Shown here: positions 1 to 64,000 of the stretch, in pieces
Layout of the letters: each line of letters opens with the position of its first letter
Numbering within the stretch: position 1 is the stretch's first letter
Assembly (NCBI RefSeq): GCF_027912495.1
Contig: NZ_CP115463.1
Location: 1 to 64,000 of the forward strand
Length of the DNA: 64,000 bases
Direction of reading: 5' to 3'
Origin: Caulobacter sp. NIBR1757
GTDB taxonomy: Bacteria; Pseudomonadota; Alphaproteobacteria; Caulobacterales; Caulobacteraceae
Program-made: the position numbers and the translations under genes
The notes under the pieces: generated by a model
The model's input: the letters and a program-made list of their open reading frames with translations, nothing else
What the model was told of the DNA's origin: nothing
The model's database searches: none

Positions 1-1446
1 ATGATGAATTCGGGTGGACAGCGCATGACCTCTTCGGCGCCGGCGGTTTCGGTGTGGGGCAAAGCCTGTCTTGCGTTGCGTCGGGAGCTGGGCGAGGCCG
101 ACTTCGGCTCGTGGCTGGCCCAGGCGGCGCTGCGCGAGGGGCCTGACGGCGCCCCCGTGCTGGTCACCCCGACCGGCGTCGCCCGCGACTGGATCCGCCG
201 CAACGCCTGGCGCCGCATCTCCGAACTCTGGGCCCAGAACGACCCCGAGGGCCGTCGCCTGGACCTGAAGTCGAAGATGGAGTTCGAGGTCGCCGGCGGC
301 GCCCCGCTGCCCTCGCACCCGCATGTCATCGAGACGGCCGAGCCGGTCTCCTCCGACGTGCCGCAGGTCTCGCCGCCGACCGCCGGCCCCGCCGCCCGCC
401 CGGCCCGCAACTCAGGGCTCCAGGAACGCTTCAACTTCGACACCTTCGTGCCGGGCCCGGCCAACGAGTTCGCCCATGCGGTCGGCAAGCGCGTCGCCAG
501 CTGGGCCGACGGCCACTTCAATCCGGTCGTCTTCCACGGCCCCTACGGCTTCGGAAAGACCCACCTGCTGAACGCCATGGCCTGGGAGGCCATGCGCAAC
601 GCCCCGGACAAGAAGGTCATCTACCTGACCGCCGAGCGGTTCCTGTCGACCTTCGTGCGCGCCGTGATGGATCGCCAGACGGCGGCCTTCAAGGAAGAGC
701 TGCGGGCCGCCGACCTGCTGCTGATCGACGACGTGCATTTCATCGGCGGCAAACAGTCGTCGCAGGAAGAGCTGTTCCACACCCTGACCGCCCTGATGGA
801 GGACGGCCGCCGGGTGGTGTTCTCGGCCGACCGGCCGCCCTCGGCCCTGACCGAGGTCGACGCCCGCCTGCGCAGCCATCTGTCGGCCGGCCTGGTCTGC
901 GGCCTGGAGCCGGCCGACCGGACCCTTCGCCTCGGTATCCTTGAGCGCAAGCTGGACACGCTCGGCCGTCAGGCCGGGTTCGCGGCCTCGGCCCGTCCCG
1001 AGGTGCTGCAGTTTCTGGCCGACCGCTTCACCGACAGCGTGCGGGAGCTGGAAGGCGCCCTCAACACCCTGCTGGCCCGGGCCGGCGAGGACATCCGCAC
1101 CGTCAGCCTCGACGAGGCCCAGAACATCCTGCGCCCCCACCTGCGCGGTGCGGAAAAGCGGGTGACCGTCGATGACATCCAGAAAGCCGTGGCCGAGCAC
1201 TACAGCCTGCGCCAGGCCGACCTCCTGAGCGAACGCCGTAACCGGGCGATCGCCCGGCCGCGCCAGGCGGCCATGTGGCTGGCCAAGCAACTGACCACGC
1301 GATCGCTGCCGGACATCGGCCGCCGCTTCGGCGGGCGGGACCATACGACGGTGATCCATGCCGTGCGGCGGATCGAAGAGCTTAAAGCAGATGATCCGGT
1401 TCTGACGCGGGATCTCGAGACGCTGACGCGCAAGCTGCGGGGTTAG
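1..1446 (+). CDS. dnaA: Chromosomal replication initiator DnaA
   Basis: ATP-dependent initiator that binds DnaA boxes and opens the replication origin. The protein has 481 residues, the usual alphaproteobacterial length. It has an N-terminal helicase-interaction domain (about residues 15-90), a variable Pro/Ala linker (about 100-135), an AAA+ domain with Walker A GPYGFGKTH at 180-188 and Walker B LLLIDDVH near 239-246, and a C-terminal helix-turn-helix with the DnaA signature RRFGGRDHTTVIHAVRR near 441-457. Three in-frame ATGs (positions 1, 4 and 25) are possible starts. The window begins at the first, so no upstream ribosome site can be examined and the start is uncertain. No cluster of DnaA boxes was seen nearby, so the origin is probably not adjacent. 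A long inverted repeat follows the stop. Confidence 0.97.
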   Translation: MMNSGGQRMTSSAPAVSVWGKACLALRRELGEADFGSWLAQAALREGPDGAPVLVTPTGVARDWIRRNAWRRISELWAQNDPEGRRLDLKSKMEFEVAGGAPLPSHPHVIETAEPVSSDVPQVSPPTAGPAARPARNSGLQERFNFDTFVPGPANEFAHAVGKRVASWADGHFNPVVFHGPYGFGKTHLLNAMAWEAMRNAPDKKVIYLTAERFLSTFVRAVMDRQTAAFKEELRAADLLLIDDVHFIGGKQSSQEELFHTLTALMEDGRRVVFSADRPPSALTEVDARLRSHLSAGLVCGLEPADRTLRLGILERKLDTLGRQAGFAASARPEVLQFLADRFTDSVRELEGALNTLLARAGEDIRTVSLDEAQNILRPHLRGAEKRVTVDDIQKAVAEHYSLRQADLLSERRNRAIARPRQAAMWLAKQLTTRSLPDIGRRFGGRDHTTVIHAVRRIEELKADDPVLTRDLETLTRKLRG

Positions 1447-1448
1447 GC

Positions 1449-1655
1449 GCGCCCTCCCTCCCCGAATTGGGGAGGGCAGGCCCCCCGGGTCCGGCCGAAG
1501 GCCGGCCCGAGGACAGGCTACGGCCGGGTGGGGAAGTGGGTCACCACGCCGGCCGGTTAGTCTTCTCAGCGCACACTCTCGAAAGCTTGTGGCCGACTTC
1601 CCCACCCGACGCGCGTAACCGCGCGTCTGCCCTCCCCAAGTCGGGGAGGGAGGGC
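1449..1655. repeat. Long inverted repeat after dnaA
   Basis: About 207 bp with outer arms GCCCTCCCTCCCC...GGGGAGGGCAG (1449-1477) and its near-perfect reverse complement (1627-1655, 28 of 29 bases). An inner pair, GGGTGGGGAAGT and ACTTCCCCACCC, lies inside. Each arm is itself a short palindrome. The copy fills the gap between dnaA and a minus-strand hydrolase, so it sits between converging genes and could also act as a bidirectional transcription barrier. It has the same architecture as the other long palindromic repeats in the window but a different sequence. Confidence 0.75.
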
Positions 1656-1663
1656 GACCGCGC

Positions 1664-2560
1664 CTAGAACCGCTTCCCCGCCACACCATACTGCGTGAAA
1701 TACGCCAGCATCCGGGCCCAGCCGTCCCTGGCCGAGGCCTCGTCGTAGGTCGCCCGGTAGTCGGCGTGGAAGCCGTGCTGGGCGTTCGGGTAGACGATGA
1801 TGTCCGCGCCGACCTTCTTGGTCCGCACCAGAATATCCCGGGCCGCCTCGACGTCCTTGATCGGGATGCCCTGGTCCTTGCCGGCGTAGAGGCCGAGCAC
1901 CGGGCATTTCAGCACCCCGATCTTCTCCAGCGGCCATTCACGTTCCGGCTCGCCCAGGAACTGGCCCGGGGCGGGGCGGGCCAGACGGCCGTACCAGGCC
2001 ACGCCGCATCGGAAGTCCCGTGTCCGGGCGCAGGCCAGCCAGACCACCGCTCCGCCCCAGCAGAATCCGGTGATGGCCTTGGCGGTCGGGTCGACGAACT
2101 TCTGGGCGTTGAGCCAGGCCACGGTGGCGTTGACGTCGCCTTGTGTCTCCTGGTCGGCGGTCGAGCCGACAATCTTGCGGATCTCGCCGAAATCTGTGAT
2201 CGGCGCGGGATCGCCGTGGCGGACGAAGAAGTCCGGGGCGATGGCCACATAGCCGAGCTTGGCCAGGCGCCGGCAGGTGTCGCGGATGTATTCGTGGACG
2301 CCGAACACCTCGGAGACCACCAGCACGGTCGGAAACTTCCCGCGCGCGTCGGGCCGGGCGATGTAGGCCGGAATCTCGCGGTCGAAGCTGGGGATCATCA
2401 CCACCCCGGTTTTCAGGTCGCGCTCGTCGGTGGCGATCGGGGCGGCGTCGGCCGAGACGGCGGCGGCCGCGTAGCCGGCGAAGAACAGGCCGCCCAGCAG
2501 GCGGCGCGAGACGTTCAGATCGCCCGGTTCATTGCCCTCGGGACGCGTGAGGATCTGCAT
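1664..2560 (-). CDS. Dienelactone hydrolase family protein, probable Tat export
   Basis: Alpha/beta hydrolase of the dienelactone hydrolase (carboxymethylenebutenolidase) family, 298 residues. The nucleophile motif is GFCWGG, with cysteine in place of serine as is normal for this family. The acid and histidine are in GKDQGIP and AQHGFHAD near the C terminus. The N terminus has twin arginines (VSRRLLGG) followed by a hydrophobic stretch and an Ala-rich cleavage-like site, which suggests Tat export to the periplasm. The ATG at 2560 was chosen because it places this signal near the N terminus; a longer open frame upstream has no family similarity. The natural substrate cannot be told from sequence; true dienelactone hydrolases act in chlorocatechol breakdown but no such pathway is visible here. 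Confidence 0.85.
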   Translation of the reverse strand: MQILTRPEGNEPGDLNVSRRLLGGLFFAGYAAAAVSADAAPIATDERDLKTGVVMIPSFDREIPAYIARPDARGKFPTVLVVSEVFGVHEYIRDTCRRLAKLGYVAIAPDFFVRHGDPAPITDFGEIRKIVGSTADQETQGDVNATVAWLNAQKFVDPTAKAITGFCWGGAVVWLACARTRDFRCGVAWYGRLARPAPGQFLGEPEREWPLEKIGVLKCPVLGLYAGKDQGIPIKDVEAARDILVRTKKVGADIIVYPNAQHGFHADYRATYDEASARDGWARMLAYFTQYGVAGKRF

Positions 2561-2625
2561 TGGCGGCCTCCCAGCCTTGTACTTGTGCCCTACCGTAACG
2601 CGCCAGAATGTCACGGCAAAGGTTT

Positions 2626-3234
2626 TCAGAGCGCCGGCGCCGCGCGCCTCAGGGTCAGGTTCAGCCGCCCGCCGCCGGGGATCAGGCTGGAACTGCCCGG
2701 AATGATCCGGTCCACGCCGTGGAAGGCCAGCCGCGCCTCGCCGCCCAGCAGGCAGACATCCCCCGAGGCCAGCCGCACCGACGCGGTCTTCCCGCCCCGC
2801 GCTGTCCCGCCGATGCGGAACACGGCGGTGTCGCCCAGCGACACCGACAGCACCGGAAACCGCATGTCGGCCTCGTCGCGATCCTGGTGCAGGCCCATCT
2901 TCGCCGTCCCCCGGTAGAGATTGACCAGGCAGGCGTCCGGCGGGGTGAGCGGATCGGCGTGCCGGGCCCACAGGTCGAGCAGGATCGGCGGGATCGGCGG
3001 CCAGGGCCGGCCTGTCCCCGGATGGGTCGCCTGGTAGCGATAGCCGGCCGCGTCCGAGACCCAGCCAAGGGGTCCGAGGTTGCTCATTTCCACGCTCATC
3101 GCCTTGCCGCCGGGGGTCACATAGCGGGCCGGAGGGGCCGTCGCGACGAGCCCCAGGACGGCCTGCGCCAGGGCCTTCTGCGCGGCCTGGTCCAGCGCCG
3201 CCGGAAACAGTTGAAAACCTGAGGGAACGCTCAT
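2626..3234 (-). CDS. alkB: AlkB-type 2-oxoglutarate/Fe(II) dioxygenase, DNA alkylation repair
   Basis: Predicted oxidative demethylase that removes methyl lesions such as 1-methyladenine and 3-methylcytosine from nucleic acid. The protein has 202 residues. The iron-binding triad is visible as HQDRDE (HxD) in the middle and FHGVDRI towards the end, and 2-oxoglutarate-binding arginines lie in the terminal LNLTLRRA. The N-terminal MSNLGPLGW and YRGTAKMGLHQD segments are typical of AlkB itself and not of the shorter ALKBH-like proteins. The gene diverges from dnaK across a 243-bp intergenic region. No LexA or Ada box was recognised, so control by the adaptive response cannot be argued from this sequence. 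Confidence 0.9.
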   Translation of the reverse strand: MSVPSGFQLFPAALDQAAQKALAQAVLGLVATAPPARYVTPGGKAMSVEMSNLGPLGWVSDAAGYRYQATHPGTGRPWPPIPPILLDLWARHADPLTPPDACLVNLYRGTAKMGLHQDRDEADMRFPVLSVSLGDTAVFRIGGTARGGKTASVRLASGDVCLLGGEARLAFHGVDRIIPGSSSLIPGGGRLNLTLRRAAPAL

Positions 3235-3257
3235 GGCTGGACTTCTATCGCGGGGGC

Positions 3258-3290
3258 GGGCAAAGCCCCACGGCAAATGGGGTTTTGCCC
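3258..3290. repeat. Hairpin in the alkB-dnaK divergent region
   Basis: A 13-bp inverted repeat with one mismatch (GGGCAAAGCCCCA and TGGGGTTTTGCCC) separated by 7 bases. It lies about 25 bp upstream of the alkB start and about 75 bp upstream of the proposed dnaK heat-shock promoter. It could be an operator or a small palindromic repeat. No T-tract follows, so terminator function is unlikely. Confidence 0.5.
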
Positions 3291-3362
3291 TTGCGGGAGA
3301 CGGTGTGCTCCCCATATGGCGACTCGAAGCGCACGTTTCCCCAAGCGGAAATGGGCGCCGTG

Positions 3363-3389
3363 TTTTGAACCGGCCAACCGGCCATTTTG
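3363..3389 (+). promoter_or_regulatory. Candidate sigma32 (heat-shock) promoter of dnaK
   Basis: A TTTTGAAC block at 3363-3370 and CCATTTTG at 3382-3389 are separated by 11-12 bases. This resembles the RpoH consensus (CTTGAA, 13-14 bases, CCCCATnT) that drives dnaKJ in Caulobacter. It lies about 90 bp upstream of the dnaK ATG. A purine-rich AGAGGAG ribosome site follows at 3457-3463. The match is by eye and no transcription start is known. Confidence 0.5.
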
Positions 3390-3477
3390 TTGAAGGGGAC
3401 GGAACAGAAAGTCGTACGGGCGCTGGAATTCCAGGCCCACGGGTTTCGTCCGCCATAGAGGAGCGAAAGACCGCAAG

Positions 3478-5385
<1,908 letters not shown>

Positions 5386-5472
5386 CAATGCGCCCCATCG
5401 CGCAGGCGGACCAGGTGCGGCACAACCCGTTTCGGGGAGCGTCGCCGCCGCCTTCGCGAACGCACGCAGAAG

Positions 5473-5527
5473 TCCCGTCCCGCATCGCCGTCTCCTACAA
5501 GGAGAACGGGCTTGAAGCGGGACGGGA
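5473..5527. other. Nested stem-loop between dnaK and dnaJ
   Basis: An outer perfect 11-bp inverted repeat (TCCCGTCCCGC at 5473-5483 and GCGGGACGGGA at 5517-5527) encloses a second perfect stem TCTCC-TACAA-GGAGA at 5491-5505. No T-tract follows, so this is unlikely to be a simple intrinsic terminator. It could be an mRNA-processing or stability element that sets DnaK above DnaJ. The inner GGAGA is a potential ribosome site hidden in a stem, but it is about 70 bp from the dnaJ start and so unlikely to serve it. Confidence 0.6.
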
Positions 5528-5572
5528 TACTTCCCATCTCAAAACATTGACGCTCGGATAGCTTAAGCCGCC

Positions 5573-6730
5573 ATGCGCGACTACTACGACATCCTTGGCG
5601 TGACCCGTGGCGCCGATGACGCGGCGCTGAAGTCAGCCTTCCGCAAGATGGCGATGGAGCACCATCCCGACCGCAATGGCGGTTGCGAGGACGCGTCCGC
5701 CCGCTTCAAGGAAATCAACGAGGCCTATTCGGTCCTCTCCGACGCCCAGAAGCGCGCCGCCTACGACCGCTTCGGCCACGCCGGGGTCAACGGCATGGGC
5801 GGCGGCGGTGGCGGCCAGGGCTTCCACGACGTCAACGACATCTTCAGCGAAGTGTTCGGCGACGCCTTTGGTGAGATGTTCGGCGGCCGTGGCGGCCGTC
5901 AGCGCTCCAACGGCCCGGCCCGCGGGGCCGACCTGCGCTACGACCTCGAGATCAGCCTTGAAGACGCCTATGCCGGCGTCGAGAAGGAGATCCGCGTCCC
6001 CTCCTCGATCACCTGCGAGACCTGCGAAGGCTCCGGCGCCAAGCCCGGCACCAGCCCCACCGTCTGCGGCAGCTGCGGCGGCGCCGGCCGGGTGCGCGCC
6101 ACGCAGGGCTTCTTCTCGATCGAGCGCGCCTGCCCCCGCTGCGGCGGGTCTGGCAAGATGATCATGGACCCGTGCAAGAGCTGTCACGGGGCCGGCCAGG
6201 TGCGCAAGGAACGGGTCCTCTCGGTCCGGGTCCCGGCCGGGGTCGACGACGGCGCCCGCATCCGCCTGGCGGGCGAGGGCGACGCCGGCCAGCGCGGCGG
6301 CCCGCGCGGCGACCTCTACATCTTCCTGTCGGTCAGCCCGCACGAACTGTTCGAGCGCGATGGCCTGGACCTCCTGTGCACCGTGCCGGTGCCGATGGCC
6401 ACCGCCGTGCTTGGCGGCGATATCGAGGCCCCCTGCCTGACCGGCGGCGAGAAGTGCGACGGCCAGTGCCGGATGACGGTCAAGGTCCCCGAGGGTGTCC
6501 AGACCGGCAAGACCGTGCGCCTGAAGGGCCGCGGCATGCCGTCCCTGCGCTCGCGGGAACGCGGCGACCTCGTCGTCGAGCTCTATATCGAGACGCCGAC
6601 CCAGCTGACCCCGCGCCAGCGCGAACTGATGCGCGAGTTCGCCGACCTGACCGGCGAGTCCCAGCACCCCAAATCCGCCAACTTCGTCGGCAAGGCTAAG
6701 CGCTTCTGGTCGAACGTCACGGGTGGTTGA
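5573..6730 (+). CDS. dnaJ: Hsp40 co-chaperone DnaJ
   Basis: Stimulates the DnaK ATPase and delivers unfolded clients. It has 385 residues. The J domain carries the HPD motif in [10 protein letters not shown] (about residues 26-36). A Gly/Phe-rich linker ([16 protein letters not shown]) follows. Four CxxCxGxG zinc-binding repeats are present: [24 protein letters not shown] and CKSCHGAG. The C-terminal substrate-binding domains end in a short tail. This is a type I (full-length) DnaJ and not a J-only protein. It is downstream of dnaK and very likely co-transcribed, with the intergenic hairpin at 5473-5527 between them. Confidence 0.98.
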
Positions 6731-6840
6731 GCCATTCGGGACTGACCGGGGCGTCAAAAGGGTCTAGACACCCTTCCCCTGTTGAGTAACTGGCGCGGCC
6801 GGACGGGTCGTTGCGCCCTTGAGAGTGTCCGGAGCCGTCC

Positions 6841-7425
6841 ATGCTGCGCGCCTTTACCGCCCTTCGCCCCTTGCTGCTGTCGCTGGCCCTGCTGACCGGC
6901 GGCGGCATGATCGCCGCCTCGGTCGCGCAGCCGGCCTTCGCCCAGCGCGCCTGGCGCACCCACAAGGACACCAAGTACGGCTACCGGGTCGAATTCCCCG
7001 GCGTGCCCAGCGTCAGCCAGGAAACCAGCCCCCAGGGGGCCGTCATCGACGTGGCGGCCCTGGAGGCCGGCACGACCGGCAAGTTCATGGTCGTCTCGAC
7101 CAGCGGCGTCGAGGGCGACGCCAGACAGGCCATCGAGAACGGATCGGCCGCCATCCTCGAGTCCAGCAAGGGCGAGGTGGTGGAGCGGGCCGACCTGACC
7201 ATCGACGGCGCCCCGGCCCGCGACCTCACCCTGCACCTGAAGGACAAGGGCATCGCCATGCGCATCCGCCTGGTGGTGCAGGGCGACAAGTTCTTCCAGG
7301 TCATGGCCGTCGGCTTCATCGACACCCCGCTGGAGGGGACCGACCGCTTCATCGACAGCTTCCGCCTGCTGCCCGTCGCCGCCCCGACCGCGCCGGGGAC
7401 CATGGCGCCGGTGGCGGATAACTGA
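6841..7425 (+). CDS. Secreted protein of unknown function (194 aa)
   Basis: I do not recognise a named family. The first about 35 residues form a classic Sec signal peptide (MLRAFTALRP, a Leu/Ala-rich core, then AQPAFAQ with an AxA-type cleavage site). The mature part starts WRTHKDTKYGYRVEFPGVPSV, a pattern found in small exported beta-rich proteins whose function is not established. There are no cysteines in the mature region and no transmembrane segments after the signal. The gene stands alone between dnaJ and mutS, with a palindromic repeat immediately after its stop. The start at 6841 gives a signal peptide of normal length. Confidence 0.75.
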   Translation: MLRAFTALRPLLLSLALLTGGGMIAASVAQPAFAQRAWRTHKDTKYGYRVEFPGVPSVSQETSPQGAVIDVAALEAGTTGKFMVVSTSGVEGDARQAIENGSAAILESSKGEVVERADLTIDGAPARDLTLHLKDKGIAMRIRLVVQGDKFFQVMAVGFIDTPLEGTDRFIDSFRLLPVAAPTAPGTMAPVADN

Positions 7426-7433
7426 TCCAAACC

Positions 7434-7552
7434 TGTCATCCTCCGGCCGCGCAGCGGACCGGGGGACCCAGGGCGGCTCTGGATAGATTCCCTGCAGTCT
7501 TCACGCGGACAGTTGGGTCCCCCGGTCGCCCTGCGGGCGCCGGAGGATGACA
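7434..7552. repeat. Palindromic repeat, family B (intact copy)
   Basis: About 119 bp bounded by TGTCATCCTCCGG and its reverse complement CCGGAGGATGACA. The left arm (7434-7470) is identical over 37 bases to the sequence left of the IS1111-type element near 61.4 kb. The right part (7471-7552) is closely similar to the sequence right of that element. It therefore shows what the IS insertion site looked like before insertion. It separates a secreted-protein gene from mutS. Confidence 0.85.
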
Positions 7553-7618
7553 GAACAGTGAGTTGAAGCGCGTTAAACTCTGTCGATTCACCACCGGGAT
7601 CGCTAGGTTGGGCGGCTC

Positions 7619-10294
7619 ATGAACGCGCCCTCCTCCACCCCCATCGACGCCGCCGGCGCCACGCCCGTCATGGCGCAGTATTTCGAAGCCAAGGCGCGTC
7701 AGCCTGACGCCCTGGTCTTCTTCCGCATGGGCGACTTCTACGAGCTGTTTTTCGACGACGCCATCAAGGCCGCCGCCGCGCTGGGCATCAGCCAGACCTT
7801 CCGGGGCAACCATAACGGCCAGCCGATCCCGATGGCAGGCGTGCCGGTGCACGCGGCCGAGGCCTATCTGGCCAAGCTGATCCGCACCGGCTTCAAGGTC
7901 GCCGTCTGCGAACAGATGGAGGACCCGGCCGAGGCGAGGAAGCGCGGCTCCAAGTCCATCGTCCGCCGCGACGTGGTGCGGATCATCACCCCCGGCACCC
8001 TGACCGAGGACAGCCTGCTGGACAGTCGCGGCGCCAACCGCCTGGCCGCCGTGGCCCTGCGGGCCGGGCAGGCGGCCGTGGCCAGCGTCGAGCTTTCCAC
8101 CGGGGCGGTCGAAAGCTTGCTGCTGGCGCCCTCGGGGCTCGCCGCCGCCCTGGCGGCGCTCAGCCCCTCCGAAATCCTCGTCCCCGACCGCCTGTTCGCC
8201 GACGAACATATCGCCGCCGCCCTGAAACTGGCCGGCGGCCTGGTCCAGCCCATGGCCCAGGCCCTGGCCGAGCCCTCGGCCAGCGAGGCGCGGGTCAAGC
8301 GGCTCTATGGCGTCGAGACTCTCGACGGATTCGGCGGCCTGGCCGGTGCGGAAATCTCGGCGCTCGGCCTGATCGCCGCCCATCTGGAAGTCACCCAGGC
8401 CGGCCGCCTGCCGGCCCTGTCGCCGCCGCGCCGGGCCGGCGAGGCCGACGTCATGGCCATTGACCCGGCCACCCGCACCAGCCTGGAGATCGACCGGACC
8501 ACCGGCGGCCAGCGCGAGGGCAGCCTGCTGGGCGCGATCGACCGCACCATCACCGCCCCGGGCTCGCGCCTGCTGGCCGAGCGTCTCGCTCGCCCCCTGC
8601 TGGACCCGGCCCGCATCGAGGCCCGCCTCGACGCCGTCCAATGGTTCCTCGAACGACGCCAGCTGCGGGAAGACGTCCGCGACCAGCTGCGCCGGGCCGG
8701 CGACATGGCCCGGGCCCTCTCTCGCCTGGCGCTCGGCCGTGGCGGCCCGCGCGACCTCGGCTGCCTGCGCGATGGCCTGAAAGTCGGGGAGACCCTGGCC
8801 GGCCTCGCCGCCGGGGATGGTCTGGGCGGCCCGCCGGCCGAGATCGAGGCGGCTCTGGTCGCCATCTCGCCAAGCAACTCGGTCGATCTGTCCAGCCTGC
8901 TGGCTGGCCTGGAAGCAGGCCTCGGCCCCGACCTGCCGGCCCAGGCCCGGGACGGAGGCTTCGTCGCCGAGGGCATCCGCCCCGAACTCGATCAGGCCCG
9001 CAGCCTGCGCGATGACAGCCGCCGTGTCATCGCCGGCCTCGAAACCCGTCTCGCCACCGACAGCGGCGTGCCCCTGAAGATCCGCCACAACGCCGTGCTC
9101 GGCTATTTCGTGGAAACGACGGCGAACAAGGCCGACCCCCTGTTCCAGCCGCCGCACAACGCCACCTTCATCCACCGCCAGACCCTGGCCAACCAGGTGC
9201 GGTTCACCACTGTCGAACTGGCCGACCTCGACGCTCGCATCGCCCAGGCCGGCGAACGCGCCCTGGCCATCGAGGTGCAGACCTTCGAGGCTTGGCGCGA
9301 CCAGGCCGCCGCCCTGGCCGAACCCCTGCGCGCCGCCGCCGCCGGCCTGGCCGCCCTCGACGTCGCCTGCGCGCTCGCCGAATGGGCCGAGGACGCCGGC
9401 GCCTGCCGCCCGGTGGTCGACAAGTCCCTGTGCTTCGACGCCAAGGCCGCCCGCCACCCGGTGGTCGAGGCGGCGGTCAAGCGGCAGGGCGATCCCTTCA
9501 CCCCCAACGACTGCTGCCTGGACGGCAGCGGCGAACGGGGCGCCCGCCTGTCCATTGTCACCGGTCCCAACATGGCCGGTAAATCGACCTTCCTGCGCCA
9601 GAACGCCCTGCTGGCCGTGCTGGCCCAGTCGGGCAGTTACGTTCCCGCGGAGGCCCTGACGCTGGGCGTCGTCGACCGGCTGTTCAGCCGCGTCGGGGCC
9701 GGCGATGACCTGGCGCGCGGCCGCTCGACCTTCATGGCCGAGATGGTCGAGACCGCCGCCATCCTCACCCAGGCCACGCCGCGATCCTTCGTCATCCTCG
9801 ACGAGATCGGCCGGGGCACCGCCACCTGGGACGGCCTGGCCATCGCCTGGGCCTGCGCCGAGGCCCTGCACGACACCAATCGCTCCAGAGCGCTGTTCGC
9901 CACCCACTACCATGAGCTGGCCACCCTCGAGGACCGCATGGCCCACGTCTCCAACCTGTCCTTGCGGGCCAAGGAGTGGAATGGCGACCTGGTCTTCCTG
10001 CACGAATGCGGCCCCGGCCCCGCCGACCGCAGCTACGGCGTCCAGGTCGCCAAGCTGGCCGGGGTGCCGCCGGCTGTCGTGGTCCGCGCCCGGGAAGTGC
10101 TGGAACGGCTGGAAACCGAAAGCCACAGCCCGGCCCGGCTGGAGGGCCTGCCGCTGTTCGAAATGGCCGCCCCGACGCCGGTGCAGAAATGGGGACCGAG
10201 CCCGGCCGAGGAAGCGCTCAAGGCGCTGGATCCGGACGGCATGAGCCCGCGCGAGGCGCTGGAGGCTTTGTATCGGCTGAAGGGGCTGACCTGA
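7619..10294 (+). CDS. mutS: DNA mismatch repair ATPase MutS
   Basis: Recognises base mismatches and small loops and recruits MutL. It has 891 residues, normal for MutS. The N-terminal mismatch-reading motif F-Y-E is in GDFYELF (F40, E42). The C-terminal ABC-type ATPase domain has Walker A GPNMAGKST (649-657), a Walker B region VILDEIGRGTATWDGL and the ATHYHEL switch histidine. The final helix-turn-helix dimerisation segment is present (ALKALDPDGMSPREALEALYRLKGL). The ATG at 7619 was chosen because the family similarity begins shortly after it. Upstream is an intact family-B palindromic repeat. The gene order dnaA-dnaK-dnaJ-mutS-glnD agrees with what I recall for Caulobacter. Confidence 0.98.
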   Translation: MNAPSSTPIDAAGATPVMAQYFEAKARQPDALVFFRMGDFYELFFDDAIKAAAALGISQTFRGNHNGQPIPMAGVPVHAAEAYLAKLIRTGFKVAVCEQMEDPAEARKRGSKSIVRRDVVRIITPGTLTEDSLLDSRGANRLAAVALRAGQAAVASVELSTGAVESLLLAPSGLAAALAALSPSEILVPDRLFADEHIAAALKLAGGLVQPMAQALAEPSASEARVKRLYGVETLDGFGGLAGAEISALGLIAAHLEVTQAGRLPALSPPRRAGEADVMAIDPATRTSLEIDRTTGGQREGSLLGAIDRTITAPGSRLLAERLARPLLDPARIEARLDAVQWFLERRQLREDVRDQLRRAGDMARALSRLALGRGGPRDLGCLRDGLKVGETLAGLAAGDGLGGPPAEIEAALVAISPSNSVDLSSLLAGLEAGLGPDLPAQARDGGFVAEGIRPELDQARSLRDDSRRVIAGLETRLATDSGVPLKIRHNAVLGYFVETTANKADPLFQPPHNATFIHRQTLANQVRFTTVELADLDARIAQAGERALAIEVQTFEAWRDQAAALAEPLRAAAAGLAALDVACALAEWAEDAGACRPVVDKSLCFDAKAARHPVVEAAVKRQGDPFTPNDCCLDGSGERGARLSIVTGPNMAGKSTFLRQNALLAVLAQSGSYVPAEALTLGVVDRLFSRVGAGDDLARGRSTFMAEMVETAAILTQATPRSFVILDEIGRGTATWDGLAIAWACAEALHDTNRSRALFATHYHELATLEDRMAHVSNLSLRAKEWNGDLVFLHECGPGPADRSYGVQVAKLAGVPPAVVVRAREVLERLETESHSPARLEGLPLFEMAAPTPVQKWGPSPAEEALKALDPDGMSPREALEALYRLKGLT

Positions 10295-10370
10295 GCGCGA
10301 AGATTGAAGGTGTCAGGAGGGGCCGTTTCGGCCACACTCCTGGCCGGGTTGCTTGAAGGGGGATCTCACA

Positions 10371-10832
10371 ATGCTCAAGACCATCGTCACCGTGTCAGCT
10401 GTCGCGCTGGCGCTCGCCTGCGCGCCACAGGCCCACGCCGGCCCCGCCCAGGACGCGCTTGGAAAATGCCTGGTCCTGTCGAGCAGCGGGCAGGATCGCC
10501 TGGACTTCGTGGTTTTCATCTACAGCGCGATCAGCGCCCATCCCTCAGCCAAACCCTACAGCCGGCTGACCGAGGCTGATCGCGAAGGGATGTCCAGAAA
10601 AGCGGTGAAGCTGATGGAGCGGCTGCTGACGGAAGACTGCCGGCCTCAGGCCGTGGCGGCCGTGAAGGCGGAAGGACCGGACGCCCTGGGCTCGGCCTTC
10701 AGCAAGCTCGGCGAGGCGGCCATGCAGGAACTGATGAGCGACAAGGCCGTCGAGGACACCTTCACCAACTTCGGCGACTACGTCGACCAGTCGAAGTGGG
10801 AAAGCCTGATCGCCGAAGGCCAGAAGAAATAA
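10371..10832 (+). CDS. Small secreted protein of unknown function (153 aa)
   Basis: No family recognised. A Sec signal peptide is clear: MLKTIV, a hydrophobic Ala/Val/Leu core, and cleavage after AQAHA. The mature protein is about 130 residues, mostly helical, with two cysteines (GKCLVL and EDCRPQ) that could form a disulfide in the periplasm. The ATG at 10371 is preferred over an in-frame upstream start at 10353 because it has an AAGGGGG ribosome site 8-14 bases upstream and gives a tidy signal peptide. It lies between mutS and glnD. Confidence 0.75.
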   Translation: MLKTIVTVSAVALALACAPQAHAGPAQDALGKCLVLSSSGQDRLDFVVFIYSAISAHPSAKPYSRLTEADREGMSRKAVKLMERLLTEDCRPQAVAAVKAEGPDALGSAFSKLGEAAMQELMSDKAVEDTFTNFGDYVDQSKWESLIAEGQKK

Positions 10833-10918
10833 CCTCGACTGAAAATCGGGCCTGACCCCAGGGACGGGGACCTTTCTACACGTTGCGCCATCCCGTATTG
10901 CAGCGCACATAAGGTTCC

Positions 10919-13744
10919 ATGCCGCCGCGCCTCAAACCGACCCGCCTCGAACACGTCGTCGATGGCGAAGCCCTGCGCGCCCGGCTGTCGGCCGCCGCCC
11001 TCGACGCCGTCGGCGACGAACCCGAGCAGCGGCGCCGGGCGCTGGAAATCCTCAAGCAGGCGCTGTTCCGGGGGCGGATGATCGCCAAGGAGCGGCTGGA
11101 GAACGGGGCCGGCGGGGTCGAGACGGCCCGGCTGCTGTGCGGCGTCACCGACGAGGTGATCACCGCCCTCTACGACTTCACCACTGTCCATGTCTTCCGG
11201 GCCCGCAATCCGACCGAGGGGGAGCGGCTCTGCCTGCTGGCGGTCGGCGGCTACGGCCGGGCCGTGCTCAGCCCCTACAGCGATATCGACCTGCTCTTCC
11301 TGCGGCCCTGGAAACAGACGGCCCACGCCGAGAGCGTCATCGAGTACATGCTCTATGCCCTGTGGGATCTGGGCTTCAAGGTCGGCCACGCCAGCCGCAC
11401 CATCGAGGAGTGCATCAAGCTCTCGAAGGAAGACTTCACCATCCGCACCTCCCTGCTTGAGGCGCGCAAGCTGAGCGGTGACGAGGCCCTGGCGATCGAC
11501 CTGCGCAAGCGGTTCCTGAACGAGGTGATGCGCGGCACCGGCCCGGAATTCGTCGCCGCCAAGCTGAAGGAACGCGACGAGCGCCACGCCCGGGCCGGCA
11601 TGAGCCGCTACATGGTCGAGCCCAACGTCAAGGAGGGCAAGGGCGGCCTGCGCGACCTGCACACCCTGATGTGGATCGCCGAATACCTCTATCCGGTCGA
11701 TCGGCCGGCCGACATTTTCCGCCTGCCGCACTTCAGCCCGCGCGAGGTGCGCGCCTTCACCCGCGCCTTCGACTTCCTGCATGCGGTGCGGGCCCACCTG
11801 CACTTCACCACCGGCCGGCCGGAAGAGCGGCTGACCTTCGATGTGCAGCCGGAACTGGCCCGCCGCATGGGCTACGGCGACCGGGCCGACAATCCGGCCG
11901 TCGAGCGCTTCATGCGCCACTATTTCCTGATCGCCCGCGAGGTCGGGGCCCTGACCCGCGCCTTCTCGGCCAAGCTGGAAGCCGAGCACCTCAAGCAGGA
12001 GCCCAGGGGTCTTTCCCGCTTCCTGCCCGGCCGCGGCAAGGTCAAGCGCCGCGAGCTCGACTACCCGGGCTTCCACGAGGAGAACGGCCGCCTCAACATC
12101 GACGGCCCGCAGGTCTTCGCCCGCGACCCGGTCGACATGATCCGCATGTTCCGCATCGCCGACGTGCTGAACCTCGACCTGCACCCGGACGCCTTCACGG
12201 CCGCCACCCGATCCCTGCCGCTGATCGGCTCCAAGCTGCGGCGCGATCCCGATGCAGTGGAGGCCTTCCTCGACATCCTGGCGCGGGGCAAGAAGCCCTA
12301 CCGGACGCTGACCCTGATGAACGAGGCCGGAGTGCTGGGCCGCTTCCTGCCGGAGTTCGGCCGGATCGTCGCCCAGATGCAGTTCAACATGTACCACAGC
12401 TACACGGTGGACGAGCACACCCTGCGGGCCATCGGCATCATCAACGACATCGAGCACGGCCGGCTGGAGGAGGACCATCCGCTGGCCACCTCGATCATGC
12501 CGCTGATCGACGACCGTGAGAGCCTGTTCCTGGCCATGCTGCTGCACGACACCGGCAAGGGCGGGGCCGGCGGCCAGGAGAAGGCCGGGGCCCGGTCGGC
12601 GCGGCAGGCCTGCGAGCGCCTGGGCGTCGAGCGCGGCAAGATCGAGCTGGTCGCCTGGCTGGTCGAGCATCACCTAGTGATGAGCGACTTCGCCCAGAAG
12701 CGCGACGTCGCCGACCCGGCCACCATCGCCGCCTTCGCCCGCATCGTCGAAAACCCCGAGCGCATGCGGCTGTTGCTGGTGCTGACCGTGGCCGACATCC
12801 GCGCCGTCGGCCCGGGCGTCTGGAACGGCTGGAAGGGCCAGCTGCTGCGCGAGCTGTATGCCGGGGCCGAGGCCATTTTCCGGGGCGGCCGCTCCAGCGA
12901 CCCGGCCGCCGCCGCCCAGCGTCACCAGGAAGCCGCCGCCCGCGAGGCCCGCGCCGCTCTCAGCGCCGCCCATCCGGACACGGCCGAATGGGCGGCCACC
13001 ATGGAAGACGCCTATTTCAGCGCCTTCACCACCGCCGAGGTGGCCGAGCACGCCGCCCTTGTCGTCCGCGCCCGGCAACAGGGCGGCTCGGCCGCCGGCG
13101 GCCGCATCCGCACCGACCGCAACACCGCCGAACTGGTCGTCGCCGCCAAGGACCGTCGCGGCCTGTTCGCCGATCTCGCCGCCGCCCTGTCGGGCCTCGG
13201 CGGCAACGTGCTGGGGGCCCGGGTCTTCACCTCCACCGACGGCCAGGCGCTGGACGTCTTCCAGGTTCAGGACGCCTCGGGCGCCCCCTACGGCGCCGAC
13301 AATCCCCGCTCCCTGCGCCGTCTGGCCGACGCCCTGGAAGCCGCCGGCCGGGGCGAAGGCCTGCCCACCGAGAGCCGCCGCAACGATCTGGGCCGCACGG
13401 CCGCCTTTTCCATCGTGCCGACCGTCATGCTGGACAACGAGGCCTCGACCGAGGCGACCGTCGTCGAGGCCTCGGGCCGCGACCGGCCGGGCCTGCTCCA
13501 CCATCTGGCCCGCGCCATCTCCGAACAGGGCCTGAGCATCATCTCGGCCCACATCGACTCCTACGGCGAACGGGCCGTCGACGCCTTCTACGTCCAGACC
13601 GCCGCCGGCCATAAGGTCATCGACCCCCGCAAGCAGGCGGCGCTGAAAGAGGACCTGATGGCCGTTCTGGAGGCCGAGGAGAGCGGCGCGGCGGGCAAGA
13701 CCAAGCCGAGGCTGCAGCGGGCGCGGGCCAGCGTGGCAAGGTAG
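10919..13744 (+). CDS. glnD: PII uridylyltransferase/uridylyl-removing enzyme GlnD
   Basis: Senses glutamine and uridylylates or deuridylylates the PII proteins GlnB/GlnK, so it sits at the top of nitrogen regulation. It has 941 residues. The nucleotidyltransferase domain has GGYGRAVLSPYSDIDLLFL (about 110-128, with the metal-binding DxD). The HD hydrolase domain has LLHDTGKG near residue 543. Two C-terminal ACT domains (about 735-830 and 845-930, for example VEASGRDRPGLLHHLARAI) bind glutamine. Start ATG is at 10919. murJ follows about 90 bp downstream in the same direction, a pairing conserved across alphaproteobacteria. Confidence 0.97.
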   Translation: MPPRLKPTRLEHVVDGEALRARLSAAALDAVGDEPEQRRRALEILKQALFRGRMIAKERLENGAGGVETARLLCGVTDEVITALYDFTTVHVFRARNPTEGERLCLLAVGGYGRAVLSPYSDIDLLFLRPWKQTAHAESVIEYMLYALWDLGFKVGHASRTIEECIKLSKEDFTIRTSLLEARKLSGDEALAIDLRKRFLNEVMRGTGPEFVAAKLKERDERHARAGMSRYMVEPNVKEGKGGLRDLHTLMWIAEYLYPVDRPADIFRLPHFSPREVRAFTRAFDFLHAVRAHLHFTTGRPEERLTFDVQPELARRMGYGDRADNPAVERFMRHYFLIAREVGALTRAFSAKLEAEHLKQEPRGLSRFLPGRGKVKRRELDYPGFHEENGRLNIDGPQVFARDPVDMIRMFRIADVLNLDLHPDAFTAATRSLPLIGSKLRRDPDAVEAFLDILARGKKPYRTLTLMNEAGVLGRFLPEFGRIVAQMQFNMYHSYTVDEHTLRAIGIINDIEHGRLEEDHPLATSIMPLIDDRESLFLAMLLHDTGKGGAGGQEKAGARSARQACERLGVERGKIELVAWLVEHHLVMSDFAQKRDVADPATIAAFARIVENPERMRLLLVLTVADIRAVGPGVWNGWKGQLLRELYAGAEAIFRGGRSSDPAAAAQRHQEAAAREARAALSAAHPDTAEWAATMEDAYFSAFTTAEVAEHAALVVRARQQGGSAAGGRIRTDRNTAELVVAAKDRRGLFADLAAALSGLGGNVLGARVFTSTDGQALDVFQVQDASGAPYGADNPRSLRRLADALEAAGRGEGLPTESRRNDLGRTAAFSIVPTVMLDNEASTEATVVEASGRDRPGLLHHLARAISEQGLSIISAHIDSYGERAVDAFYVQTAAGHKVIDPRKQAALKEDLMAVLEAEESGAAGKTKPRLQRARASVAR

Positions 13745-13832
13745 CATCGGTGCGGGTGTCCAAACCGCCTGCTTAAAAACACCACTGAACGTCCGCTTGA
13801 CCCCAATTCACCCCGAGCGCAGAAGCGCCTGT

Positions 13833-15476
13833 GTGACGGACGAGAACCAGCCTTCCCCGGCCCCCGATGGGCAGCCCGTGGCCCCACCGGCCAAGAAACC
13901 GGGCATCATCAAGAACTCCATCGTCTTCTCAGGCCTGACCCTGATCAGCCGCTTCATGGGCCTGGCCCGCGACGTGGTGATCAACGCCCAGCTGGGGGCC
14001 AGCACCGGGCCCTGGGCCGACGCCTACAACACCGCGCTCAGCTTCCCCAACCTGTTCCGCCGGGTGTTCGCCGAGGGGGCCTTCAGCTCGGCCTTCGTGC
14101 CGGCCTACAGCAAGACCCTGGCCGGCGAGGGCGGCGAGCGGGCCGACGATATGGCCAGCGATGCGCTGGCCACCCTGGCGGCCATGACCCTCGGCCTGGT
14201 CATCCTGGCCCAGCTGACCATGCCGTGGCTGATGTACCTCATCAACTACGGCTACCGGGACGATCCGCTGAAGTGGAAAGTCACCATCATCCTGACCCAG
14301 ATCACCATGCCTTATTTGAGCTGCATGGCGATCGCGGCCCTGTTCTCCGGGGCGCTCAACGCCCGCAACCGCTTCATCCTGTCAGGCGCCGCGCCCATCG
14401 TTCTGAACGCGGTGATGCTGGCCGCCGTGCTGCCCGCCAAGACGCCGGAGGGCGCCGCCTATGCCGCCAGCTTCGGGGTGGTCATCGCCGGAGTGCTGCA
14501 GGCGGCCCTGCTCTGGTGGGGCTGCTGGCACAGCGGCGGCCATATCCGCCCGCGCCTGCCGCGCCTGACCCCCGAGATCAAGCGGCTGATCAAACAGGCC
14601 GTGCCGGCCGCCATCGCCGCCAGCGTCACCCAGATCAACATCTTCGTCTCCGGCAGCCTGGTCTCCCTCGCCCCCGGCGATGGACCCCGCACCTGGCTGG
14701 CCAACGCCGACCGCCTCTACCAGCTGCCGCTCGGCATGGTCGGGGTGGCCATCGGCATCGCCCTGTTGCCTCGCCTCAGCCAGGCCCTGCAGGCCGGCGA
14801 CAGGCAGGACGCCCAGGACACCACCGACCAGGCCGTGCTGTTCGCGCTTGCCATGTGCCTGCCGGCCGCCGCCGCCCTGGTGGCCATGCCCTACTTCATG
14901 ATCGACGCCCTGTTCACCCGCGGCGCCTTCACCAGCTTCGACGCCAGGATGACAGCCCAGGCCCTGTTCCACTACGGCTGGGGCGTGCCGGCCTTCGTGC
15001 TGGGCCGGGTGATGAACCCGATCTTCTTCGCCCGCGAGGATACGAAAAGCCCGATGCGCTTCGCCCTGATCTCGGTCGGGGTGAACATCGTGCTGGGCGC
15101 CATCCTGTTCTTCACCATCGGCTTCGCCGGCATCGCCATCGCCACCTCGGCGGCCAGCTGGATCAATGTCGCCCAGATGTACTGGGCCCTGAAGCGTCGC
15201 GGCGAGTGGGAGCTGTCCCCCGCCTCGATCAGCCGCCTGCTGCGGGTGCTGGTCGCCGCCGCCGTGCTGACCGCCATGCTCGGCGTTGCGGCCTTCTTCC
15301 GCCCGCAGATCCAGGGGGTGTTCGAAAGCCTGCCGGTCATGAAGCTCGGTGCCAAGGAACTGGCCGTGCTGGCCGTCTGCATCGCCATCATCCCGGTCTA
15401 TCCGGTGCTGGTGGTGCTGACCGGCGGCATGACTGTGAGCGAGATCAAGAGCATCGTCCGTCGCCGTCGGGCCTGA
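13833..15476 (+). CDS. murJ: Lipid II flippase MurJ (MviN)
   Basis: Moves lipid-linked peptidoglycan precursor (lipid II) across the inner membrane. About 547 residues with some 14 predicted membrane helices. Family hallmarks are the N-terminal SGLTLISRFMGLARDVVINAQLG and PNLFRRVFAEGAFSSAFVPAY segments. The start is uncertain: GTG at 13833 (giving M-T-D-E-N-Q) is preferred because it lies just ahead of the conserved region; an in-frame TTG lies at 13797, and neither has a strong ribosome site. The first about 35 residues are a Pro-rich cytoplasmic extension. It follows glnD and precedes trpS, the usual alphaproteobacterial order. Confidence 0.95.
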   Translation: MTDENQPSPAPDGQPVAPPAKKPGIIKNSIVFSGLTLISRFMGLARDVVINAQLGASTGPWADAYNTALSFPNLFRRVFAEGAFSSAFVPAYSKTLAGEGGERADDMASDALATLAAMTLGLVILAQLTMPWLMYLINYGYRDDPLKWKVTIILTQITMPYLSCMAIAALFSGALNARNRFILSGAAPIVLNAVMLAAVLPAKTPEGAAYAASFGVVIAGVLQAALLWWGCWHSGGHIRPRLPRLTPEIKRLIKQAVPAAIAASVTQINIFVSGSLVSLAPGDGPRTWLANADRLYQLPLGMVGVAIGIALLPRLSQALQAGDRQDAQDTTDQAVLFALAMCLPAAAALVAMPYFMIDALFTRGAFTSFDARMTAQALFHYGWGVPAFVLGRVMNPIFFAREDTKSPMRFALISVGVNIVLGAILFFTIGFAGIAIATSAASWINVAQMYWALKRRGEWELSPASISRLLRVLVAAAVLTAMLGVAAFFRPQIQGVFESLPVMKLGAKELAVLAVCIAIIPVYPVLVVLTGGMTVSEIKSIVRRRRA

Positions 15477-15495
15477 ACCGCGCCACCCCTTCAGC

Positions 15496-15623
15496 GTCAT
15501 CCCGGACAGCCCGCAGGGCTGAGCCGGGACCCAGGGGGTGACGGGACGGGAAGACGGCGACCGCGAACGACGGTGGGGTAGCCCCTGGGTCCCGGCTCTT
15601 CGCTTCGCTACGGCCGGGATGAC
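15496..15623. repeat. Palindromic repeat between murJ and trpS
   Basis: About 128 bp bounded by GTCATCCCGG and CCGGGATGAC, with inner GAGCCGGGACCCAGGGG and CCCCTGGGTCCCGGCTC arms. It is related in style, and in the GTCATCC ends, to the family-B repeats at 7434 and 61396, but has a different interior. No gene is visible in the 293-bp gap it occupies. Confidence 0.75.
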
Positions 15624-15769
15624 GGAAACAGTTGCGGTCCCAAATCGCCTCGCCTATTGGCGTGGCCATGGTCACTCCCCGCCGATGGCGCAGCCTCTGA
15701 CGTCCTGACGAGCCCCACGCCCGGGATGCGATCCCGCGCGCCGACCGACCTGACAATTCGAGTATCTCC

Positions 15770-16791
<1,022 letters not shown>

Positions 16792-16804
<13 letters not shown>

Positions 16805-16822
16805 GGGCGCCCCAGCCTTTTT
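16792..16822 (+). terminator. Intrinsic terminator of trpS, overlapping its stop codon
   Basis: A perfect 10-bp stem CTGGGGCGCC / GGCGCCCCAG (16792-16801 and 16806-16815) with a four-base loop TGAG, followed by CCTTTTT. The loop contains the trpS TGA stop (16802-16804), so the left arm is coding. A terminating ribosome would cover the hairpin, so termination may depend on translation of the last codons. Confidence 0.8.
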
Positions 16823-16914
16823 CGATCAAGACGGTGATTTTCCGCGCCTGATTGATTGACGAAAAATACAACTCACGGTCACTCTCTCCAAAATCTCGGG
16901 AGGAGAAGACTCAC

Positions 16915-18927
16915 ATGGCCCATATGCTCAGCCTTTCGGCCGCCGCCAAGCGGCCGGTCGCCAATTGGCAAACCGACGCCGCCGCGCTTCGCGCCATCGC
17001 CCAGATGGCGGTGAACGTCGAACTGTTCACCATCCCGCTCTACATGACGAGCCTCTACTCCATTCAGGGCTTCCACCCGATCACCGGCGGCGGCACCGAC
17101 TTCTACCAGGGCCGGCTATGGGCCGGGGCCAAGACCAGCGCCGATCCGAAGACCACCAACGACAAGGCCTTCAACATCGTCTTCTCGGTCTTCATCCAGG
17201 AGATGCTCCACCTGCAGATGGCCGCCAACATGGCCACCGTCGTCGGCGTCAGCCCGACCTTCACCGGCGCCCCGCTGCAGGACGAAAACGGCGGCTGGCT
17301 CTGCTATGGCCCGGACAAGAGCGTCATCCCGGGCATCATCGACCTGAAGGACACCAAGGCCCACGAGGACGTGGCGGTGAACATCGGCGTGCTCGACGAG
17401 ACGGCCCTGCGCCTGTTCCTGGCCATCGAACAGCCGGAGGCCGACGCCCGCGCCAACATCAAGGAAGCCAAGCGCAAGGACTACTTCCCCAAGGTCCCGT
17501 TCGACAAATGGCAGGCCGGGGACGCCCTGCCGCTGTTCGGCACCATCGGCTGGATGTACCAGTGCTACTTCGACTACCTGAACCTCAAGTACGACGACGG
17601 CTCGACCCTGTGGTCGAAGGTGTTCAATCCCAAGGCCGTGCAGAACGACCTGTTCAACACCTCCGGCTCCGGCGGCCACCCCATGCGCGAGTTCATGGGC
17701 TTCGAGACCACCATCGCCCTGACCTACCCGGACATCGCCTTCGAGCAGATGGTCCAGATGATGGACGCCATCACCGACCAAGGCGAGGGCAACACGATCA
17801 ACCGCGGCGGCGGCCTGCTGATGAAGGCGGTCGAGCCCAAGTACCAGCCCAACGACGCCGCCCTGAAGTCCGACTATCCGAGCTACAGCGACAGCGGCAA
17901 GCTCCTCCCGTCCGCCGACGCCGAGGCCCGCTGGAGCAACGACGGCCGCGACCACTACGAGCGGTTCAACGAGCTACAGGGCATGCTGCATGACCTGGTC
18001 ACCTGGCCGCAGTGGCTGAAGCGCAACCCGACCTGGACGGCCGAGATGCTGACGGGCGAGGGCCTCGATCCCACCAATCCCTACAAGCTGCCGACGCCGG
18101 CCGATGTGGCCGGGGCCCTCAACGCCCTGGCCGCCGACAAAAAGAACAGCCAGCCTCTGCTCAGCCAGGCCGTGGTCGGCGCCATTCACGGCGTCACCTC
18201 GGTGCTCAACGGCTACTGGGCCGTGCCGGCCCCCGGCGAGACCGCGCCGCTGTTCCCCTTCCCGTCGATGAGCGGATCGGGCGACCGGATGAGCACCGCC
18301 TGGGCCATCCTCGGCGAGGCGCCGGACCTCTCCATGAGCCTGCCGCCGCCGGCCGGCGACGTTCTCTACCACTCGTGCCAGGGCATCGACTTCAACGGCG
18401 ACGGCACCAACAGCTGCGCCCAGGTCGAGGTCTTCCACAGCTGCCGGGGCTCCAACCTGTGCCGGGCGACCGGCGGCTGCGGCTTCGTCCAGCCGACCAC
18501 CGGCGGCGGCAACTGCAGCTCGGCCGTGGCCACCCGCGCCCCGGCCGCCGCCAGCTGCAGCGCCAACGGCTGCGGGTCGGGCGGCGGCGGCTCAAACGGC
18601 GGCGGGGGCGATTCGACCGTCTATTCCGCGCCGGGCGACAACAAGTGCGGCGGTTTCGGCGGCTGCGCGGTGCCGATCTCGGCCTCGCAGGTCTTCCCCA
18701 AGGCCGGGACCATGCAGCTGTTCAACTTCGTCAACGAACCGGGGGTGGGCTGGAAGTCGAAGGCCATCATCGGACCGACGTCCGAGCTGCAGTTCTCCGT
18801 CGGCGAGAAGGTGCACACGGTCGCCTGGCGGGCCTTCAGCGCGGTGATGACCGCCCGCGGCCAGACCCCGCCGGCCAATCCGCCGGCCGACGACAATATC
18901 CGCCTAGCCTTCCCGCCCTCGACCTGA
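16915..18927 (+). CDS. Ferritin-like (VioB/RebD-type) protein with bufferin-like Cys-rich tail
   Basis: 670 residues in two unlike parts. Residues about 20-430 look like the ferritin-like di-iron domain found in VioB/RebD-type iminophenylpyruvate dimer synthases; candidate iron ligands are E36 (VNVELFTIPLY) and E96/H99 (IQEMLHLQMAAN). Residues 488-584 hold ten cysteines (488, 501, 510, 516, 522, 534, 548, 553, 578, 584) in CQGIDFNGDGTNSCA, HSCRGSNLCRATGGC and NKCGGFGGC, with a Gly/Ser linker. This spacing resembles the small precursor peptides modified by DUF692 oxidases. A compact C-terminal part (about 585-670) follows. There is no signal peptide. The start is the ATG at 16915 with GGGAGGAG nine bases upstream. 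The next gene, 10 bp downstream, is a DUF692 oxidase. The role as its substrate is inference. Confidence 0.7.
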   Translation: MAHMLSLSAAAKRPVANWQTDAAALRAIAQMAVNVELFTIPLYMTSLYSIQGFHPITGGGTDFYQGRLWAGAKTSADPKTTNDKAFNIVFSVFIQEMLHLQMAANMATVVGVSPTFTGAPLQDENGGWLCYGPDKSVIPGIIDLKDTKAHEDVAVNIGVLDETALRLFLAIEQPEADARANIKEAKRKDYFPKVPFDKWQAGDALPLFGTIGWMYQCYFDYLNLKYDDGSTLWSKVFNPKAVQNDLFNTSGSGGHPMREFMGFETTIALTYPDIAFEQMVQMMDAITDQGEGNTINRGGGLLMKAVEPKYQPNDAALKSDYPSYSDSGKLLPSADAEARWSNDGRDHYERFNELQGMLHDLVTWPQWLKRNPTWTAEMLTGEGLDPTNPYKLPTPADVAGALNALAADKKNSQPLLSQAVVGAIHGVTSVLNGYWAVPAPGETAPLFPFPSMSGSGDRMSTAWAILGEAPDLSMSLPPPAGDVLYHSCQGIDFNGDGTNSCAQVEVFHSCRGSNLCRATGGCGFVQPTTGGGNCSSAVATRAPAAASCSANGCGSGGGGSNGGGGDSTVYSAPGDNKCGGFGGCAVPISASQVFPKAGTMQLFNFVNEPGVGWKSKAIIGPTSELQFSVGEKVHTVAWRAFSAVMTARGQTPPANPPADDNIRLAFPPST

Positions 18928-18937
18928 CGGGACCGCG

Positions 18938-19798
18938 ATGAGTGGTGTTGCCCCCCGCCTCGGCCTCCCCCTCCTGGGGGATGGCCTTGGCCTGCGGGAC
19001 GAGCATTTCGGCCATCTGATGCGCACCCGTCCCGACCGGTGGGGCGCCGACTGGTTCGAGATCATCAGCGAGAACTTCATCGGCCATCACGGCTGGGCGG
19101 CGCGGGTGCTGGAGCATGTCGCGGCGCACCGGCCGGTGGTCATGCATGGCGTCTCCCTGTCGATCGGATCGACCGATCCGTTGGACCGCGCCTATCTCAA
19201 GGGCCTCGCCGACCTGGCCGAGCGGGTGAAGCCGGCCTGGATTTCCGACCATCTGTGCTGGACCGGCGTCGGCGGCCGCAACAGCCACGACCTGCTGCCC
19301 ATGCCCCTGACCGAAGAGGCGCTCGCCCATGTCGCCGACCGGGTGCGGGCCGTGCAGGACATCCTGGGCCGTCCGCTGGTCATCGAGAACCCCAGCAGCT
19401 ACCTGGAATTCGCCGCCAGCCAGATGCCCGAATGGGCCTTCCTCGGCCGCCTGGCCGAGGACACCGGCTGCGGCCTGCTGCTCGACTGCAACAACGTCCA
19501 CGTCAGCGCCCACAACCACCGCTTCGATCCGGTGGCCTACATCCAGGCCCTGCCGGCCGACCACATCGTCCAGGTCCACCTGGCCGGCCCCAGCGACGGC
19601 GGCGACCATCTGATGGACACTCACGATCATCCGGTGCCGGACGCCGTCTGGCCCCTCTACGCCCTGGCCCAGCGACGCACCGGTGGCGTCTCGACCCTGC
19701 TGGAATGGGACGCCTCCATCCCGCCCTACGAGGACCTGCTGGCCGAGCTGGGCAAGGCCCGGCTGCATCGCGACCTGCGCGAGGCCGCCGTTGCCTGA
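18938..19798 (+). CDS. DUF692 multinuclear non-heme iron oxidase (MNIO, MbnB/BufB family)
   Basis: 286-residue TIM-barrel oxidase family whose known members (for example MbnB, TglH) oxidatively modify cysteine in ribosomal peptides. Conserved iron-ligand motifs are visible: ISENF (E45), VMHGVSLS (H70), SDHLCW (D104, H105), VIENPSSYL (E150, N151), LLLDCNNVHVSAHNH (D183, H188), VQVHLAG (H214), DTHDHPV (D227, H229) and LLEWD (E256). It starts 10 bp after the Cys-rich ferritin-like gene and overlaps the DUF2063 gene, the arrangement expected of an MNIO and its partner. No separate small precursor-peptide gene (DUF2282 or similar) was found beside it, which points to the fused tail of the upstream protein as a candidate substrate. 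Confidence 0.9.
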   Translation: MSGVAPRLGLPLLGDGLGLRDEHFGHLMRTRPDRWGADWFEIISENFIGHHGWAARVLEHVAAHRPVVMHGVSLSIGSTDPLDRAYLKGLADLAERVKPAWISDHLCWTGVGGRNSHDLLPMPLTEEALAHVADRVRAVQDILGRPLVIENPSSYLEFAASQMPEWAFLGRLAEDTGCGLLLDCNNVHVSAHNHRFDPVAYIQALPADHIVQVHLAGPSDGGDHLMDTHDHPVPDAVWPLYALAQRRTGGVSTLLEWDASIPPYEDLLAELGKARLHRDLREAAVA

Positions 19799-20570
19799 CC
19801 TGGCTGACCTTCAAGCCGCCCTGCAACAGGCCGTCACCGGACCCGCGCCCGAAACCTGGGGGCGGGCCGGCGCCCTGCTGGCTCCCTCGCCGATGAGCCC
19901 GGAGCGGCGCCTGTCCCTCTACGCCCACGGCTATCGCGCCCGGCTGCTGGACAGCCTGCGCCGCGAATTCCCGGCCCTTTGCGCCCTGATGGGATCAACC
20001 GTCTTCGACCTGTTCGCCGAGGGCTATATCGAGGCCTGCCCGCCCGGCACGCCGAGCCTGCACGATCTCGGGGGCCGCTTCCCCGCCTGGCTGGAACAGA
20101 CCCGGCCGGCAGACGCCGGCGAGGAGGCCCAGCTGCCCATCCAGCTGGCGCGGCTGGAACGGGCCTGGTCCGGCGCCCTGCGCGCGCCCGGCCCGGAGGG
20201 CCTCACACCCCCACCCCCGGACCTGCTGCTGCACCCGTCCGGCCGGTTGAAGCTTCCCGGGACCACGGTGCTGCTGCGGCTGGACTTCGACTTCGCGCCG
20301 CTGCTGGCGGCCGTGGCCGAGGGCAACCCGCCGCCGACGCCGCAGGCCCGCCCGACCCTGGTCGCCATCGCCCGCTCAAACTATCGGATCAGCCTCCACA
20401 CCCTGAGCCCCGGCCGTTTCGCCTGGCTTCGGGCCCTCGGCCATGACGGCGCCCCGGCGCTGGCGGCGGCCGCGACGGCGGCGGAGGGCGAGGATCCCGG
20501 CGCCCTGCTGGCCGATCTGGTCCTCTGGCTGCCGATGGCCATTCAGGCCGGCCTGGTGATCGCCGACTGA
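19791..20570 (+). CDS. DUF2063 partner protein (BufC-like)
   Basis: 259 residues. The N-terminal segment LADLQAALQQAV, then MSPERRLSLYAHGYRARLLDSLRREFPAL, is the DUF2063 signature (putative DNA-binding/partner domain) regularly encoded next to DUF692 oxidases, where the partner is thought to bring the substrate peptide to the oxidase. No ATG is available in the conserved region: the TTG at 19791 overlaps the end of the DUF692 gene by 8 bases and gives a start that matches the family, so translational coupling is likely. The C-terminal half is rich in Ala, Leu and Pro and less conserved. No cysteine cluster or membrane segment was seen. Confidence 0.82.
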   Translation: MPDLADLQAALQQAVTGPAPETWGRAGALLAPSPMSPERRLSLYAHGYRARLLDSLRREFPALCALMGSTVFDLFAEGYIEACPPGTPSLHDLGGRFPAWLEQTRPADAGEEAQLPIQLARLERAWSGALRAPGPEGLTPPPPDLLLHPSGRLKLPGTTVLLRLDFDFAPLLAAVAEGNPPPTPQARPTLVAIARSNYRISLHTLSPGRFAWLRALGHDGAPALAAAATAAEGEDPGALLADLVLWLPMAIQAGLVIAD

Positions 20571-20603
20571 GCCGAAAGGGCTCCTCGCGCGTTGCGGCCA
20601 GGC

Positions 20604-21506
20604 ATGACCCCTGATCTCGACGCCCTCATCGTCGGCGCCGGCCCCGCCGGGCTGACCGCCGCCATCTACCTTGGCCGCTTCAAGCGACGCATCGCCGTCA
20701 TCGACGCGGGGGACAGCCGCGCCGCCTGGATCCCGATCACCCACAACCATCCCGGCTGGCCGGATGGCATCAGGGGAACCGACCTGCTGGCCCGCATCCG
20801 CGCCCAGGCCGAGAAGTACGGCCCGGACATCCGCGAGGGCACGGTCGAGGGCGTGAAGCCTGTGAAGGGCGGCTTCGAGGTCACCGTCGGGGCAGAGACC
20901 CTGACCGCCGCCAACGTCCTGCTGGCCTGCGGGGTGAAGGACAACGACCCGCCGCTGCCCGGCGTCGAGGAGGCCGTGCGCCGGGCGCTGATCCGCATCT
21001 GCCCGATCTGCGACGGCTATGAGGTCTCGGGCCTCGAGGTCGGGGTGATCGGCGACGGCGATCTGGGCGCTCGCGAGGCGCTGTTCCTGCTCAACTGGAC
21101 AGACCGCGTCAGCCTGATCCACGTCGGCCCAAAGGCAGCCTTGTCAGCCGGCTCGCGCGGCAAACTCACGAAGGCCGGCGTCACCCTGATCGAGACCGCC
21201 TGCCAGAGCGTGGTGCTGGAGAACGACAGCCTGAGCGCCCTCTGCTTCGGCCCCGACCACACCGTCCGCTTCGACGCCCTCTACGCGGCGCTCGGCTGCG
21301 TCGCCCGCTCGGAGCTGGCCGTGCAGGCCGGCGCCAGGCTGGACGACCAGAACCGCCTGATCGTCGACGATCACCAGCAGACATCCGTCCCCGGCCTGTT
21401 CGCGGCCGGCGACCTGGTGCGCGGTCTCAACCAGATCAGCACCGCCGAGGGCGAGGCGGCCATCGCCGCTACCGCCATCCACAATCGGCTGCGGGGTGAG
21501 GTCTAG
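20604..21506 (+). CDS. Thioredoxin-reductase-like FAD/NAD(P) oxidoreductase
   Basis: 300 residues. The FAD motif [18 protein letters not shown] is at 9-26. A redox-active CPIC pair lies in [11 protein letters not shown] (C133, C136), the position of CATC in thioredoxin reductase. An NAD(P)-binding motif [16 protein letters not shown] and the C-terminal FAD motif [11 protein letters not shown] follow. It is slightly shorter than TrxB and lacks the usual GGGNSA-type nucleotide motif, so it may reduce something other than thioredoxin. It begins 33 bp after the DUF2063 stop and could belong to that operon, where a disulfide reductase would suit a cysteine-rich substrate; this is inference. It ends tail to tail, overlapping by 4 bp, with a P450 gene. 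Confidence 0.82.
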
Positions 21507-22765
21507 ACCCGCTCGGGAATGATCACCGGCAGGCTCTCGTAGCCCTTCACGAAGCTGGAGAAGACCCGCTTGGGCTCGCCGACCACGTCGATGCGGGGGA
21601 AGCGCTTGAGGATCTCTTCCCAGACGATGCGCAGCTGCATCTCGGCCAGGCGGTTGCCCAGGCAGCGGTGGATGCCGAAGCCGAAGGACAGGTGATGCCG
21701 GGCCCGCTCGCGGTCGATCAGGAAGCGGTCGGCGTCGGCGATCACCGTCTCGTCGCGGTTGCCCGAAACATACCACATGACCACCTTCTCCCCCTTCTTG
21801 ATCAGCTTGCCGCCGACCTCGGTGTCGGCCAGGCAGGTGCGCCGCATGTGGGCCAGCGGCGTCTGCCAGCGGATGATCTCCGAGACCATGTTGGGGATCA
21901 GGGCCGGGTTGGCGCGCAGCTTGTCGTACTCGGCCGGGTTCTGGTTCAGGGCCAGCAGGCCGCCGGTGATCGAGTTGCGGGTGGTGTCGTTGCCGCCGAC
22001 GATCAGCAGGATGATGTTGCCCAGGTATTCCATGGGCTCCATGTTTTTGGTGCTCTCGCCATGGCAGAGCATGGAGATCAGGTCCGGCCTGGGCTCGGCG
22101 TTGATCCGCTCGTTCCACAGGCGGGTGAAGTATTCGAGGCAGCCGAGCAGCTCCATCTGCCCCTCTTCCTCGGTCTCGACGACGCCCTGGCCCGGGATGG
22201 CGGTGGCGACGTCGGACCAGCGGGTCAGCTTGCGGCGGTCCTCCCAGGGGAAATCGAACAGGGTGGCCAGCATCTGGGTGGTCAGCTCGATGCTGATGCG
22301 ATCGACCCAGTCGAACTGCTCACCGATCGGCAGCTCGTCGAGCAGTTTGCCGGCCCGCTCACGGATCACCGACTCCAGCTCCATCAGCCGCGCCGGGCTG
22401 ACCGCCGGACTGACGGTCTTGCGCTGCACATCATGCTTGGGCTGATCCATGGCGATGAACATCGGCAGCATGAATTCAGGATTGAAGTCGGCCAGGGTGA
22501 TGCCGCCCAGGTGCGCATCGGAACTGAAGGCCTGGTGGTTGGTATCGACCGCGACGATGTCCTCGAACCGGGTCACCGACCAGTAGGGGCCCCACTCGCT
22601 CTCGGCCGTGTAGTGGACCGGGTCTTCCCGGCGCAGGCGCTCGAACACCGGCCAGAAGCTGTCGGCGGCGAAGCGGTCGGGCAGGCCGGGATTCAGCTCG
22701 GCCAAAGGCGTGGTTTCAGCAGCAGCCTTGTCGGCGGCGCGCTTGTCGAAGTTTCCATCGGCCAT
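21503..22765 (-). CDS. Cytochrome P450, CYP153-like
   Basis: 420-residue soluble P450. The heme-binding cysteine is C368 in [16 protein letters not shown]. The oxygen-activation helix is [13 protein letters not shown], and ExxR is in EIIRWQTP. The sequence around PLAHMRR and [14 protein letters not shown] is characteristic of the CYP153 group, which hydroxylates alkane or fatty-acid chain ends, so a terminal hydroxylase role is inferred. It is the second of two tandem, closely related copies; the ATG at 22765 lies 10 bp after the stop of the other. No ferredoxin or ferredoxin-reductase gene sits beside it, so its electron donors must be elsewhere. Confidence 0.9.
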
Positions 22766-22775
22766 GGTGGTCGTC

Positions 22776-24037
22776 CTAAAGTCGGGCAGGGATGACGACG
22801 GGAAGGGTGTCGTAGCCCTTCACGAAGCTGGAAAAGACGCGGGTCGGCTCGCCGACCACGTCGATGCGGGGAAAGCGCTGCAGCACCTCTTCCCAGACGA
22901 TGCGCAGCTGCATCTCGGCCAGGCGGTTGCCGACACAGCGATGGATGCCGAAGCCGAACGACAGGTGATGACGCGGCCGCTCGCGGTCAATGATGAAGGC
23001 GTTGGGGTTGTCGATGACCGTCTCGTCGCGGTTGCCGGAGACGTACCACATGACGACCTTGTCGCCGGCCTTGATGGTCTTGCCGCCGACCACCGTGTCC
23101 TCGACGCAGGTGCGGCGCATATGGGCCAGGGGCGTCTGCCAACGGATGATCTCCGAGACCATCGAGGGGATCAGCGCGGGATTGGCCCGCAGCTTGTCGT
23201 ACTCGGCCGGGTTCTGGTTCAGCGCCAGCAGGCCGCCGGTGATCGAGTTGCGGGTCGTGTCGTTGCCGCCGACGATCAACAGGATGAGGTTCCCGAGGTA
23301 CTCCATCGGGTCCATGTTTCTCGTGCTCTCGCCATGGGCCAGCATCGAGATCAGATCATCGCGCGGCGGCGCGTTCACCCGCTCGTTCCACAGCCGGGTG
23401 AAGTAGTCCAGGCATTCGCGCAGCTCGGCCCGCCGCGCCTCCTCGCTCTCGACGATGCCGTTGCCGGGCAGGGCGGTGGCGACATCCGACCAGCGGGTCA
23501 GCTTGCGCCGGTCCTCCCAGGGGAAATCGAACAGGGTGGCCAGCATCTGGGTGGTCAGCTCAATGCTGATCCTGTCCACCCAGTCGAACTCCTCGCCGAT
23601 CGGCAGGCTGTCGAGCAGTTTCCGGCCCGCTCGCGGATCACCGGCTCCAGCAGCATCAGGTTGGCGGGACTGACCACCGGGCTGACGGTCTTGCGCTGCA
23701 CGTCGTGCTTGGGCGGGTCCATGGCGATGAAGTTCGGCAGCACAAAGTCGGGCTTTGGATCACGGATGGTGATGCCGCCCCGGAAGGCGTCGCTCGAGAA
23801 GGCCTGGTGGTTGGTGTCGACGGCGACGATGTCGTCGAACCTGGTGATCGACCAGTAGGCCCCCCACTCGCTGCCCGGCGTATAGTGGACCGGATCTTCC
23901 TGGCGCAGGCGTTCGAACACGGGCCAGAACGTGTCGTCCCGGAAGCGGGCCGGATCGCCGGGGTTCAGCTGGTCGAGGGGCGTGGCCCAGACCTGGGCGC
24001 GCAAGGCGTCCAGCCTGTCGAAGGCGCCGTCAGCCAT
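22776..24037 (-). pseudogene. Frameshifted CYP153-like P450 (first tandem copy)
   Basis: Closely related to the downstream intact P450 along its whole length, but the reading frame breaks near 23621. The intact copy reads GTTTGCCGGCCC where this one reads GTTTCCGGCCC, so one G is missing. The N-terminal fragment (MADGAFDRLDALR... to VIRERAG) runs from ATG 24037, with a good GGGAGGA ribosome site. The C-terminal fragment, including heme motif [15 protein letters not shown], continues in another frame to the stop at 22776. Everything else looks functional (no other stops, conserved motifs), so this is either a very recent inactivation, programmed frameshifting, or a sequencing error. A GC-rich non-slippery context makes programmed frameshifting unlikely. 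Confidence 0.85.
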
Positions 24038-24104
24038 CGCATCCTCCCTTATCTTGTCATTGTTCACATAGGGCCACGGAAACGCCGGTTTGTGAAGCCG
24101 GGCC

Positions 24105-24145
24105 CAAAATGAGAGAGCCCCCGCCGTCAGGGACAGCGGGGGCTC
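24105..24145 (-). terminator. Intrinsic terminator downstream of the chemoreceptor gene
   Basis: Perfect 10-bp stem GAGCCCCCGC / GCGGGGGCTC (24115-24124 and 24136-24145). Read on the minus strand it is followed by TCTCTCATTTT. It lies about 20 bp beyond the stop of the chemoreceptor gene, and upstream of it on the plus strand there is no gene, so it serves the minus strand. Confidence 0.65.
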
Positions 24146-24166
24146 CAAGCAGTTCTGGAGGCTGGG

Positions 24167-26023
24167 TCAGCCGGCTCGGGCGTACCGCCGGGCTGGTTCG
24201 TCATGCGCGGCCTCGGCGGCGCTGACCTTGAAGCGGCGGATCAGGCCGCCGAGTTGCTCGGCCTCCTGGCGCATCATGTGCGAGGCGGAGGTGGATTCGC
24301 CGACCAGGGTGGCGTTCTGCTGGGTCATCTGGTCCATGCGGTTGGCGGTCAGGGTGACCTCGCGCAGGCCGATCGACTGTTCGCGCACCGAACCGACGAT
24401 CTCGGTCATCAGGGCGGTGACATCACCGACCCGACCGACGATGCGGTCCAGGGCCGCGCCGGCCTGGCCGACCAGGTCGACGCCGGAACTGATCTGCTGG
24501 CTGGAGGCGGCGATCAGGCTCTTGATCTCCTTGGCCGCCTCGGCCGAGCGCTGGGCCAGGGCCCGCACTTCCGAGGCGACGACCGCGAAGCCGCGACCGG
24601 CATCTCCGGCCCGGGCCGCTTCCACGCCGGCGTTGAGCGCCAGCAGGTTGGTCTGGAAGGCGATCTCGTCGATCACCCCGATGATCTGGGTGACATGGCG
24701 CGAGCTCTCCTCGATGCCGGCCATGGCGGTGACGGCGCGGCGCACCACCTCGCCGCTGTCCCGGGCGTCGGCGCCGGTCTCGGTGACCACCTTGTCGGCC
24801 TTGCCGGCGCCTTCGGCGGCGCGGACAGCGGCGGCGCTGATCTGCTCCAGGGCGGCGGCCGTCTGCTGCAGGCTGGCGGCCTGTTGCTCGGTGCTGCGCG
24901 ACAGGTCGTCGGCCGCCAGGCTGGTCTCGCCGGACACCTGTTCGATGGTCACGGCGCGCTCGGAGATGGTGCGGATAACGCTGGCCAGCTCGATAACGGT
25001 CTTGTTGAAGTCGTTGCGCAGGCCTTCGTAGGCGGCGGCGAACGGGGTGGTCAGCTGGAAGGTCAGGTCGCCCTGCGACAGCCGGCTGAGGCCGTTGGCC
25101 AGGCCTTCGACAACCTGGGCCTGCTCGCGGCTCGATTGGGCCCGGCGGGCCTCCTCGCCGGCCCGGGACTGATCCTGCTGGGCGGCCAGCGCCTCCTGCT
25201 GGGCGGCGAGGTCGGCCAGCCGCAGCTGGTTGTCGCGGAACACCACCAGCGAACGCACCAGGGCGCCCAGCTCGTCGGCCCGCTTCAGGCGGTCGAGATC
25301 GATGGCGTTGTCGCCGCCGGCCAGGGTTTCCGTGGCCTGGGCGATGCGGGTGACATCCTTGCGGATGGCCATGACCAGCAGGAAGGCGATGCCGGCCACC
25401 CCAACCAGGGCCAGGGCGACCAGGACGATGGCCACGGCGCCGATCAGCTCGGCCTGTTTCACGCTGGCTTCGGCGCGGGCCACGGAGGCCTCGCTGACGC
25501 TCTGCGCCGCCTTGTCGAGGGCGGCGGTCATCTTGACGTAGGCCTCCTCGAACGGGACCGTGAACTGGGCGGCGGTGGCGACGTCGACCTCGAGCATCGA
25601 CATGACGACGCCGACGGCGTCCTCGTAGTCCTTGAGATCCTTCTTGAGGCCCGTCAGGTCGGCCTGTTCCCGCGAACCGGCCGCGGTCCTGGCCAGGGCG
25701 ACATCAACGGCCTTCTTGATCTCGACGATCTCGCCGGTGAGTTTTTCGGCGCGGCCGGAGATGGTGTCCGTCTCGATGCCCGCCGACTGGCGGGTGAGCA
25801 GCAGATAAAGCTCACCGTGGGCCGAGCGGATGCGTTGCGAGATGGTGGCCAGCTCAAGGCTGGCCGGCGCGTCGACCTCGACCACATGGGTCAGCACGGC
25901 GCGCTGGTTGAGGTTCATCCACCACGAACCGCCGGCCACCAGGGCCAAGGCGATGATGGCCAGCATCGGCGCAAGTCCGACCTTGATGGCGAGCGGAGCG
26001 TCGGCAAGCCTCGGTAAACGCAT
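24167..26023 (-). CDS. Methyl-accepting chemotaxis protein
   Basis: 618-residue inner-membrane chemoreceptor. TM1 lies at about 12-36, a periplasmic four-helix-bundle-like sensor at about 37-190, and TM2 at about 193-220. A HAMP segment follows with [32 protein letters not shown]. The cytoplasmic signalling coiled coil has the tip [51 protein letters not shown]. The C terminus lacks a CheR/CheB-binding pentapeptide. A second HAMP-like region ([13 protein letters not shown]) precedes the signalling domain, as in several alphaproteobacterial receptors. The ligand cannot be predicted. No che genes are nearby, so it must feed a remote cluster. A terminator lies just after the stop. Confidence 0.95.
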
Positions 26024-26100
26024 GACGGCGGATTTCCCTCAGGTTCTTGATAAGCCCGTGTGCGGACACCCGGCCGGCGCCCGCACGCGGGGATAGACGA

Positions 26101-26409
26101 TCAGGCGCCGGTGAAGCGCAGCGGCACGCGGATGACCCCCGACTTGCCGCCCATCGGCAGCGCGCCGGCGACACAGACGGCGGCCGCCTCGAAGCCCTTC
26201 GACGGGACCTCGCTCTCGACGACCTTGCAGTTGGAGAGCTTGCCGTCGGCGGCGGTGCATTCGAGCGTCACCTTGGCCGCCTGTTTGACGTTGGCGTGCT
26301 TGGTGAGACAGCGGGTCATTTCCGCCTGCAGATTGCTGGCGGCCGAACCCGGCGCGGCGACGGAAAGCATGCCGAGCGTGGCGACGGCGGTGACGATGAT
26401 CTTTTTCAT
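26101..26409 (-). CDS. Small secreted TonB-C-like protein (102 aa)
   Basis: A Sec signal peptide (MKKIIVTAVATLGMLSVAAPGSA) is followed by about 78 residues. The pattern VTLECTAADGKLSNCKVVESEVPSKGFEAAAVCVAGALPM...GVIRVPLRF matches the core of TonB C-terminal domains (strand, turn with DGxL, xCxV, helix with GFxxAA, strand ending in RF). There is no membrane anchor or Pro-rich spacer, so it is not a complete TonB; it could be a free periplasmic TonB-C module. Four cysteines may form two disulfides. Function is unknown. It lies between the chemoreceptor gene and the diverging Nfu gene. Confidence 0.7.
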   Translation of the reverse strand: MKKIIVTAVATLGMLSVAAPGSAASNLQAEMTRCLTKHANVKQAAKVTLECTAADGKLSNCKVVESEVPSKGFEAAAVCVAGALPMGGKSGVIRVPLRFTGA

Positions 26410-26561
26410 GTACGGAGCGCCCCTTCTGAGCTGATAGGTCGAAGACGGGCGTAGTGAAACCGAGAGTTCTTAAAGCCCTCCTTATCCGAAGCGGGATTTT
26501 CCCAATTCGAGAAAAAAAGTGACGCCTTGCTCCGACCGGCTCCGCGCCCCATCTTTCAGCC

Positions 26562-27128
26562 ATGTTCATCCAGACCGAAGTCACGCCCAATCCGGACGTC
26601 ATCAAGTTCCTGCCCGGCCGCGAGGTTCTGGGGACCGGCAGCCGCGAGATCACCAGCCCGGAAGAGGCCATTGTCTCGCCCCTGGCCACCGCGCTGTTCG
26701 CGCTCGGTGATGTGACGCGGGTCTTCCTGGGCCCCGACTTTCTGACGGTGACCCGCAACCCCGACATCGAGTGGGCCCATCTGAAGGCGCCGATCCTGGC
26801 CGCCATCATGGACCACTACACCTCCGGCAAGCCGGTTCTGGCCAGCGGCAGCGACGATGCCGAGGACGACACCGTCTACGACGAGGACACCCTGCAGATC
26901 GTCGCCGAGATCAAGGACCTGCTCGACACCCGGGTGCGCCCGGCCGTGGCCCAGGACGGCGGCGACATCGTCTTCAATCGCTTCGATGTCGAGAGCGGCA
27001 CCGTCTATCTGCACATGCGCGGCGCCTGTTCGGGCTGCCCCTCGTCCGCCGCCACGCTCAAGGCCGGGGTCGAGAACATGCTGCGCCACTATGTGCCCGA
27101 GGTGATGCGCGTGGAGCAGACCCTCTAG
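26562..27128 (+). CDS. Nfu/NifU-type iron-sulfur scaffold protein
   Basis: 188 residues. The N-terminal Nfu-N domain begins MFIQTEVTPNPDVIKFLPG, the classic signature of mitochondrial/alphaproteobacterial Nfu. The C-terminal NifU domain carries the cluster-binding CxxC in MRGACSGCPSS (C156, C159). The protein carries [4Fe-4S] clusters to client enzymes. It is encoded downstream of glnD-murJ-trpS in many alphaproteobacteria; here the block 16.9-26.4 kb intervenes. The start at 26562 fits the conserved N terminus exactly. A nitroreductase gene follows after about 55 bp. Confidence 0.93.
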   Translation: MFIQTEVTPNPDVIKFLPGREVLGTGSREITSPEEAIVSPLATALFALGDVTRVFLGPDFLTVTRNPDIEWAHLKAPILAAIMDHYTSGKPVLASGSDDAEDDTVYDEDTLQIVAEIKDLLDTRVRPAVAQDGGDIVFNRFDVESGTVYLHMRGACSGCPSSAATLKAGVENMLRHYVPEVMRVEQTL

Positions 27129-27182
27129 GTTGGGCGTTGTTCGGCCGCTATAGCCACACACACCGTTACCGATGGAGCCGAC

Positions 27183-27776
27183 ATGTCCTCGCCGCTGCCC
27201 GACGCCTGCCTCGACCAGATCTTCCGCGAGGCCCGCACCCGCAACGGCTGGGAGACCGCGCCGCTCGCCGAGACCCTGATCCGGGCCGTCTATGACCTGG
27301 CCCGCATGGGCCCGACCAGCGCCAACGCCAGCCCGGCCCGTTTCGTCTTCGTGACCAGCGAGGAGGGCAAGGCAAAGCTGGCCGGCTGCGCCTCGGCCCA
27401 GAACGCCCCGAAGATCCTTCAGGCCCCCTGCACGGTGATCATCGGCTACGACCTCGAATTCATGGACCGGCTGCCGCAGCTGTTCCCGCACAACCCCGGC
27501 GCCAGGGACTGGTTTCCCAAGGGCTCCGAGGTCGCCGAAAAGACGGCCTTCCGGAACGGTACGCTGCAGGGCGCCTATCTGATCATGGCCGCCCGCAGCC
27601 TTGGCCTCGACTGCGGCCCGATGAGCGGCTTCTCGAACGACAAGGTCGATGAGCTGTTCTTCGCCGGCACGGCGGTGAAGTCCAACTTCATCTGCTCCAT
27701 CGGCCACGGGACGGACAAGGACCTCTTCCCCCGCAGCCCGCGGCTGAGCTTCGAGGACGCCTGTACGATCCGCTAG
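27183..27776 (+). CDS. Nitroreductase family, RutE-like (malonic semialdehyde reductase type)
   Basis: FMN-dependent reductase of 197 residues. The segments ARTRNGWETAPL, LARMGPTSANASPARFVFV (flavin-binding Arg/Ser region), EKTAFRNGTLQGAYLIMAARSLGLDCGPMSGF and SNFICSIGHG are characteristic of the RutE/HadB branch, which reduces malonic semialdehyde to 3-hydroxypropionate in pyrimidine breakdown or serves as a general nitroreductase. No other rut genes are present here, so the RutE role is uncertain. The start ATG at 27183 matches family N termini. It is probably co-transcribed with the Nfu gene. Confidence 0.85.
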   Translation: MSSPLPDACLDQIFREARTRNGWETAPLAETLIRAVYDLARMGPTSANASPARFVFVTSEEGKAKLAGCASAQNAPKILQAPCTVIIGYDLEFMDRLPQLFPHNPGARDWFPKGSEVAEKTAFRNGTLQGAYLIMAARSLGLDCGPMSGFSNDKVDELFFAGTAVKSNFICSIGHGTDKDLFPRSPRLSFEDACTIR

Positions 27777-27831
27777 CGCTCAAGCGCTGGGCGACATACC
27801 CTCCCTTCAAATATCGCTCGGGGAGGGCGTC

Positions 27832-28815
27832 ATGAAGCTGTTGGGCAGGATCCTGCTGGGCCTCGTCGCCCTGATCGTCGTCGTCGCCGTGGTCGGCTGG
27901 CTGGCCATGCGGCGCGGCGAGATTCCCTGGGCGACACTGGAGGCGAAATACGCCAACGCCGAGAGTGAGTGGGTCGATCTGCCCGGCGGCATCCGCGCCC
28001 ACTATCGCGACCAGGGCAACCCGGACGGCCCGGTGCTGGTCCTCGTCCACGGGTTCGCGGCCAACCTCGATACCTGGGAGCCCTGGGTCCAGCGGCTGGG
28101 CAAGGACTACCGCGTCGTCAGCCTCGACCTGCCGGGCTTCGGCCTGACCCGCGCGCCCAAGGGCTATCGGCTGACCCCGACCGCCTTCGACGACACCGTC
28201 GAGGGCGTCGCCAAGCACCTGAAGCTCGGCCGTTTCACCCTGGCCGGCAATTCCATGGGCGGCGGCGTCGCCTGGCAGTATGCGCTCAAGCATCCGGACC
28301 GCCTGGAAGGCCTGGTGCTGGTCGATGCCGCCGGCTTCCCGGAGCCGGCCCAGGAGGGGTCGCCCATCGCCTTCAAGATCCTGCGCAACCCGGTCGGCCG
28401 CTTTCTGCTCAAAGACCTCGACACAACCCGGGTCACCGCCCAGGGCCTGCGCTCGGCCTTCGAGCCGCAGCCGGAGCTGGCCACCGACACCATGGTCGCC
28501 CGCTATGTCGAACTGGCCCGCGCCCCGGGCCACAAGGACATCATCCTCGGCATGATGAGCGATCCGGCCGGCCGGCGCTTCGCCGATCCGAAGGCGCTGG
28601 CGACCATCAAGGCCCCGACCCTCGTCATGCACGGCGACACCGACAAGCTGATCAGCGCCGAGGCCGGCCGCAAGTTCGCCGCCGCCATCCCGGGCTCGCA
28701 ACTGATCATCTACGAAAAGGTCGGCCACGTTCCGATGGAGCACGTCCCCGACAAGTCGGCCGCCGACCTCGACGCCTGGCACAAGGCCAGGGTCAGGGCC
28801 CCGACGAAGCCCTGA
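27832..28815 (+). CDS. Alpha/beta hydrolase with N-terminal membrane anchor
   Basis: 327 residues. A single N-terminal hydrophobic helix (ILLGLVALIVVVAVVGWLAM) should anchor it in the inner membrane with the hydrolase domain facing the periplasm. Motifs are the oxyanion segment LVHGFAANLDTW, nucleophile AGNSMGG, acid HGDTDKLI and histidine GHVPMEHVP. This resembles lipase/haloperoxidase-like esterases; the substrate is unknown. A ribosome site GGGGAGGG precedes the ATG. The gene converges on the S9 peptidase at 28825 with only about 10 bp between the stop codons. Confidence 0.85.
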   Translation: MKLLGRILLGLVALIVVVAVVGWLAMRRGEIPWATLEAKYANAESEWVDLPGGIRAHYRDQGNPDGPVLVLVHGFAANLDTWEPWVQRLGKDYRVVSLDLPGFGLTRAPKGYRLTPTAFDDTVEGVAKHLKLGRFTLAGNSMGGGVAWQYALKHPDRLEGLVLVDAAGFPEPAQEGSPIAFKILRNPVGRFLLKDLDTTRVTAQGLRSAFEPQPELATDTMVARYVELARAPGHKDIILGMMSDPAGRRFADPKALATIKAPTLVMHGDTDKLISAEAGRKFAAAIPGSQLIIYEKVGHVPMEHVPDKSAADLDAWHKARVRAPTKP

Positions 28816-28824
28816 CCCGTCGGC

Positions 28825-30861
28825 TCAGGCGAAGGCCCTTGCGATGAAGTCGATCACCCGGGTCAGGTATTTGAGCTCGACGTCCCGCTCGAAGCCGCCG
28901 TGGCCCTCCCCCTCGATCTCCCAGTACTCGTGCGGCTTGCCCGCCTTGGCCAGGGCCTTGGCCATCAGGCGTCCCTGTTCGACCGGCACGATATAGTCCT
29001 CATCGCCCTGGACGATCAGGATGGGAATATCGATGGCGTCGACCTGCAGGGCCGGCGAGGCGGCGCGCAGCATGGCCGCGTCGGTGTTCGGGTCGCCCAT
29101 GGTCCGGGCCCAGTAGAGGTAGCCCGGCGAGTCCGTGCCTTCCTTGGCCTCGAAGTCCATCATCTTCATCAGGTCGGCCGGCGCCGCCCCGGCCACGGCG
29201 CAGCGGTAGATCTGCGGCTTGCGCACCGCCCCCATCAGGGCCGCGTAGCCGCCATAGGAGAAGCCGAAGATGGCGATCTTCTTCGGGTCGGCCCAGCCGC
29301 CCGCGATCACATGGGCCACCGCGTCCTCGACATCCTCCTGCATGCGGTCGCCCCAGCGCTTGCGCCCGGCGTCGGCGAAGGCCACGCCCAGCCCGCCGGA
29401 GCCCCGGAAGTTGGGCTGCAGCACCAGCCAGCCCCGCGCCGCCAGGGCCTGAACCTGCCGGTGGTAGCCGCGGCTGTCGCGCACCTCGGGCCCGCCGTGC
29501 GGCATGACCACCATCGGCCGGTTCTTCACCTCGCCGAGCGGCCGGGTCAGGTAGGCGCCGATCTCGGCCCCGTCGCGGGTCTTGATCTTCAGCGTCTCCA
29601 TCGGCGCCAGACGGTCGGTCGTCAACCAGGGCTGGGCGTCGCCCAGTTCCTCCAGATGCTTGGCCTTGACGTCGTAGAGCACATAGCCGCCCGGATGGCG
29701 CGGGCCGGAGACGCGGATCAGGAAGCGGTTTGCCTCGCGATCGACGTCAGCGAGCGCCAGATTGCAATCGTTGCCGAAATAGGCGCTCAGCCCCTTGTAG
29801 TGACCGGCCAGACCAGGGATCTGAAAACTGTAGCCGAGGCGGTCCGCCGTGTAGGCAACCGCGATGATCCGGTTCGAGGCATCCTGGAAGAGGCTGTCCA
29901 CATCCCGGCCCTCGACGGCGGCCACCACCTCGCCGAATGCCAAGGTCTTCAGGTCGTACTTGCGGACCGAGTAGTACTGCTCGTTCTCGGCCCGGGAACT
30001 GACCAGCATGACGCCTGGTTCGCTGGAGGCGCCCACAACATCAAAGCCCAGCAGTTTCTGCAGTTCGTTGCGGCGCAGCTTGCGCACCAGCTTCCATTTG
30101 TCCTCGCCCGGCGCCCGGGCGAAGACGGTAAACACTGTGCGGCGCTGGTTGGCGTCATAGCGCAGAACGGCCATGCCATCCTGGCACTCCCATCCGACCG
30201 TCGCGCGTTCGCCAAACTCGACCGGCATCGACAGGCCGTTGTTGACGTTCACCCGGAACAGACCGAGCCGGTTCTGGACCGTGTCCCAGCGCTCCATCAG
30301 GACCAGATCCGGATCCCGCTCCAGCTTGTCCACCACCACGGCCAGGTTGAACACCTTGTCAGTGGCGGCCGCGTCCGCGACGAAGGCCAGAGTCGGCTTG
30401 CTGCCGTCCGCCCCGATGAACATCAGGCGGGTCACCGGCACCGGATAGATCTTGTTGTAGCGCATGATGCCGGTCGGCTTGCCGTCCGGCGTCTTGTCGA
30501 ACTGCAGGGTGACCATCAGCCGGCTCTCGTTGGCCCAGCCGATGGCGATGACATTGTTGTCGCCGATGATGATCTCGTGCGGCGGCGCCTTGGGATTGTC
30601 GGCCGGCAGCACATGGATCAGGGCGCTGCGCTTGCCGGCCGTCCAGCGCTCGCGAAGGATGGCCAGCCGGGTGCCGTCTGGCGACAGCGATGCGTCGACC
30701 AGCACGGCCGGCTGGAGGATTTCGTCAAAGCTCGGTGACGAGGCCGCGCCCGGCGCACTTTGCGCAAACACGGCCTTGGCCGAAGCAGCGGCCGGGGCCG
30801 CAAGAAAACCAGCCGCCATAAGGCGGCGACGCGACAAGGACAACACTGAATAACCCCCCAA
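28825..30861 (-). CDS. S9 family (prolyl-oligopeptidase-type) peptidase, Tat exported
   Basis: About 678 residues. A Tat signal is clear (LSRRRLMAAGFLAAP, then an Ala-rich region). A beta-propeller-like region occupies about 50-410 and the alpha/beta hydrolase domain about 420-678, with nucleophile GFSYGGYAA, acid GDEDYIVP and histidine GEGHGGF. It is predicted to cleave short peptides in the periplasm, at acyl-aminoacyl or prolyl bonds. The ATG at 30861 is listed; an in-frame GTG at 30846 has a better-placed GGGGGG ribosome site and gives a shorter Tat N region, so the true start may be 30846. It is a paralogue of the next gene upstream, with many shared segments such as VVMPHGGPEVRD and WLVLQPNFRGSGG. 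Confidence 0.88.
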   Translation of the reverse strand: MGGYSVLSLSRRRLMAAGFLAAPAAASAKAVFAQSAPGAASSPSFDEILQPAVLVDASLSPDGTRLAILRERWTAGKRSALIHVLPADNPKAPPHEIIIGDNNVIAIGWANESRLMVTLQFDKTPDGKPTGIMRYNKIYPVPVTRLMFIGADGSKPTLAFVADAAATDKVFNLAVVVDKLERDPDLVLMERWDTVQNRLGLFRVNVNNGLSMPVEFGERATVGWECQDGMAVLRYDANQRRTVFTVFARAPGEDKWKLVRKLRRNELQKLLGFDVVGASSEPGVMLVSSRAENEQYYSVRKYDLKTLAFGEVVAAVEGRDVDSLFQDASNRIIAVAYTADRLGYSFQIPGLAGHYKGLSAYFGNDCNLALADVDREANRFLIRVSGPRHPGGYVLYDVKAKHLEELGDAQPWLTTDRLAPMETLKIKTRDGAEIGAYLTRPLGEVKNRPMVVMPHGGPEVRDSRGYHRQVQALAARGWLVLQPNFRGSGGLGVAFADAGRKRWGDRMQEDVEDAVAHVIAGGWADPKKIAIFGFSYGGYAALMGAVRKPQIYRCAVAGAAPADLMKMMDFEAKEGTDSPGYLYWARTMGDPNTDAAMLRAASPALQVDAIDIPILIVQGDEDYIVPVEQGRLMAKALAKAGKPHEYWEIEGEGHGGFERDVELKYLTRVIDFIARAFA

Positions 30862-30902
30862 TCGGGACGCCGGCCACGCCGGTCGCCCCCCAAAAACTCA
30901 GA

Positions 30903-32984
30903 TCAACCGAAAGCCTTGCCGATGAACCGCATGGCCTCGGTCAGCACCTTCTTCTCGTTGGCGTCCGACCAGCCGGTGTGACCCTCACCCGGCAGCTCGA
31001 TATGTTCGTAGGTCTTGCCGGCCTTCTTCAGGGCCTTGGCCATGTCACGCGACTGCTGCGGCGAGACGATGGTGTCCTCGGTCCCGGCCACCATCATCAC
31101 CGGCACGACGATCTCGTTCACCCGCTGGCGCGGCGAATGGGCCCTCAGGAGGGCGGCGTCGGTCTTCGGATCGCCCATGCTGGCCACCCAGTAGGCATAG
31201 GTGTCGCTGTCGGCGCCGTCTTCCTTGCGCGAGAAGGCGAGACTGTCGATCAGGTCGAAGTCGCCGCTGATGGCCACGGCGCATTTGTAGAGCGTCGGCT
31301 GGCGCACCACCCCCATCATCGCCGCATAGCCGCCGTAGCTGGCGCCCATGATGGCCAGCCTGTTCGGATCGGCCGCGCCACTGGCCACCACATGAGCGAC
31401 AGCATCCTCGACGTCCTGCTGCATCCGCTCGCCCCACTGCTTGCGGCCGGCCTCGCCGAAGCGCTTGCCGTAGCCGCCCGAGCCCCGGAAGTTCGGCTGC
31501 AGCACCAGCCAGCCCCGGGCGCAGAGGGCCTGGGCCCAGCGATCCCACTCATAGTGGTCGCGCACCTCGGGGCCGCCGTGCGGCATGACCACCATCGGCC
31601 GGTTCTTCGCCTCGCCGATGGGATGGGACAGGTAGGCGGTGATCCGCGTCCCGTCGCGGGTGGTGATCTCGAGCGTCTCCATGCGCGCCAGCCGCTCGGC
31701 CGTCAGATGCTCGTACTGGTCGCCGAGCACGTCCAGGTGCTGGGTCTTCAGGTTGTAGTAGACGAACTGACCCGGCTGCCGGGGTCCGGTGACGTAGAAG
31801 ATGACGTGCTTGTGGTCGAGGCTGATGTCGTAGAGCGTGACGTTGGCCTCGCCCTTGTAGAACTTGTTCAGGGCCTTGTAGTGCTTGGTCAGGCCGGGGT
31901 CGTCGAACAGATAGTCCCGGCGGTCGCGCATGAATTCCACGGCCACCAGGGTCTCGGCCTCGTCCATGGTCACGCCGGTGATGTCGGCGCCCTCGACGCT
32001 CTTCAAGGTCCGCCCCATGGTCAGGTTGCGAATGTCGAACTCCTTGATCGCCGCGAACTCTTCCTTGTCCTCGCGGTGGCTGATCAGCACCACGCCCGGC
32101 TGGGCCGTCACCCCGACCACGTCGAGGTCGGTGAAGCGCTCCATCTCGTTGCGGCGGGTCTTGCGGATCAGGGCCCAGTCGGTCTGGCCCGGCGCCCGGC
32201 CGAAGACGCTGAAGGTGGTGCCCCGGTAGTTGGAATCGAAGCGCAGCACCGGCACGCCGTCCTGCACATACCAGCCATCGGTGGACTTCTCGCCCAACTC
32301 CACCAGGGTCGCCTCGCCGGTCCGCACATCGACCCGGTAGAGGCCGTAGCGGTCCTTGGACGATTCCCACTTCTGCATCAGCACGATGTGCTCGTCGCGG
32401 GGCAACCGATCGACGACGTTGCCGAGGTCGAAGTCGCGCTTCACCGCCTTGGGCTGGTTGCCGAACAGCACGACGGGGTTGGTCCCGTCGGCGCCGACAG
32501 AGATCACCCGGCGGATCGGGAAGGCGAAGAAATAGCCGCCCAGCTGGATGCCGGTCGGATTGCCTCGCGCATCCTTGCTCATCCGCACCCAGATCAGCAG
32601 CCGCTCGTCGTTGGCCCATTCCACCTGTTCGACATCGTAGTCGCCGATCCGCACGAAGGTCGGGGGCCTGGTCAGGTCGGCCGAGGCGTAAAGGGCCACG
32701 TAGGCGGTGCGCTTCTCGACCGTTTTCGGCTCGTTCTTGCCGGTTTTGGGGTTGGCGACCTGTTCGCGCAGCACCCGCAGCGAGGCCAGGCGGCCGCCGT
32801 TCGGCGACAGGGCGGTGTCGAGCAGCCCGGCCGGTTGGTAGAGCTCGTCGAGGGTCGGCGGCAGCGCGGCCGGCGTCGGCGCGGCGGGGGCGTCGGCGGC
32901 GGCCACCTGGTCGAGACTCAGGGCGGGCAGGGCGAACCCCGCGCCGATCATGGCGGCCGCGACCTGGCGACGTGTGGGCCTCAC
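30903..32984 (-). CDS. S9 family (prolyl-oligopeptidase-type) peptidase, Tat exported, paralogue
   Basis: About 693 residues from the GTG at 32984, chosen because a GGGGAG ribosome site lies 10 bases upstream and because it places the twin-arginine signal (RPTRRQVAAAMIGAG) at the N terminus; an ATG at 33035 would add 17 residues. The domain plan matches the downstream paralogue: propeller region, then hydrolase domain with MGASYGGYAAMMG, GTEDTIV and GEGHTGW. The two genes lie in tandem, about 40 bp apart, and look like an old duplication. Their substrates may differ, since the propeller halves have diverged more than the catalytic domains. Confidence 0.88.
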   Translation of the reverse strand: MRPTRRQVAAAMIGAGFALPALSLDQVAAADAPAAPTPAALPPTLDELYQPAGLLDTALSPNGGRLASLRVLREQVANPKTGKNEPKTVEKRTAYVALYASADLTRPPTFVRIGDYDVEQVEWANDERLLIWVRMSKDARGNPTGIQLGGYFFAFPIRRVISVGADGTNPVVLFGNQPKAVKRDFDLGNVVDRLPRDEHIVLMQKWESSKDRYGLYRVDVRTGEATLVELGEKSTDGWYVQDGVPVLRFDSNYRGTTFSVFGRAPGQTDWALIRKTRRNEMERFTDLDVVGVTAQPGVVLISHREDKEEFAAIKEFDIRNLTMGRTLKSVEGADITGVTMDEAETLVAVEFMRDRRDYLFDDPGLTKHYKALNKFYKGEANVTLYDISLDHKHVIFYVTGPRQPGQFVYYNLKTQHLDVLGDQYEHLTAERLARMETLEITTRDGTRITAYLSHPIGEAKNRPMVVMPHGGPEVRDHYEWDRWAQALCARGWLVLQPNFRGSGGYGKRFGEAGRKQWGERMQQDVEDAVAHVVASGAADPNRLAIMGASYGGYAAMMGVVRQPTLYKCAVAISGDFDLIDSLAFSRKEDGADSDTYAYWVASMGDPKTDAALLRAHSPRQRVNEIVVPVMMVAGTEDTIVSPQQSRDMAKALKKAGKTYEHIELPGEGHTGWSDANEKKVLTEAMRFIGKAFG

Positions 32985-33048
32985 CTGAAAACGCTCCCCA
33001 AGTCCTGTCCGCAAGGTTGCGGCGGGGGTGGTCACGCGTCAAGGCGAG

Positions 33049-34035
33049 TCAGAGCATCGAGGGAATGACGCGGTCCGGCGGCCGGTGGCCGTCCATGAAG
33101 GTCTTGATGTTGACGATGACCTTCTCGCCCATGTCGATCCGCCCCTCGACCGTGGCCGAGCCCATGTGGGGCAGCAGCACGACGTTGGGCAGCTTCAGGA
33201 GCTTGGGATTGATCGCCGGCTCGTGCTCGTAGACGTCCAGGCCGGCCCCGGCGATGTCGCCGCGCGACAGCATGTTGGCCAGCGCCCCCTCGTCGATCAC
33301 CTCGCCGCGCGCCGTGTTGACGACGATGGCGTGGTTCTGCAGCAGCTTCAGCCGGCGGGCCGACAACAGGTGGTAGGTGGCCGGGGTGTGCGGGCAGTTG
33401 ACCGAGATGATGTCCATCCGGGCCAGCATCTGGTCGAGGCTTTCCCAGTATGTGGCCTCCAGCTCCTCGGCGATGCGAGGGCTGACCGGCTTGCGGTTAT
33501 GATAGTGGATCGACAGGCCAAAGGCCTTGGCGCGCCGGGCGAGGGCCTGGCCGATGCGGCCCATGCCGATGATGCCCAGGCGCTTGCCCCAGATGCGGCG
33601 GCCGAGCATCCAGGTCGGCGACCAGCCCTGGAAATCCCCCGACTGCACGACATTGGCGCCCTCCACCACCCGGCGGCTGGCGGCCATGATCAGGCCCATG
33701 GTCAGGTCGGCGGTATCCTCGGTCAGCACCCCCGGGGTGTTGGTGACGATGATGCCGCGCTGGTTGGCGGTGGCGACGTCGATGTTGTCGACCCCGGCCC
33801 CGAAGTTGGCGATCAGCTTCATCCGCTCGCCGGCCCGCGACAGCAGGCGGGAATCGAGGCGATCAGTGATGGTCGGCACCAGCACGTCGGCCCGGCCGAG
33901 CGCGTCGAGCAGCTGCTCGCCGCCCATCGGCTTGTCGTCGAGATTCAGTTCGGTGTCGAACAGTTCGCGCATCCGGGTTTCCACCGGATCGGGCAGCTTG
34001 CGGGTGACGATAACCTTGAGTCGTTTGGCGGCCAT
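33049..34035 (-). CDS. D-2-hydroxyacid dehydrogenase (glycerate/glyoxylate reductase type)
   Basis: 328-residue NAD(P)-dependent enzyme. The nucleotide-binding motif is GIIGMGRIGQALARRAKAFG. The catalytic Arg is in VNTARGEVID, Glu in LDVYEHEP and His in LLPHMGSATVEGR, the full R-E-H set of the D-isomer-specific 2-hydroxyacid dehydrogenases. It is most like GyaR/GhrB reductases, which turn glyoxylate or hydroxypyruvate into glycolate or glycerate. The start ATG 34035 gives the typical N terminus MAAKRLKVIVTRKLP. In related bacteria the gene often sits beside the SH3-domain protein encoded divergently here at 34446. Confidence 0.92.
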   Translation of the reverse strand: MAAKRLKVIVTRKLPDPVETRMRELFDTELNLDDKPMGGEQLLDALGRADVLVPTITDRLDSRLLSRAGERMKLIANFGAGVDNIDVATANQRGIIVTNTPGVLTEDTADLTMGLIMAASRRVVEGANVVQSGDFQGWSPTWMLGRRIWGKRLGIIGMGRIGQALARRAKAFGLSIHYHNRKPVSPRIAEELEATYWESLDQMLARMDIISVNCPHTPATYHLLSARRLKLLQNHAIVVNTARGEVIDEGALANMLSRGDIAGAGLDVYEHEPAINPKLLKLPNVVLLPHMGSATVEGRIDMGEKVIVNIKTFMDGHRPPDRVIPSML

Positions 34036-34188
34036 GACGCAGTCGATTGGAGCAAGGGGCTGCGCCCGGATGGGCGTCACCGCGACAGATAAAGCGCGCG
34101 GGCCCCGAGTGAAACCCAAATGCGTGTTCGGAGGCGAAATGAGCGAAGTTTGGTCATCGCCAGTATTCAGAGGTTTCGCCTCGGGTCT

Positions 34189-34348
34189 CCCTTCTCCCCT
34201 CGCGGGAGAAGGTGGCGCGAAGCGCCGGATGAGGGGGCTCCCAGGTCGTTCAGCTGCGGGGAGGCGGTTGGACCAGGCTGTGTCGAGGGCCGGTGAGCCC
34301 CCTCATCCGACCCCTTCGGGGCCACCTTCTCCCGCGAGGGGAGAAGGG
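34189..34348. repeat. Palindromic repeat, family D
   Basis: About 160 bp. The left unit is CCCTTCTCCCCTCGCGGG then AGAAGGTGGC; the right unit is its mirror, GCCACCTTCTCCCGCG then AGGGGAGAAGGG. Inner CGGATGAGGGGGCTC and GAGCCCCCTCATCCG arms are also present. It fills most of the 410-bp gap between the hydroxyacid dehydrogenase and the SH3 lipoprotein; the rest (34036-34188 and 34349-34445) shows no gene. Other copies are at 52965-53141 and, as a half copy, near 54030. Confidence 0.85.
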
Positions 34349-34445
34349 CGCCCAGAGGCGAACTCACCGGGTGACTGCGCGCTTCTCAACGAAGCCTTCA
34401 CCCTATTGTAGCCGTTTAAGGCCTGATTCCGCTTCGAGCCGACCC

Positions 34446-34967
34446 ATGCGCGCCATCCTCGTCCTCCTCACGACCGCCGCCCTGCTGGCCGGCTGCGGCG
34501 AGGCCGAGGCGACCAAGTGCAAGACGCGGTCGGGGTTTCCGGTGCCGCGCTTCGTCTCCCTGAAGTCCGGCGAGGTGAACGCCCGCAAGGGACCGGGCGA
34601 GGATCACCGCATCCTCTGGGTCTGGCGGGTGAAGAACATGCCGCTGATGGTCGTCGCCGAGAGCCGCGAATGGCGCAAGGTCCGCGCGCCGGGTGGCGAC
34701 GAGGCCTGGGTCAAGGCCCAGATGGTCGATGGTGGAAGCTCGGTGATGCGCACCCGGGCCGGCGACCTGCCCCTGCTCGACAAGCCGAAGGAGGGCGCGA
34801 AGGTCGTCGCCTACCTGCGCTCCGGGGCGGTGGCCATCCAGCTCAAACACAAGGACGGCTGGAACCAGCTGCGAGCCGGCGGCGAGGAGGGCTGGGCCCC
34901 GGCCGATGAGGTCTGGGGCGGCGGACCGGCCCCCGACTGCAAGGGCGTCAAGGTTCCGGCAGGTTGA
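34446..34967 (+). CDS. SH3-domain lipoprotein
   Basis: 173 residues. A lipoprotein signal is likely: MRAILVLLTTAALLAGC with lipobox LLAGC, the cysteine being the first mature residue. Two bacterial SH3-like repeats follow (about 45-100 beginning GEVNARKGPGEDHRILW, and about 105-160 with LPLLDKPKEGAKVVAYL). Such domains often bind peptidoglycan or proteins in the periplasm. The ATG at 34446 is chosen because it begins the signal; the longer open frame upstream runs through the palindromic repeat. fabA follows after about 80 bp in the same direction. Confidence 0.83.
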   Translation: MRAILVLLTTAALLAGCGEAEATKCKTRSGFPVPRFVSLKSGEVNARKGPGEDHRILWVWRVKNMPLMVVAESREWRKVRAPGGDEAWVKAQMVDGGSSVMRTRAGDLPLLDKPKEGAKVVAYLRSGAVAIQLKHKDGWNQLRAGGEEGWAPADEVWGGGPAPDCKGVKVPAG

Positions 34968-35049
34968 GGTGCGTGGGGGGCCGTGCTACCCCCCGCCCCC
35001 AAACCAAGGCTGCAAGGAACCGCCGCCCGACAGGCGGCATTGAAACTTC

Positions 35050-35571
35050 ATGACCCAGGACCGCAAGTCTTCCTTCACCTACGATGAACTCATCGCCTGC
35101 GGGCGGGGGGAAATGTTCGGTGACGGCAACGCCCAGCTGCCGGCCCCGCCGATGCTGATGATGGACCGCATCACCCTCATCACCAACGAGGGCGGCCTCT
35201 ACGGCAAGGGCGAGATCATCGCCGAGCTGGATATCAATCCGGATCTCTGGTTCTTCAAATGCCACTTCATCGGCGACCCCGTCATGCCGGGCTGCCTCGG
35301 CCTGGACGCCATGTGGCAGTTGGTCGGCTTCTTCCTCGGCTGGTCGGGCGCTCCCGGCAAGGGCCGCGCGCTTGGCGTCGGCGAGGTCAAGTTCACCGGC
35401 CAGGTGACGCCGAACGTCAAGAAGGTCGTCTACCGCATCAACCTCAAGCGGGTGATCATGCGCAAACTGATCATGGGTATCGGCGACGGGGTTCTCGAAG
35501 CCGACGGCAAGCCTATCTATGAGGCCAAGGATCTGCGGGTCGGTCTGTTCGACCCCGCCACGATGGTCTGA
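35050..35571 (+). CDS. fabA: 3-hydroxydecanoyl-ACP dehydratase/isomerase FabA
   Basis: Makes the cis double bond of unsaturated fatty acids by dehydrating 3-hydroxydecanoyl-ACP and isomerising trans-2 to cis-3-decenoyl-ACP. It has 173 residues. The active-site histidine is H72 in [14 protein letters not shown] and the aspartate is D86 in GLDAMWQ. It is followed 110 bp later by fabB, the enzyme that elongates its product; the pair is the classical bacterial route to unsaturated fatty acids. fabI lies in the same direction further on, separated by a D-amino-acid-oxidase-like gene. Confidence 0.97.
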
Positions 35572-35681
35572 AGCGTTCAACGAAAAACGGCGACGATCAT
35601 CGCCGATAAACAGCACAACGGAACCCGGCGGGACGGCTCATCGCCGCACGGCGGGTTCCGCGGGAACAGCAAGGAGTCGCC

Positions 35682-36896
35682 ATGCGTCGCGTCGTGGTCA
35701 CCGGTATCGGCATCGTTTCGTCGATCGGAAACAACGCCAATGAAGTCCTCGCCTCGCTGCGGGAAGCCAGGAGCGGGGTGACCTTCGCACCGGACTACGC
35801 CGAGCTCGGCTTCCGCTGCCAGGTCCGAGCCATCCCCGACATCGACTGGGAGTCGATGGTCGATCGCCGCGCTGCCCGCTTCCTGTCATCCGGCACGGCT
35901 TACGCCCACATCGCCATGGACCAGGCCATCGCCGACAGCGGCCTGGAAGAGTCCGAGATTTCCAACGAGCGCACCGGCCTGATCGTCGGGGCCGGCGGGC
36001 CCTCGACCAAGGTCATCGTCGAAGCCGCCGCCACCACCCGCGAGAAGGGCCCCAAGCGCATCGGCCCGTTCGCGGTGCCCAAGGCGATGAGCAGCGGCCC
36101 CTCGGCCGTGCTGGCCACCTGGTTCAAGATCCGCGGCCTGAACTTCTCGATCAGCTCGGCCTGCGCCACCTCCACCCACTGCATCGGCTCCGCCTATGAG
36201 CAGATCGCCTGGGGCAAGCAGGACGTCATCTTTGCCGGTGGCACGGAAGAGGAACACTGGACCCTGTCCGACCTGTTCGACGCCATGGGCGCCATGTCCA
36301 CGAAGTTCAACGACACCCCGACCAAGGCCAGCCGCGCCTACGACACCGACCGCGACGGCTTCGTCATCGCCGGCGGGGCCGGCATGCTGGTGCTTGAAGA
36401 GTACGAGCACGCCAAGGCCCGCGGGGCCAAGATCTACGGCGAGATCGTCGGCTACGCCGCCAATAGCGACGGCTTCGACATGGTCGCGCCGTCGGGCGAA
36501 GGCGCCGAGCGCTGCATGAAGCTGGCCATCGACAGCGCCGGCGGCCGCAAGATCGACTACCTCAACCCGCACGGCACCTCGACGCCGGTCGGCGACAGCA
36601 AGGAAATGGGGGCGGTCCGCAACCTCTTCGGCGCCGACAAGGCCCCGCTGATCAGCTCGACCAAGTCCCTGACCGGCCACAGCCTGGGCGCCGCCGGCGC
36701 GCAGGAGGCCATTTACTCGATCCTGATGCTCAACAACGGCTTCGCCGCCGAGAGCGCCAACATCGAACACCTCGACCCCGAGTTCGCCGACCTGCCGATC
36801 CTGACCAGCCGCTCGGACAAGCCGCTCGAAACGGTGATGAGCAACAGCTTCGGCTTCGGCGGCACCAACGGGTGCCTGATCATGGCGCGGGTGTAG
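35682..36896 (+). CDS. fabB: 3-oxoacyl-ACP synthase I FabB
   Basis: Condensing enzyme that elongates cis-unsaturated acyl-ACP after FabA. It has 404 residues. The catalytic Cys-His-His triad is visible: C161 in [11 protein letters not shown]297 in [11 protein letters not shown] and H333 in [12 protein letters not shown]. The N terminus [18 protein letters not shown] is standard for KAS I, and the [12 protein letters not shown] segment near the C terminus completes the fold. AGCAAGGAG is a strong ribosome site just before the ATG at 35682. It is downstream of fabA and probably co-transcribed. A family-C palindromic repeat follows the stop. Confidence 0.97.
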
Positions 36897-36919
36897 AACT
36901 TAGCCCGCCGCCGAGCGAT

Positions 36920-37098
36920 CGCTCTCCCCCATTGAAAATGGGGGAGTGGATTTGGCGAGCGTTGCAAGCGAGCCAAACCGAGGGGGTCCCCATCGGCGGT
37001 GCAGAACGACAACCCCCAACCGCCGGCGCTGCCCCGCCTCCTGGTCCGTCGCTTACGCTCCGAACCGTCCTCCGCCCCCTCGCGGGGGCGGAGAGCGA
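36920..37098. repeat. Palindromic repeat, family C (intact copy 1)
   Basis: About 179 bp beginning CGCTCTCCCCCATT and ending CCCCCTCGCGGGGGCGGAGAGCG. It contains GCGAGCGTTGCAAGCGAGCC and GGTCCGTCGCTTACGCTCCG sub-palindromes. Copies at 50530-50706 (intact) and 43171-43522 (interrupted by a 169-bp insert) align along the whole length. The ends form an inverted repeat. It separates fabB from the D-amino-acid-oxidase-like gene. Confidence 0.88.
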
Positions 37099-37168
37099 AG
37101 ACGCCTCCTCCAAATCTGCACCACGAACACTCTCCCGCTCACCGGGGTGATCGGGTTAGCCTGTGCCC

Positions 37169-38338
37169 ATGACCCTGGCCCTGCCTCGCCGCACCCTGCT
37201 CCTCGGCCTCGGCGCCGCCGGTCTCGCGTCGCGCGCCATCGCCCAGACCGACCGCTTCGTCGTCCCGCCCCTCGCCCCGCTGCGCATGGAGATGGGCCGG
37301 ATCACCAAGGTCACCGTCTGCCTGCGCCCGTTCCGCGCCGCCGGGCCGCGCCTGGACGTGGAGAAAGTCGGCAGCAAGCGCGTCGTCCACAACTACGGCC
37401 ACGGCGGCAGCGGCTGGTCCCTGTCCTGGGGCTCGGCGCAGATCGCCACCGCCAAGGCCCTCGAGGGCGGCACGAAACGCGTCGCCGTCATCGGCTGCGG
37501 GGCTATCGGCCTGACCACGGCCCTGACCCTGCTCCGCGCTGGGGCGAAAGTGACCATCTACGCCGCCGACCGCACCCCCTACACCCGCTCGGTCCGCGCC
37601 ACCGGCACCTGGTCGCCCGACAGTAGGATTGCCGATCACGACAGGATCGACGCCGGCTTCCCGGCCCTCTGGGACAGCATGGCCCGGTCCTCGTACGCGA
37701 CCTGGCAGACCCTGCTCGGCCGGCCGGGCGACCCGGTGGCCTGGAGCGACCGCTACGGCCTGGCCGACCCGATCATCGAGACGCCCCCCATCGCCTTCCC
37801 CGATAGGCCGGTTAACGCGCCGGAGATTCGCTTCTTCGAGCAGCGGTTGCCGGGCCTTGCCCCCCGGGGCCACGACCTGCAGCCGGGCCAGCATCCCTTC
37901 CCGGTCAGCCGCGCCCGCCTCAGCACCTCGATGCAGTTCAACGTCGCCGAGCTGGCCCACCTGCTGACGACGGATTTCCTGCTGGAGGGCGGCCGCATCG
38001 AGACCCGGACGTTCAACACCCCGGCCGACCTGCAGCGGCTGCGCCAGCCGGTCATCGTCAACTGCACCGGCTACGGCGCCCGGGCGCTGTGGAAGGACGA
38101 GTCCGTCGTCCCGGTCAGAGGCCAGATCAACTGGCTCGCCCCCCAGCCGGAGGTCCACTACGGCCTCTACTACCGCGATGTGAACGTCCTGCCCCGGCCA
38201 GACGGCATCGTCGTCCAGTACAGCGGAACAAGCGACATGTGGGGCTACGGCTGCGAGGACGAAACGCCCGACATGGCCGAGGCGGAAGCGGCCATCCGCA
38301 CCATCGCGCCCCTGTTCGAAGCGCCAAAGGCTCTATAA
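37169..38338 (+). CDS. D-amino-acid-oxidase-like flavoprotein with Tat signal
   Basis: 389 residues. A Tat signal (LALPRRTLLLGLGAAGLASRAIAQ) precedes a DAO fold: FAD motif VAVIGCGAIGLTTALTLLRAG, a substrate-side VRATGTWSPDSRI segment, and later VIVNCTGYGARALWKDESVVPVRGQINWL, which matches the DAO signature region. The C-terminal GYGCEDETPDMAEAEAAIRTIAPLF replaces the usual peroxisomal end of eukaryotic DAOs. The enzyme should oxidise a D-amino acid or related amine in the periplasm. The ATG at 37169 is preferred; an in-frame GTG lies two codons earlier. Its placement between fabB and fabI has no obvious metabolic reason; periplasmic D-amino acids from peptidoglycan are a possible substrate. 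Confidence 0.82.
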   Translation: MTLALPRRTLLLGLGAAGLASRAIAQTDRFVVPPLAPLRMEMGRITKVTVCLRPFRAAGPRLDVEKVGSKRVVHNYGHGGSGWSLSWGSAQIATAKALEGGTKRVAVIGCGAIGLTTALTLLRAGAKVTIYAADRTPYTRSVRATGTWSPDSRIADHDRIDAGFPALWDSMARSSYATWQTLLGRPGDPVAWSDRYGLADPIIETPPIAFPDRPVNAPEIRFFEQRLPGLAPRGHDLQPGQHPFPVSRARLSTSMQFNVAELAHLLTTDFLLEGGRIETRTFNTPADLQRLRQPVIVNCTGYGARALWKDESVVPVRGQINWLAPQPEVHYGLYYRDVNVLPRPDGIVVQYSGTSDMWGYGCEDETPDMAEAEAAIRTIAPLFEAPKAL

Positions 38339-38368
38339 ACCGGCCTCAAAGCTTCGAGGAGACGCCGC

Positions 38369-39190
38369 ATGGCCGAAGAGTACAGCTTCCCCAAGGGTGA
38401 CCTGATGGCCGGCAAGACCGGGCTGGTCATGGGGGTCGCCAACCACAATTCCATCGCCTACGGCATCGCCAGCCAGCTGGCCGCCCAGGGCGCCAAACTG
38501 GCCTTCGCCTATCTGCCGGACATGGAAAAGCGGGTGCGGCCGCTGGGCGAAGCCATCGGCGTCACCGACTTCATCCCCTGCGAAGTGACCGACGACGCCT
38601 CGATGGACGCTGCCTTCGCGGACCTTGAGCAGCGCTTCGGCGGCCTGGACTTCCTGGTCCACTCCATCGCCTTCGCCAACAAGGACGAGCTGAAGGGCAG
38701 CTTCGTCGAGAACACCACGCGGGAGGGCTTCCTCACCGCCATGAACATCAGCGCCTTCAGCTTCGTCGACGCCGCCAACCGGGCCGCGAAGATGATGAAG
38801 CCCGGCGGCTCGATGGTCACCATGACCTACCTCGGCTCCGAGCGGGTCATTCCCAACTATAACACCATGGGCGTCGCCAAGGCCGCCCTGGAAGCGGCCA
38901 CCCGCTATATCGCCCGTGACCTCGGCCCCAAGGGCATCCGGGTCAACGCCATCAGCGCCGGGGCCATGCGCACCCTGTCGCTGGCCGGCATCAGCGGCGG
39001 CCGCGGCCTGCTCAGCCAGGGGCGGATGTTCAGCGCCCTGAAGGAAGACACCTCGATGGAAGGCGTCGCCGGCTGCGCCCTGTGGCTGCTGTCGGATCTC
39101 GGCCGCTCGACCACCGGCGAGGTCATCCACGTCGACGCCGGCTTCCACATGATCGGCCTGCCGGACGAGTTTGCGAATTTGGCCGGCTGA
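38369..39190 (+). CDS. fabI: Enoyl-ACP reductase FabI
   Basis: NADH-dependent reductase of the last step in each fatty-acid elongation cycle and the target of triclosan-type inhibitors. It has 273 residues. The nucleotide-binding region is GLVMGVANHNSIAYGIA. The catalytic Tyr and Lys are in ERVIPNYNTMGVAKAALEA (Y-x6-K). The C-terminal GEVIHVDAGFHMIGLP is typical. The first ATG (38369) gives a 12-residue extension before MAGKTGLVMG; a GAGGAG ribosome site supports it, while an internal ATG at 38405 is also possible. It ends 8 bp from the converging tetR stop. Confidence 0.96.
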   Translation: MAEEYSFPKGDLMAGKTGLVMGVANHNSIAYGIASQLAAQGAKLAFAYLPDMEKRVRPLGEAIGVTDFIPCEVTDDASMDAAFADLEQRFGGLDFLVHSIAFANKDELKGSFVENTTREGFLTAMNISAFSFVDAANRAAKMMKPGGSMVTMTYLGSERVIPNYNTMGVAKAALEAATRYIARDLGPKGIRVNAISAGAMRTLSLAGISGGRGLLSQGRMFSALKEDTSMEGVAGCALWLLSDLGRSTTGEVIHVDAGFHMIGLPDEFANLAG

Positions 39191-39198
39191 CCACAGGC

Positions 39199-39804
39199 CT
39201 AGGCGGCGTAGGCCCGCATGAACACCCGCGCCGCCGCCTTGGCCAGGCGGTCGATGTCGTCGTCGGTCAGGTCGGTGGCCAGGCGCAGCAGCACCTGCGT
39301 CTGGCGATGGCCCAGCACCATGCCGCCGAAGAACTCCGCCGCCTGCATGGGGTCGTCGACCCTCATGCGGCCGGCCTTGTCCTCCATCTCCAGGAAGCCG
39401 GCCAGCTGCCGGCGCGAGCGCATCGGACCGGTCTCGAACACCTCGCGGGCGAGGTCAGGGAGCTCGGCGGCGCTCTGGATCGACAATCGCATCACCGAAT
39501 AACCACTGTCGTTGATGACGTGCAGCAGCGAGGTGGCATAGGCGGCCAGGGTCTCTTCCGGATGCTCCTCGGCGCCGGGCGACCGCAGGGGGGCGGTGAT
39601 CGAATCCACCCGCCGCTCGACCAGGGCACGGACCAGGTCCGGCTTGCCGCCATAGCGGTTGTAGATGGTCTGTTTCGACACCCCGGCCCGCCGGGCGATC
39701 TCCTCGATCGGGGCCGCCAGCCCGCGCTCGGCCAGCACCTCGGCGGCGGCGTCGAGGATGGCCTCGGTCTTGGCGGTGTCGATCTGTCCGGTCAGTCTGG
39801 GCAT
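39199..39804 (-). CDS. TetR-family repressor of the emrAB operon
   Basis: 201 residues. The N-terminal helix-turn-helix is IEEIARRAGVSKQTIYNRYGGKPDLVRALVERR (about 35-67), typical TetR. The C-terminal ligand domain resembles the AefR/TetR_C group. It is the last gene of an emrA-emrB-tetR operon (2-bp gap after emrB), so it is expected to repress its own operon and respond to an exported drug. A perfect inverted repeat, TGGAC-6-GTCCA, sits in the promoter upstream of emrA (42620-42635) and is a strong candidate operator. Confidence 0.9.
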   Translation of the reverse strand: MPRLTGQIDTAKTEAILDAAAEVLAERGLAAPIEEIARRAGVSKQTIYNRYGGKPDLVRALVERRVDSITAPLRSPGAEEHPEETLAAYATSLLHVINDSGYSVMRLSIQSAAELPDLAREVFETGPMRSRRQLAGFLEMEDKAGRMRVDDPMQAAEFFGGMVLGHRQTQVLLRLATDLTDDDIDRLAKAAARVFMRAYAA

Positions 39805-39806
39805 CT

Positions 39807-41408
39807 TCAGTGCGCTTCCGCCGCCGCCTCGAGGGCCGCGGCTGTCGGTGGAGTCCTGGCGGGCTTGGCGAACAGGGCGAGGGCGGCGGCGAGGGCGCCG
39901 GCGATGGCCAGAACCGTGAAGCCGTCGCCGAAGGCCAGGATCGAGGCCTGCTGGTTGAGGAAGTAGGAGAAGGCCTTGTTGGCCGCGCCGGCTGGATCGC
40001 TGACGCCCCGGGCCGCCATCATCTGGGTCAGGCCGGCGATCATGCTCTGGGCTTCGGTCGAGGCGATGCTGACCTTGGAGCTCAGCGCCTGCATGTGGTT
40101 GGCGGTCTGGGTGGTCAGGGTGGTCGACAGATAGGCCATGGCGATGGCCCCGGCCGTGTTGCGCGACAGGTTCATCAGCCCCGAGGCGTCCTTGATCATC
40201 GCCGGCGGCAGCGTGGACATGGTCAGCTGGCTGGTGGCGATCATGGCGATCATCACCCCGCAGCCGCGGAAAGCCTGCAGCACCGCGAACTCGGCGAAAC
40301 CCCACTCGCCGTTGATGTCGTGGCCCAGCCACATGCCCCAGGCGACCATGGAAAAGCCGATGACCATCGGGATGCGCGGATCGATCTGCCGCGCCAGCCG
40401 CCCGACCAGCGGCCCGGTGAAGAACATGCAGATGCCGGACACCAGCATCGTCGTGCCGACCTCGGCCGCCGAAAACTGCCGCACCCGGCCGAGATACAGC
40501 GGCATCAGGAAAGTGCCGCCATAGAGGCTGATCCCGGACACCGCCGTCATCAGGATGCCGAGCGTGAAATTGCGGTCGGTGAAGGCCCGCAGCTGCACCA
40601 GCGGCTTGTGATAGGTCAGGGTCCGCCAGACGAAGGTCGCGCCGGTGATGGCGCACAGCACGGTCAGCCAGAGGATGGCCCCGTCCTCGAACCAGTTATC
40701 CTTGGCGCCCTCCTCGACGACATACTGAAGGCTCATCAGGAAGGTGGCCATCGTGGCCAGGCCGAACCAGTCGAAGCCGCTGGCCAGGTTGCGGTCGCCG
40801 CGGTCGAAGTTGGCGTAGCGGCCGACCAGGAACAGGCTGAGCAGGCCCGGCCCGACGTTGACGAAGAACAGCCAGCGCCAGCTGAGCCACTCGGTCAGGT
40901 GGCCCCCGAGGATCGGTCCGACGGTCGGGGCCAGGGTGACGATCATGCCGGTGGCGACATTGGCCATGATCCGCTTGTCGGGCGGAAAGGCGGTGAAGGC
41001 GGTGGCGAACACCGCCGGCACCATGGCCCCGCCGACGAACCCCTGCAGGGCCCGGGCGACGATCATGAACTCGATGTTCTGGGAGAAGCCGGCGACGACG
41101 CTCATCACCGTGAACCCGGCGCAGCTCATCATGAACACCGGCCGCGTGCCCCACAGGCGGCAGAGATAGGCCGACAGCGGGATCATCACCACTTCGGGGA
41201 TCAGGTAGGCCGTCTGGATCCAGCTGACCTGGTCGGCGCTGGCCCCGACCCCGGCCTGGATCTGCGGCAGCGACGCCGCCACGATCTGGATATCGAGGAT
41301 GGCCATGAACTGGCCGATCGCCATGCCGGCGAAGCCGATCAGCAGCATGGTCCAGTTGACGGCCCCCGACGCCGTCGTCGGCGTCTGGGCGACGGTGACG
41401 TCGGTCAC
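39807..41408 (-). CDS. emrB: DHA2-family MFS drug exporter (EmrB/QacA type)
   Basis: 533-residue proton-driven exporter with about 14 predicted membrane helices. The N terminus has the DHA2 motif MAILDIQIVAASLPQIQAG, followed by QVSWIQTAYLIPEVVMIPLSAYL and RALQGFVGGAMVPAVF. It works with the upstream membrane-fusion protein EmrA and an outer-membrane channel to export hydrophobic drugs or uncouplers. Its ATG overlaps the last codon and stop of emrA by 4 bp (ATGA), so translation is coupled. tetR follows 2 bp after the stop. Confidence 0.93.
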   Translation of the reverse strand: MTDVTVAQTPTTASGAVNWTMLLIGFAGMAIGQFMAILDIQIVAASLPQIQAGVGASADQVSWIQTAYLIPEVVMIPLSAYLCRLWGTRPVFMMSCAGFTVMSVVAGFSQNIEFMIVARALQGFVGGAMVPAVFATAFTAFPPDKRIMANVATGMIVTLAPTVGPILGGHLTEWLSWRWLFFVNVGPGLLSLFLVGRYANFDRGDRNLASGFDWFGLATMATFLMSLQYVVEEGAKDNWFEDGAILWLTVLCAITGATFVWRTLTYHKPLVQLRAFTDRNFTLGILMTAVSGISLYGGTFLMPLYLGRVRQFSAAEVGTTMLVSGICMFFTGPLVGRLARQIDPRIPMVIGFSMVAWGMWLGHDINGEWGFAEFAVLQAFRGCGVMIAMIATSQLTMSTLPPAMIKDASGLMNLSRNTAGAIAMAYLSTTLTTQTANHMQALSSKVSIASTEAQSMIAGLTQMMAARGVSDPAGAANKAFSYFLNQQASILAFGDGFTVLAIAGALAAALALFAKPARTPPTAAALEAAAEAH

Positions 41409-42517
41409 GGCCGGGCGGCGCCTTCGCCGCCCGCGACCTGGGCCGGGGCGACACCGCTCTCGGCGAAACTGGCCCCCGACTTGACCCGCACATCGACCTT
41501 CACCTCCAGCGACAGCCCGGGCCGCAGCGCCCCGCTGACCGTCTGGCCCTTGTCGACGACGATGCGCACCGGCACCCGCTGGGCGATCTTGGTGAAGTTG
41601 CCGACCGCGTTCTCGACCGGGATCAGGGCGAACTCGGCCCCAGTGGCCGGGGAGAAACTGTCGATGCGCCCCTTGATCACCGTCTTGCCGAGCGCGTCGG
41701 CCTTGATCTCGACCGGCTGGCCGATGCGCAGGCGGCTTAGCTGGGTTTCCTTGAAGTTGGCGACCACATAGGTCTCGCCCAGAGGCACCACGACCATCAT
41801 CGTCTGGCCGGGCGACACCAGCTGGCCGACCCGCACCGAGCGGGCCCCGATGACGCCGGCTGCCGGAGCGCGGATGACAGTGCGCTCCAGATCCAGCCGG
41901 GCCTGCTGCACGGCGGCCTCGGCGGCCTGCACCTGGGCCAGTTTCTGTTCGCGGGCCGAGCCCAGACCCTGGGCGGCGCGCTGTTCTGCCACCAGGGCGG
42001 CCTGGGCGGCGGCGACGGAGGCGGCGCTCTGCTTTTCGCCGGCCCGGACCTGCTCGACCTTCTGTTCGGAGACCCAGCCCTTGGCGGCCAGCTCGCTGTA
42101 GCGTTTGGAATCGACCGCCATGCGTCCGGCGTCGGCCTGGGCGCTGGAGACGCCGGCGGCCTTCTGGGCGATCATCGCTTGTTCCAGCGCCGCCTTGTCA
42201 TCGACCGCGGCAACGTCGGCCTGCAGGGCGCGGACATTGGCCACGGCCTGGTCATAGCGAGCCTGTATGGTCGAGGGATCGATGCGGGCGATGACCTGGC
42301 CGGCCTCGACCCGCTGGTTGTCGGCGACCAGCACCTCCAGCACATAGCCGGAGACCTGCGGGCTGACCTGGACGGTGTCGGCCTGGACAAAGGCGTTGTC
42401 GGTGCCCTCGAAGCTCTGCTTGCCGTGCCACCAGAAAGCGCCGCCGACGATGACGGCGACCGCGACGACGCCGGCCGCAATCATGGGAACGAGTCTTTGC
42501 CTGGAAATGGCTGGCAT
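41405..42517 (-). CDS. emrA: HlyD/EmrA-type membrane fusion protein
   Basis: 370-residue periplasmic adaptor that links the EmrB exporter to an outer-membrane channel. One N-terminal membrane helix lies at about 10-30 (MIAAGVVAVAVIVGGAFWW). A lipoyl/biotinyl-like hybrid half motif is in TDNAFVQADTVQVSPQVSGYVLEVLVADNQRVEAGQVI. A long Ala/Gln-rich coiled-coil hairpin follows (about 90-210), then the second half motif VIRAPAAGVIGARSVRVGQLV. The ATG at 42517 was chosen because it precedes the anchor directly; the open frame extends upstream without conserved sequence. It is first in the operon, about 100 bp downstream of the candidate promoter and operator. Confidence 0.92.
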   Translation of the reverse strand: MPAISRQRLVPMIAAGVVAVAVIVGGAFWWHGKQSFEGTDNAFVQADTVQVSPQVSGYVLEVLVADNQRVEAGQVIARIDPSTIQARYDQAVANVRALQADVAAVDDKAALEQAMIAQKAAGVSSAQADAGRMAVDSKRYSELAAKGWVSEQKVEQVRAGEKQSAASVAAAQAALVAEQRAAQGLGSAREQKLAQVQAAEAAVQQARLDLERTVIRAPAAGVIGARSVRVGQLVSPGQTMMVVVPLGETYVVANFKETQLSRLRIGQPVEIKADALGKTVIKGRIDSFSPATGAEFALIPVENAVGNFTKIAQRVPVRIVVDKGQTVSGALRPGLSLEVKVDVRVKSGASFAESGVAPAQVAGGEGAARP

Positions 42518-42613
42518 CAGGAGCCCCGGAACACACACTGAAAACGAAGGCGGACTCTCGCAGAAGGGCGTCCGCGACCCTGCCGTTACAGTCGCCGGAC
42601 CGGGACGGCAAGA

Positions 42614-42643
42614 CATAAATGGACGCTTGTGTCCAACTTTCAA
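42614..42643 (-). promoter_or_regulatory. emrAB-tetR promoter with TetR-type operator in its spacer
   Basis: On the minus strand a -35-like TTGAAA (42643-42638) and a -10-like TTTATG (42619-42614) are separated by 18 bases. A perfect inverted repeat TGGAC-N6-GTCCA (42620-42635) fills the spacer, the usual position for a TetR-family repressor to block RNA polymerase. The emrA start lies about 97 bp downstream. The promoter strength is uncertain because the -10 element is imperfect. Confidence 0.6.
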
Positions 42644-42702
42644 GCGACGAAAGCGCGCGGCCCCGCTTTTCGCCGCGCGCGACTGCCGATAGTCTGCCGG
42701 TC

Positions 42703-43146
42703 ATGGACCGGATTTCGCCTTCCACCCTTCGCCTCGTGGTCGTCGCCCTGGGAGGCTGCGCCGTGGTCGGCGGCTGGATGGGCCTGAGCGACAGCCTGCG
42801 CCGCTCGGCGCCGGCCTGGGACCAGCACCCGGTCTCCGAGGGGCCCGCGCCGGTGAACGGCCCGCCCGAAGCCGTCGCCTTCGACCCCAAGACCGTCGAA
42901 AAGGCCCCACCGCCCCAGGCTCCGCCGCCGGTCAAGGCCGAGGCCAAGACCGAGGTCGACCCCGACCCGACCGCCGATCCGACCCTGGCCACGCCGGCCG
43001 GAACCCCGCCGGCCGCCAAGACCCCGCCCGGTACGCCGAAGCCGGCCCCCAGGCCCACCTCGAAGGGCGACCCCATCGCCGACGTTATCCAGAACACGAC
43101 CGCGCCGGCCCCCAAGGCCGAACCGCCGCCTGAGGTGCCGTTCTAA
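42703..43146 (+). CDS. Pro/Ala-rich membrane-anchored protein of unknown function
   Basis: 147 residues; no family recognised. One hydrophobic helix near the N terminus (LRLVVVALGGCAVVGGWMGL, about residues 9-28) is followed by a low-complexity Pro/Ala/Lys/Thr-rich tail, probably a disordered periplasmic stretch. The last residues GDPIADVIQNTTAPAPKAEPPPEVPF have no known motif. The gene diverges from emrA, so it shares the intergenic region that carries the emr operator. The ATG at 42703 gives a sensible membrane protein; the frame is open upstream. Codon use looks like that of the neighbours, which supports a real gene, but only moderately. Confidence 0.6.
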   Translation: MDRISPSTLRLVVVALGGCAVVGGWMGLSDSLRRSAPAWDQHPVSEGPAPVNGPPEAVAFDPKTVEKAPPPQAPPPVKAEAKTEVDPDPTADPTLATPAGTPPAAKTPPGTPKPAPRPTSKGDPIADVIQNTTAPAPKAEPPPEVPF

Positions 43147-43170
43147 GGACAAATGGTGAGCTCGATCTTC

Positions 43171-43522
43171 GCTCTCCCCCACTTGGTGGGGGAGTGGCTT
43201 TGGCGAGCGCTGCAAGCGAGCCAAACCGAGGGGGTCCCCACCGCTGGTTGGTGATTGATCTTCCACCGCCGGCGCTGCCCCGCCTCCTGGTCCGTCGCTC
43301 ACGCTCCGAACCGTCCTCCGCCCCCTCGCGGGCTACGGGATTCACACATCTCAAAAAGGCGTGTGATTTCAATGAGATGGACAATCTCAATGTGGTCCGC
43401 CTACCGACCATTGAATCCGGAATAGTTCGGGAAATTCAACAGGCGATTTTCTCGCGCGAGGCGTCTTCTGAGGCTCCAACCGAGATGTGTGCATGCCGTA
43501 GCCCTCGCGGGGGCGGAGAGCG
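43171..43522. repeat. Palindromic repeat, family C (copy 2, interrupted)
   Basis: The left portion 43171-43332 and right portion 43502-43522 together match the intact copies at 36920 and 50530. Between them lies the 169-bp insert 43333-43501, with the 10-bp CCCTCGCGGG present on both sides. Joining the two portions with one copy of CCCTCGCGGG restores the intact sequence exactly. Confidence 0.88.
43333..43501. mobile_element. 169-bp MITE-like insertion in a palindromic repeat
   Basis: Terminal inverted repeats of 20 bp match at 18 positions: CTACGGGATTCACACATCTC at the left end, and CTACGGCATGCACACATCTC as the reverse complement of the right end. A perfect 10-bp target duplication, CCCTCGCGGG, flanks it (43323-43332 and 43502-43511). 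The interior is clearly more AT-rich than the surrounding sequence and has no transposase. An open frame crosses it, but it continues into the flanks in both directions and so is not convincing as a gene. These are the marks of a non-autonomous transposon moved by a transposase encoded elsewhere; the family cannot be named from the ends alone. Confidence 0.8.
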
Positions 43523-43533
43523 CGCAGCCCCGC

Positions 43534-43570
43534 CAAAAGAAAAAGGGCGCCGCCCTTTCGGACAGCGCCC
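43534..43570 (-). terminator. Intrinsic terminator of trxA
   Basis: On the minus strand a GGGCGC...GCGCCC stem (43570-43565 and 43550-43545, with a 14-base loop holding a secondary stem) is followed by TTTTTCTTTT (43544-43535). It lies about 27 bp after the trxA stop and probably ends the long minus-strand cluster. Confidence 0.75.
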
Positions 43571-43597
43571 TAAATCTCCACAGATGAAGCCCGGCGC

Positions 43598-43933
43598 TTA
43601 CGCGGCGGCTTTCACCCCGGCCTCGGCCAGCCATTCGACGATCTTCTGCTTGGGCATGGCGCCGACCTTCATCGAGGTCATCTGGCCGTCCTTGAACAGC
43701 ATCATCGTCGGGATGCCGCGCACGCCGTAGCGCGAGGGCGTCGTCGGGCTGTCCTCGATGTTGACCTTGGCGATGGTCACATAGTCGGCCAGCTCTTCCG
43801 AGATCTGCTCCAGGGCCGGGGCGATCTGCTTGCAGGGGCCGCACCATTCGGCCCAGAAGTCCACCAGGACCGGGCCCGAAGCCTGCAGTACGTCCTTCTC
43901 GAAGGACTCGTCGGTCACCGCAACGGTGCTCAT
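43598..43933 (-). CDS. trxA: Thioredoxin 1
   Basis: Small cytoplasmic dithiol reductant. It has 111 residues. The active site is FWAEWCGPCKQIAP (C31, C34). The cis-proline loop RGIPTMMLFKDG is standard. The ATG at 43933 matches the family N terminus (MSTVAVTDESFEKDVL). It is downstream of addA on the same strand with about 130 bp between them, so it may have its own promoter. A good terminator follows it. It donates electrons to ribonucleotide reductase, methionine sulfoxide reductase and similar enzymes. Confidence 0.97.
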   Translation of the reverse strand: MSTVAVTDESFEKDVLQASGPVLVDFWAEWCGPCKQIAPALEQISEELADYVTIAKVNIEDSPTTPSRYGVRGIPTMMLFKDGQMTSMKVGAMPKQKIVEWLAEAGVKAAA

Positions 43934-44062
43934 CGATAGTCTCCTTTCAAGGCCTGTCCGTCCGAAGTGTATGCGGTTCGGACGTCCGGCAGGCCGACAA
44001 CAAAGATGCGGCGCACCCGCGCCGAGCTTGAGGTTCAGCATGTAAGCGCATCGCGCGCCGGG

Positions 44063-47000
44063 TCAACGGGCGCCGGGCAGGCCGGCCAGCGCTTCGGCGA
44101 TCATCTTTTCTGGAACCGGCATAAGCTTCGGCCCATCGGTCCAGACCAGCGCCGCCCGCACCTGCCGGCCCGGAAAGACCTCGCCCAGCACCGCCGCATA
44201 GATGGCCAGCTGCGCCACATAGGTGGGATCGGCCGCCGAAATATCCGCCGGGGCCGGGCGATTGGTCTTGTAGTCGATGACGGTGACGCGCCCGGGCGTG
44301 ATCACCAGCCGGTCGACCCGGCCGGAGATCGCCAACCCCGCCGGCAGCGCCTTGGCCGACCCGGCCAGCGCCACCTCGGCCCGCGAGCCCGGCCCGAAAA
44401 CCTCGGAAAAGTCGGGATGCTCCAGCACCCCCATGGCCGCGCCGATCATCTCGGCCCGCTGATCGTCATTGAGGTCCGGTTCCCGGGCCAGCAGCCGCGC
44501 CGCCGTCTCCCGGCGCTCCGCTTCCGGCACATCGGGCAACAGCTGCAGCAGCCGGTGGATGACATCGCCGCGCCGGAAACGGTCCACCCCGCCCTGCCGG
44601 CTCAGCGGCGAGGGGGCCGGGATGCGGCTGCGGCTGGCCGCCTGCGAGGGCGAGGCCCAGGCGGTGGCCGGCGGCTCCTCACGCGCCGCCTCGGCCAGCC
44701 AGGCGGCCGGCTCAGGCGCGACGCCCTGGCTCACGGCCCGCTCGCCGGTAAAGGGGGCCGGAGCATCCCCGAAGCGCTGGAAGGTGAAGCCGTCTGCCGC
44801 GGTGACGCTGTTGACCTTGCCGGCCACCGCCTCATGCTCGAAGGCGGCCGCCATCGCCCCGTACCAGCCTTCGGGAACAGCCCCCTCCTTCATCCGCGCC
44901 GGGGCCCGGCCGCACAGCACCAGCCGGTCCCGCGCCCGGGTCAGGGCGACATAGAGCAGCCGCCAGCTCTCGCCCTCGTCCTTGTCCTTGCGCCGCTGGC
45001 GGGCCTCGCCGCTGGCCGCGCAGTCCTCGGCCTGGCGCGGGGCCCAGAGGAAGCCGCCATCTCCTGTTTCCAGCAGGGCCGAGCCCCGCGCGCCGGTCTT
45101 CACCGTGGTTTCCGGCAGGAAGACGATCGGCGCCTCCAGCCCCTTGGCCCCGTGGGCGGTCATCACCCGCACCTCGCCGCCGCCGGCCTCCATCTCGCGC
45201 TTGACCGAGATCTCCAGCCCCTCGAAGGCCGCCGCCAGCCGCTCCAGGTCGAGCACTCCGCGCTGTTCGGCCTCCATGGTGCGGGCCAGGAACTCGTCCA
45301 GCACATCGCCGGCCTCCGAGCCCAGCCGCTCCAGCATCCGCGCCCGGCCCGAGCGCCCGGCCGCGTCCTTCAGGCTCAGCATGCGGCTGTAGAACTCGAA
45401 CGGCGGCCGCCCCTTCGCCAACTCCAGCGCCTGGAGCAGCCAGTCCCGGGCCGGCAGGTCGCTGGCCTGCACCGCCGTCCACAGCGCGGCCTTCCCGCGC
45501 GGTTTGCCGACCGCATAGAGGTCGTCGTCATTGACCCCGCACAGGGGCGACTTCAGCAGCGCCGCCAGGTTGAGGTCGTCGTTCGGAAACTGGACGAACC
45601 GGGCCAGGGCCAGCAGGTCATCGAAGGCGATATGGTCCGACAGCACCAGCCGGTCGGCCCCGGCCACGGGAACCCCGGCCTTGCGCAGCTCGCGGATGAT
45701 GTCCTCGAACAGGGCCCGGCGCCGGCGCACCAGGATGATGATGTCGCCGAAGCCGGCCGCCCGCGCCGTCCCGTCCCTGGCGAAGACTGTGTCGCCGCGG
45801 TCGACCAGCTCGCGGATCTCCCGGGCGATGCGGCGGGCCAGCCGGCGGTTGGCGCTGCCCTCGCTCTCGACATCCAGCGGCGCGTCCCAGGCCTCGCGCT
45901 CCTGGGCCGGCTCCTCCATCTCCAGCGGCCACAGATCGACACAGCCCGGCTGCGCCTGCCGCGAGGCGGTATGCTCCAGCGCCGCCATGCCCATGGGCGC
46001 CCGCACGCCGATGTGGGTGCGCGGGTCGGAAAACAGGGAATCGACGAAGGTCAGCACCGTCTGCACGGAGCGGTAGGAGGTGGTCAGGGGGGCCGGCTCG
46101 GCCCGCCGCCCGGCGTCGCGGATCAGCTTGATGTAGCGCTGCGTCTCACTGAGCAGCCGGTCCGGATCGGCGCCCTGGAAGCTGTAGATCGACTGCTTCT
46201 CGTCGCCGACGATGAACAGCGTCCGCTCCGGGCTTCCGGCCGGACGCACCCGCCCGGCCCCGGCGAAGAACTCGTTGGTCAGGCTTTCGGCGATGGCCCA
46301 CTGTTCCGGCGCGGTGTCCTGCGCCTCGTCGATCAGGATGTGCTCCAGCCCGCCGTCCAGCTTGTAGAGCACCCAGGGCGCGCCTGGCGACCGGGCCACA
46401 AGATCGCGGGCGCGGGCCACCAGGTCGGCGAAGTCCAGCACCCCGCGTTCGGCCTTGGCCATGGCGTAGGCCTCGGCATAGCGCTCGGCCAGGCAGAGGA
46501 CAGCCAGGGTGTCCTCGGCGATGATCGCCCCGCGCTTGAGGTCGCGGGCCAGGGCCAGCCGCTCCTGCTCGGCCAGCATCGCCTCGCGCAGGTCCTCCCG
46601 GCTCTTCAGTCCCGAGGTCTTGGCGACCCAGGTGGCCGGCGTTCCCGCCCCGCCTTGCGTGAACAAACAGCCCAGCATGCCCGCCAAGGACGGGTCCAGC
46701 ACCACGGCCAGCATCTTTTCGGCATTGGCGATGTCGGTCTTGGTGCCCTGGCCCAGCACCCCGGCCGCCGTCTTCCACAGGGCCAGGTCGGTGTCGGCCA
46801 CCGCCAGTCTCTCGACCTCAGAAACACTGGTCGGCCCATCGAGAAAGCCGCAGCGGGCCCAGACATCGGCCGTCGCGCCATCAAGCCCGCCGACCGAGCT
46901 CAGATAGTCGCCGATCGCCCCGCGCCTTTCCTCGAAGGTCCGGAACAGCCCCTCGAAGCTCAGGTAGTCGAGCGCGATGGCCAGCCGGGCGTAGGCCTCG

Positions 47001-47515
47001 GACACCGCCACGTCCTCGCCCCCGGCCAGCCCCGCCAGCCGGGCCCGGGCGTCGCGCACCACCAGGGCGGCGGCCGCGTCGTCCATCACCGTGAAGCCCG
47101 GCGACACCTCCGCCTCGAGCGGGAAGCGCCGCAGCAGCTGCTCGCAGAAGGCGTGGATGGTCTGGATCTTCAGGCCCCCCGGCGTCTCCAGCGCCCGGGC
47201 GAACAGCCGCCGCGCCTCGGGCAGCTCCTGGCTGTTGTCGGGCCCCAGCAGCCGGGCCATGGCCTTCGCCAGGTCCTCGTCCGGCGTCACGGCCCAGCCG
47301 CCGAGCAGGTCGAACAGTCGCGCCTGCATCTCGGCCGCCGCCGCCTTGGTGTAGGTCACGCAGAGGATGGCCGAGGGCGGCGCCCCGGCCAAAAGCAGCC
47401 GCGCCACCCGGTCGATCAGGGTCTTGGTCTTGCCCGAGCCGGCGTTGGCGGTGACGAAGGCGTTGAGGGTCGGATCGGCGGCCAGCGCCTGGGCGGGGTC
47501 GATGACGAGGCTCAT
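44063..47515 (-). CDS. addA: Double-strand-break repair helicase-nuclease subunit AddA
   Basis: Alphaproteobacterial AddAB helicase-nuclease subunit, functional equivalent of RecBCD, which processes broken DNA ends for RecA. It has 1150 residues. Walker A is ANAGSGKT at 23-30. UvrD-type motifs are visible as FVDSLF, LIDEAQDTAPEQW and VGDEKQSIYSFQGADP, with VMTAHGAKGLEAPIVFLPE and LYVALTRARDRLVLCG in the second helicase half. The C-terminal RecB-like nuclease has VIDYKTNRPAP (the D...EYK-type core). The ATG at 47515 overlaps the addB stop (ATGA), so the two are translated as a coupled pair in the order addB-addA. Confidence 0.95.
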   Translation of the reverse strand: MSLVIDPAQALAADPTLNAFVTANAGSGKTKTLIDRVARLLLAGAPPSAILCVTYTKAAAAEMQARLFDLLGGWAVTPDEDLAKAMARLLGPDNSQELPEARRLFARALETPGGLKIQTIHAFCEQLLRRFPLEAEVSPGFTVMDDAAAALVVRDARARLAGLAGGEDVAVSEAYARLAIALDYLSFEGLFRTFEERRGAIGDYLSSVGGLDGATADVWARCGFLDGPTSVSEVERLAVADTDLALWKTAAGVLGQGTKTDIANAEKMLAVVLDPSLAGMLGCLFTQGGAGTPATWVAKTSGLKSREDLREAMLAEQERLALARDLKRGAIIAEDTLAVLCLAERYAEAYAMAKAERGVLDFADLVARARDLVARSPGAPWVLYKLDGGLEHILIDEAQDTAPEQWAIAESLTNEFFAGAGRVRPAGSPERTLFIVGDEKQSIYSFQGADPDRLLSETQRYIKLIRDAGRRAEPAPLTTSYRSVQTVLTFVDSLFSDPRTHIGVRAPMGMAALEHTASRQAQPGCVDLWPLEMEEPAQEREAWDAPLDVESEGSANRRLARRIAREIRELVDRGDTVFARDGTARAAGFGDIIILVRRRRALFEDIIRELRKAGVPVAGADRLVLSDHIAFDDLLALARFVQFPNDDLNLAALLKSPLCGVNDDDLYAVGKPRGKAALWTAVQASDLPARDWLLQALELAKGRPPFEFYSRMLSLKDAAGRSGRARMLERLGSEAGDVLDEFLARTMEAEQRGVLDLERLAAAFEGLEISVKREMEAGGGEVRVMTAHGAKGLEAPIVFLPETTVKTGARGSALLETGDGGFLWAPRQAEDCAASGEARQRRKDKDEGESWRLLYVALTRARDRLVLCGRAPARMKEGAVPEGWYGAMAAAFEHEAVAGKVNSVTAADGFTFQRFGDAPAPFTGERAVSQGVAPEPAAWLAEAAREEPPATAWASPSQAASRSRIPAPSPLSRQGGVDRFRRGDVIHRLLQLLPDVPEAERRETAARLLAREPDLNDDQRAEMIGAAMGVLEHPDFSEVFGPGSRAEVALAGSAKALPAGLAISGRVDRLVITPGRVTVIDYKTNRPAPADISAADPTYVAQLAIYAAVLGEVFPGRQVRAALVWTDGPKLMPVPEKMIAEALAGLPGAR

Positions 47516-50490
47516 TCGCCATCCCCTTCTTCCGCGCCCGTCGACCATTCGAACACCCGCGCCAGATGGTCATAGTCGCCGGCATAGGTCTTCACGAACT
47601 GCGGCGCCGTGCGGCTTGGGTAGCCCTGGGCCGGGTTCTGATAGGCGGCGAGCAGCTTCAGGGCCCCCTCGAACGCCGCCATCCCCGCCTGCTCGCTATC
47701 GTCGCCGGCATATTTGCGGGTCTCCTCGAGGCCGGGCGGATCGCGGCCGGTAATCTTCACATAGGTGAGGTCGCCCCAGGTCCCCTTCAGCCCATCGAAG
47801 CCGCCGGCCTCGAGAATGGCGGCGGTCAGGGTCAACTGCGGCGAGAACCCGGTGTCGATCTGCTTGAGGCTGGGCGAAGAGCCGGTCTTGTAGTCGAGGA
47901 TATGGCCGATGCCGTCGCGGGTGATCTCGATGCGGTCCGACTTGGCGGTCAGCACATGCGGGACGCCGTTCACATGGAAGTCCATCTCGCCCTGGACCTC
48001 GACATGCACGGCGCGGCCATCGGCCCGCCGCCGCCGCTCGAAATCGGCCACCCAGCGCGCCGTCTCCCGGGCCAGCACCGTCTCGCGCGCCAGCGCCGCC
48101 GCCGTCAGCCCGGCCGCCTTGAGTTCATCCAGATACCGCCTCTCGAAGAAGCCCTCCGGATCGGCCAGCGGCCAGGCCCGCGACAGGGCCTCGAAGGCGG
48201 CATGGATCGCCGTGCCCCGGGCCATGGACTCGACCAGCTGGTCGGGCCGCTCGAGCGGAAAGAGCTTGAGGATGTCCCGCGCCCAGAAGGCGTAGGGGTC
48301 GCGGGTCAGGGTCTCGACGCGGGTGACCGACAGCTTCCTTGGCCGGTCGGCCACCGGCGGGATCGGGACCGGCCGCTTGATCGGCGCATAGCCGACGCCG
48401 CCGTCCAGCGCCTTGGCCCAGACGTTCAGCTCGGGCCGCCCCGGCAGGGCCCGCCCGGCCCCCCGGGCCAGGGTCTTCAGCCGCCACAGCCAGCGGCTCT
48501 CGGTGGCCGGCGCCCCCTCGCGCCGGGCGCTGTTGACCAGGACGACCTCCGGCGCACAGGCGGCCTGGGCGAAGTCGTGGGCCGACAGGCCGACCCGGCG
48601 CTCCGGGCTGGGCAGACCCAGGGTCCGGCGCATGGTCCGCGACAGGAAGGGGTCGATCGGCGCGCCGCGCGGCCACACCCCCTCCTCCAGCCCGGCCAGC
48701 ACCAGCCGGTCGGCCCGGGTCATCCGCGATTCCAGCGTGCCCATGATCGACAGCCGCGCATGCACTGCCTCGCCGCCGCGCACCGTTTCGTCGGCGATCA
48801 TCCGCTGCATCAGGGTGACGAACCCCTGGCGGGTGACGCGCGGCAGCAAGGACCCCTGCGCGATCAGCCCGCTCAGCAGCCGCGCCAGGCACTCGCCTTC
48901 CGGCCCGGCCCACAGCAGCTCGGCCCCGGCGCAGACCGCCTCCAGACCCGCCGCCAGCCCGGCCGCCGCCTCGCCGACATCGGCCGTACCGCTTTCGAAT
49001 GCGGCCCCCGCGAGATCGACCGCCGCATCGAGGTCGCGCGACAGGGCTTCCGCCAGCTCCAGCGCCGGACGTTCAGCCGGCCGCGCCTCCGCCCAGTCCT
49101 TCAGTCTGTTGGCCAGGGCTTCGGGGCTGCGAGGGCGGGGCCCCCGCAATCCGCGCAGTTCCAGCACTTGCGTCTCGGCGGCCAGGACCTCAGCCTCGCG
49201 GCCCAGCCGGGTCAGCGGGCTTTTCAGGATCTGCAGCCGCGCCACCGGGCTGGCCGGGTCGAGCACCAGCTCGGCCATGGCCACCGCCAGGCCGCCGGCC
49301 GGTTTCAGGGTCAGCGGAACCCCGGCCGAACTGTCCGCCGCCACGCCCCAGCGGGCCAGCTTGGCCGACACCCGCCGGGCCAGCGACAGGTCAGGGGTGA
49401 TCAGGGCGCAGGTCTTGCCAGGCGTTTCCAGGGTCTCGCGCAGCAGCAGGGCACAGACCTCGGCCGTCTCCTCTTCACCGGCCCCGGTGACGGTGGACAG
49501 GCCCTGCAGCCCCGCCTCGAAGGGATCGACCCCCTCATCGGATTCCGCCCGCAGCGCCCGGATGACCTCCAGCCAGTCGGCGGTCGCCTCAGCTGGCCGC
49601 AGGGCCTCGTTGATCACCCGCCGCCGCCAGCGGCCGCGCCGGTCGGTATCGGGCCGCCAAGTGCGCACCGCGCCGCGGGGAACATCGGCCAGCTTCAGCA
49701 GGGTCTTCATGGCCCCTTGGGGATGCTGGTCATCGACCTCCGCCCAGGCGCTGTCGGCCAGGTCCTCGTCGAGCCCGGGCAGGATCACCGCCCCGCGCGG
49801 CAGCCCGGCGATCACCTTCAGCAGCCGCGCCGTCGCCGGCTGCGCCCCGGTCGAGCCGGCGGCGATCACCGGTCCCTGCGGCGGATGGTCGGTCCAGCTC
49901 TTGGCCAGATGATCCAGCAGCTTCACCCGCCGGTCGGCGACATCCATCAGGCCAAGCGCTTCCAACCGCTTGGGCCATTCCCGGATGGTCAGGTTCAACA
50001 CCCCGGCCGAGATCTGCCAGTGCAGCGCCAGGTCCTTGTCGACCAGGTCGCCGATCCGTTCGGCCACCGGGGCTTCCTCGATGGCCGCCGCGTCGAGAAA
50101 CGCCGCCAGGGCGTCGGCCAGCTCCAGCGCATGGCTGGCCCCCAGCCCGACCGTCGAGGCCGCGTTGACCAGCTTCGCCAGTTCGAACCGCCGCCGCATC
50201 GGATCGATGGCCGGCGGCAGGTCCAGCCCCGCATCCCCCGGCTCGAACGGCGGCTCACCCTCGTCCAGATCCCCCAGAGCCCGGATTTGCGGCAGCAGCA
50301 CCGCCCGGCCGCCGGAGGCTTTCAGGAACGACTCCGTCAGCGCCCGCACCGCCCGCCGCGTCGGCACCAGCAGCAGGGCGCCAGGCACATCCTCCGGCCC
50401 CGGCAGGGCGTCCACCAGCCCGGCCGCCAGGTCGTCGAGGAACGGCCGGTGGGCGGGGATGGAGAACCAGTTGGCGGGTGAGTCGGGCAT
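47512..50490 (-). CDS. addB: Double-strand-break repair subunit AddB
   Basis: 992-residue partner of AddA. The N terminus MPDSPANWFSIPAHRPFLDDLAAGLV and GALLLVPTRRAVRALTESFLK match the alphaproteobacterial AddB family. The region is followed by inactivated helicase-like motifs and ends with a PD-(D/E)XK nuclease with HILDYKTGSSPSL (D and the xxK residues). The true ATG is at 50490; a much longer open frame upstream runs into a palindromic repeat. addA overlaps its end by 4 bp. murU lies about 220 bp upstream across a family-C repeat. Confidence 0.93.
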   Translation of the reverse strand: MPDSPANWFSIPAHRPFLDDLAAGLVDALPGPEDVPGALLLVPTRRAVRALTESFLKASGGRAVLLPQIRALGDLDEGEPPFEPGDAGLDLPPAIDPMRRRFELAKLVNAASTVGLGASHALELADALAAFLDAAAIEEAPVAERIGDLVDKDLALHWQISAGVLNLTIREWPKRLEALGLMDVADRRVKLLDHLAKSWTDHPPQGPVIAAGSTGAQPATARLLKVIAGLPRGAVILPGLDEDLADSAWAEVDDQHPQGAMKTLLKLADVPRGAVRTWRPDTDRRGRWRRRVINEALRPAEATADWLEVIRALRAESDEGVDPFEAGLQGLSTVTGAGEEETAEVCALLLRETLETPGKTCALITPDLSLARRVSAKLARWGVAADSSAGVPLTLKPAGGLAVAMAELVLDPASPVARLQILKSPLTRLGREAEVLAAETQVLELRGLRGPRPRSPEALANRLKDWAEARPAERPALELAEALSRDLDAAVDLAGAAFESGTADVGEAAAGLAAGLEAVCAGAELLWAGPEGECLARLLSGLIAQGSLLPRVTRQGFVTLMQRMIADETVRGGEAVHARLSIMGTLESRMTRADRLVLAGLEEGVWPRGAPIDPFLSRTMRRTLGLPSPERRVGLSAHDFAQAACAPEVVLVNSARREGAPATESRWLWRLKTLARGAGRALPGRPELNVWAKALDGGVGYAPIKRPVPIPPVADRPRKLSVTRVETLTRDPYAFWARDILKLFPLERPDQLVESMARGTAIHAAFEALSRAWPLADPEGFFERRYLDELKAAGLTAAALARETVLARETARWVADFERRRRADGRAVHVEVQGEMDFHVNGVPHVLTAKSDRIEITRDGIGHILDYKTGSSPSLKQIDTGFSPQLTLTAAILEAGGFDGLKGTWGDLTYVKITGRDPPGLEETRKYAGDDSEQAGMAAFEGALKLLAAYQNPAQGYPSRTAPQFVKTYAGDYDHLARVFEWSTGAEEGDGE

Positions 50491-50529
50491 GTCGCCGGCA
50501 CTATGGCACGCGAGTGACGTGACAGCATC

Positions 50530-50706
50530 GCTCTCCCCCATGCAATGGGGGAGTGGCTTTGGCGAGCGCTGCAAGCGAGCCAAACCGAGGGGGTCCCCCC
50601 ACCGGCGGTGGATCGCTAGCCACCAACCGCCGGCGCTGCCCCGCCTCCTGGTCCGTCGCTCACGCTCCGAACCGTCCTCCGCCCCCTCGCGGGGGCGGAG
50701 AGCGAA
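50530..50706. repeat. Palindromic repeat, family C (intact copy 3)
   Basis: About 177 bp matching the copy at 36920 along its length, including the GGGGGAGTGGCTTTGGCGAGCG and GCCCCCTCGCGGGGGCGGAG ends. It lies between addB and murU, so it would be transcribed in any joint murU-addB message. Confidence 0.88.
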
Positions 50707-50711
50707 TGCCG

Positions 50712-51437
50712 CTACGCGCCCGCCGCAGCCAGCTTCCCCTGCGCCAGTTCCCGCGCTTCCGGGTCGCCGACGTGCATCCACAGGCCGGGCGGGCTGACGC
50801 CGTAAAGCCGGCCCTCCAGCGCCAAGGCCTTCCACAGCGGCAGCAGCGAGAACGGACCCTCCGGCCCGTCCCGGACCACCGACGGCTTGCAGATGTGCAG
50901 GCCGACATAGACGTACGGCGCCGTCTCGCCCGGCTGCTTGAACCGCACCCGGCCGTCCGCTTCCAGGAACACGTCGCCCGTATCGTGGAAGCCCATCGAC
51001 GTCGCCGTCGGGGCCAGCATCAGGCAGACGTCCATCCGGGCCGGATCCCAGAGTTCGACCACCTGCTCGATGGCCGGCGCCGCGCCGTCCAGCCAGATGG
51101 CGTCGATGTTGGCGACGAAGAAGGCCTCGTCGGGCAGCAGCGGCAGGGCGTGCTTGACCCCGCCGCCGGTCTCCAGCGCCTCGGCCCGTTCGTCCGAGAC
51201 GACGATGCGCGGGGCGGTCGTACGGGCCTTGAGGTGCGCCTCCATCAGGTCGGCGAAATAGTGGACATTGACCACGGCGGTCTCGACCCCGACCGCCGCC
51301 AGCCGGTCCAGCATGTGATCCATCAGCGCCTTGCCGCCGACCTCGACCAGGGCCTTGGGCCGGTCGTTGGTCAGCGGCCGCATGCGGGTGCCGAGACCCG
51401 CCGCCAGCACCATCGCCGTCTTCGGGGTCTTGCTCAT
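50712..51437 (-). CDS. murU: N-acetylmuramate 1-phosphate uridylyltransferase MurU-like
   Basis: 241-residue sugar-1-phosphate nucleotidyltransferase. The N-terminal signature is MVLAAGLGTRMRPLTNDRPKAL (about residues 9-30). Downstream the metal-binding FFVANIDAIWLDG is present. Next to an AmgK-like kinase this should be MurU, which turns MurNAc-1-phosphate into UDP-MurNAc in cell-wall recycling and so bypasses the fosfomycin-sensitive MurA step. The ATG at 51437 overlaps the stop of the kinase gene by 4 bp. Assignment rests on the pairing as well as on the sequence. Confidence 0.88.
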   Translation of the reverse strand: MSKTPKTAMVLAAGLGTRMRPLTNDRPKALVEVGGKALMDHMLDRLAAVGVETAVVNVHYFADLMEAHLKARTTAPRIVVSDERAEALETGGGVKHALPLLPDEAFFVANIDAIWLDGAAPAIEQVVELWDPARMDVCLMLAPTATSMGFHDTGDVFLEADGRVRFKQPGETAPYVYVGLHICKPSVVRDGPEGPFSLLPLWKALALEGRLYGVSPPGLWMHVGDPEARELAQGKLAAAGA

Positions 51438-52549
51438 CGCCGCGCCTCCGCCGGTACGTATTCGTCGAACCAGGCCTTGAGGTCGCCCAGAGCCGGATCG
51501 GCCAGGCAGAGATCGAGATAGCCCCAGAGTCTCGGCAGGAAGCCCTCGTACTTCGGCTTGCCGTCCCGCACGACCAGCCGCGCGAAGATGCCGATGATCC
51601 GCGCCACGTTCAGCGCGCCCAGCGCATGATAGTCGCTGAGGAATTTTACCCGGTCCAAATCCGGATGGGCCGCCAGATAGCGCTCCAGAGCCGCCTCTTC
51701 CCGCTCCGGCGTCACCTGCCGGCGGGCGTCGTGCAGCAGCATGGACAGGTCCCAGACCCGGTGCGCCTTCACCGCGTCCTGGAAATCGATCAGCCCGACC
51801 CGCGCCGGCCCCTCGCGCTCCGGCAGCCAGATCAGGTTCTCGGCATGATAGTCGCGGTGGCAGAACACCTCGGCTTCCGCCTCGGCGCGGGCGCGGATCG
51901 GCGTCCACACAGCCTCCCAGGCCCGGGTCGCCGCCGCGTCCGGCGCGAAGGCCGGGCGCAGTTTCGGCAGCCATTCGACGAACAGGTCGCTGGCCATGGT
52001 CAGGGCCAGCTCGTCATAGGTCAGCAGCGGCCAGGCCAGCTCCTCCCCGATCGTCGAGGGCGGCGGCGACACCGAATGCAGTACCACCAGCGCATCGATG
52101 GCCGCGTCGTACAGCGGCGCCTCATCATGACCCTGGGCGATTTCCTGGGCGAACAGGCCGTCGCCAAGATCCTCCAGCACCGCCAGGCCGGCCGCCGCGT
52201 CGAAGGCGACAATGCCGGGCGCCGACAGGCCCTGGTCCTTCAGATAGCGCGCGCAGGCGACGAAGGCGTCCACCCGGCCCGCCGCCAGCCGGTAGGCGGC
52301 GTTGAAGCCCAGCGCCCGGCGCTCTTCCGGCGAGGCATCCGGCGGGCAGGCCGCCGTCTCGGCCTTGGGCGGCTGGTCCATGAAGATCAGGCTGGGACCG
52401 TCCAGCGGGTACAGTCGCTCATAGGCCCGCGTCGAGGCGTCGCCGGTCAGCGGCTGGCGCCGCGCCTGGCCGAGGCCCGCCTCGGCCAGGAACCGCGCCT
52501 TCAGGGCTTCACGATCAGAACTCAAGCGGTCGGTCCTTCCAGGCGCCAT
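51434..52549 (-). CDS. amgK: N-acetylmuramate/N-acetylglucosamine kinase AmgK-like
   Basis: Aminoglycoside-phosphotransferase-fold kinase of about 371 residues. The catalytic loop is FCHRDYHAENLIWL and the metal-binding aspartate is in VGLIDFQDAVKA. In Pseudomonas and Caulobacter the AmgK/MurU pair phosphorylates MurNAc at C1 then adds UMP. The listed ATG (52549) overlaps tsaE by 35 bp. A TTG at 52525 has GGAAGGA 8 bases upstream and may be the real start, giving an 11-bp overlap. murU overlaps its end by 4 bp. The tsaE-amgK-murU order is common in alphaproteobacteria. Confidence 0.88.
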   Translation of the reverse strand: MAPGRTDRLSSDREALKARFLAEAGLGQARRQPLTGDASTRAYERLYPLDGPSLIFMDQPPKAETAACPPDASPEERRALGFNAAYRLAAGRVDAFVACARYLKDQGLSAPGIVAFDAAAGLAVLEDLGDGLFAQEIAQGHDEAPLYDAAIDALVVLHSVSPPPSTIGEELAWPLLTYDELALTMASDLFVEWLPKLRPAFAPDAAATRAWEAVWTPIRARAEAEAEVFCHRDYHAENLIWLPEREGPARVGLIDFQDAVKAHRVWDLSMLLHDARRQVTPEREEAALERYLAAHPDLDRVKFLSDYHALGALNVARIIGIFARLVVRDGKPKYEGFLPRLWGYLDLCLADPALGDLKAWFDEYVPAEARR

Positions 52550-52961
52550 GGGGGGTCAGCCGCGCCGCGCGGCCGTCACCCTCGATGGTGATCTCTATAT
52601 CCAGTCTGTCGGCCGGAAGGCGACCCTCCAGCCGCTGCGGCCATTCGATCAGCGCCGCCCCGCCCTCCAGCGCCTCGTCCAGCCCGATCTCGTAGGCCTC
52701 GTCCGGATCGCTCAGGCGATAGAGGTCGAAGTGGGCGACCGGGAAGTCGCGGCCGTCATAGAACTGCACCAGGGTGAAGGTCGGGCTCGGCACCTCTTCG
52801 TCCGGCGTCGTCAGGGCCCGCACCAGGGCCCGGGCCAGGGTCGACTTCCCCGCCCCCAGCGGCCCGGTCAGGCAGATGGCCTCGCCGGGGCGCAGAGCCG
52901 CGGCGAGGCTGCGGCCAAGCGCTTGCGTCGCGGATTCCTCCGGCAAATCCACGACCTTCAC
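52515..52961 (-). CDS. tsaE: tRNA threonylcarbamoyladenosine biosynthesis ATPase TsaE
   Basis: 148-residue P-loop protein that works with TsaB and TsaD to make t6A at position 37 of ANN-decoding tRNAs. Walker A is GPLGAGKST (33-41). SPTFTLVQFYDG and VAHFDLYRLSDPDEAYEIGLDEAL are family signatures. The GTG at 52961 is chosen as start because it directly follows a GAGAAGGG ribosome site and matches the family N terminus; an upstream ATG-initiated frame reads through the palindromic repeat. The ribosome site lies inside the repeat end, an unusual use of a mobile-type repeat. Confidence 0.9.
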   Translation of the reverse strand: MKVVDLPEESATQALGRSLAAALRPGEAICLTGPLGAGKSTLARALVRALTTPDEEVPSPTFTLVQFYDGRDFPVAHFDLYRLSDPDEAYEIGLDEALEGGAALIEWPQRLEGRLPADRLDIEITIEGDGRAARLTPHGAWKDRPLEF

Positions 52962-52964
52962 GAT

Positions 52965-53141
52965 CCCTTCTCCCGCTTGCCGGGAGAAGGTGGCCCCCGA
53001 AGGGGGTCGGATGAGGGCAGCACCGGCCACGAAAAATTAGCGACAGCGCTATCCGCGCCAGAACGCGCACAACCGCTGGAAGCCGGCGCTGCCCTCATCC
53101 GGCCGCTACGCGGCCACCTTCTCCCGGCAAGCGGGAGAAGG
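52965..53141. repeat. Palindromic repeat, family D (second copy)
   Basis: About 177 bp bounded by CCCTTCTCCCGCTTGCCGGG and its mirror CCGGCAAGCGGGAGAAGG, with inner CGGATGAGGGCAGC and GCTGCCCTCATCCG arms. It sits between the acyltransferase gene and tsaE. Its left end starts 3 bp from the tsaE start codon and supplies the purine-rich ribosome site for tsaE on the minus strand. A half copy of the same family is at about 54030-54056. Confidence 0.85.
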
Positions 53142-53154
53142 CTCGCTGCGCTCG

Positions 53155-53982
53155 TCAAAACACCGCCTCCGGATTCTGCGGCAGCACCCGCTCGACAAAG
53201 CGCTTGAGGGCGTCACTGACCTCGCCGGACTCGCCCTCCAGCCGCTGCGCCGGAATCGGCCGCCCGACGGTCAGCTCGAACTTCCGGCCCTTCTTGTTGA
53301 GCAGCTCATGGAACAGGGTGATGTCCCTAAGCTCCGGCGAAAAGCCGTTGAAGAAGTGGAACAGGGTCGACCACGGCCCGGCCACATGCACCGGCACGAC
53401 CGGCGTCCCGTACTTCTGCGCCACCGAGACGGCCGTCGGCATCCAGGGCTTGTCGGTCAGCACCCCTTGCGCATCGCGGCGCGACAGCACCCCGGCCGGG
53501 AAGATGGCCAGGCAGCGTTCCGCCTCCATGGCTTCCCGCGTCATCTGCAACGTCAGCCGGGTGCGCTCCCGGGTCCGCTTGGTCTTGACCCATTCGACCG
53601 GGATCAGCGCCTCGTCGAAGCGGGGGCAGACGCGGTGGGCGTCGGAGTTGGCGTAGAAGACCACGTCGGGGCGAGGGCCCTTGAGGGCGTCGTAGAGGGC
53701 GATGCCGTCGGCGATGCCGGTCGGATGGTTGGCCACCACGATCAGCCGGCCGGAGCCGGGCACATGCTCCAGCCCCCGCACCGAGGTTTCCAGCGCCAGC
53801 AGCTCGGAGATGTGCTCCAGCGCGGCCGCCCCGCCCATGACCGAGATGGCGTCGGCCATCGCCACCGCCTGCGGATAGTGCAGGGTCCGGTACAGCGGCC
53901 CCCGCACCACGGGCCAGACCGGCGATCCCGCCAGCTTCGGCGCCCGCTCCTCGATCAGCACATCGACGATGTGTTTGCTCAT
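53155..53982 (-). CDS. Lysophospholipid acyltransferase family protein
   Basis: 275 residues. The acyltransferase box reads ANHPTGIADGIAL (about 84-96), that is H followed by five residues before D, where PlsC proteins have HxxxxD. The second block is CLAIFPAGVLSRRDAQG and a third is PVVPVHVAGPWS. This variant box is seen in acyltransferases of unknown acceptor related to the hemolysin/OlsA-type group. It has no convincing membrane helix. Reaction likely: transfer of an acyl group to a lyso-lipid. The ATG at 53982 is the first in the conserved region. Confidence 0.8.
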   Translation of the reverse strand: MSKHIVDVLIEERAPKLAGSPVWPVVRGPLYRTLHYPQAVAMADAISVMGGAAALEHISELLALETSVRGLEHVPGSGRLIVVANHPTGIADGIALYDALKGPRPDVVFYANSDAHRVCPRFDEALIPVEWVKTKRTRERTRLTLQMTREAMEAERCLAIFPAGVLSRRDAQGVLTDKPWMPTAVSVAQKYGTPVVPVHVAGPWSTLFHFFNGFSPELRDITLFHELLNKKGRKFELTVGRPIPAQRLEGESGEVSDALKRFVERVLPQNPEAVF

Positions 53983-54029
53983 GAGCCGGTTGTAGGCAAT
54001 GTCGCGACAGCCCGCAAAGTCACGATCCT

Positions 54030-54056
54030 TCTCCCGACGAGCGGGAGAAGGGCGCT
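54030..54056. repeat. Half copy of the family-D palindrome
   Basis: Sequence TCCTTCTCCCGACGAGCGGGAGAAGG is one arm unit of the family-D repeats, without the mirror unit. It lies between the acyltransferase start and the M3 peptidase end and may be a REP-like singlet or a decayed element. Confidence 0.6.
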
Positions 54057-54060
54057 TCGC

Positions 54061-55857
54061 TCACTTCACCAACGCGTCGAACTCGTCGACCAGCCGTTCC
54101 AGCTGGCTGACCCCCGCCGCCCAGAAGCTCTTCTGGCGCGGGTCGAGCCCGAACGGTTCCAGCGCCTCGACGTAGGTCGCGGTGCCGCCGGCGGCGAGCA
54201 GCTTTTCATAGACCGGCGCGAACCCGGCCGGGTCCTCGCGCCGCTTCTCCATCAGCGCCCGCACCAGCAGGTCGCCGAAGGCGTAGGCATAGACATAGAA
54301 GGGCGCGTGCACGAAGTGGCTGACATAGGACCAATAGTGCTCATACCCGGGATTCAAACGCACCGCGGGGCCCAGGCTCGCCCCCATCACCTCCAGCCAC
54401 AGGCCGCCGATTTCCTCCGGGGACAATTCGCCGGACTTGCGGGCGTCGTGGAAGCGGGTCTCGAACTGGTGGAAGGCAATCTGGCGCACCACGGTGTTGA
54501 GCCCGTCCTCGATGCGCCCGGCCAGCAGGCCGAGCTTCTCCTCGGGCCGGGCCTCGGCCAGCAGCCGTTCGAACACCAGCCCCTCGCCGAAGATCGAGGC
54601 CGTCTCGGCCAGGGTCAGCGGGGTGTCGGCCAGCAGGGTGCCGAGCGGCGCCGCCAGGGTCTGGTGGACGGCATGACCCAGCTCATGGGCCAGGGTCAGC
54701 ACATCCCGCCGCTCGCCCATGAAGTTCATGAACACGTACGGATGCCGGGTCGAGCTGACCGGATGGCTGTAGGCGCCTGACTGCTTGCCGGGCCGGGGCC
54801 TGGCATCGATCCACGGCCGGTCGAAGAAGACCCGCGCCCCATCGGCGAACTTCGGGGCCAGGGCGCTGAAGCTGTCGAGGACCATGCTTTTGGCCTCGCC
54901 CCACTCATAGAGCCGGGGCTGGGCCGTGGTCAGCGGGGCGTTGCGGTCCCAATGGTCGAGGGTCTTCTTGCCCATGACCCTGGCCTTGAGGGCGTAATAG
55001 CGGTGCGAGGTCGCCGCATAGCCGTCGGTCACCGCCTCGACCATGGCCTCGACGCTGGCGCCATGCACCTCGTTGGCCAGGTGACGGCCCTGAGCCGGAT
55101 ACTCATACTTGCGCCAGCGATCCTCGACCTGCTTTTCGAAGGCCAGGGTGTTGAGGCAGAGGCCGATGGTCGAGCTGTTGGCCTGCAGCGCCGTCGCCAG
55201 GCCACCCGCGGCCGCCTTGCGCTTCTTGCCATCCGGATCGCTCAGCCGGTTCAGCGTCTCGGGCAGGGTCAGGCTCTCGCGCCCGACCTTGGCCCGCAGG
55301 CCCGCCAGCGTGTCGTCATAGAGCCGCGACCAGCCGGCCACGGCCGGCGAGCGGTCGAGCAGCAGGGTTTCCAGCTCCTGGCTCAGCTCATGCGGCCGCG
55401 ACAGCCGCACCCGGCGGATCCAGGGCGCCCAGCGCTCGGCGCCCGGATGGGCCTTCAGGGCGGCGTCGATCTCGCCGTCCTCCAGCTGGTTGAGCTCAAG
55501 GGTGAAGAACAGCGACTTGCCGGCGATCTCGGCGCTCTTCATCCGGAAGTCGGCCTCGAACTTGGCCCAGCGCGGGTCATCCCTGGCCGTCGAGGCCGAC
55601 AGCGAGGCGAAGGCGCTGACCGCATAGAGGCCGTCGGCCGCCTGCTCGTAGAGCCGGATGCCCTTGTCGATCAGGGCGCCCAGCTTTGCCGGCTCGCTGC
55701 GGGCGGCGAGGAACTGGCCCTCCAGCGCCGCCAGGGCGTCGTTGGCGGCCCGCGCCGCGTCGGTGTCGGCGGCGATGCGCGGGTCGTCGCGGTCGGCGTA
55801 GAGGTCGGCGAGGCTCCATTCGGGAGCGGCGGCGGTGATCTTGGCAAGCTGGGACAT
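54061..55857 (-). CDS. pepF: M3 family oligoendopeptidase (PepF type)
   Basis: 598-residue cytoplasmic zinc peptidase that degrades oligopeptides. The metal motif is LAHELGHAVHQ, with the third ligand glutamate in ASIFGEGLVFERL downstream. The sequence HYWSYVSHFVHAPFYVYAYAFGDLLVRAL near the C terminus is typical of the PepF/M3B group. The start at 55857 (MSQLAKITAAAPEWSLADLY) agrees with family N termini. A large palindrome lies just upstream at 55907-55992. Confidence 0.9.
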   Translation of the reverse strand: MSQLAKITAAAPEWSLADLYADRDDPRIAADTDAARAANDALAALEGQFLAARSEPAKLGALIDKGIRLYEQAADGLYAVSAFASLSASTARDDPRWAKFEADFRMKSAEIAGKSLFFTLELNQLEDGEIDAALKAHPGAERWAPWIRRVRLSRPHELSQELETLLLDRSPAVAGWSRLYDDTLAGLRAKVGRESLTLPETLNRLSDPDGKKRKAAAGGLATALQANSSTIGLCLNTLAFEKQVEDRWRKYEYPAQGRHLANEVHGASVEAMVEAVTDGYAATSHRYYALKARVMGKKTLDHWDRNAPLTTAQPRLYEWGEAKSMVLDSFSALAPKFADGARVFFDRPWIDARPRPGKQSGAYSHPVSSTRHPYVFMNFMGERRDVLTLAHELGHAVHQTLAAPLGTLLADTPLTLAETASIFGEGLVFERLLAEARPEEKLGLLAGRIEDGLNTVVRQIAFHQFETRFHDARKSGELSPEEIGGLWLEVMGASLGPAVRLNPGYEHYWSYVSHFVHAPFYVYAYAFGDLLVRALMEKRREDPAGFAPVYEKLLAAGGTATYVEALEPFGLDPRQKSFWAAGVSQLERLVDEFDALVK

Positions 55858-55906
55858 GGCGGTGGATTTAGGGCGTCAGGGCAGCGAAGCATAGGGCTGG
55901 CGCGCA

Positions 55907-55992
55907 CAGGTGACTGTCTCGCGCAGCGTGACTGTCACCGTCCGGCGCTGAACGGTGACAGTCATCCGGCTGCGCCGGAGGACAGTCACCTG
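55907..55992. repeat. Nested double palindrome between esterase and pepF
   Basis: Perfect outer 12-bp arms CAGGTGACTGTC / GACAGTCACCTG (55907-55918 and 55981-55992) enclose perfect inner 13-bp arms TGACTGTCACCGT / ACGGTGACAGTCA (55929-55941 and 55952-55964). The word GTGACTGTC thus occurs four times, twice in each orientation. It lies 50 bp upstream of the pepF start and just after the esterase stop. It could be a repeat element or a multi-site operator. Confidence 0.75.
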
Positions 55993-55996
55993 GGCC

Positions 55997-56980
55997 TCAA
56001 ATGAAGCCGCGCCGCTTCCACCAGCTCAGCACCAGCGCCGGCCAGACCTCGACGGGCTTGCCATGGGTGAACCGCAGTCCGAAGCCGTGGCCGCCCTCGC
56101 CGAAGATGTGCATCTCGGTCGGGACCCGCTTCGCCCGCAAGGCCGCCTCCAGCGCCAGACTGTTCTCGACCGGCACGGAGGCGTCATCGGCCGCATGCAG
56201 CAGGAAGGTGGCCGGGGCGTCCTCGCGGGCCCGGGTCTCCAGTGACCAGCGGGCTTCCAGCTCGGGCGTCGGGTCCTTGCCCAGCAAGAGCTGGCGCGAG
56301 CCGGCATGCGCCAGCGGCGGCCTCATGGTCGCCACCGGATAGACCAGCACGCTGATGTCCGGCCGCGCCGACAGCCTGTCCGCCGCATCGACCGGCCTGT
56401 AGACCGCCTCGTCGAACATCAGGCTCAGGCAGCCGGCCACATGGCCGCCGGCCGAAAACCCCATCAGCCCGATGCGGGCCGGGTCCAGCCCAGACCCCTT
56501 GCGCCCCGCCTCGCGCCGCACCAGCCGCAGGGCCCGCTGGGCGTCCTGCAGCGGCGTTGCCGGTCCCGCCGCCCAGCCGTCGCCCGGCAGCCGGTAGCTC
56601 ATCACATAGACGGTCAGGCCGGCGGCGGCGAACGCCCGCGCGCACTCATAGCCTTCCTTGTCGCGCACCACCCATCGGTAGCCGCCGCCGGGCGCGATGA
56701 GCAGCGAGGCGCCGTTCGGGGTCTTTGGCCGGAACACCTTGAGGTCCGGGTCCCGCACCCCCTTGATGATGCGGTCGCGCAGCGGCGCCGGCGGCGGCGA
56801 GCGATCGGTCTCTTCCTCGACCACCGTGACCCCGGCCCCGCCCGGCGCCCCCTGCGGCCACAGGCGGATGGACGCCGCCATGTCCTCGCGGGTCTCCTGA
56901 CCGGCCAGCGCCGGCGCCGGTCCGGCCAGTCCCGCCGCCAGGGCGCCCTGGACCAGGGTCCTTCGGCCGATGATCATCAC
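55997..56980 (-). CDS. Alpha/beta hydrolase (acetyl-esterase type), Tat exported
   Basis: 327 residues. Tat signal IIGRRTLVQGALAAGLAGPAPALAG. The hydrolase core shows the oxyanion segment LLIAPGGGYRWV, nucleophile GFSAGGHVAG, acid LLHAADDASVP and histidine EGGHGFGLR. This pattern fits the BD-FAE/carbohydrate acetyl-esterase group (pectin or xylan acetylesterases, endo-1,4-beta-xylanase B-like). The substrate is probably an acetylated sugar polymer in the periplasm, but no sugar-degradation genes are nearby. The ATG at 56980 or 56977 is equally possible. It diverges from the histidine-kinase gene. Confidence 0.83.
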   Translation of the reverse strand: MMIIGRRTLVQGALAAGLAGPAPALAGQETREDMAASIRLWPQGAPGGAGVTVVEEETDRSPPPAPLRDRIIKGVRDPDLKVFRPKTPNGASLLIAPGGGYRWVVRDKEGYECARAFAAAGLTVYVMSYRLPGDGWAAGPATPLQDAQRALRLVRREAGRKGSGLDPARIGLMGFSAGGHVAGCLSLMFDEAVYRPVDAADRLSARPDISVLVYPVATMRPPLAHAGSRQLLLGKDPTPELEARWSLETRAREDAPATFLLHAADDASVPVENSLALEAALRAKRVPTEMHIFGEGGHGFGLRFTHGKPVEVWPALVLSWWKRRGFI

Positions 56981-57089
56981 GCGAACACCCCCATTTTGAG
57001 CTCAGGTTCGACGAACACAGTTAGGCCGTCTTAACGCTCTTGCCGATAAACTTCCGCGATTGGGTCGGGTTTTGGGCAACCACAGGATC

Positions 57090-58931
57090 ATGGACACCGG
57101 GGTTCTCCCCGCGCCGTCGGGCGCGCCAGACGACAATGACGGCGTCCTGCCGGCCGTCAATGCACCGTCCCTGCTGCTGGCCGGGATGATCGCCCCCCTG
57201 CCGCTGCTCTATGCCCTGACCCTGCCCTTCGGCCTGGCCCTGGCCCTGATCGGTCATCCCTGGCTTGGCCTGTTCTCCTGCATCGGCAACATGGCCGCCG
57301 ACAGCGTCATCCAGCCGCTCTACCGCCGCTGGCAGGAGACGGCGGAGGCCTTCGAGCCCGCCGCCATGGAGGCCCGGATCGGCTGGTGCGCCGGCATGCG
57401 CGCCAGCGCCGCCATCGTCTGGCCCGTCGCCGCCGTCCTGACCCGGGGCCATCCGGCCGACCTGATGTTCCTCGGCCTCTCGACCTGCCTGTTGATGAGC
57501 GCCGGCGTCGTCCAGAGCGCGCTGTCGCCGCGCCTCTACCTGATGTCCGCGGGGCCGGTGCTGATCGGCCTGTGCGCCGCCATGTTTGGCCGCTTCCCGA
57601 TGGTCCCGGCCCTCGGCCTGACCCTCACCCTGACCATGCTGGCGGTCATGCTGGGTCTCATGAGCGGCGGCATCTCGCGCCTGCTCGGCCAGTGGTCGGA
57701 GATGGTGGCCGGCAACACCCGCCTGATCGACCGGCTGAGGGCCGAACGGGCCGCCGCCGAGATCGCCCGCGAGGAGGCCCGCCGGGCCGGCGAGTCCAAG
57801 GCCCGCTTCCTGGCCACCATGAGCCACGAGATCCGCACCCCGATGAACGGCGTGCTGGGCATGGCCCAGCTGCTCCGATCCTCCGCCCGGGACGAACAAA
57901 AGGACCAGATCGACACCCTGATCCAGAGCGGCGAGTTCCTGATGTCGATCCTCAACGACATCCTCGACCTCTCGCGCATTGACGCCGACCGCATGGCCAT
58001 CGTCACCGCCCCGCAGAACATAAGCGAACTGGCCCGCGAGCTGAACGGTTTCTGGGGCGCGGCCGCCGCGCAGAAGGGTCTCGAGCTGACCCTCGAGGTC
58101 GATCCGGCCCTGCCGCCCGTGCTGGTCATGGACGGCCGCCGCATACGCCAGGTGCTGTTCAACCTGATCGGCAATGCCCTGAAGTTCACGCCGGAAGGGC
58201 GCGTCGGCATCGAACTGACCGGCGAGCCCGACAGCGATGGCGCGGCCCGCCTGCGGATCAGCGTCCGCGACAGCGGCATCGGCATCGATCCGGCCACCCT
58301 GCCGCAGCTGTTCGACGCCTTCACCCAGGCCGACGAGTCCAGCCGCCGCGACTTCGGCGGCACGGGCCTGGGCCTGGCCATCTGCAGCCAGCTGACCGAG
58401 CTGATGGGCGGCCGGCTGTGGGCCGAGAGCAGGCCCGGCCTCGGCTCCACCTTCCATATCGAACTGATCCTGCCGATCGGCGAGGCGGCCCCGGCCGCCA
58501 GCGAGGACCCGGCCGCCGCCCCGGCCCAGGGTCCGCCCCTCAGCATCCTGGCGGTGGACGACAACGCCGTGAACCTGGTGGTGCTGGACCAGATCCTCAC
58601 CGCCTTCGGCCACCGGGTCAGCAAGGCGGCCAGCGGTCCGGAGGCCCTCGACCGCCTGTCGGTCGCCGCCTTCGACCTGGTGCTGATGGACATCCAGATG
58701 CCCGGCATGACCGGCATCGAGGCCCTGACCGCCCTGCGCGGCGCCCCCGGCCCCAACCAGGACACCCCGGTCATCGCCGTGACCGCCGACGTCCTGACCC
58801 GCGACCGCAAGGCCTATGTCGCTCTCGGCTTCGACGGCCAGGTCAGCAAGCCGGTGCAGATCCCGGCCCTGATGGCCGAACTGGCCGGGCTATCGGACGA
58901 GCGGACCATGCTGGTGCGGGCGACGGGCTGA
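57090..58931 (+). CDS. Membrane hybrid histidine kinase
   Basis: 613 residues. About 6 hydrophobic helices occupy residues 25-200, forming a membrane input domain without a large periplasmic part. A dimerisation/phosphoacceptor helix has FLATMSHEIRTPMNGVLGM (the H-box histidine). An HATPase domain follows with FNLIGNALKFTPEG (N box), DSGIGIDP (G1) and GGTGLGLAICSQL (G2). The C-terminal receiver domain has ILAVDDNAVNL and the phosphoacceptor Asp in LVLMDIQMPGMTG. The ATG at 57090 is taken as start; the ribosome site is weak. It is followed by a TacA-like regulator but separated by a palindromic repeat, so pairing is not proven. Confidence 0.88.
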   Translation: MDTGVLPAPSGAPDDNDGVLPAVNAPSLLLAGMIAPLPLLYALTLPFGLALALIGHPWLGLFSCIGNMAADSVIQPLYRRWQETAEAFEPAAMEARIGWCAGMRASAAIVWPVAAVLTRGHPADLMFLGLSTCLLMSAGVVQSALSPRLYLMSAGPVLIGLCAAMFGRFPMVPALGLTLTLTMLAVMLGLMSGGISRLLGQWSEMVAGNTRLIDRLRAERAAAEIAREEARRAGESKARFLATMSHEIRTPMNGVLGMAQLLRSSARDEQKDQIDTLIQSGEFLMSILNDILDLSRIDADRMAIVTAPQNISELARELNGFWGAAAAQKGLELTLEVDPALPPVLVMDGRRIRQVLFNLIGNALKFTPEGRVGIELTGEPDSDGAARLRISVRDSGIGIDPATLPQLFDAFTQADESSRRDFGGTGLGLAICSQLTELMGGRLWAESRPGLGSTFHIELILPIGEAAPAASEDPAAAPAQGPPLSILAVDDNAVNLVVLDQILTAFGHRVSKAASGPEALDRLSVAAFDLVLMDIQMPGMTGIEALTALRGAPGPNQDTPVIAVTADVLTRDRKAYVALGFDGQVSKPVQIPALMAELAGLSDERTMLVRATG

Positions 58932-58935
58932 CTAA

Positions 58936-59120
58936 ATCCTCCCCCGTAGCGCAAAGCGCGTACGGGGGAGGGGGACCGCCCGCGCAGCGGGGGGTGGAGG
59001 GGGCGAGTGACAGAGCGCCGCCTCGGCAAGGTTTTCGCGAATACTCTCTGGCAGCCGGCGCACGGCCCTCGCCCCCTCCACCGCTTCGCGGTCCCCCTCC
59101 CCCGCTGCGCGTGGGAGGAT
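58936..59120. repeat. Long palindromic repeat, family E
   Basis: About 185 bp bounded by ATCCTCCCCCGTAGCGC and its mirror GCGCGTGGGAGGAT. Inner GGTGGAGGGGGCGAG and CTCGCCCCCTCCACC arms are present. It accounts for most of the 311-bp gap between the hybrid kinase and the TacA-like gene; the remaining 120 bp before the next start holds no gene and no clear promoter. Confidence 0.8.
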
Positions 59121-59242
59121 TGGAAAATTAACCCCCGACTCAGGTCTCCTACACCCCGCCTTTACCCACCTCTGTTTCAATACGGATCAACGAGCGACGG
59201 CCCACGAGGTCGCATCGCCGGTACTTGGTGGGATGCTTCAAC

Positions 59243-60712
<1,470 letters not shown>

Positions 60713-60804
60713 GCCCCGGCGTTCGGGAAAAACGCCCCCCTTTCCGGATGACGCGGGTCTTTCAGCGCTGACCTAGGGTGACCCCTCACAATGAGGGGTG
60801 AACC

Positions 60805-61380
60805 ATGGTCTTCCGTTCCATCCTGCCTGCCCTGGCCGTTGCGGTCCTGGCTATCGCTGGCCAGGCCGCCGCCCAGACCAGGCTGAGCCCGCCCAATGGC
60901 CTCGGCTCCGTGCTTCTTCCGACCGGCATCGAGCGCCATCCGCTGGGCGGCGACACCGACGAGACGCTCAGCTTCATCGTCCGCCGTCCCGGCCAGACCG
61001 GTCTCGACTGGGCCGGCCTGTGCATGGTCTCGATCAGCCGCCCGGCGAAGCCTCCGACCGTGGAGAGCTGGACCACCGTCGCCGCCATCTACTACGCCAA
61101 CGCCGAGCAGAAGGCCCGCGAGCGGGTGTCGGGCAAGGGCGGGACCTTCGACCGGATGCTGACCAACAAGCCCTGGACCTCGAAGACCGGCTGGGCGGGC
61201 TGGTTCACCGCCTACCAGGCGACCACCAAGGACGGGGTCAGCGAGAGCAGCGTCTTCGGCGGCACCCAGCTGGCCATCGACATCCGCGTCGTGCTCAACT
61301 GCACCAGCTCCCAGGGCCAGAGCTTCACCCCCGCCGACCTGGCGGTCATCGAGAAGCTCAGCCAGTCGGTTTCGAACTAA
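60805..61380 (+). CDS. Secreted protein of unknown function (191 aa)
   Basis: No family recognised. A Sec signal peptide (MVFRSILPALAVAVLAIAGQAAAQ) is followed by about 168 residues with moderate beta content, two cysteines (LCMVS and LNCTS) that could form a disulfide, and Trp-rich segments SKTGWAGWFTAYQATTK. It starts with a good AATGAGGGG ribosome site and ATG at 60805. It lies between the TacA-like gene and the IS1111-type element. Possibly an envelope protein; the sequence gives no activity. Confidence 0.7.
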   Translation: MVFRSILPALAVAVLAIAGQAAAQTRLSPPNGLGSVLLPTGIERHPLGGDTDETLSFIVRRPGQTGLDWAGLCMVSISRPAKPPTVESWTTVAAIYYANAEQKARERVSGKGGTFDRMLTNKPWTSKTGWAGWFTAYQATTKDGVSESSVFGGTQLAIDIRVVLNCTSSQGQSFTPADLAVIEKLSQSVSN

Positions 61381-61395
61381 TCCTCTATCCATCGC

Positions 61396-61432
61396 TGTCA
61401 TCCTCCGGCCGCGCAGCGGACCGGGGGACCCA
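61396..61432. repeat. Palindromic repeat, family B, left half (interrupted by IS)
   Basis: These 37 bases are identical to 7434-7470, the left arm of the intact family-B repeat. The IS1111-type element begins immediately after CCCA. The right half continues at 62789. Confidence 0.9.
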
Positions 61433-61448
61433 TATGTGGACGACCCCC

Positions 61449-61668
61449 ACCCTGCAAGTCGTCGCGGATTGATCTGATCGTAGTCGCTTGCGCCCATATG
61501 TCCGGTCTGGCGGCCTTGGATATTGGCCGTCGCCAAGATGGTTTGCGCGGGATGGGTTCCGATCAAGGCAGCGGTCTGTGACGCCGTTGGGTCCCGCGGA
61601 GTGTCCCATCCATTTGATCGATCGATCACACCATCTGCCTCTTGCAAGGAACGGGTTGAGCCTGCCGG
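61449..61668 (-). ncRNA. Candidate bridge RNA region of the IS1111-type element
   Basis: In the IS1111 group the guide (bridge) RNA is encoded beyond the 3' end of the transposase; this non-coding stretch has that place. A 7-bp stem CGATCAA / TTGATCG (61560-61566 and 61614-61620) encloses TGGGTCCC (61588-61595), which is the complement of the target sequence GGGACCCA left of the insertion, including the CA core. A second short word CATATGT (61495-61501) repeats the core plus the first five bases of the element, as a donor guide would. Matches of 7-8 bases can arise by chance, so this is only suggestive. Confidence 0.4.
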
Positions 61669-62712
61669 CTAGGCAGGTTGTTGGGAAGGCGCGGCGAGGC
61701 GGCGAGACGGATCGTAGTCCTGTCCGCTGACCATGAGGCGCCAGGCGATGCGGGCGGTCTTGTTGGCGAGGGCGACGGCGACCTGCTTGGTCGGCTTTGT
61801 GGCCAATAGCCGATTGAGCCATGGCCACGGCTGTCCTCGACCCGCTTTGGCGTTCTGGATCACCGCCATGGCCCCGCAGACCAGGACGGCTCGAAGCGCC
61901 TCGTCGCCGGCCCGGGTGATGCCGCCAAGGCGGGTCTTGCCGGCAGTGGAATGGTCCTTGGGCGTGAGGCCCAGCCAGGCGGCGAAGTCGCGCGCTGAGC
62001 GGAAGGCCTTGGGGTCCGGGGTCTTGGCGGCGAGCATGACCGCGCCGACGATCCCGACGCTGGGGATCCTGGCCAGCCGGCGGCTGGTCTGATCGGCCCG
62101 ATGATGCGCCGCCATCCGGGCGTCGATCTCGACGATCTGCGCCTGCAGGGCGAGGAGCTGGCGGCCAAGACCCGCGAACAGGTCCCGGGCCAGGTCGGGC
62201 AAAGCCTGGTCGGCGGCGACGCGCTCCAGCAGCGGCTCGATCTTGTCCAGCCCGGTCGGAGCGATCAGCCCGAACTCGGCGGCATGGCCGCGAATGGCGT
62301 TGGTCAGCTGGGTGCGGCTTCGCACCAGTCGGTCCCGCGTCGCCAGCAGCATCAGCACCGCCTGCTCCTGAACCGTCTTGACCGGCACCGGCCTCATCGT
62401 CGGCCGGCTCATCGCTTCGCAGCCGGCCTCGGCGTCGCGACCGTCGTTCTTGCCTCGCTTCAGATAGGCCTTCACATACTGGGCCGGCAGCAGCATCACC
62501 TGATGGCCAAGCCCCGCCAGCTCCCGCGCCCAGTGGTGTGAACCTCCACAGGCTTCCAGTCCGATCACCGTCGGCGCCAGCCTGGTGAAGAACGGGATCA
62601 TCTCCCGCCGCCGAAGTTGCCGGCGAATGACGACCTTCTCGCCTGCGTCCACACCGTGCAGCTGAAACAGCTGCTTGGACGTATCGATGAATATGCGCGT
62701 AGGATGCTCCAC
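61669..62712 (-). CDS. IS110-family transposase (IS1111 group)
   Basis: 347 residues, complete. The N-terminal DEDD (RuvC-like) domain shows FIDTSKQ (first D), GLEACGGSHHWAREL (E) and KRGKNDGRDAEA (D, D). The C-terminal Tnp20-type domain shows RIPSVGIVGAVML and the serine motif RSARDFAAWLGLTPKDHSTAGKTRLGGITRAGDEALR, characteristic of the IS1111 group. The GTG start at 62712 is chosen over an upstream ATG because AAGGAGG lies eight bases upstream. No frameshift or stop is present, so the element may be active. The family does not use a transposon-end hairpin or TIR-based cut and paste but an RNA-guided recombination. Confidence 0.95.
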   Translation of the reverse strand: MEHPTRIFIDTSKQLFQLHGVDAGEKVVIRRQLRRREMIPFFTRLAPTVIGLEACGGSHHWARELAGLGHQVMLLPAQYVKAYLKRGKNDGRDAEAGCEAMSRPTMRPVPVKTVQEQAVLMLLATRDRLVRSRTQLTNAIRGHAAEFGLIAPTGLDKIEPLLERVAADQALPDLARDLFAGLGRQLLALQAQIVEIDARMAAHHRADQTSRRLARIPSVGIVGAVMLAAKTPDPKAFRSARDFAAWLGLTPKDHSTAGKTRLGGITRAGDEALRAVLVCGAMAVIQNAKAGRGQPWPWLNRLLATKPTKQVAVALANKTARIAWRLMVSGQDYDPSRRLAAPSQQPA

Positions 62713-62788
62713 GGACGGCCCTCCTTGAGATGAGTTCAGACAACCCATCTTGGCACACCGATGCCGCCGGGGGTCGTCCACCCCATCA

Positions 62789-62872
62789 AGCCGGCTCTGG
62801 AAAGACTCGTGAGACTCTTCACGCGGAAAGTTGGGTCCCCCGGTTCCCGCTTCGCGGGCCCAGAGGATGACA
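62789..62872. repeat. Palindromic repeat, family B, right half
   Basis: This matches 7471-7552 with a two-base length difference, including CTTCACGCGGAxAGTTGGGTCCCCCGG and GAGGATGACA. With 61396-61432 it completes the interrupted repeat. Confidence 0.88.
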
Positions 62873-62882
62873 GCGGGAGGGA

Positions 62883-63230
62883 TTACTTGTCCGTTCCGCC
62901 GCGCCCCATCGGTCGTCGCCGACCCCGGGCAGGAGGCCCCTTGCCGGGCCTGGTGTCCTCCCCCTTGGCCTTGGCGGCGATTTCCTTGAGCTTGCGGTTC
63001 TGCATGGCCGACAGGGCCTGGCCGGGCGCGCCCAGCTCCGGGTCGCCGAAGGCCCGGCCGTAGGTCTTCACCCGCTCGGCGACGGACCCCAGGAACTCAC
63101 CTTCCCAGTCGGACAGCTTGACGCCGGCCTTGTCGGCCGCGCGCTGGGTCTTGCGCAGGGCGTTGAGGGCCGAGCGCTGCGCGGCCTTGCGGGCCAGCGC
63201 CTTGAAGTCGGGGGGATCCTTCCGCTTCAA
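62883..63230 (-). CDS. Conserved small basic protein of unknown function (115 aa)
   Basis: No named family recognised. It is Lys/Arg-rich, with an N-terminal helix MKRKDPPDFKALARKAAQRSALNALRKTQ, and a Gly/Arg/Pro-rich C-terminal tail RPGKGPPARGRRRPMGRGG that resembles nucleic-acid-binding tails. It lies 13 bp after the gapR stop on the same strand, so it is probably co-transcribed with gapR. Such a gene next to gapR is seen in other Caulobacterales as I recall; role unknown. The right half of the palindromic repeat ends 10 bp beyond its stop. Confidence 0.7.
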   Translation of the reverse strand: MKRKDPPDFKALARKAAQRSALNALRKTQRAADKAGVKLSDWEGEFLGSVAERVKTYGRAFGDPELGAPGQALSAMQNRKLKEIAAKAKGEDTRPGKGPPARGRRRPMGRGGTDK

Positions 63231-63243
63231 GCGCCCCCCAAGG

Positions 63244-63510
63244 CTACAGCCCGCCGATGGCCGACAGGTAGAGGTCGATCAGCGCCTCTTCCTCGCTGAG
63301 CTTGGCCTTGTCCTGTTTGCGCATGCGCACGACCTTGCGCAGGATCTTGGTGTCGAAGCCGTTGCCCTTGGCCTCGGCATAGACTTCCTTGAGGTCGGCC
63401 ATGACGCCGGCCTTGTCCTCTTCCAGCCGCTCGATGCGCTCGATGATGGTGCGCAGCTGGGTCTGGGCGGTGCCGTTCAGGACATCGACGGTGGGCTGCT
63501 CATCGGACAT
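63244..63510 (-). CDS. gapR: GapR (DUF2312/UPF0335) nucleoid-associated protein
   Basis: 88 residues. The whole sequence fits the DUF2312 family: [68 protein letters not shown], cut here at several points, with a coiled coil followed by a DNA-gripping helix. In Caulobacter GapR binds AT-rich and overtwisted DNA ahead of polymerases and helps topoisomerases. The start at 63510 gives the standard length. It is upstream of the small basic protein gene on the same strand. Confidence 0.93.
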
Positions 63511-63595
63511 GGAAGAAGGCTCTCACGGGAAGCGGAATTGGGGAAGGCGCGGTGTAGAGGAAAGGGGCGCCGGGCTCAATGCGCCCGTGCGACCT

Positions 63596-64000
63596 TCAAA
63601 GCAGCCCGTGCGCCTTCAACGTCGGCGCCAGGGCCGACGGGTCGGTGAAATGCAGCACATGGAAGCCGAGCTCGGCCGCCGCCGCGATGTTCACCGCGCC
63701 GTCATCGACGAACAGCAGCTGGTCCGGTCGCAGGCCTGCCCGCTCGCTGGCCAAGGCGTAGATCGCCGGTTCGGGCTTGATCAACCCCTCGTCGCCGGAG
63801 ACAACCACCGCCTTCAGGTGCCGCACCGCCGGGGCCATCGGCGCGATGGTCGGCCAGACCGGCCCGGCCATGTTGGTCAGGCCGAACTGCGGCACGCCTC
63901 GCGCCGCCAGGGCTTCCATGGCCTGTTCAGTCTCTTCGATCACCCCGCCGAACATCTCGTCCCAGCGGTCCCACCAGGCGCGGATTTCCGCCTCGTGCTC
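63596..64000 (-). CDS. HAD-family hydrolase (partial, 5' end beyond the window)
   Basis: C-terminal 134 residues of a haloacid-dehalogenase-fold phosphatase. Visible motifs are motif II FGLTNM (Thr), the motif III lysine in GLIKPEPAIYAL and motif IV LLFVDDGAVNIAAAAELG. Upstream residues EIRAWWDRWDEMFGGVI continue the open frame to the window edge, so the N-terminal DxDxT motif I lies outside. The group resembles the YihX/PGP-like subfamily IA phosphatases. Substrate unknown. Confidence 0.88.
   Translation of the reverse strand, partial: EHEAEIRAWWDRWDEMFGGVIEETEQAMEALAARGVPQFGLTNMAGPVWPTIAPMAPAVRHLKAVVVSGDEGLIKPEPAIYALASERAGLRPDQLLFVDDGAVNIAAAAELGFHVLHFTDPSALAPTLKAHGLL

Follow-up and report, generated by a model that had tools for sequence, protein, structure and literature searches.

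A 64,000-nucleotide stretch of the Caulobacter sp. NIBR1757 genome (NZ_CP115463.1), referred to here as the window, carries three consecutive frames encoding a ferritin-like protein, a multinuclear-iron-type oxidase of the DUF692 family (MNIO) and a DUF2063 protein (Table 1). The arrangement had been read from the letters of the DNA alone, and all three frames were recovered where the original prediction placed them, with a gap of 10 bp between the ferritin-like gene and the MNIO gene and an overlap of 8 bp at the MNIO/DUF2063 junction. A terminator-like hairpin separates the cassette from the upstream trpS, but counts for little by itself because a 5-kb scan yields three such sites where shuffles give 1.8; a search of the interval from trpS to the cassette returned no sigma-70-like promoter. 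Downstream, an FAD-linked thioredoxin-reductase-like gene (PF07992) begins 21 bp (TTG start) or 33 bp (ATG start) past the DUF2063 stop. It was considered as a fourth cassette member and rejected, having no match at E ≤ 1e-5 in 80 loci. A Padloc search and a phage search each gave no match.

Table 1. Features of the three-gene cassette and its surroundings, in window positions.
Feature	Position	Strand	Evidence
Terminator-like hairpin at the end of trpS, 10-pair stem, then CCTTTTT	16792..16815	+	
670-aa ferritin-like protein, Cys segment internal, proposed substrate of the MNIO	16915..18927	+	
PF12902 ferritin-like domain, residues 30-294	17002..17796	+	Pfam match
Candidate di-metal ligands E36, E96, H99, E172, E291; H347 just beyond the Pfam match			Alignment columns
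Cys block 1, residues 488-526, CQG..NSCA..FHSCRGSNLC..GGCGFVQ, proposed modification sites	18376..18492	+	Cys conservation, Buf-like patterns
Variable Gly-rich linker, residues 527-569, low model confidence, holds C534, C548, C553	18493..18621	+	
Cys block 2, residues 570-592, YSAPGDNKCGGFGGCAVPISASQ	18622..18690	+	Column conservation
C-terminal domain, residues 586-670, four strands and a helix, conserved RLAFPPST end	18670..18924	+	Model
MNIO (DUF692, PF05114), 286 aa	18938..19798	+	NCBIfam MNIO_BufB score
DUF2063 (PF09836) partner, TTG start, 259 aa; Pfam signature and length place it in PME-type 1	19791..20570	+	

The predicted ferritin-like character of the large protein was borne out by a match to the curated Pfam family PF12902 (E 2.1e-19, 70.7 bits, cut-off 22.3), which recurs at E ≤ 0.001 in all 64 aligned proteins (the window protein and 63 relatives). 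The best PDB match of this body is a fold match to 3hl1 (E 8e-9), the PF12902 protein CC_0557 of Caulobacter vibrioides, with which the window protein has the ferritin-like body in common. However, 3hl1 comprises 317 residues, and ten aligned PF12902 members without a Cys segment comprise 316-436 as read, against the 670 of the window protein. From the alignment we infer a di-metal ligand role for E36, E96, H99, E172, E291 and H347; E291 is kept in 17 of 18 aligned rows and the other five in all 18. These columns are common to PF12902 members without the Cys segment, and the pattern is intact in the window protein.

Past residue 480 the protein features ten cysteines, the number and span predicted, at positions 488, 501, 510, 516, 522, 534, 548, 553, 578 and 584. 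They had been described as a tail, a description that must be amended: the segment is a flexible internal insert, followed by a further conserved domain (residues 586-670) that has no PDB counterpart (best E 1.4) and is a candidate recognition element. Across the window protein and 80 relatives, the cysteines at 488, 510, 516, 522, 578 and 584 are present in all 81 sequences, C501 in 80, C534 in 77 and C553 in 70, conservation that is far above chance. Cys block 2 is the most conserved of seven regions compared (mean column majority 0.88), and the ferritin domain (0.645) is less conserved than either Cys block. A profile of the segment matched nothing except ferritin-like proteins (2 of 270 genomes; 1 of 78 genomes).

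Both downstream partners are readily classified. The MNIO scores 343.7 bits against PF05114 and 345.3 bits against the NCBIfam BufB model NF050167, above its cut-off of 310, and NF050167 matches at E ≤ 0.001 in 25 of 25 MNIOs (the window and 24 of the 78 linked). The DUF2063 protein scores 67.7 bits against PF09836 (cut-off 27.2), a signature found in 25 of 25 partners (the window and 24 of the 77 linked), and its length lies in the PME-type 1 range of ~250-260 residues. PME-type 1 proteins combine DUF2063 with a C-terminal RRE-type domain; the NGO1945_C model matches two of the 25 partners, and the HvfC model spans residues 35-256 of the DUF2063 protein at 30.3 bits, below its cut-off of 142. 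Matches of the DUF2063 protein to TALE proteins were set aside as summed repeat noise, with no single stretch passing. In a careful tree of 60 rows, the ferritin-linked MNIOs form one clade with those of a divergent system, G610 (support 99/93; 81/90 for the ferritin-linked rows without G610), which sits within a 100/100 group alongside its nearest neighbors, the Buf2 MNIOs. This tree retained 27 of 74 ferritin-linked rows and omitted ten others that had long branches or an unusual make-up. L120 and L132 were among those omitted, and in their absence the Buf1 rows form one group. In a quick tree of 117 rows these two MNIOs, which adjoin Buf1-type precursors, nevertheless group on the Buf2/ferritin side; the correspondence between MNIO clade and substrate type is therefore imperfect.

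The three-gene order is retained well beyond Caulobacter. The relatives examined are the best 80 of 155, ranked against the full query, a ranking that favors segment-bearing proteins but in which gene linkage played no part, and they span five phyla. Homologues occur in Janthinobacterium and Mucilaginibacter. An MNIO gene is next on the same strand in 78 of the 80 and a DUF2063 gene follows in 77, the misses lying at contig ends, such that both genes follow in every relative whose contig extends far enough. The estimated gap between the ferritin-like gene and the MNIO gene has a median of 16 bp and a maximum of 291 bp, one artefactual value excluded. A separate PF12902 survey matched 15 of 349 genomes; in the 12 near-full proteins counted (three partial matches, G586, G690 and G568, are omitted), an MNIO lies within flanks of ~1.5 kb of all three proteins with a Cys segment and of none of the nine without. 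In the 28 largest clusters of neighbors, no other family persists from lineage to lineage.

Nor did a separate substrate emerge. The genome encodes one MNIO, no DUF2282 (Buf1) protein and no significant match to Buf2, and the best bufferin-HMM score across the 80 loci is E 1.6. A loose search of these loci returned 49 small Cys-rich frames, judged by eye to be shadow frames, none of which reached E 1 against the Buf1 or Buf2 HMM. The predicted lack of a small precursor gene thus extends to all 80 loci (found in 0), and the data support the large protein as the sole substrate found for its MNIO/DUF2063 pair, as had been proposed. We consider it quite probable that the 670-residue protein is the substrate of these enzymes. 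Alternatively, though this is unlikely, the ferritin-like protein could be a second tailoring enzyme or an iron donor for the MNIO. Its segment would then serve, unmodified, for metal binding or docking, and the actual substrate would be a peptide encoded elsewhere, perhaps of a new type. PF12902 proteins also exist without the Cys segment or an MNIO, and the domain must therefore have an independent function; its intact ligand pattern and the multi-iron cofactor described for MNIOs (PMC13419390) are consistent with such a role. This explanation must nevertheless accommodate a genome and 80 loci in which the bufferin searches above gave no significant match, Cys blocks that are both conserved beyond the ferritin domain, and a gene that sits upstream of the MNIO, the place searched for substrates in a landscape paper (PMC12452194).

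The closest known systems are the bufferins Buf1 (DUF2282) and Buf2 (BufA2), which are encoded with BufB and BufC in the same substrate-MNIO-DUF2063 order and have C.G..N.CA..H.C.G and C.G.N.C...GGC-type motifs in common with the segment. A Buf1-like pattern matches 66 of 82 distinct ferritin-type segments and nine distinct Buf1 stretches; a Buf2-like pattern matches 81 of the 82, 12 distinct Buf2-type stretches and one frame with a Buf2 precursor. Neither matches any further frame, although both were composed after viewing the two sequence sets, and they catch few of the labelled bufferin frames (nine stretches against 53 distinct Buf1-labelled frames; 12 against 27 loosely labelled Buf2-type frames). 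The raw counts of 76 and 92 ferritin-type frames include repeat copies of one gene. Profiles tell a different story. The 670-residue protein matches neither PF10048 (Buf1/DUF2282) nor NF050166 (Buf2/BufA2), a model that gives control Buf2 and Buf1 proteins 80.1 and 30.8 bits (cut-off 60), and the segment alone matches no NCBIfam family up to E 10. Of two home-made HMMs, the Buf1 model gives the ferritin-like family a best E of 3.5 and the Buf2 model one of 2.7; the Buf2 HMM reaches E 0.0029 (partial frame) and 0.0096 (full frame) on the divergent G610 protein. In the other direction, a segment HMM scores that protein at E 1.8e-4 and 8.2e-4, and one Buf2 protein (L106 and L122, one genome) at E 0.0066. 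For the segment, hhalign gives 16% with Buf1 and 18% with Buf2, against 87% for the Buf1-Buf2 positive control. Because these HMM and hhalign scores are weak, we reject membership by profile and claim a likeness of motif.

The term 'bufferin-like' in the original prediction therefore holds for the cysteine motifs, and fails for the curated models, HMMs, hhalign and the signal peptide; likeness to MNIO substrates is likewise found in the motifs and absent from the curated models. Characterized bufferins carry a signal peptide and are defined by Cys-derived thiooxazoles and copper binding, whereas the window protein has a ferritin body, internal cysteines and no apparent Sec signal. By hydropathy, the signal-peptide limit is exceeded in 2 of 81 ferritin-like proteins (L016, upstream of the likely start, and L053, whose start is unsettled) compared with 23 of 24 Buf1 controls. 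A published rule is that DUF2063-type partners accompany signal-peptide precursors, and the window cassette departs from it. Captophorins, the EGKCG peptides fontiphorin and oxazolin, resemble the cassette in their Cys-directed MNIO and DUF2063-type (PME1) partner but are small peptides, with EGKCG repeats that the window protein lacks (PMC13097082); by analogy, their 5-thiooxazole chemistry is plausible here too. Published bufferin fusions (Buf1|cytochrome c|FGE-sulfatase, MerC|Buf1, MerC|Buf2 and Buf_EGKCG|EF-hand) offer a precedent for MNIO target domains joined to larger metal-related proteins, but were recognized through Buf domain profiles (PMC12452194). A ferritin-like fusion is not named in the main text of that paper, and our searches of open-licence PMC papers found no described example, as the original prediction had supposed.

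We propose that the locus is a self-contained three-gene protein-maturation cassette, a reading to which we assign a probability of roughly 60%. The DUF2063 protein would dock onto the large protein, perhaps at the C-terminal domain or its PPST end, and the MNIO would then use O2 to oxidize several segment cysteines, most likely to 5-thiooxazoles with the loss of four hydrogens (-4 Da) each. BufB and the FonB/HvfB relatives are reported to make 5-thiooxazoles with this same loss of 4 H each (PMC12452194, PMC13097082); extending that chemistry to the segment by analogy seems to us an even prospect. The modified segment would stay attached and form an arm that binds soft (copper-type) metal close to the di-iron site; the mature product would therefore handle metals or act in redox chemistry inside the cell, and would not be an exported metallophore. 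The segment has seven to nine near-invariant cysteines and the protein is cytosolic-looking, with no apparent signal peptide. That an MNIO furnishes a folded di-iron protein inside the cell with thiooxazole or related ligands is a tentative suggestion, and a role in copper or iron handling is more doubtful; no neighbor support for a copper role was found among the clusters inspected. The cysteines could also bind metal unmodified, which weighs against the cassette explanation.

A true RiPP pathway, in which a large precursor is modified and then cleaved to release the Cys segment as a copper-binding peptide, is improbable. The segment falls in a linker modelled with low confidence and flanked by two parts modelled with high confidence, a setting that would ease proteolysis, but both flanking parts are conserved, including the ferritin ligands, the protein lacks an apparent signal peptide, and in the clusters inspected no protease, transporter or exporter family accompanies the cassette from lineage to lineage. 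Least probable is an ordinary zinc- or iron-sulphur-binding insert that lies in an MNIO operon by chance: Cys-rich inserts are common and the region's low model confidence could reflect an apo metal-binding loop, but MNIO linkage in 78 of 80 loci from five phyla, the complete segment-MNIO association in the PF12902 survey and the bufferin-type motifs all oppose it.

Elsewhere, enzyme pairs of this kind turn cysteines into copper-binding rings, and the MNIO substrates of known chemistry in Table 1 of the 2025 landscape paper are peptides (PMC12452194). The same paper argues from sequence that proteins may be MNIO-modified too; its authors also speculate that a DUF2063-type partner keeps the signal peptide masked while modification proceeds. 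The cassette offers a clean and widespread case on which to examine both ideas, since it pairs a large metalloprotein lacking an apparent signal peptide with a DUF2063-type partner in three genes expressible as one unit. These data suggest that MNIO/DUF2063 enzymes can modify a large protein, beyond small secreted peptides. If the maturation reading is correct, one MNIO clade beside the Buf2 maturases would serve to mature proteins in at least five phyla, a task distinct from making peptide natural products, with a DUF2063-type partner that needs no signal peptide. Protein biochemistry would gain a new post-translational metal site, enzyme-made and genetically encoded, whose soft-metal ligands beside a ferritin-like center would define a class of metalloprotein.

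The ferritin-like protein gene of the window is followed by MNIO (DUF692) and DUF2063 partner genes, and Pfam assigns the three frames to PF12902, PF05114 and PF09836, bearing out both the layout first described and the expected PF12902 match. NCBIfam calls the MNIO BufB, the enzyme of bufferin precursors (345.3 bits against a cut-off of 310), and has no family for the 670-aa protein up to E 1. A terminator-like hairpin separates trpS from the cassette. The thioredoxin-reductase-like gene (FAD/NAD-linked) straight after the DUF2063 gene is possibly co-transcribed with the cassette in the window; its product has no match in the related loci (best 80 of 155 relatives). Two similar, adjoining cytochrome P450 genes follow, the second comprising two overlapping frames, as if frameshifted or mis-sequenced.

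Cassette genes and neighboring features in the window
Feature	Position	Strand	Evidence
Ferritin-like protein, 670 aa	16915-18927	+	PF12902 at residues 30-294, E 2.1e-19 (Pfam)
Near-invariant C-terminal end, residues 662-670	18898-18924		RLAFPPST
MNIO, 286 aa	18938-19798	+	PF05114, E 7.8e-103 (Pfam)
DUF2063 frame, 259 aa from TTG	19791-20570	+	PF09836, E 1.1e-18 (Pfam)
Thioredoxin-reductase-like protein	20592-21506	+	CPIC motif
Two cytochrome P450 genes	21503-24148	-	Pfam scan: first one only
Frames of second P450	22776-23579, 23555-24148		

The ferritin-like protein is present in 5/149 genomes of the window's family, its own included. A class search matched 5/385 genomes (full length in the window's, G183 and G441; weak in G271 and G179), and a phylum profile search 8/398, at full length only in the window's genome and G022. 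When named genomes were scanned with a seven-row alignment, 155 relatives emerged, of which the best 80 were used; the scan patterns lay within the ferritin domain, and because ranking used the whole protein these 80 are biased towards Cys-segment proteins. They span Pseudomonadota, Actinomycetota, Bacteroidota, Acidobacteriota and Ignavibacteriota. Within this sample the three-gene order is upheld: a same-strand MNIO lies downstream in 78 of the 80 loci and a DUF2063 protein in 77, the misses (L013 and L091 for both, L079 for the latter) being contig ends. The MNIO starts an estimated median of 16 bp and at most 291 bp downstream, one negative value (L062) being a secondary-match artefact. 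More distantly, a Pseudoalteromonas megaplasmid carries a copy of 34.6% identity followed by MNIO and DUF2063 genes, and genome G610 encodes a divergent 744-residue ferritin-like frame (locus L173, 128-3297, reverse strand), then an MNIO and a DUF2063 relative (E 9.2e-23). This frame joins a ferritin-like domain to 21 Cys, and its block NDCAGQGYC...NDCKHQGGC...SMGSCATPI parallels that of the window in a different layout, with an MNIO in the same clade. Three actinomycete (Pseudonocardiaceae) MNIOs (L026, L028, L043) nest among alphaproteobacterial ones, which suggests that the cassette has been transferred horizontally.

The ten cysteines of the window's protein fall within residues 488-584. 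When it is aligned with the best 80 of 155 relatives, C488, C510, C516, C522, C578 and C584 occur in 81/81 sequences, C501 in 80, C534 in 77 and C553 in 70, and each of the final four residues, PPST, in 79-80. Mean column conservation is 0.714 in Cys block 1 (residues 488-526) and 0.88 in Cys block 2 (570-592), compared with 0.645 across the ferritin domain; the helical middle averages 0.594, the linker (527-569) 0.535, the C-terminal domain (586-670) 0.541 and the final nine residues 0.866. In the AlphaFold2 model (pLDDT 83.9, pTM 0.88) the body to approximately residue 480 is mostly confident, blocks through 481-590 score 28-62, and residues from 591 onward 79-87; modeled alone, the C-terminal part forms four strands and a helix (pLDDT 83.8, pTM 0.66). 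Low confidence at 481-590 between confident, conserved parts thus identifies the segment, as modeled, as a flexible insert rather than the tail originally described. Cysteine counts after the ferritin body are 7-12 in most of the best 80 relatives, with enlarged segments of 13-19 Cys in L029-L031, L033, L035, L037, L044, L064 (Sphingomonas) and L078. The RLAFPPST end, near-invariant across five phyla in the same sample and unusual for a free C-terminus, is a candidate docking signal.

Several lines of genomic evidence bear on the substrate of the MNIO. The window's genome has one MNIO, no DUF2282 (Buf1) match and no significant Buf2 match, the best (E 0.07, G000:C1:3686463-3686555, L195) containing an internal stop. 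That no separate precursor gene accompanies the cassette also held across the frames of the 80 loci (best 80 of 155), where no Buf1 or Buf2 HMM match was better than E 1.6; nor did the 28 largest neighbor clusters of these loci contain a further family kept across lineages. Among 349 phylum genomes, 12 near-full PF12902 proteins were found: an MNIO adjoins all three with the Cys segment (G000, the window's genome; G022; G610) and none of the nine without it (flanks of roughly 1.5 kb). Likewise, no MNIO is annotated within 3-4 kb of an annotated segment-less Azospirillum protein. Segment profiles matched 2/270 genomes in the window's class and 1/78 in G610's, all known and ferritin-like only. 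The gene preceding the MNIO is also where substrates are sought in PMC12452194. Given the absence of another precursor in these searches, the segment-MNIO association, the profile specificity, the MNIO clade and the upstream position, the 670-aa protein is probably the substrate of its MNIO/DUF2063 pair, an assignment for which these genomic patterns argue strongly.

In phylogenetic analysis, ferritin-linked MNIOs, including that of G610, form one clade (support 99/93) and group with Buf2-linked MNIOs (100/100), apart from most Buf1-linked MNIOs. The careful tree leaves out L120 (G257) and L132 (G223), which in a larger quick tree place 2/23 Buf1-linked MNIOs on the Buf2/ferritin side; their Buf1-type precursors adjoin these MNIOs, a possible substrate switch within the clade. 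At L150 (G535), an MNIO is preceded by a precursor of 157 residues and 13 Cys in which Buf2-like units are duplicated.

The bufferin likeness originally proposed stands at the level of motif, with no match of the ferritin-like protein to curated bufferin models and weak to marginal profile comparisons. A Buf1-built pattern (C.G, N.CA, H.C.G) matches 76 ferritin-type and 14 Buf1 frames, and a Buf2-unit pattern 92 ferritin-type and 13 Buf2-type frames plus a long frame containing a Buf2 precursor (L149); among 17,200 frames no further one matches either, and shuffles give 0.15 each. As distinct sequences, these are 66/82 ferritin-type segments and 9 Buf1 stretches for the former, and 81/82 and 12 Buf2-type stretches for the latter. 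At sequence level this shows that the shared motif is not compositional chance; since both patterns were written with both sets already in view, they bear on chance and do not show common ancestry. By hydropathy, 2/81 sequences (window and best 80 of 155 relatives) exceed the signal-peptide limit, versus 23/24 Buf1 controls; in L016 the stretch lies ahead of the probable start and in L053 the start is unsettled, so that no signal peptide is apparent in the ferritin-like family.

At E<=0.001 the only PDB entry matched is 3hl1, a Caulobacter vibrioides ferritin-like protein, through both of its chains (chain A E 8e-9; profile search E 5e-10). E36, E96, H99, E172 and H347 are common to 18/18 aligned members, ten of them segment-less, and E291 to 17/18; from the ferritin pattern these six are putative di-metal ligands. 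C130 (80/81) and C217 (76/81 of the window and best 80 of 155 relatives) are conserved in the window's family, but neither occurs in G610 or in any of the ten segment-less members.

As described in PMC13097082 and PMC12452194, related MNIOs work with a DUF2063-type partner, convert Cys to 5-thiooxazole with loss of 4 H, and yield products that bind copper. By analogy, the DUF2063 protein would present the ferritin-like protein to the MNIO, which may modify some of its conserved Cys; which residues and how many are modified, into what product, and for which metal, are all extrapolated. PMC12452194 describes bufferin domains fused to cytochrome c/FGE, MerC and EF-hands, and proteins proposed as MNIO targets. 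It also associates PME-type 1 (DUF2063-type) partners with MNIOs acting on signal-peptide precursors, unlike MNIOs of precursors without one. With PF09836 in 25/25 sampled partners (the window and 24 of 77 linked) and no apparent signal peptide, the cassette departs from this rule. 'Ferritin' is absent from the main text of that paper, although its supplement may list such proteins, and among the open-licence PMC papers matched by the searches no title or opening abstract names a ferritin-like MNIO substrate, nor do the papers cited here, in agreement with the original remark; the cassette thus appears undescribed in that literature. PMC4417212 reports PF12902 genes adjoining fungal lodA/lodB genes, a different context, and PMC8224329 two copper-induced DUF692 operons in Caulobacter crescentus. 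Overall, this is a real, conserved protein-maturation cassette of the MNIO/bufferin kind, with chemistry and function predicted by analogy; our preferred guess, weakly held, is that the ferritin-like protein may serve intracellular metal handling or redox chemistry.
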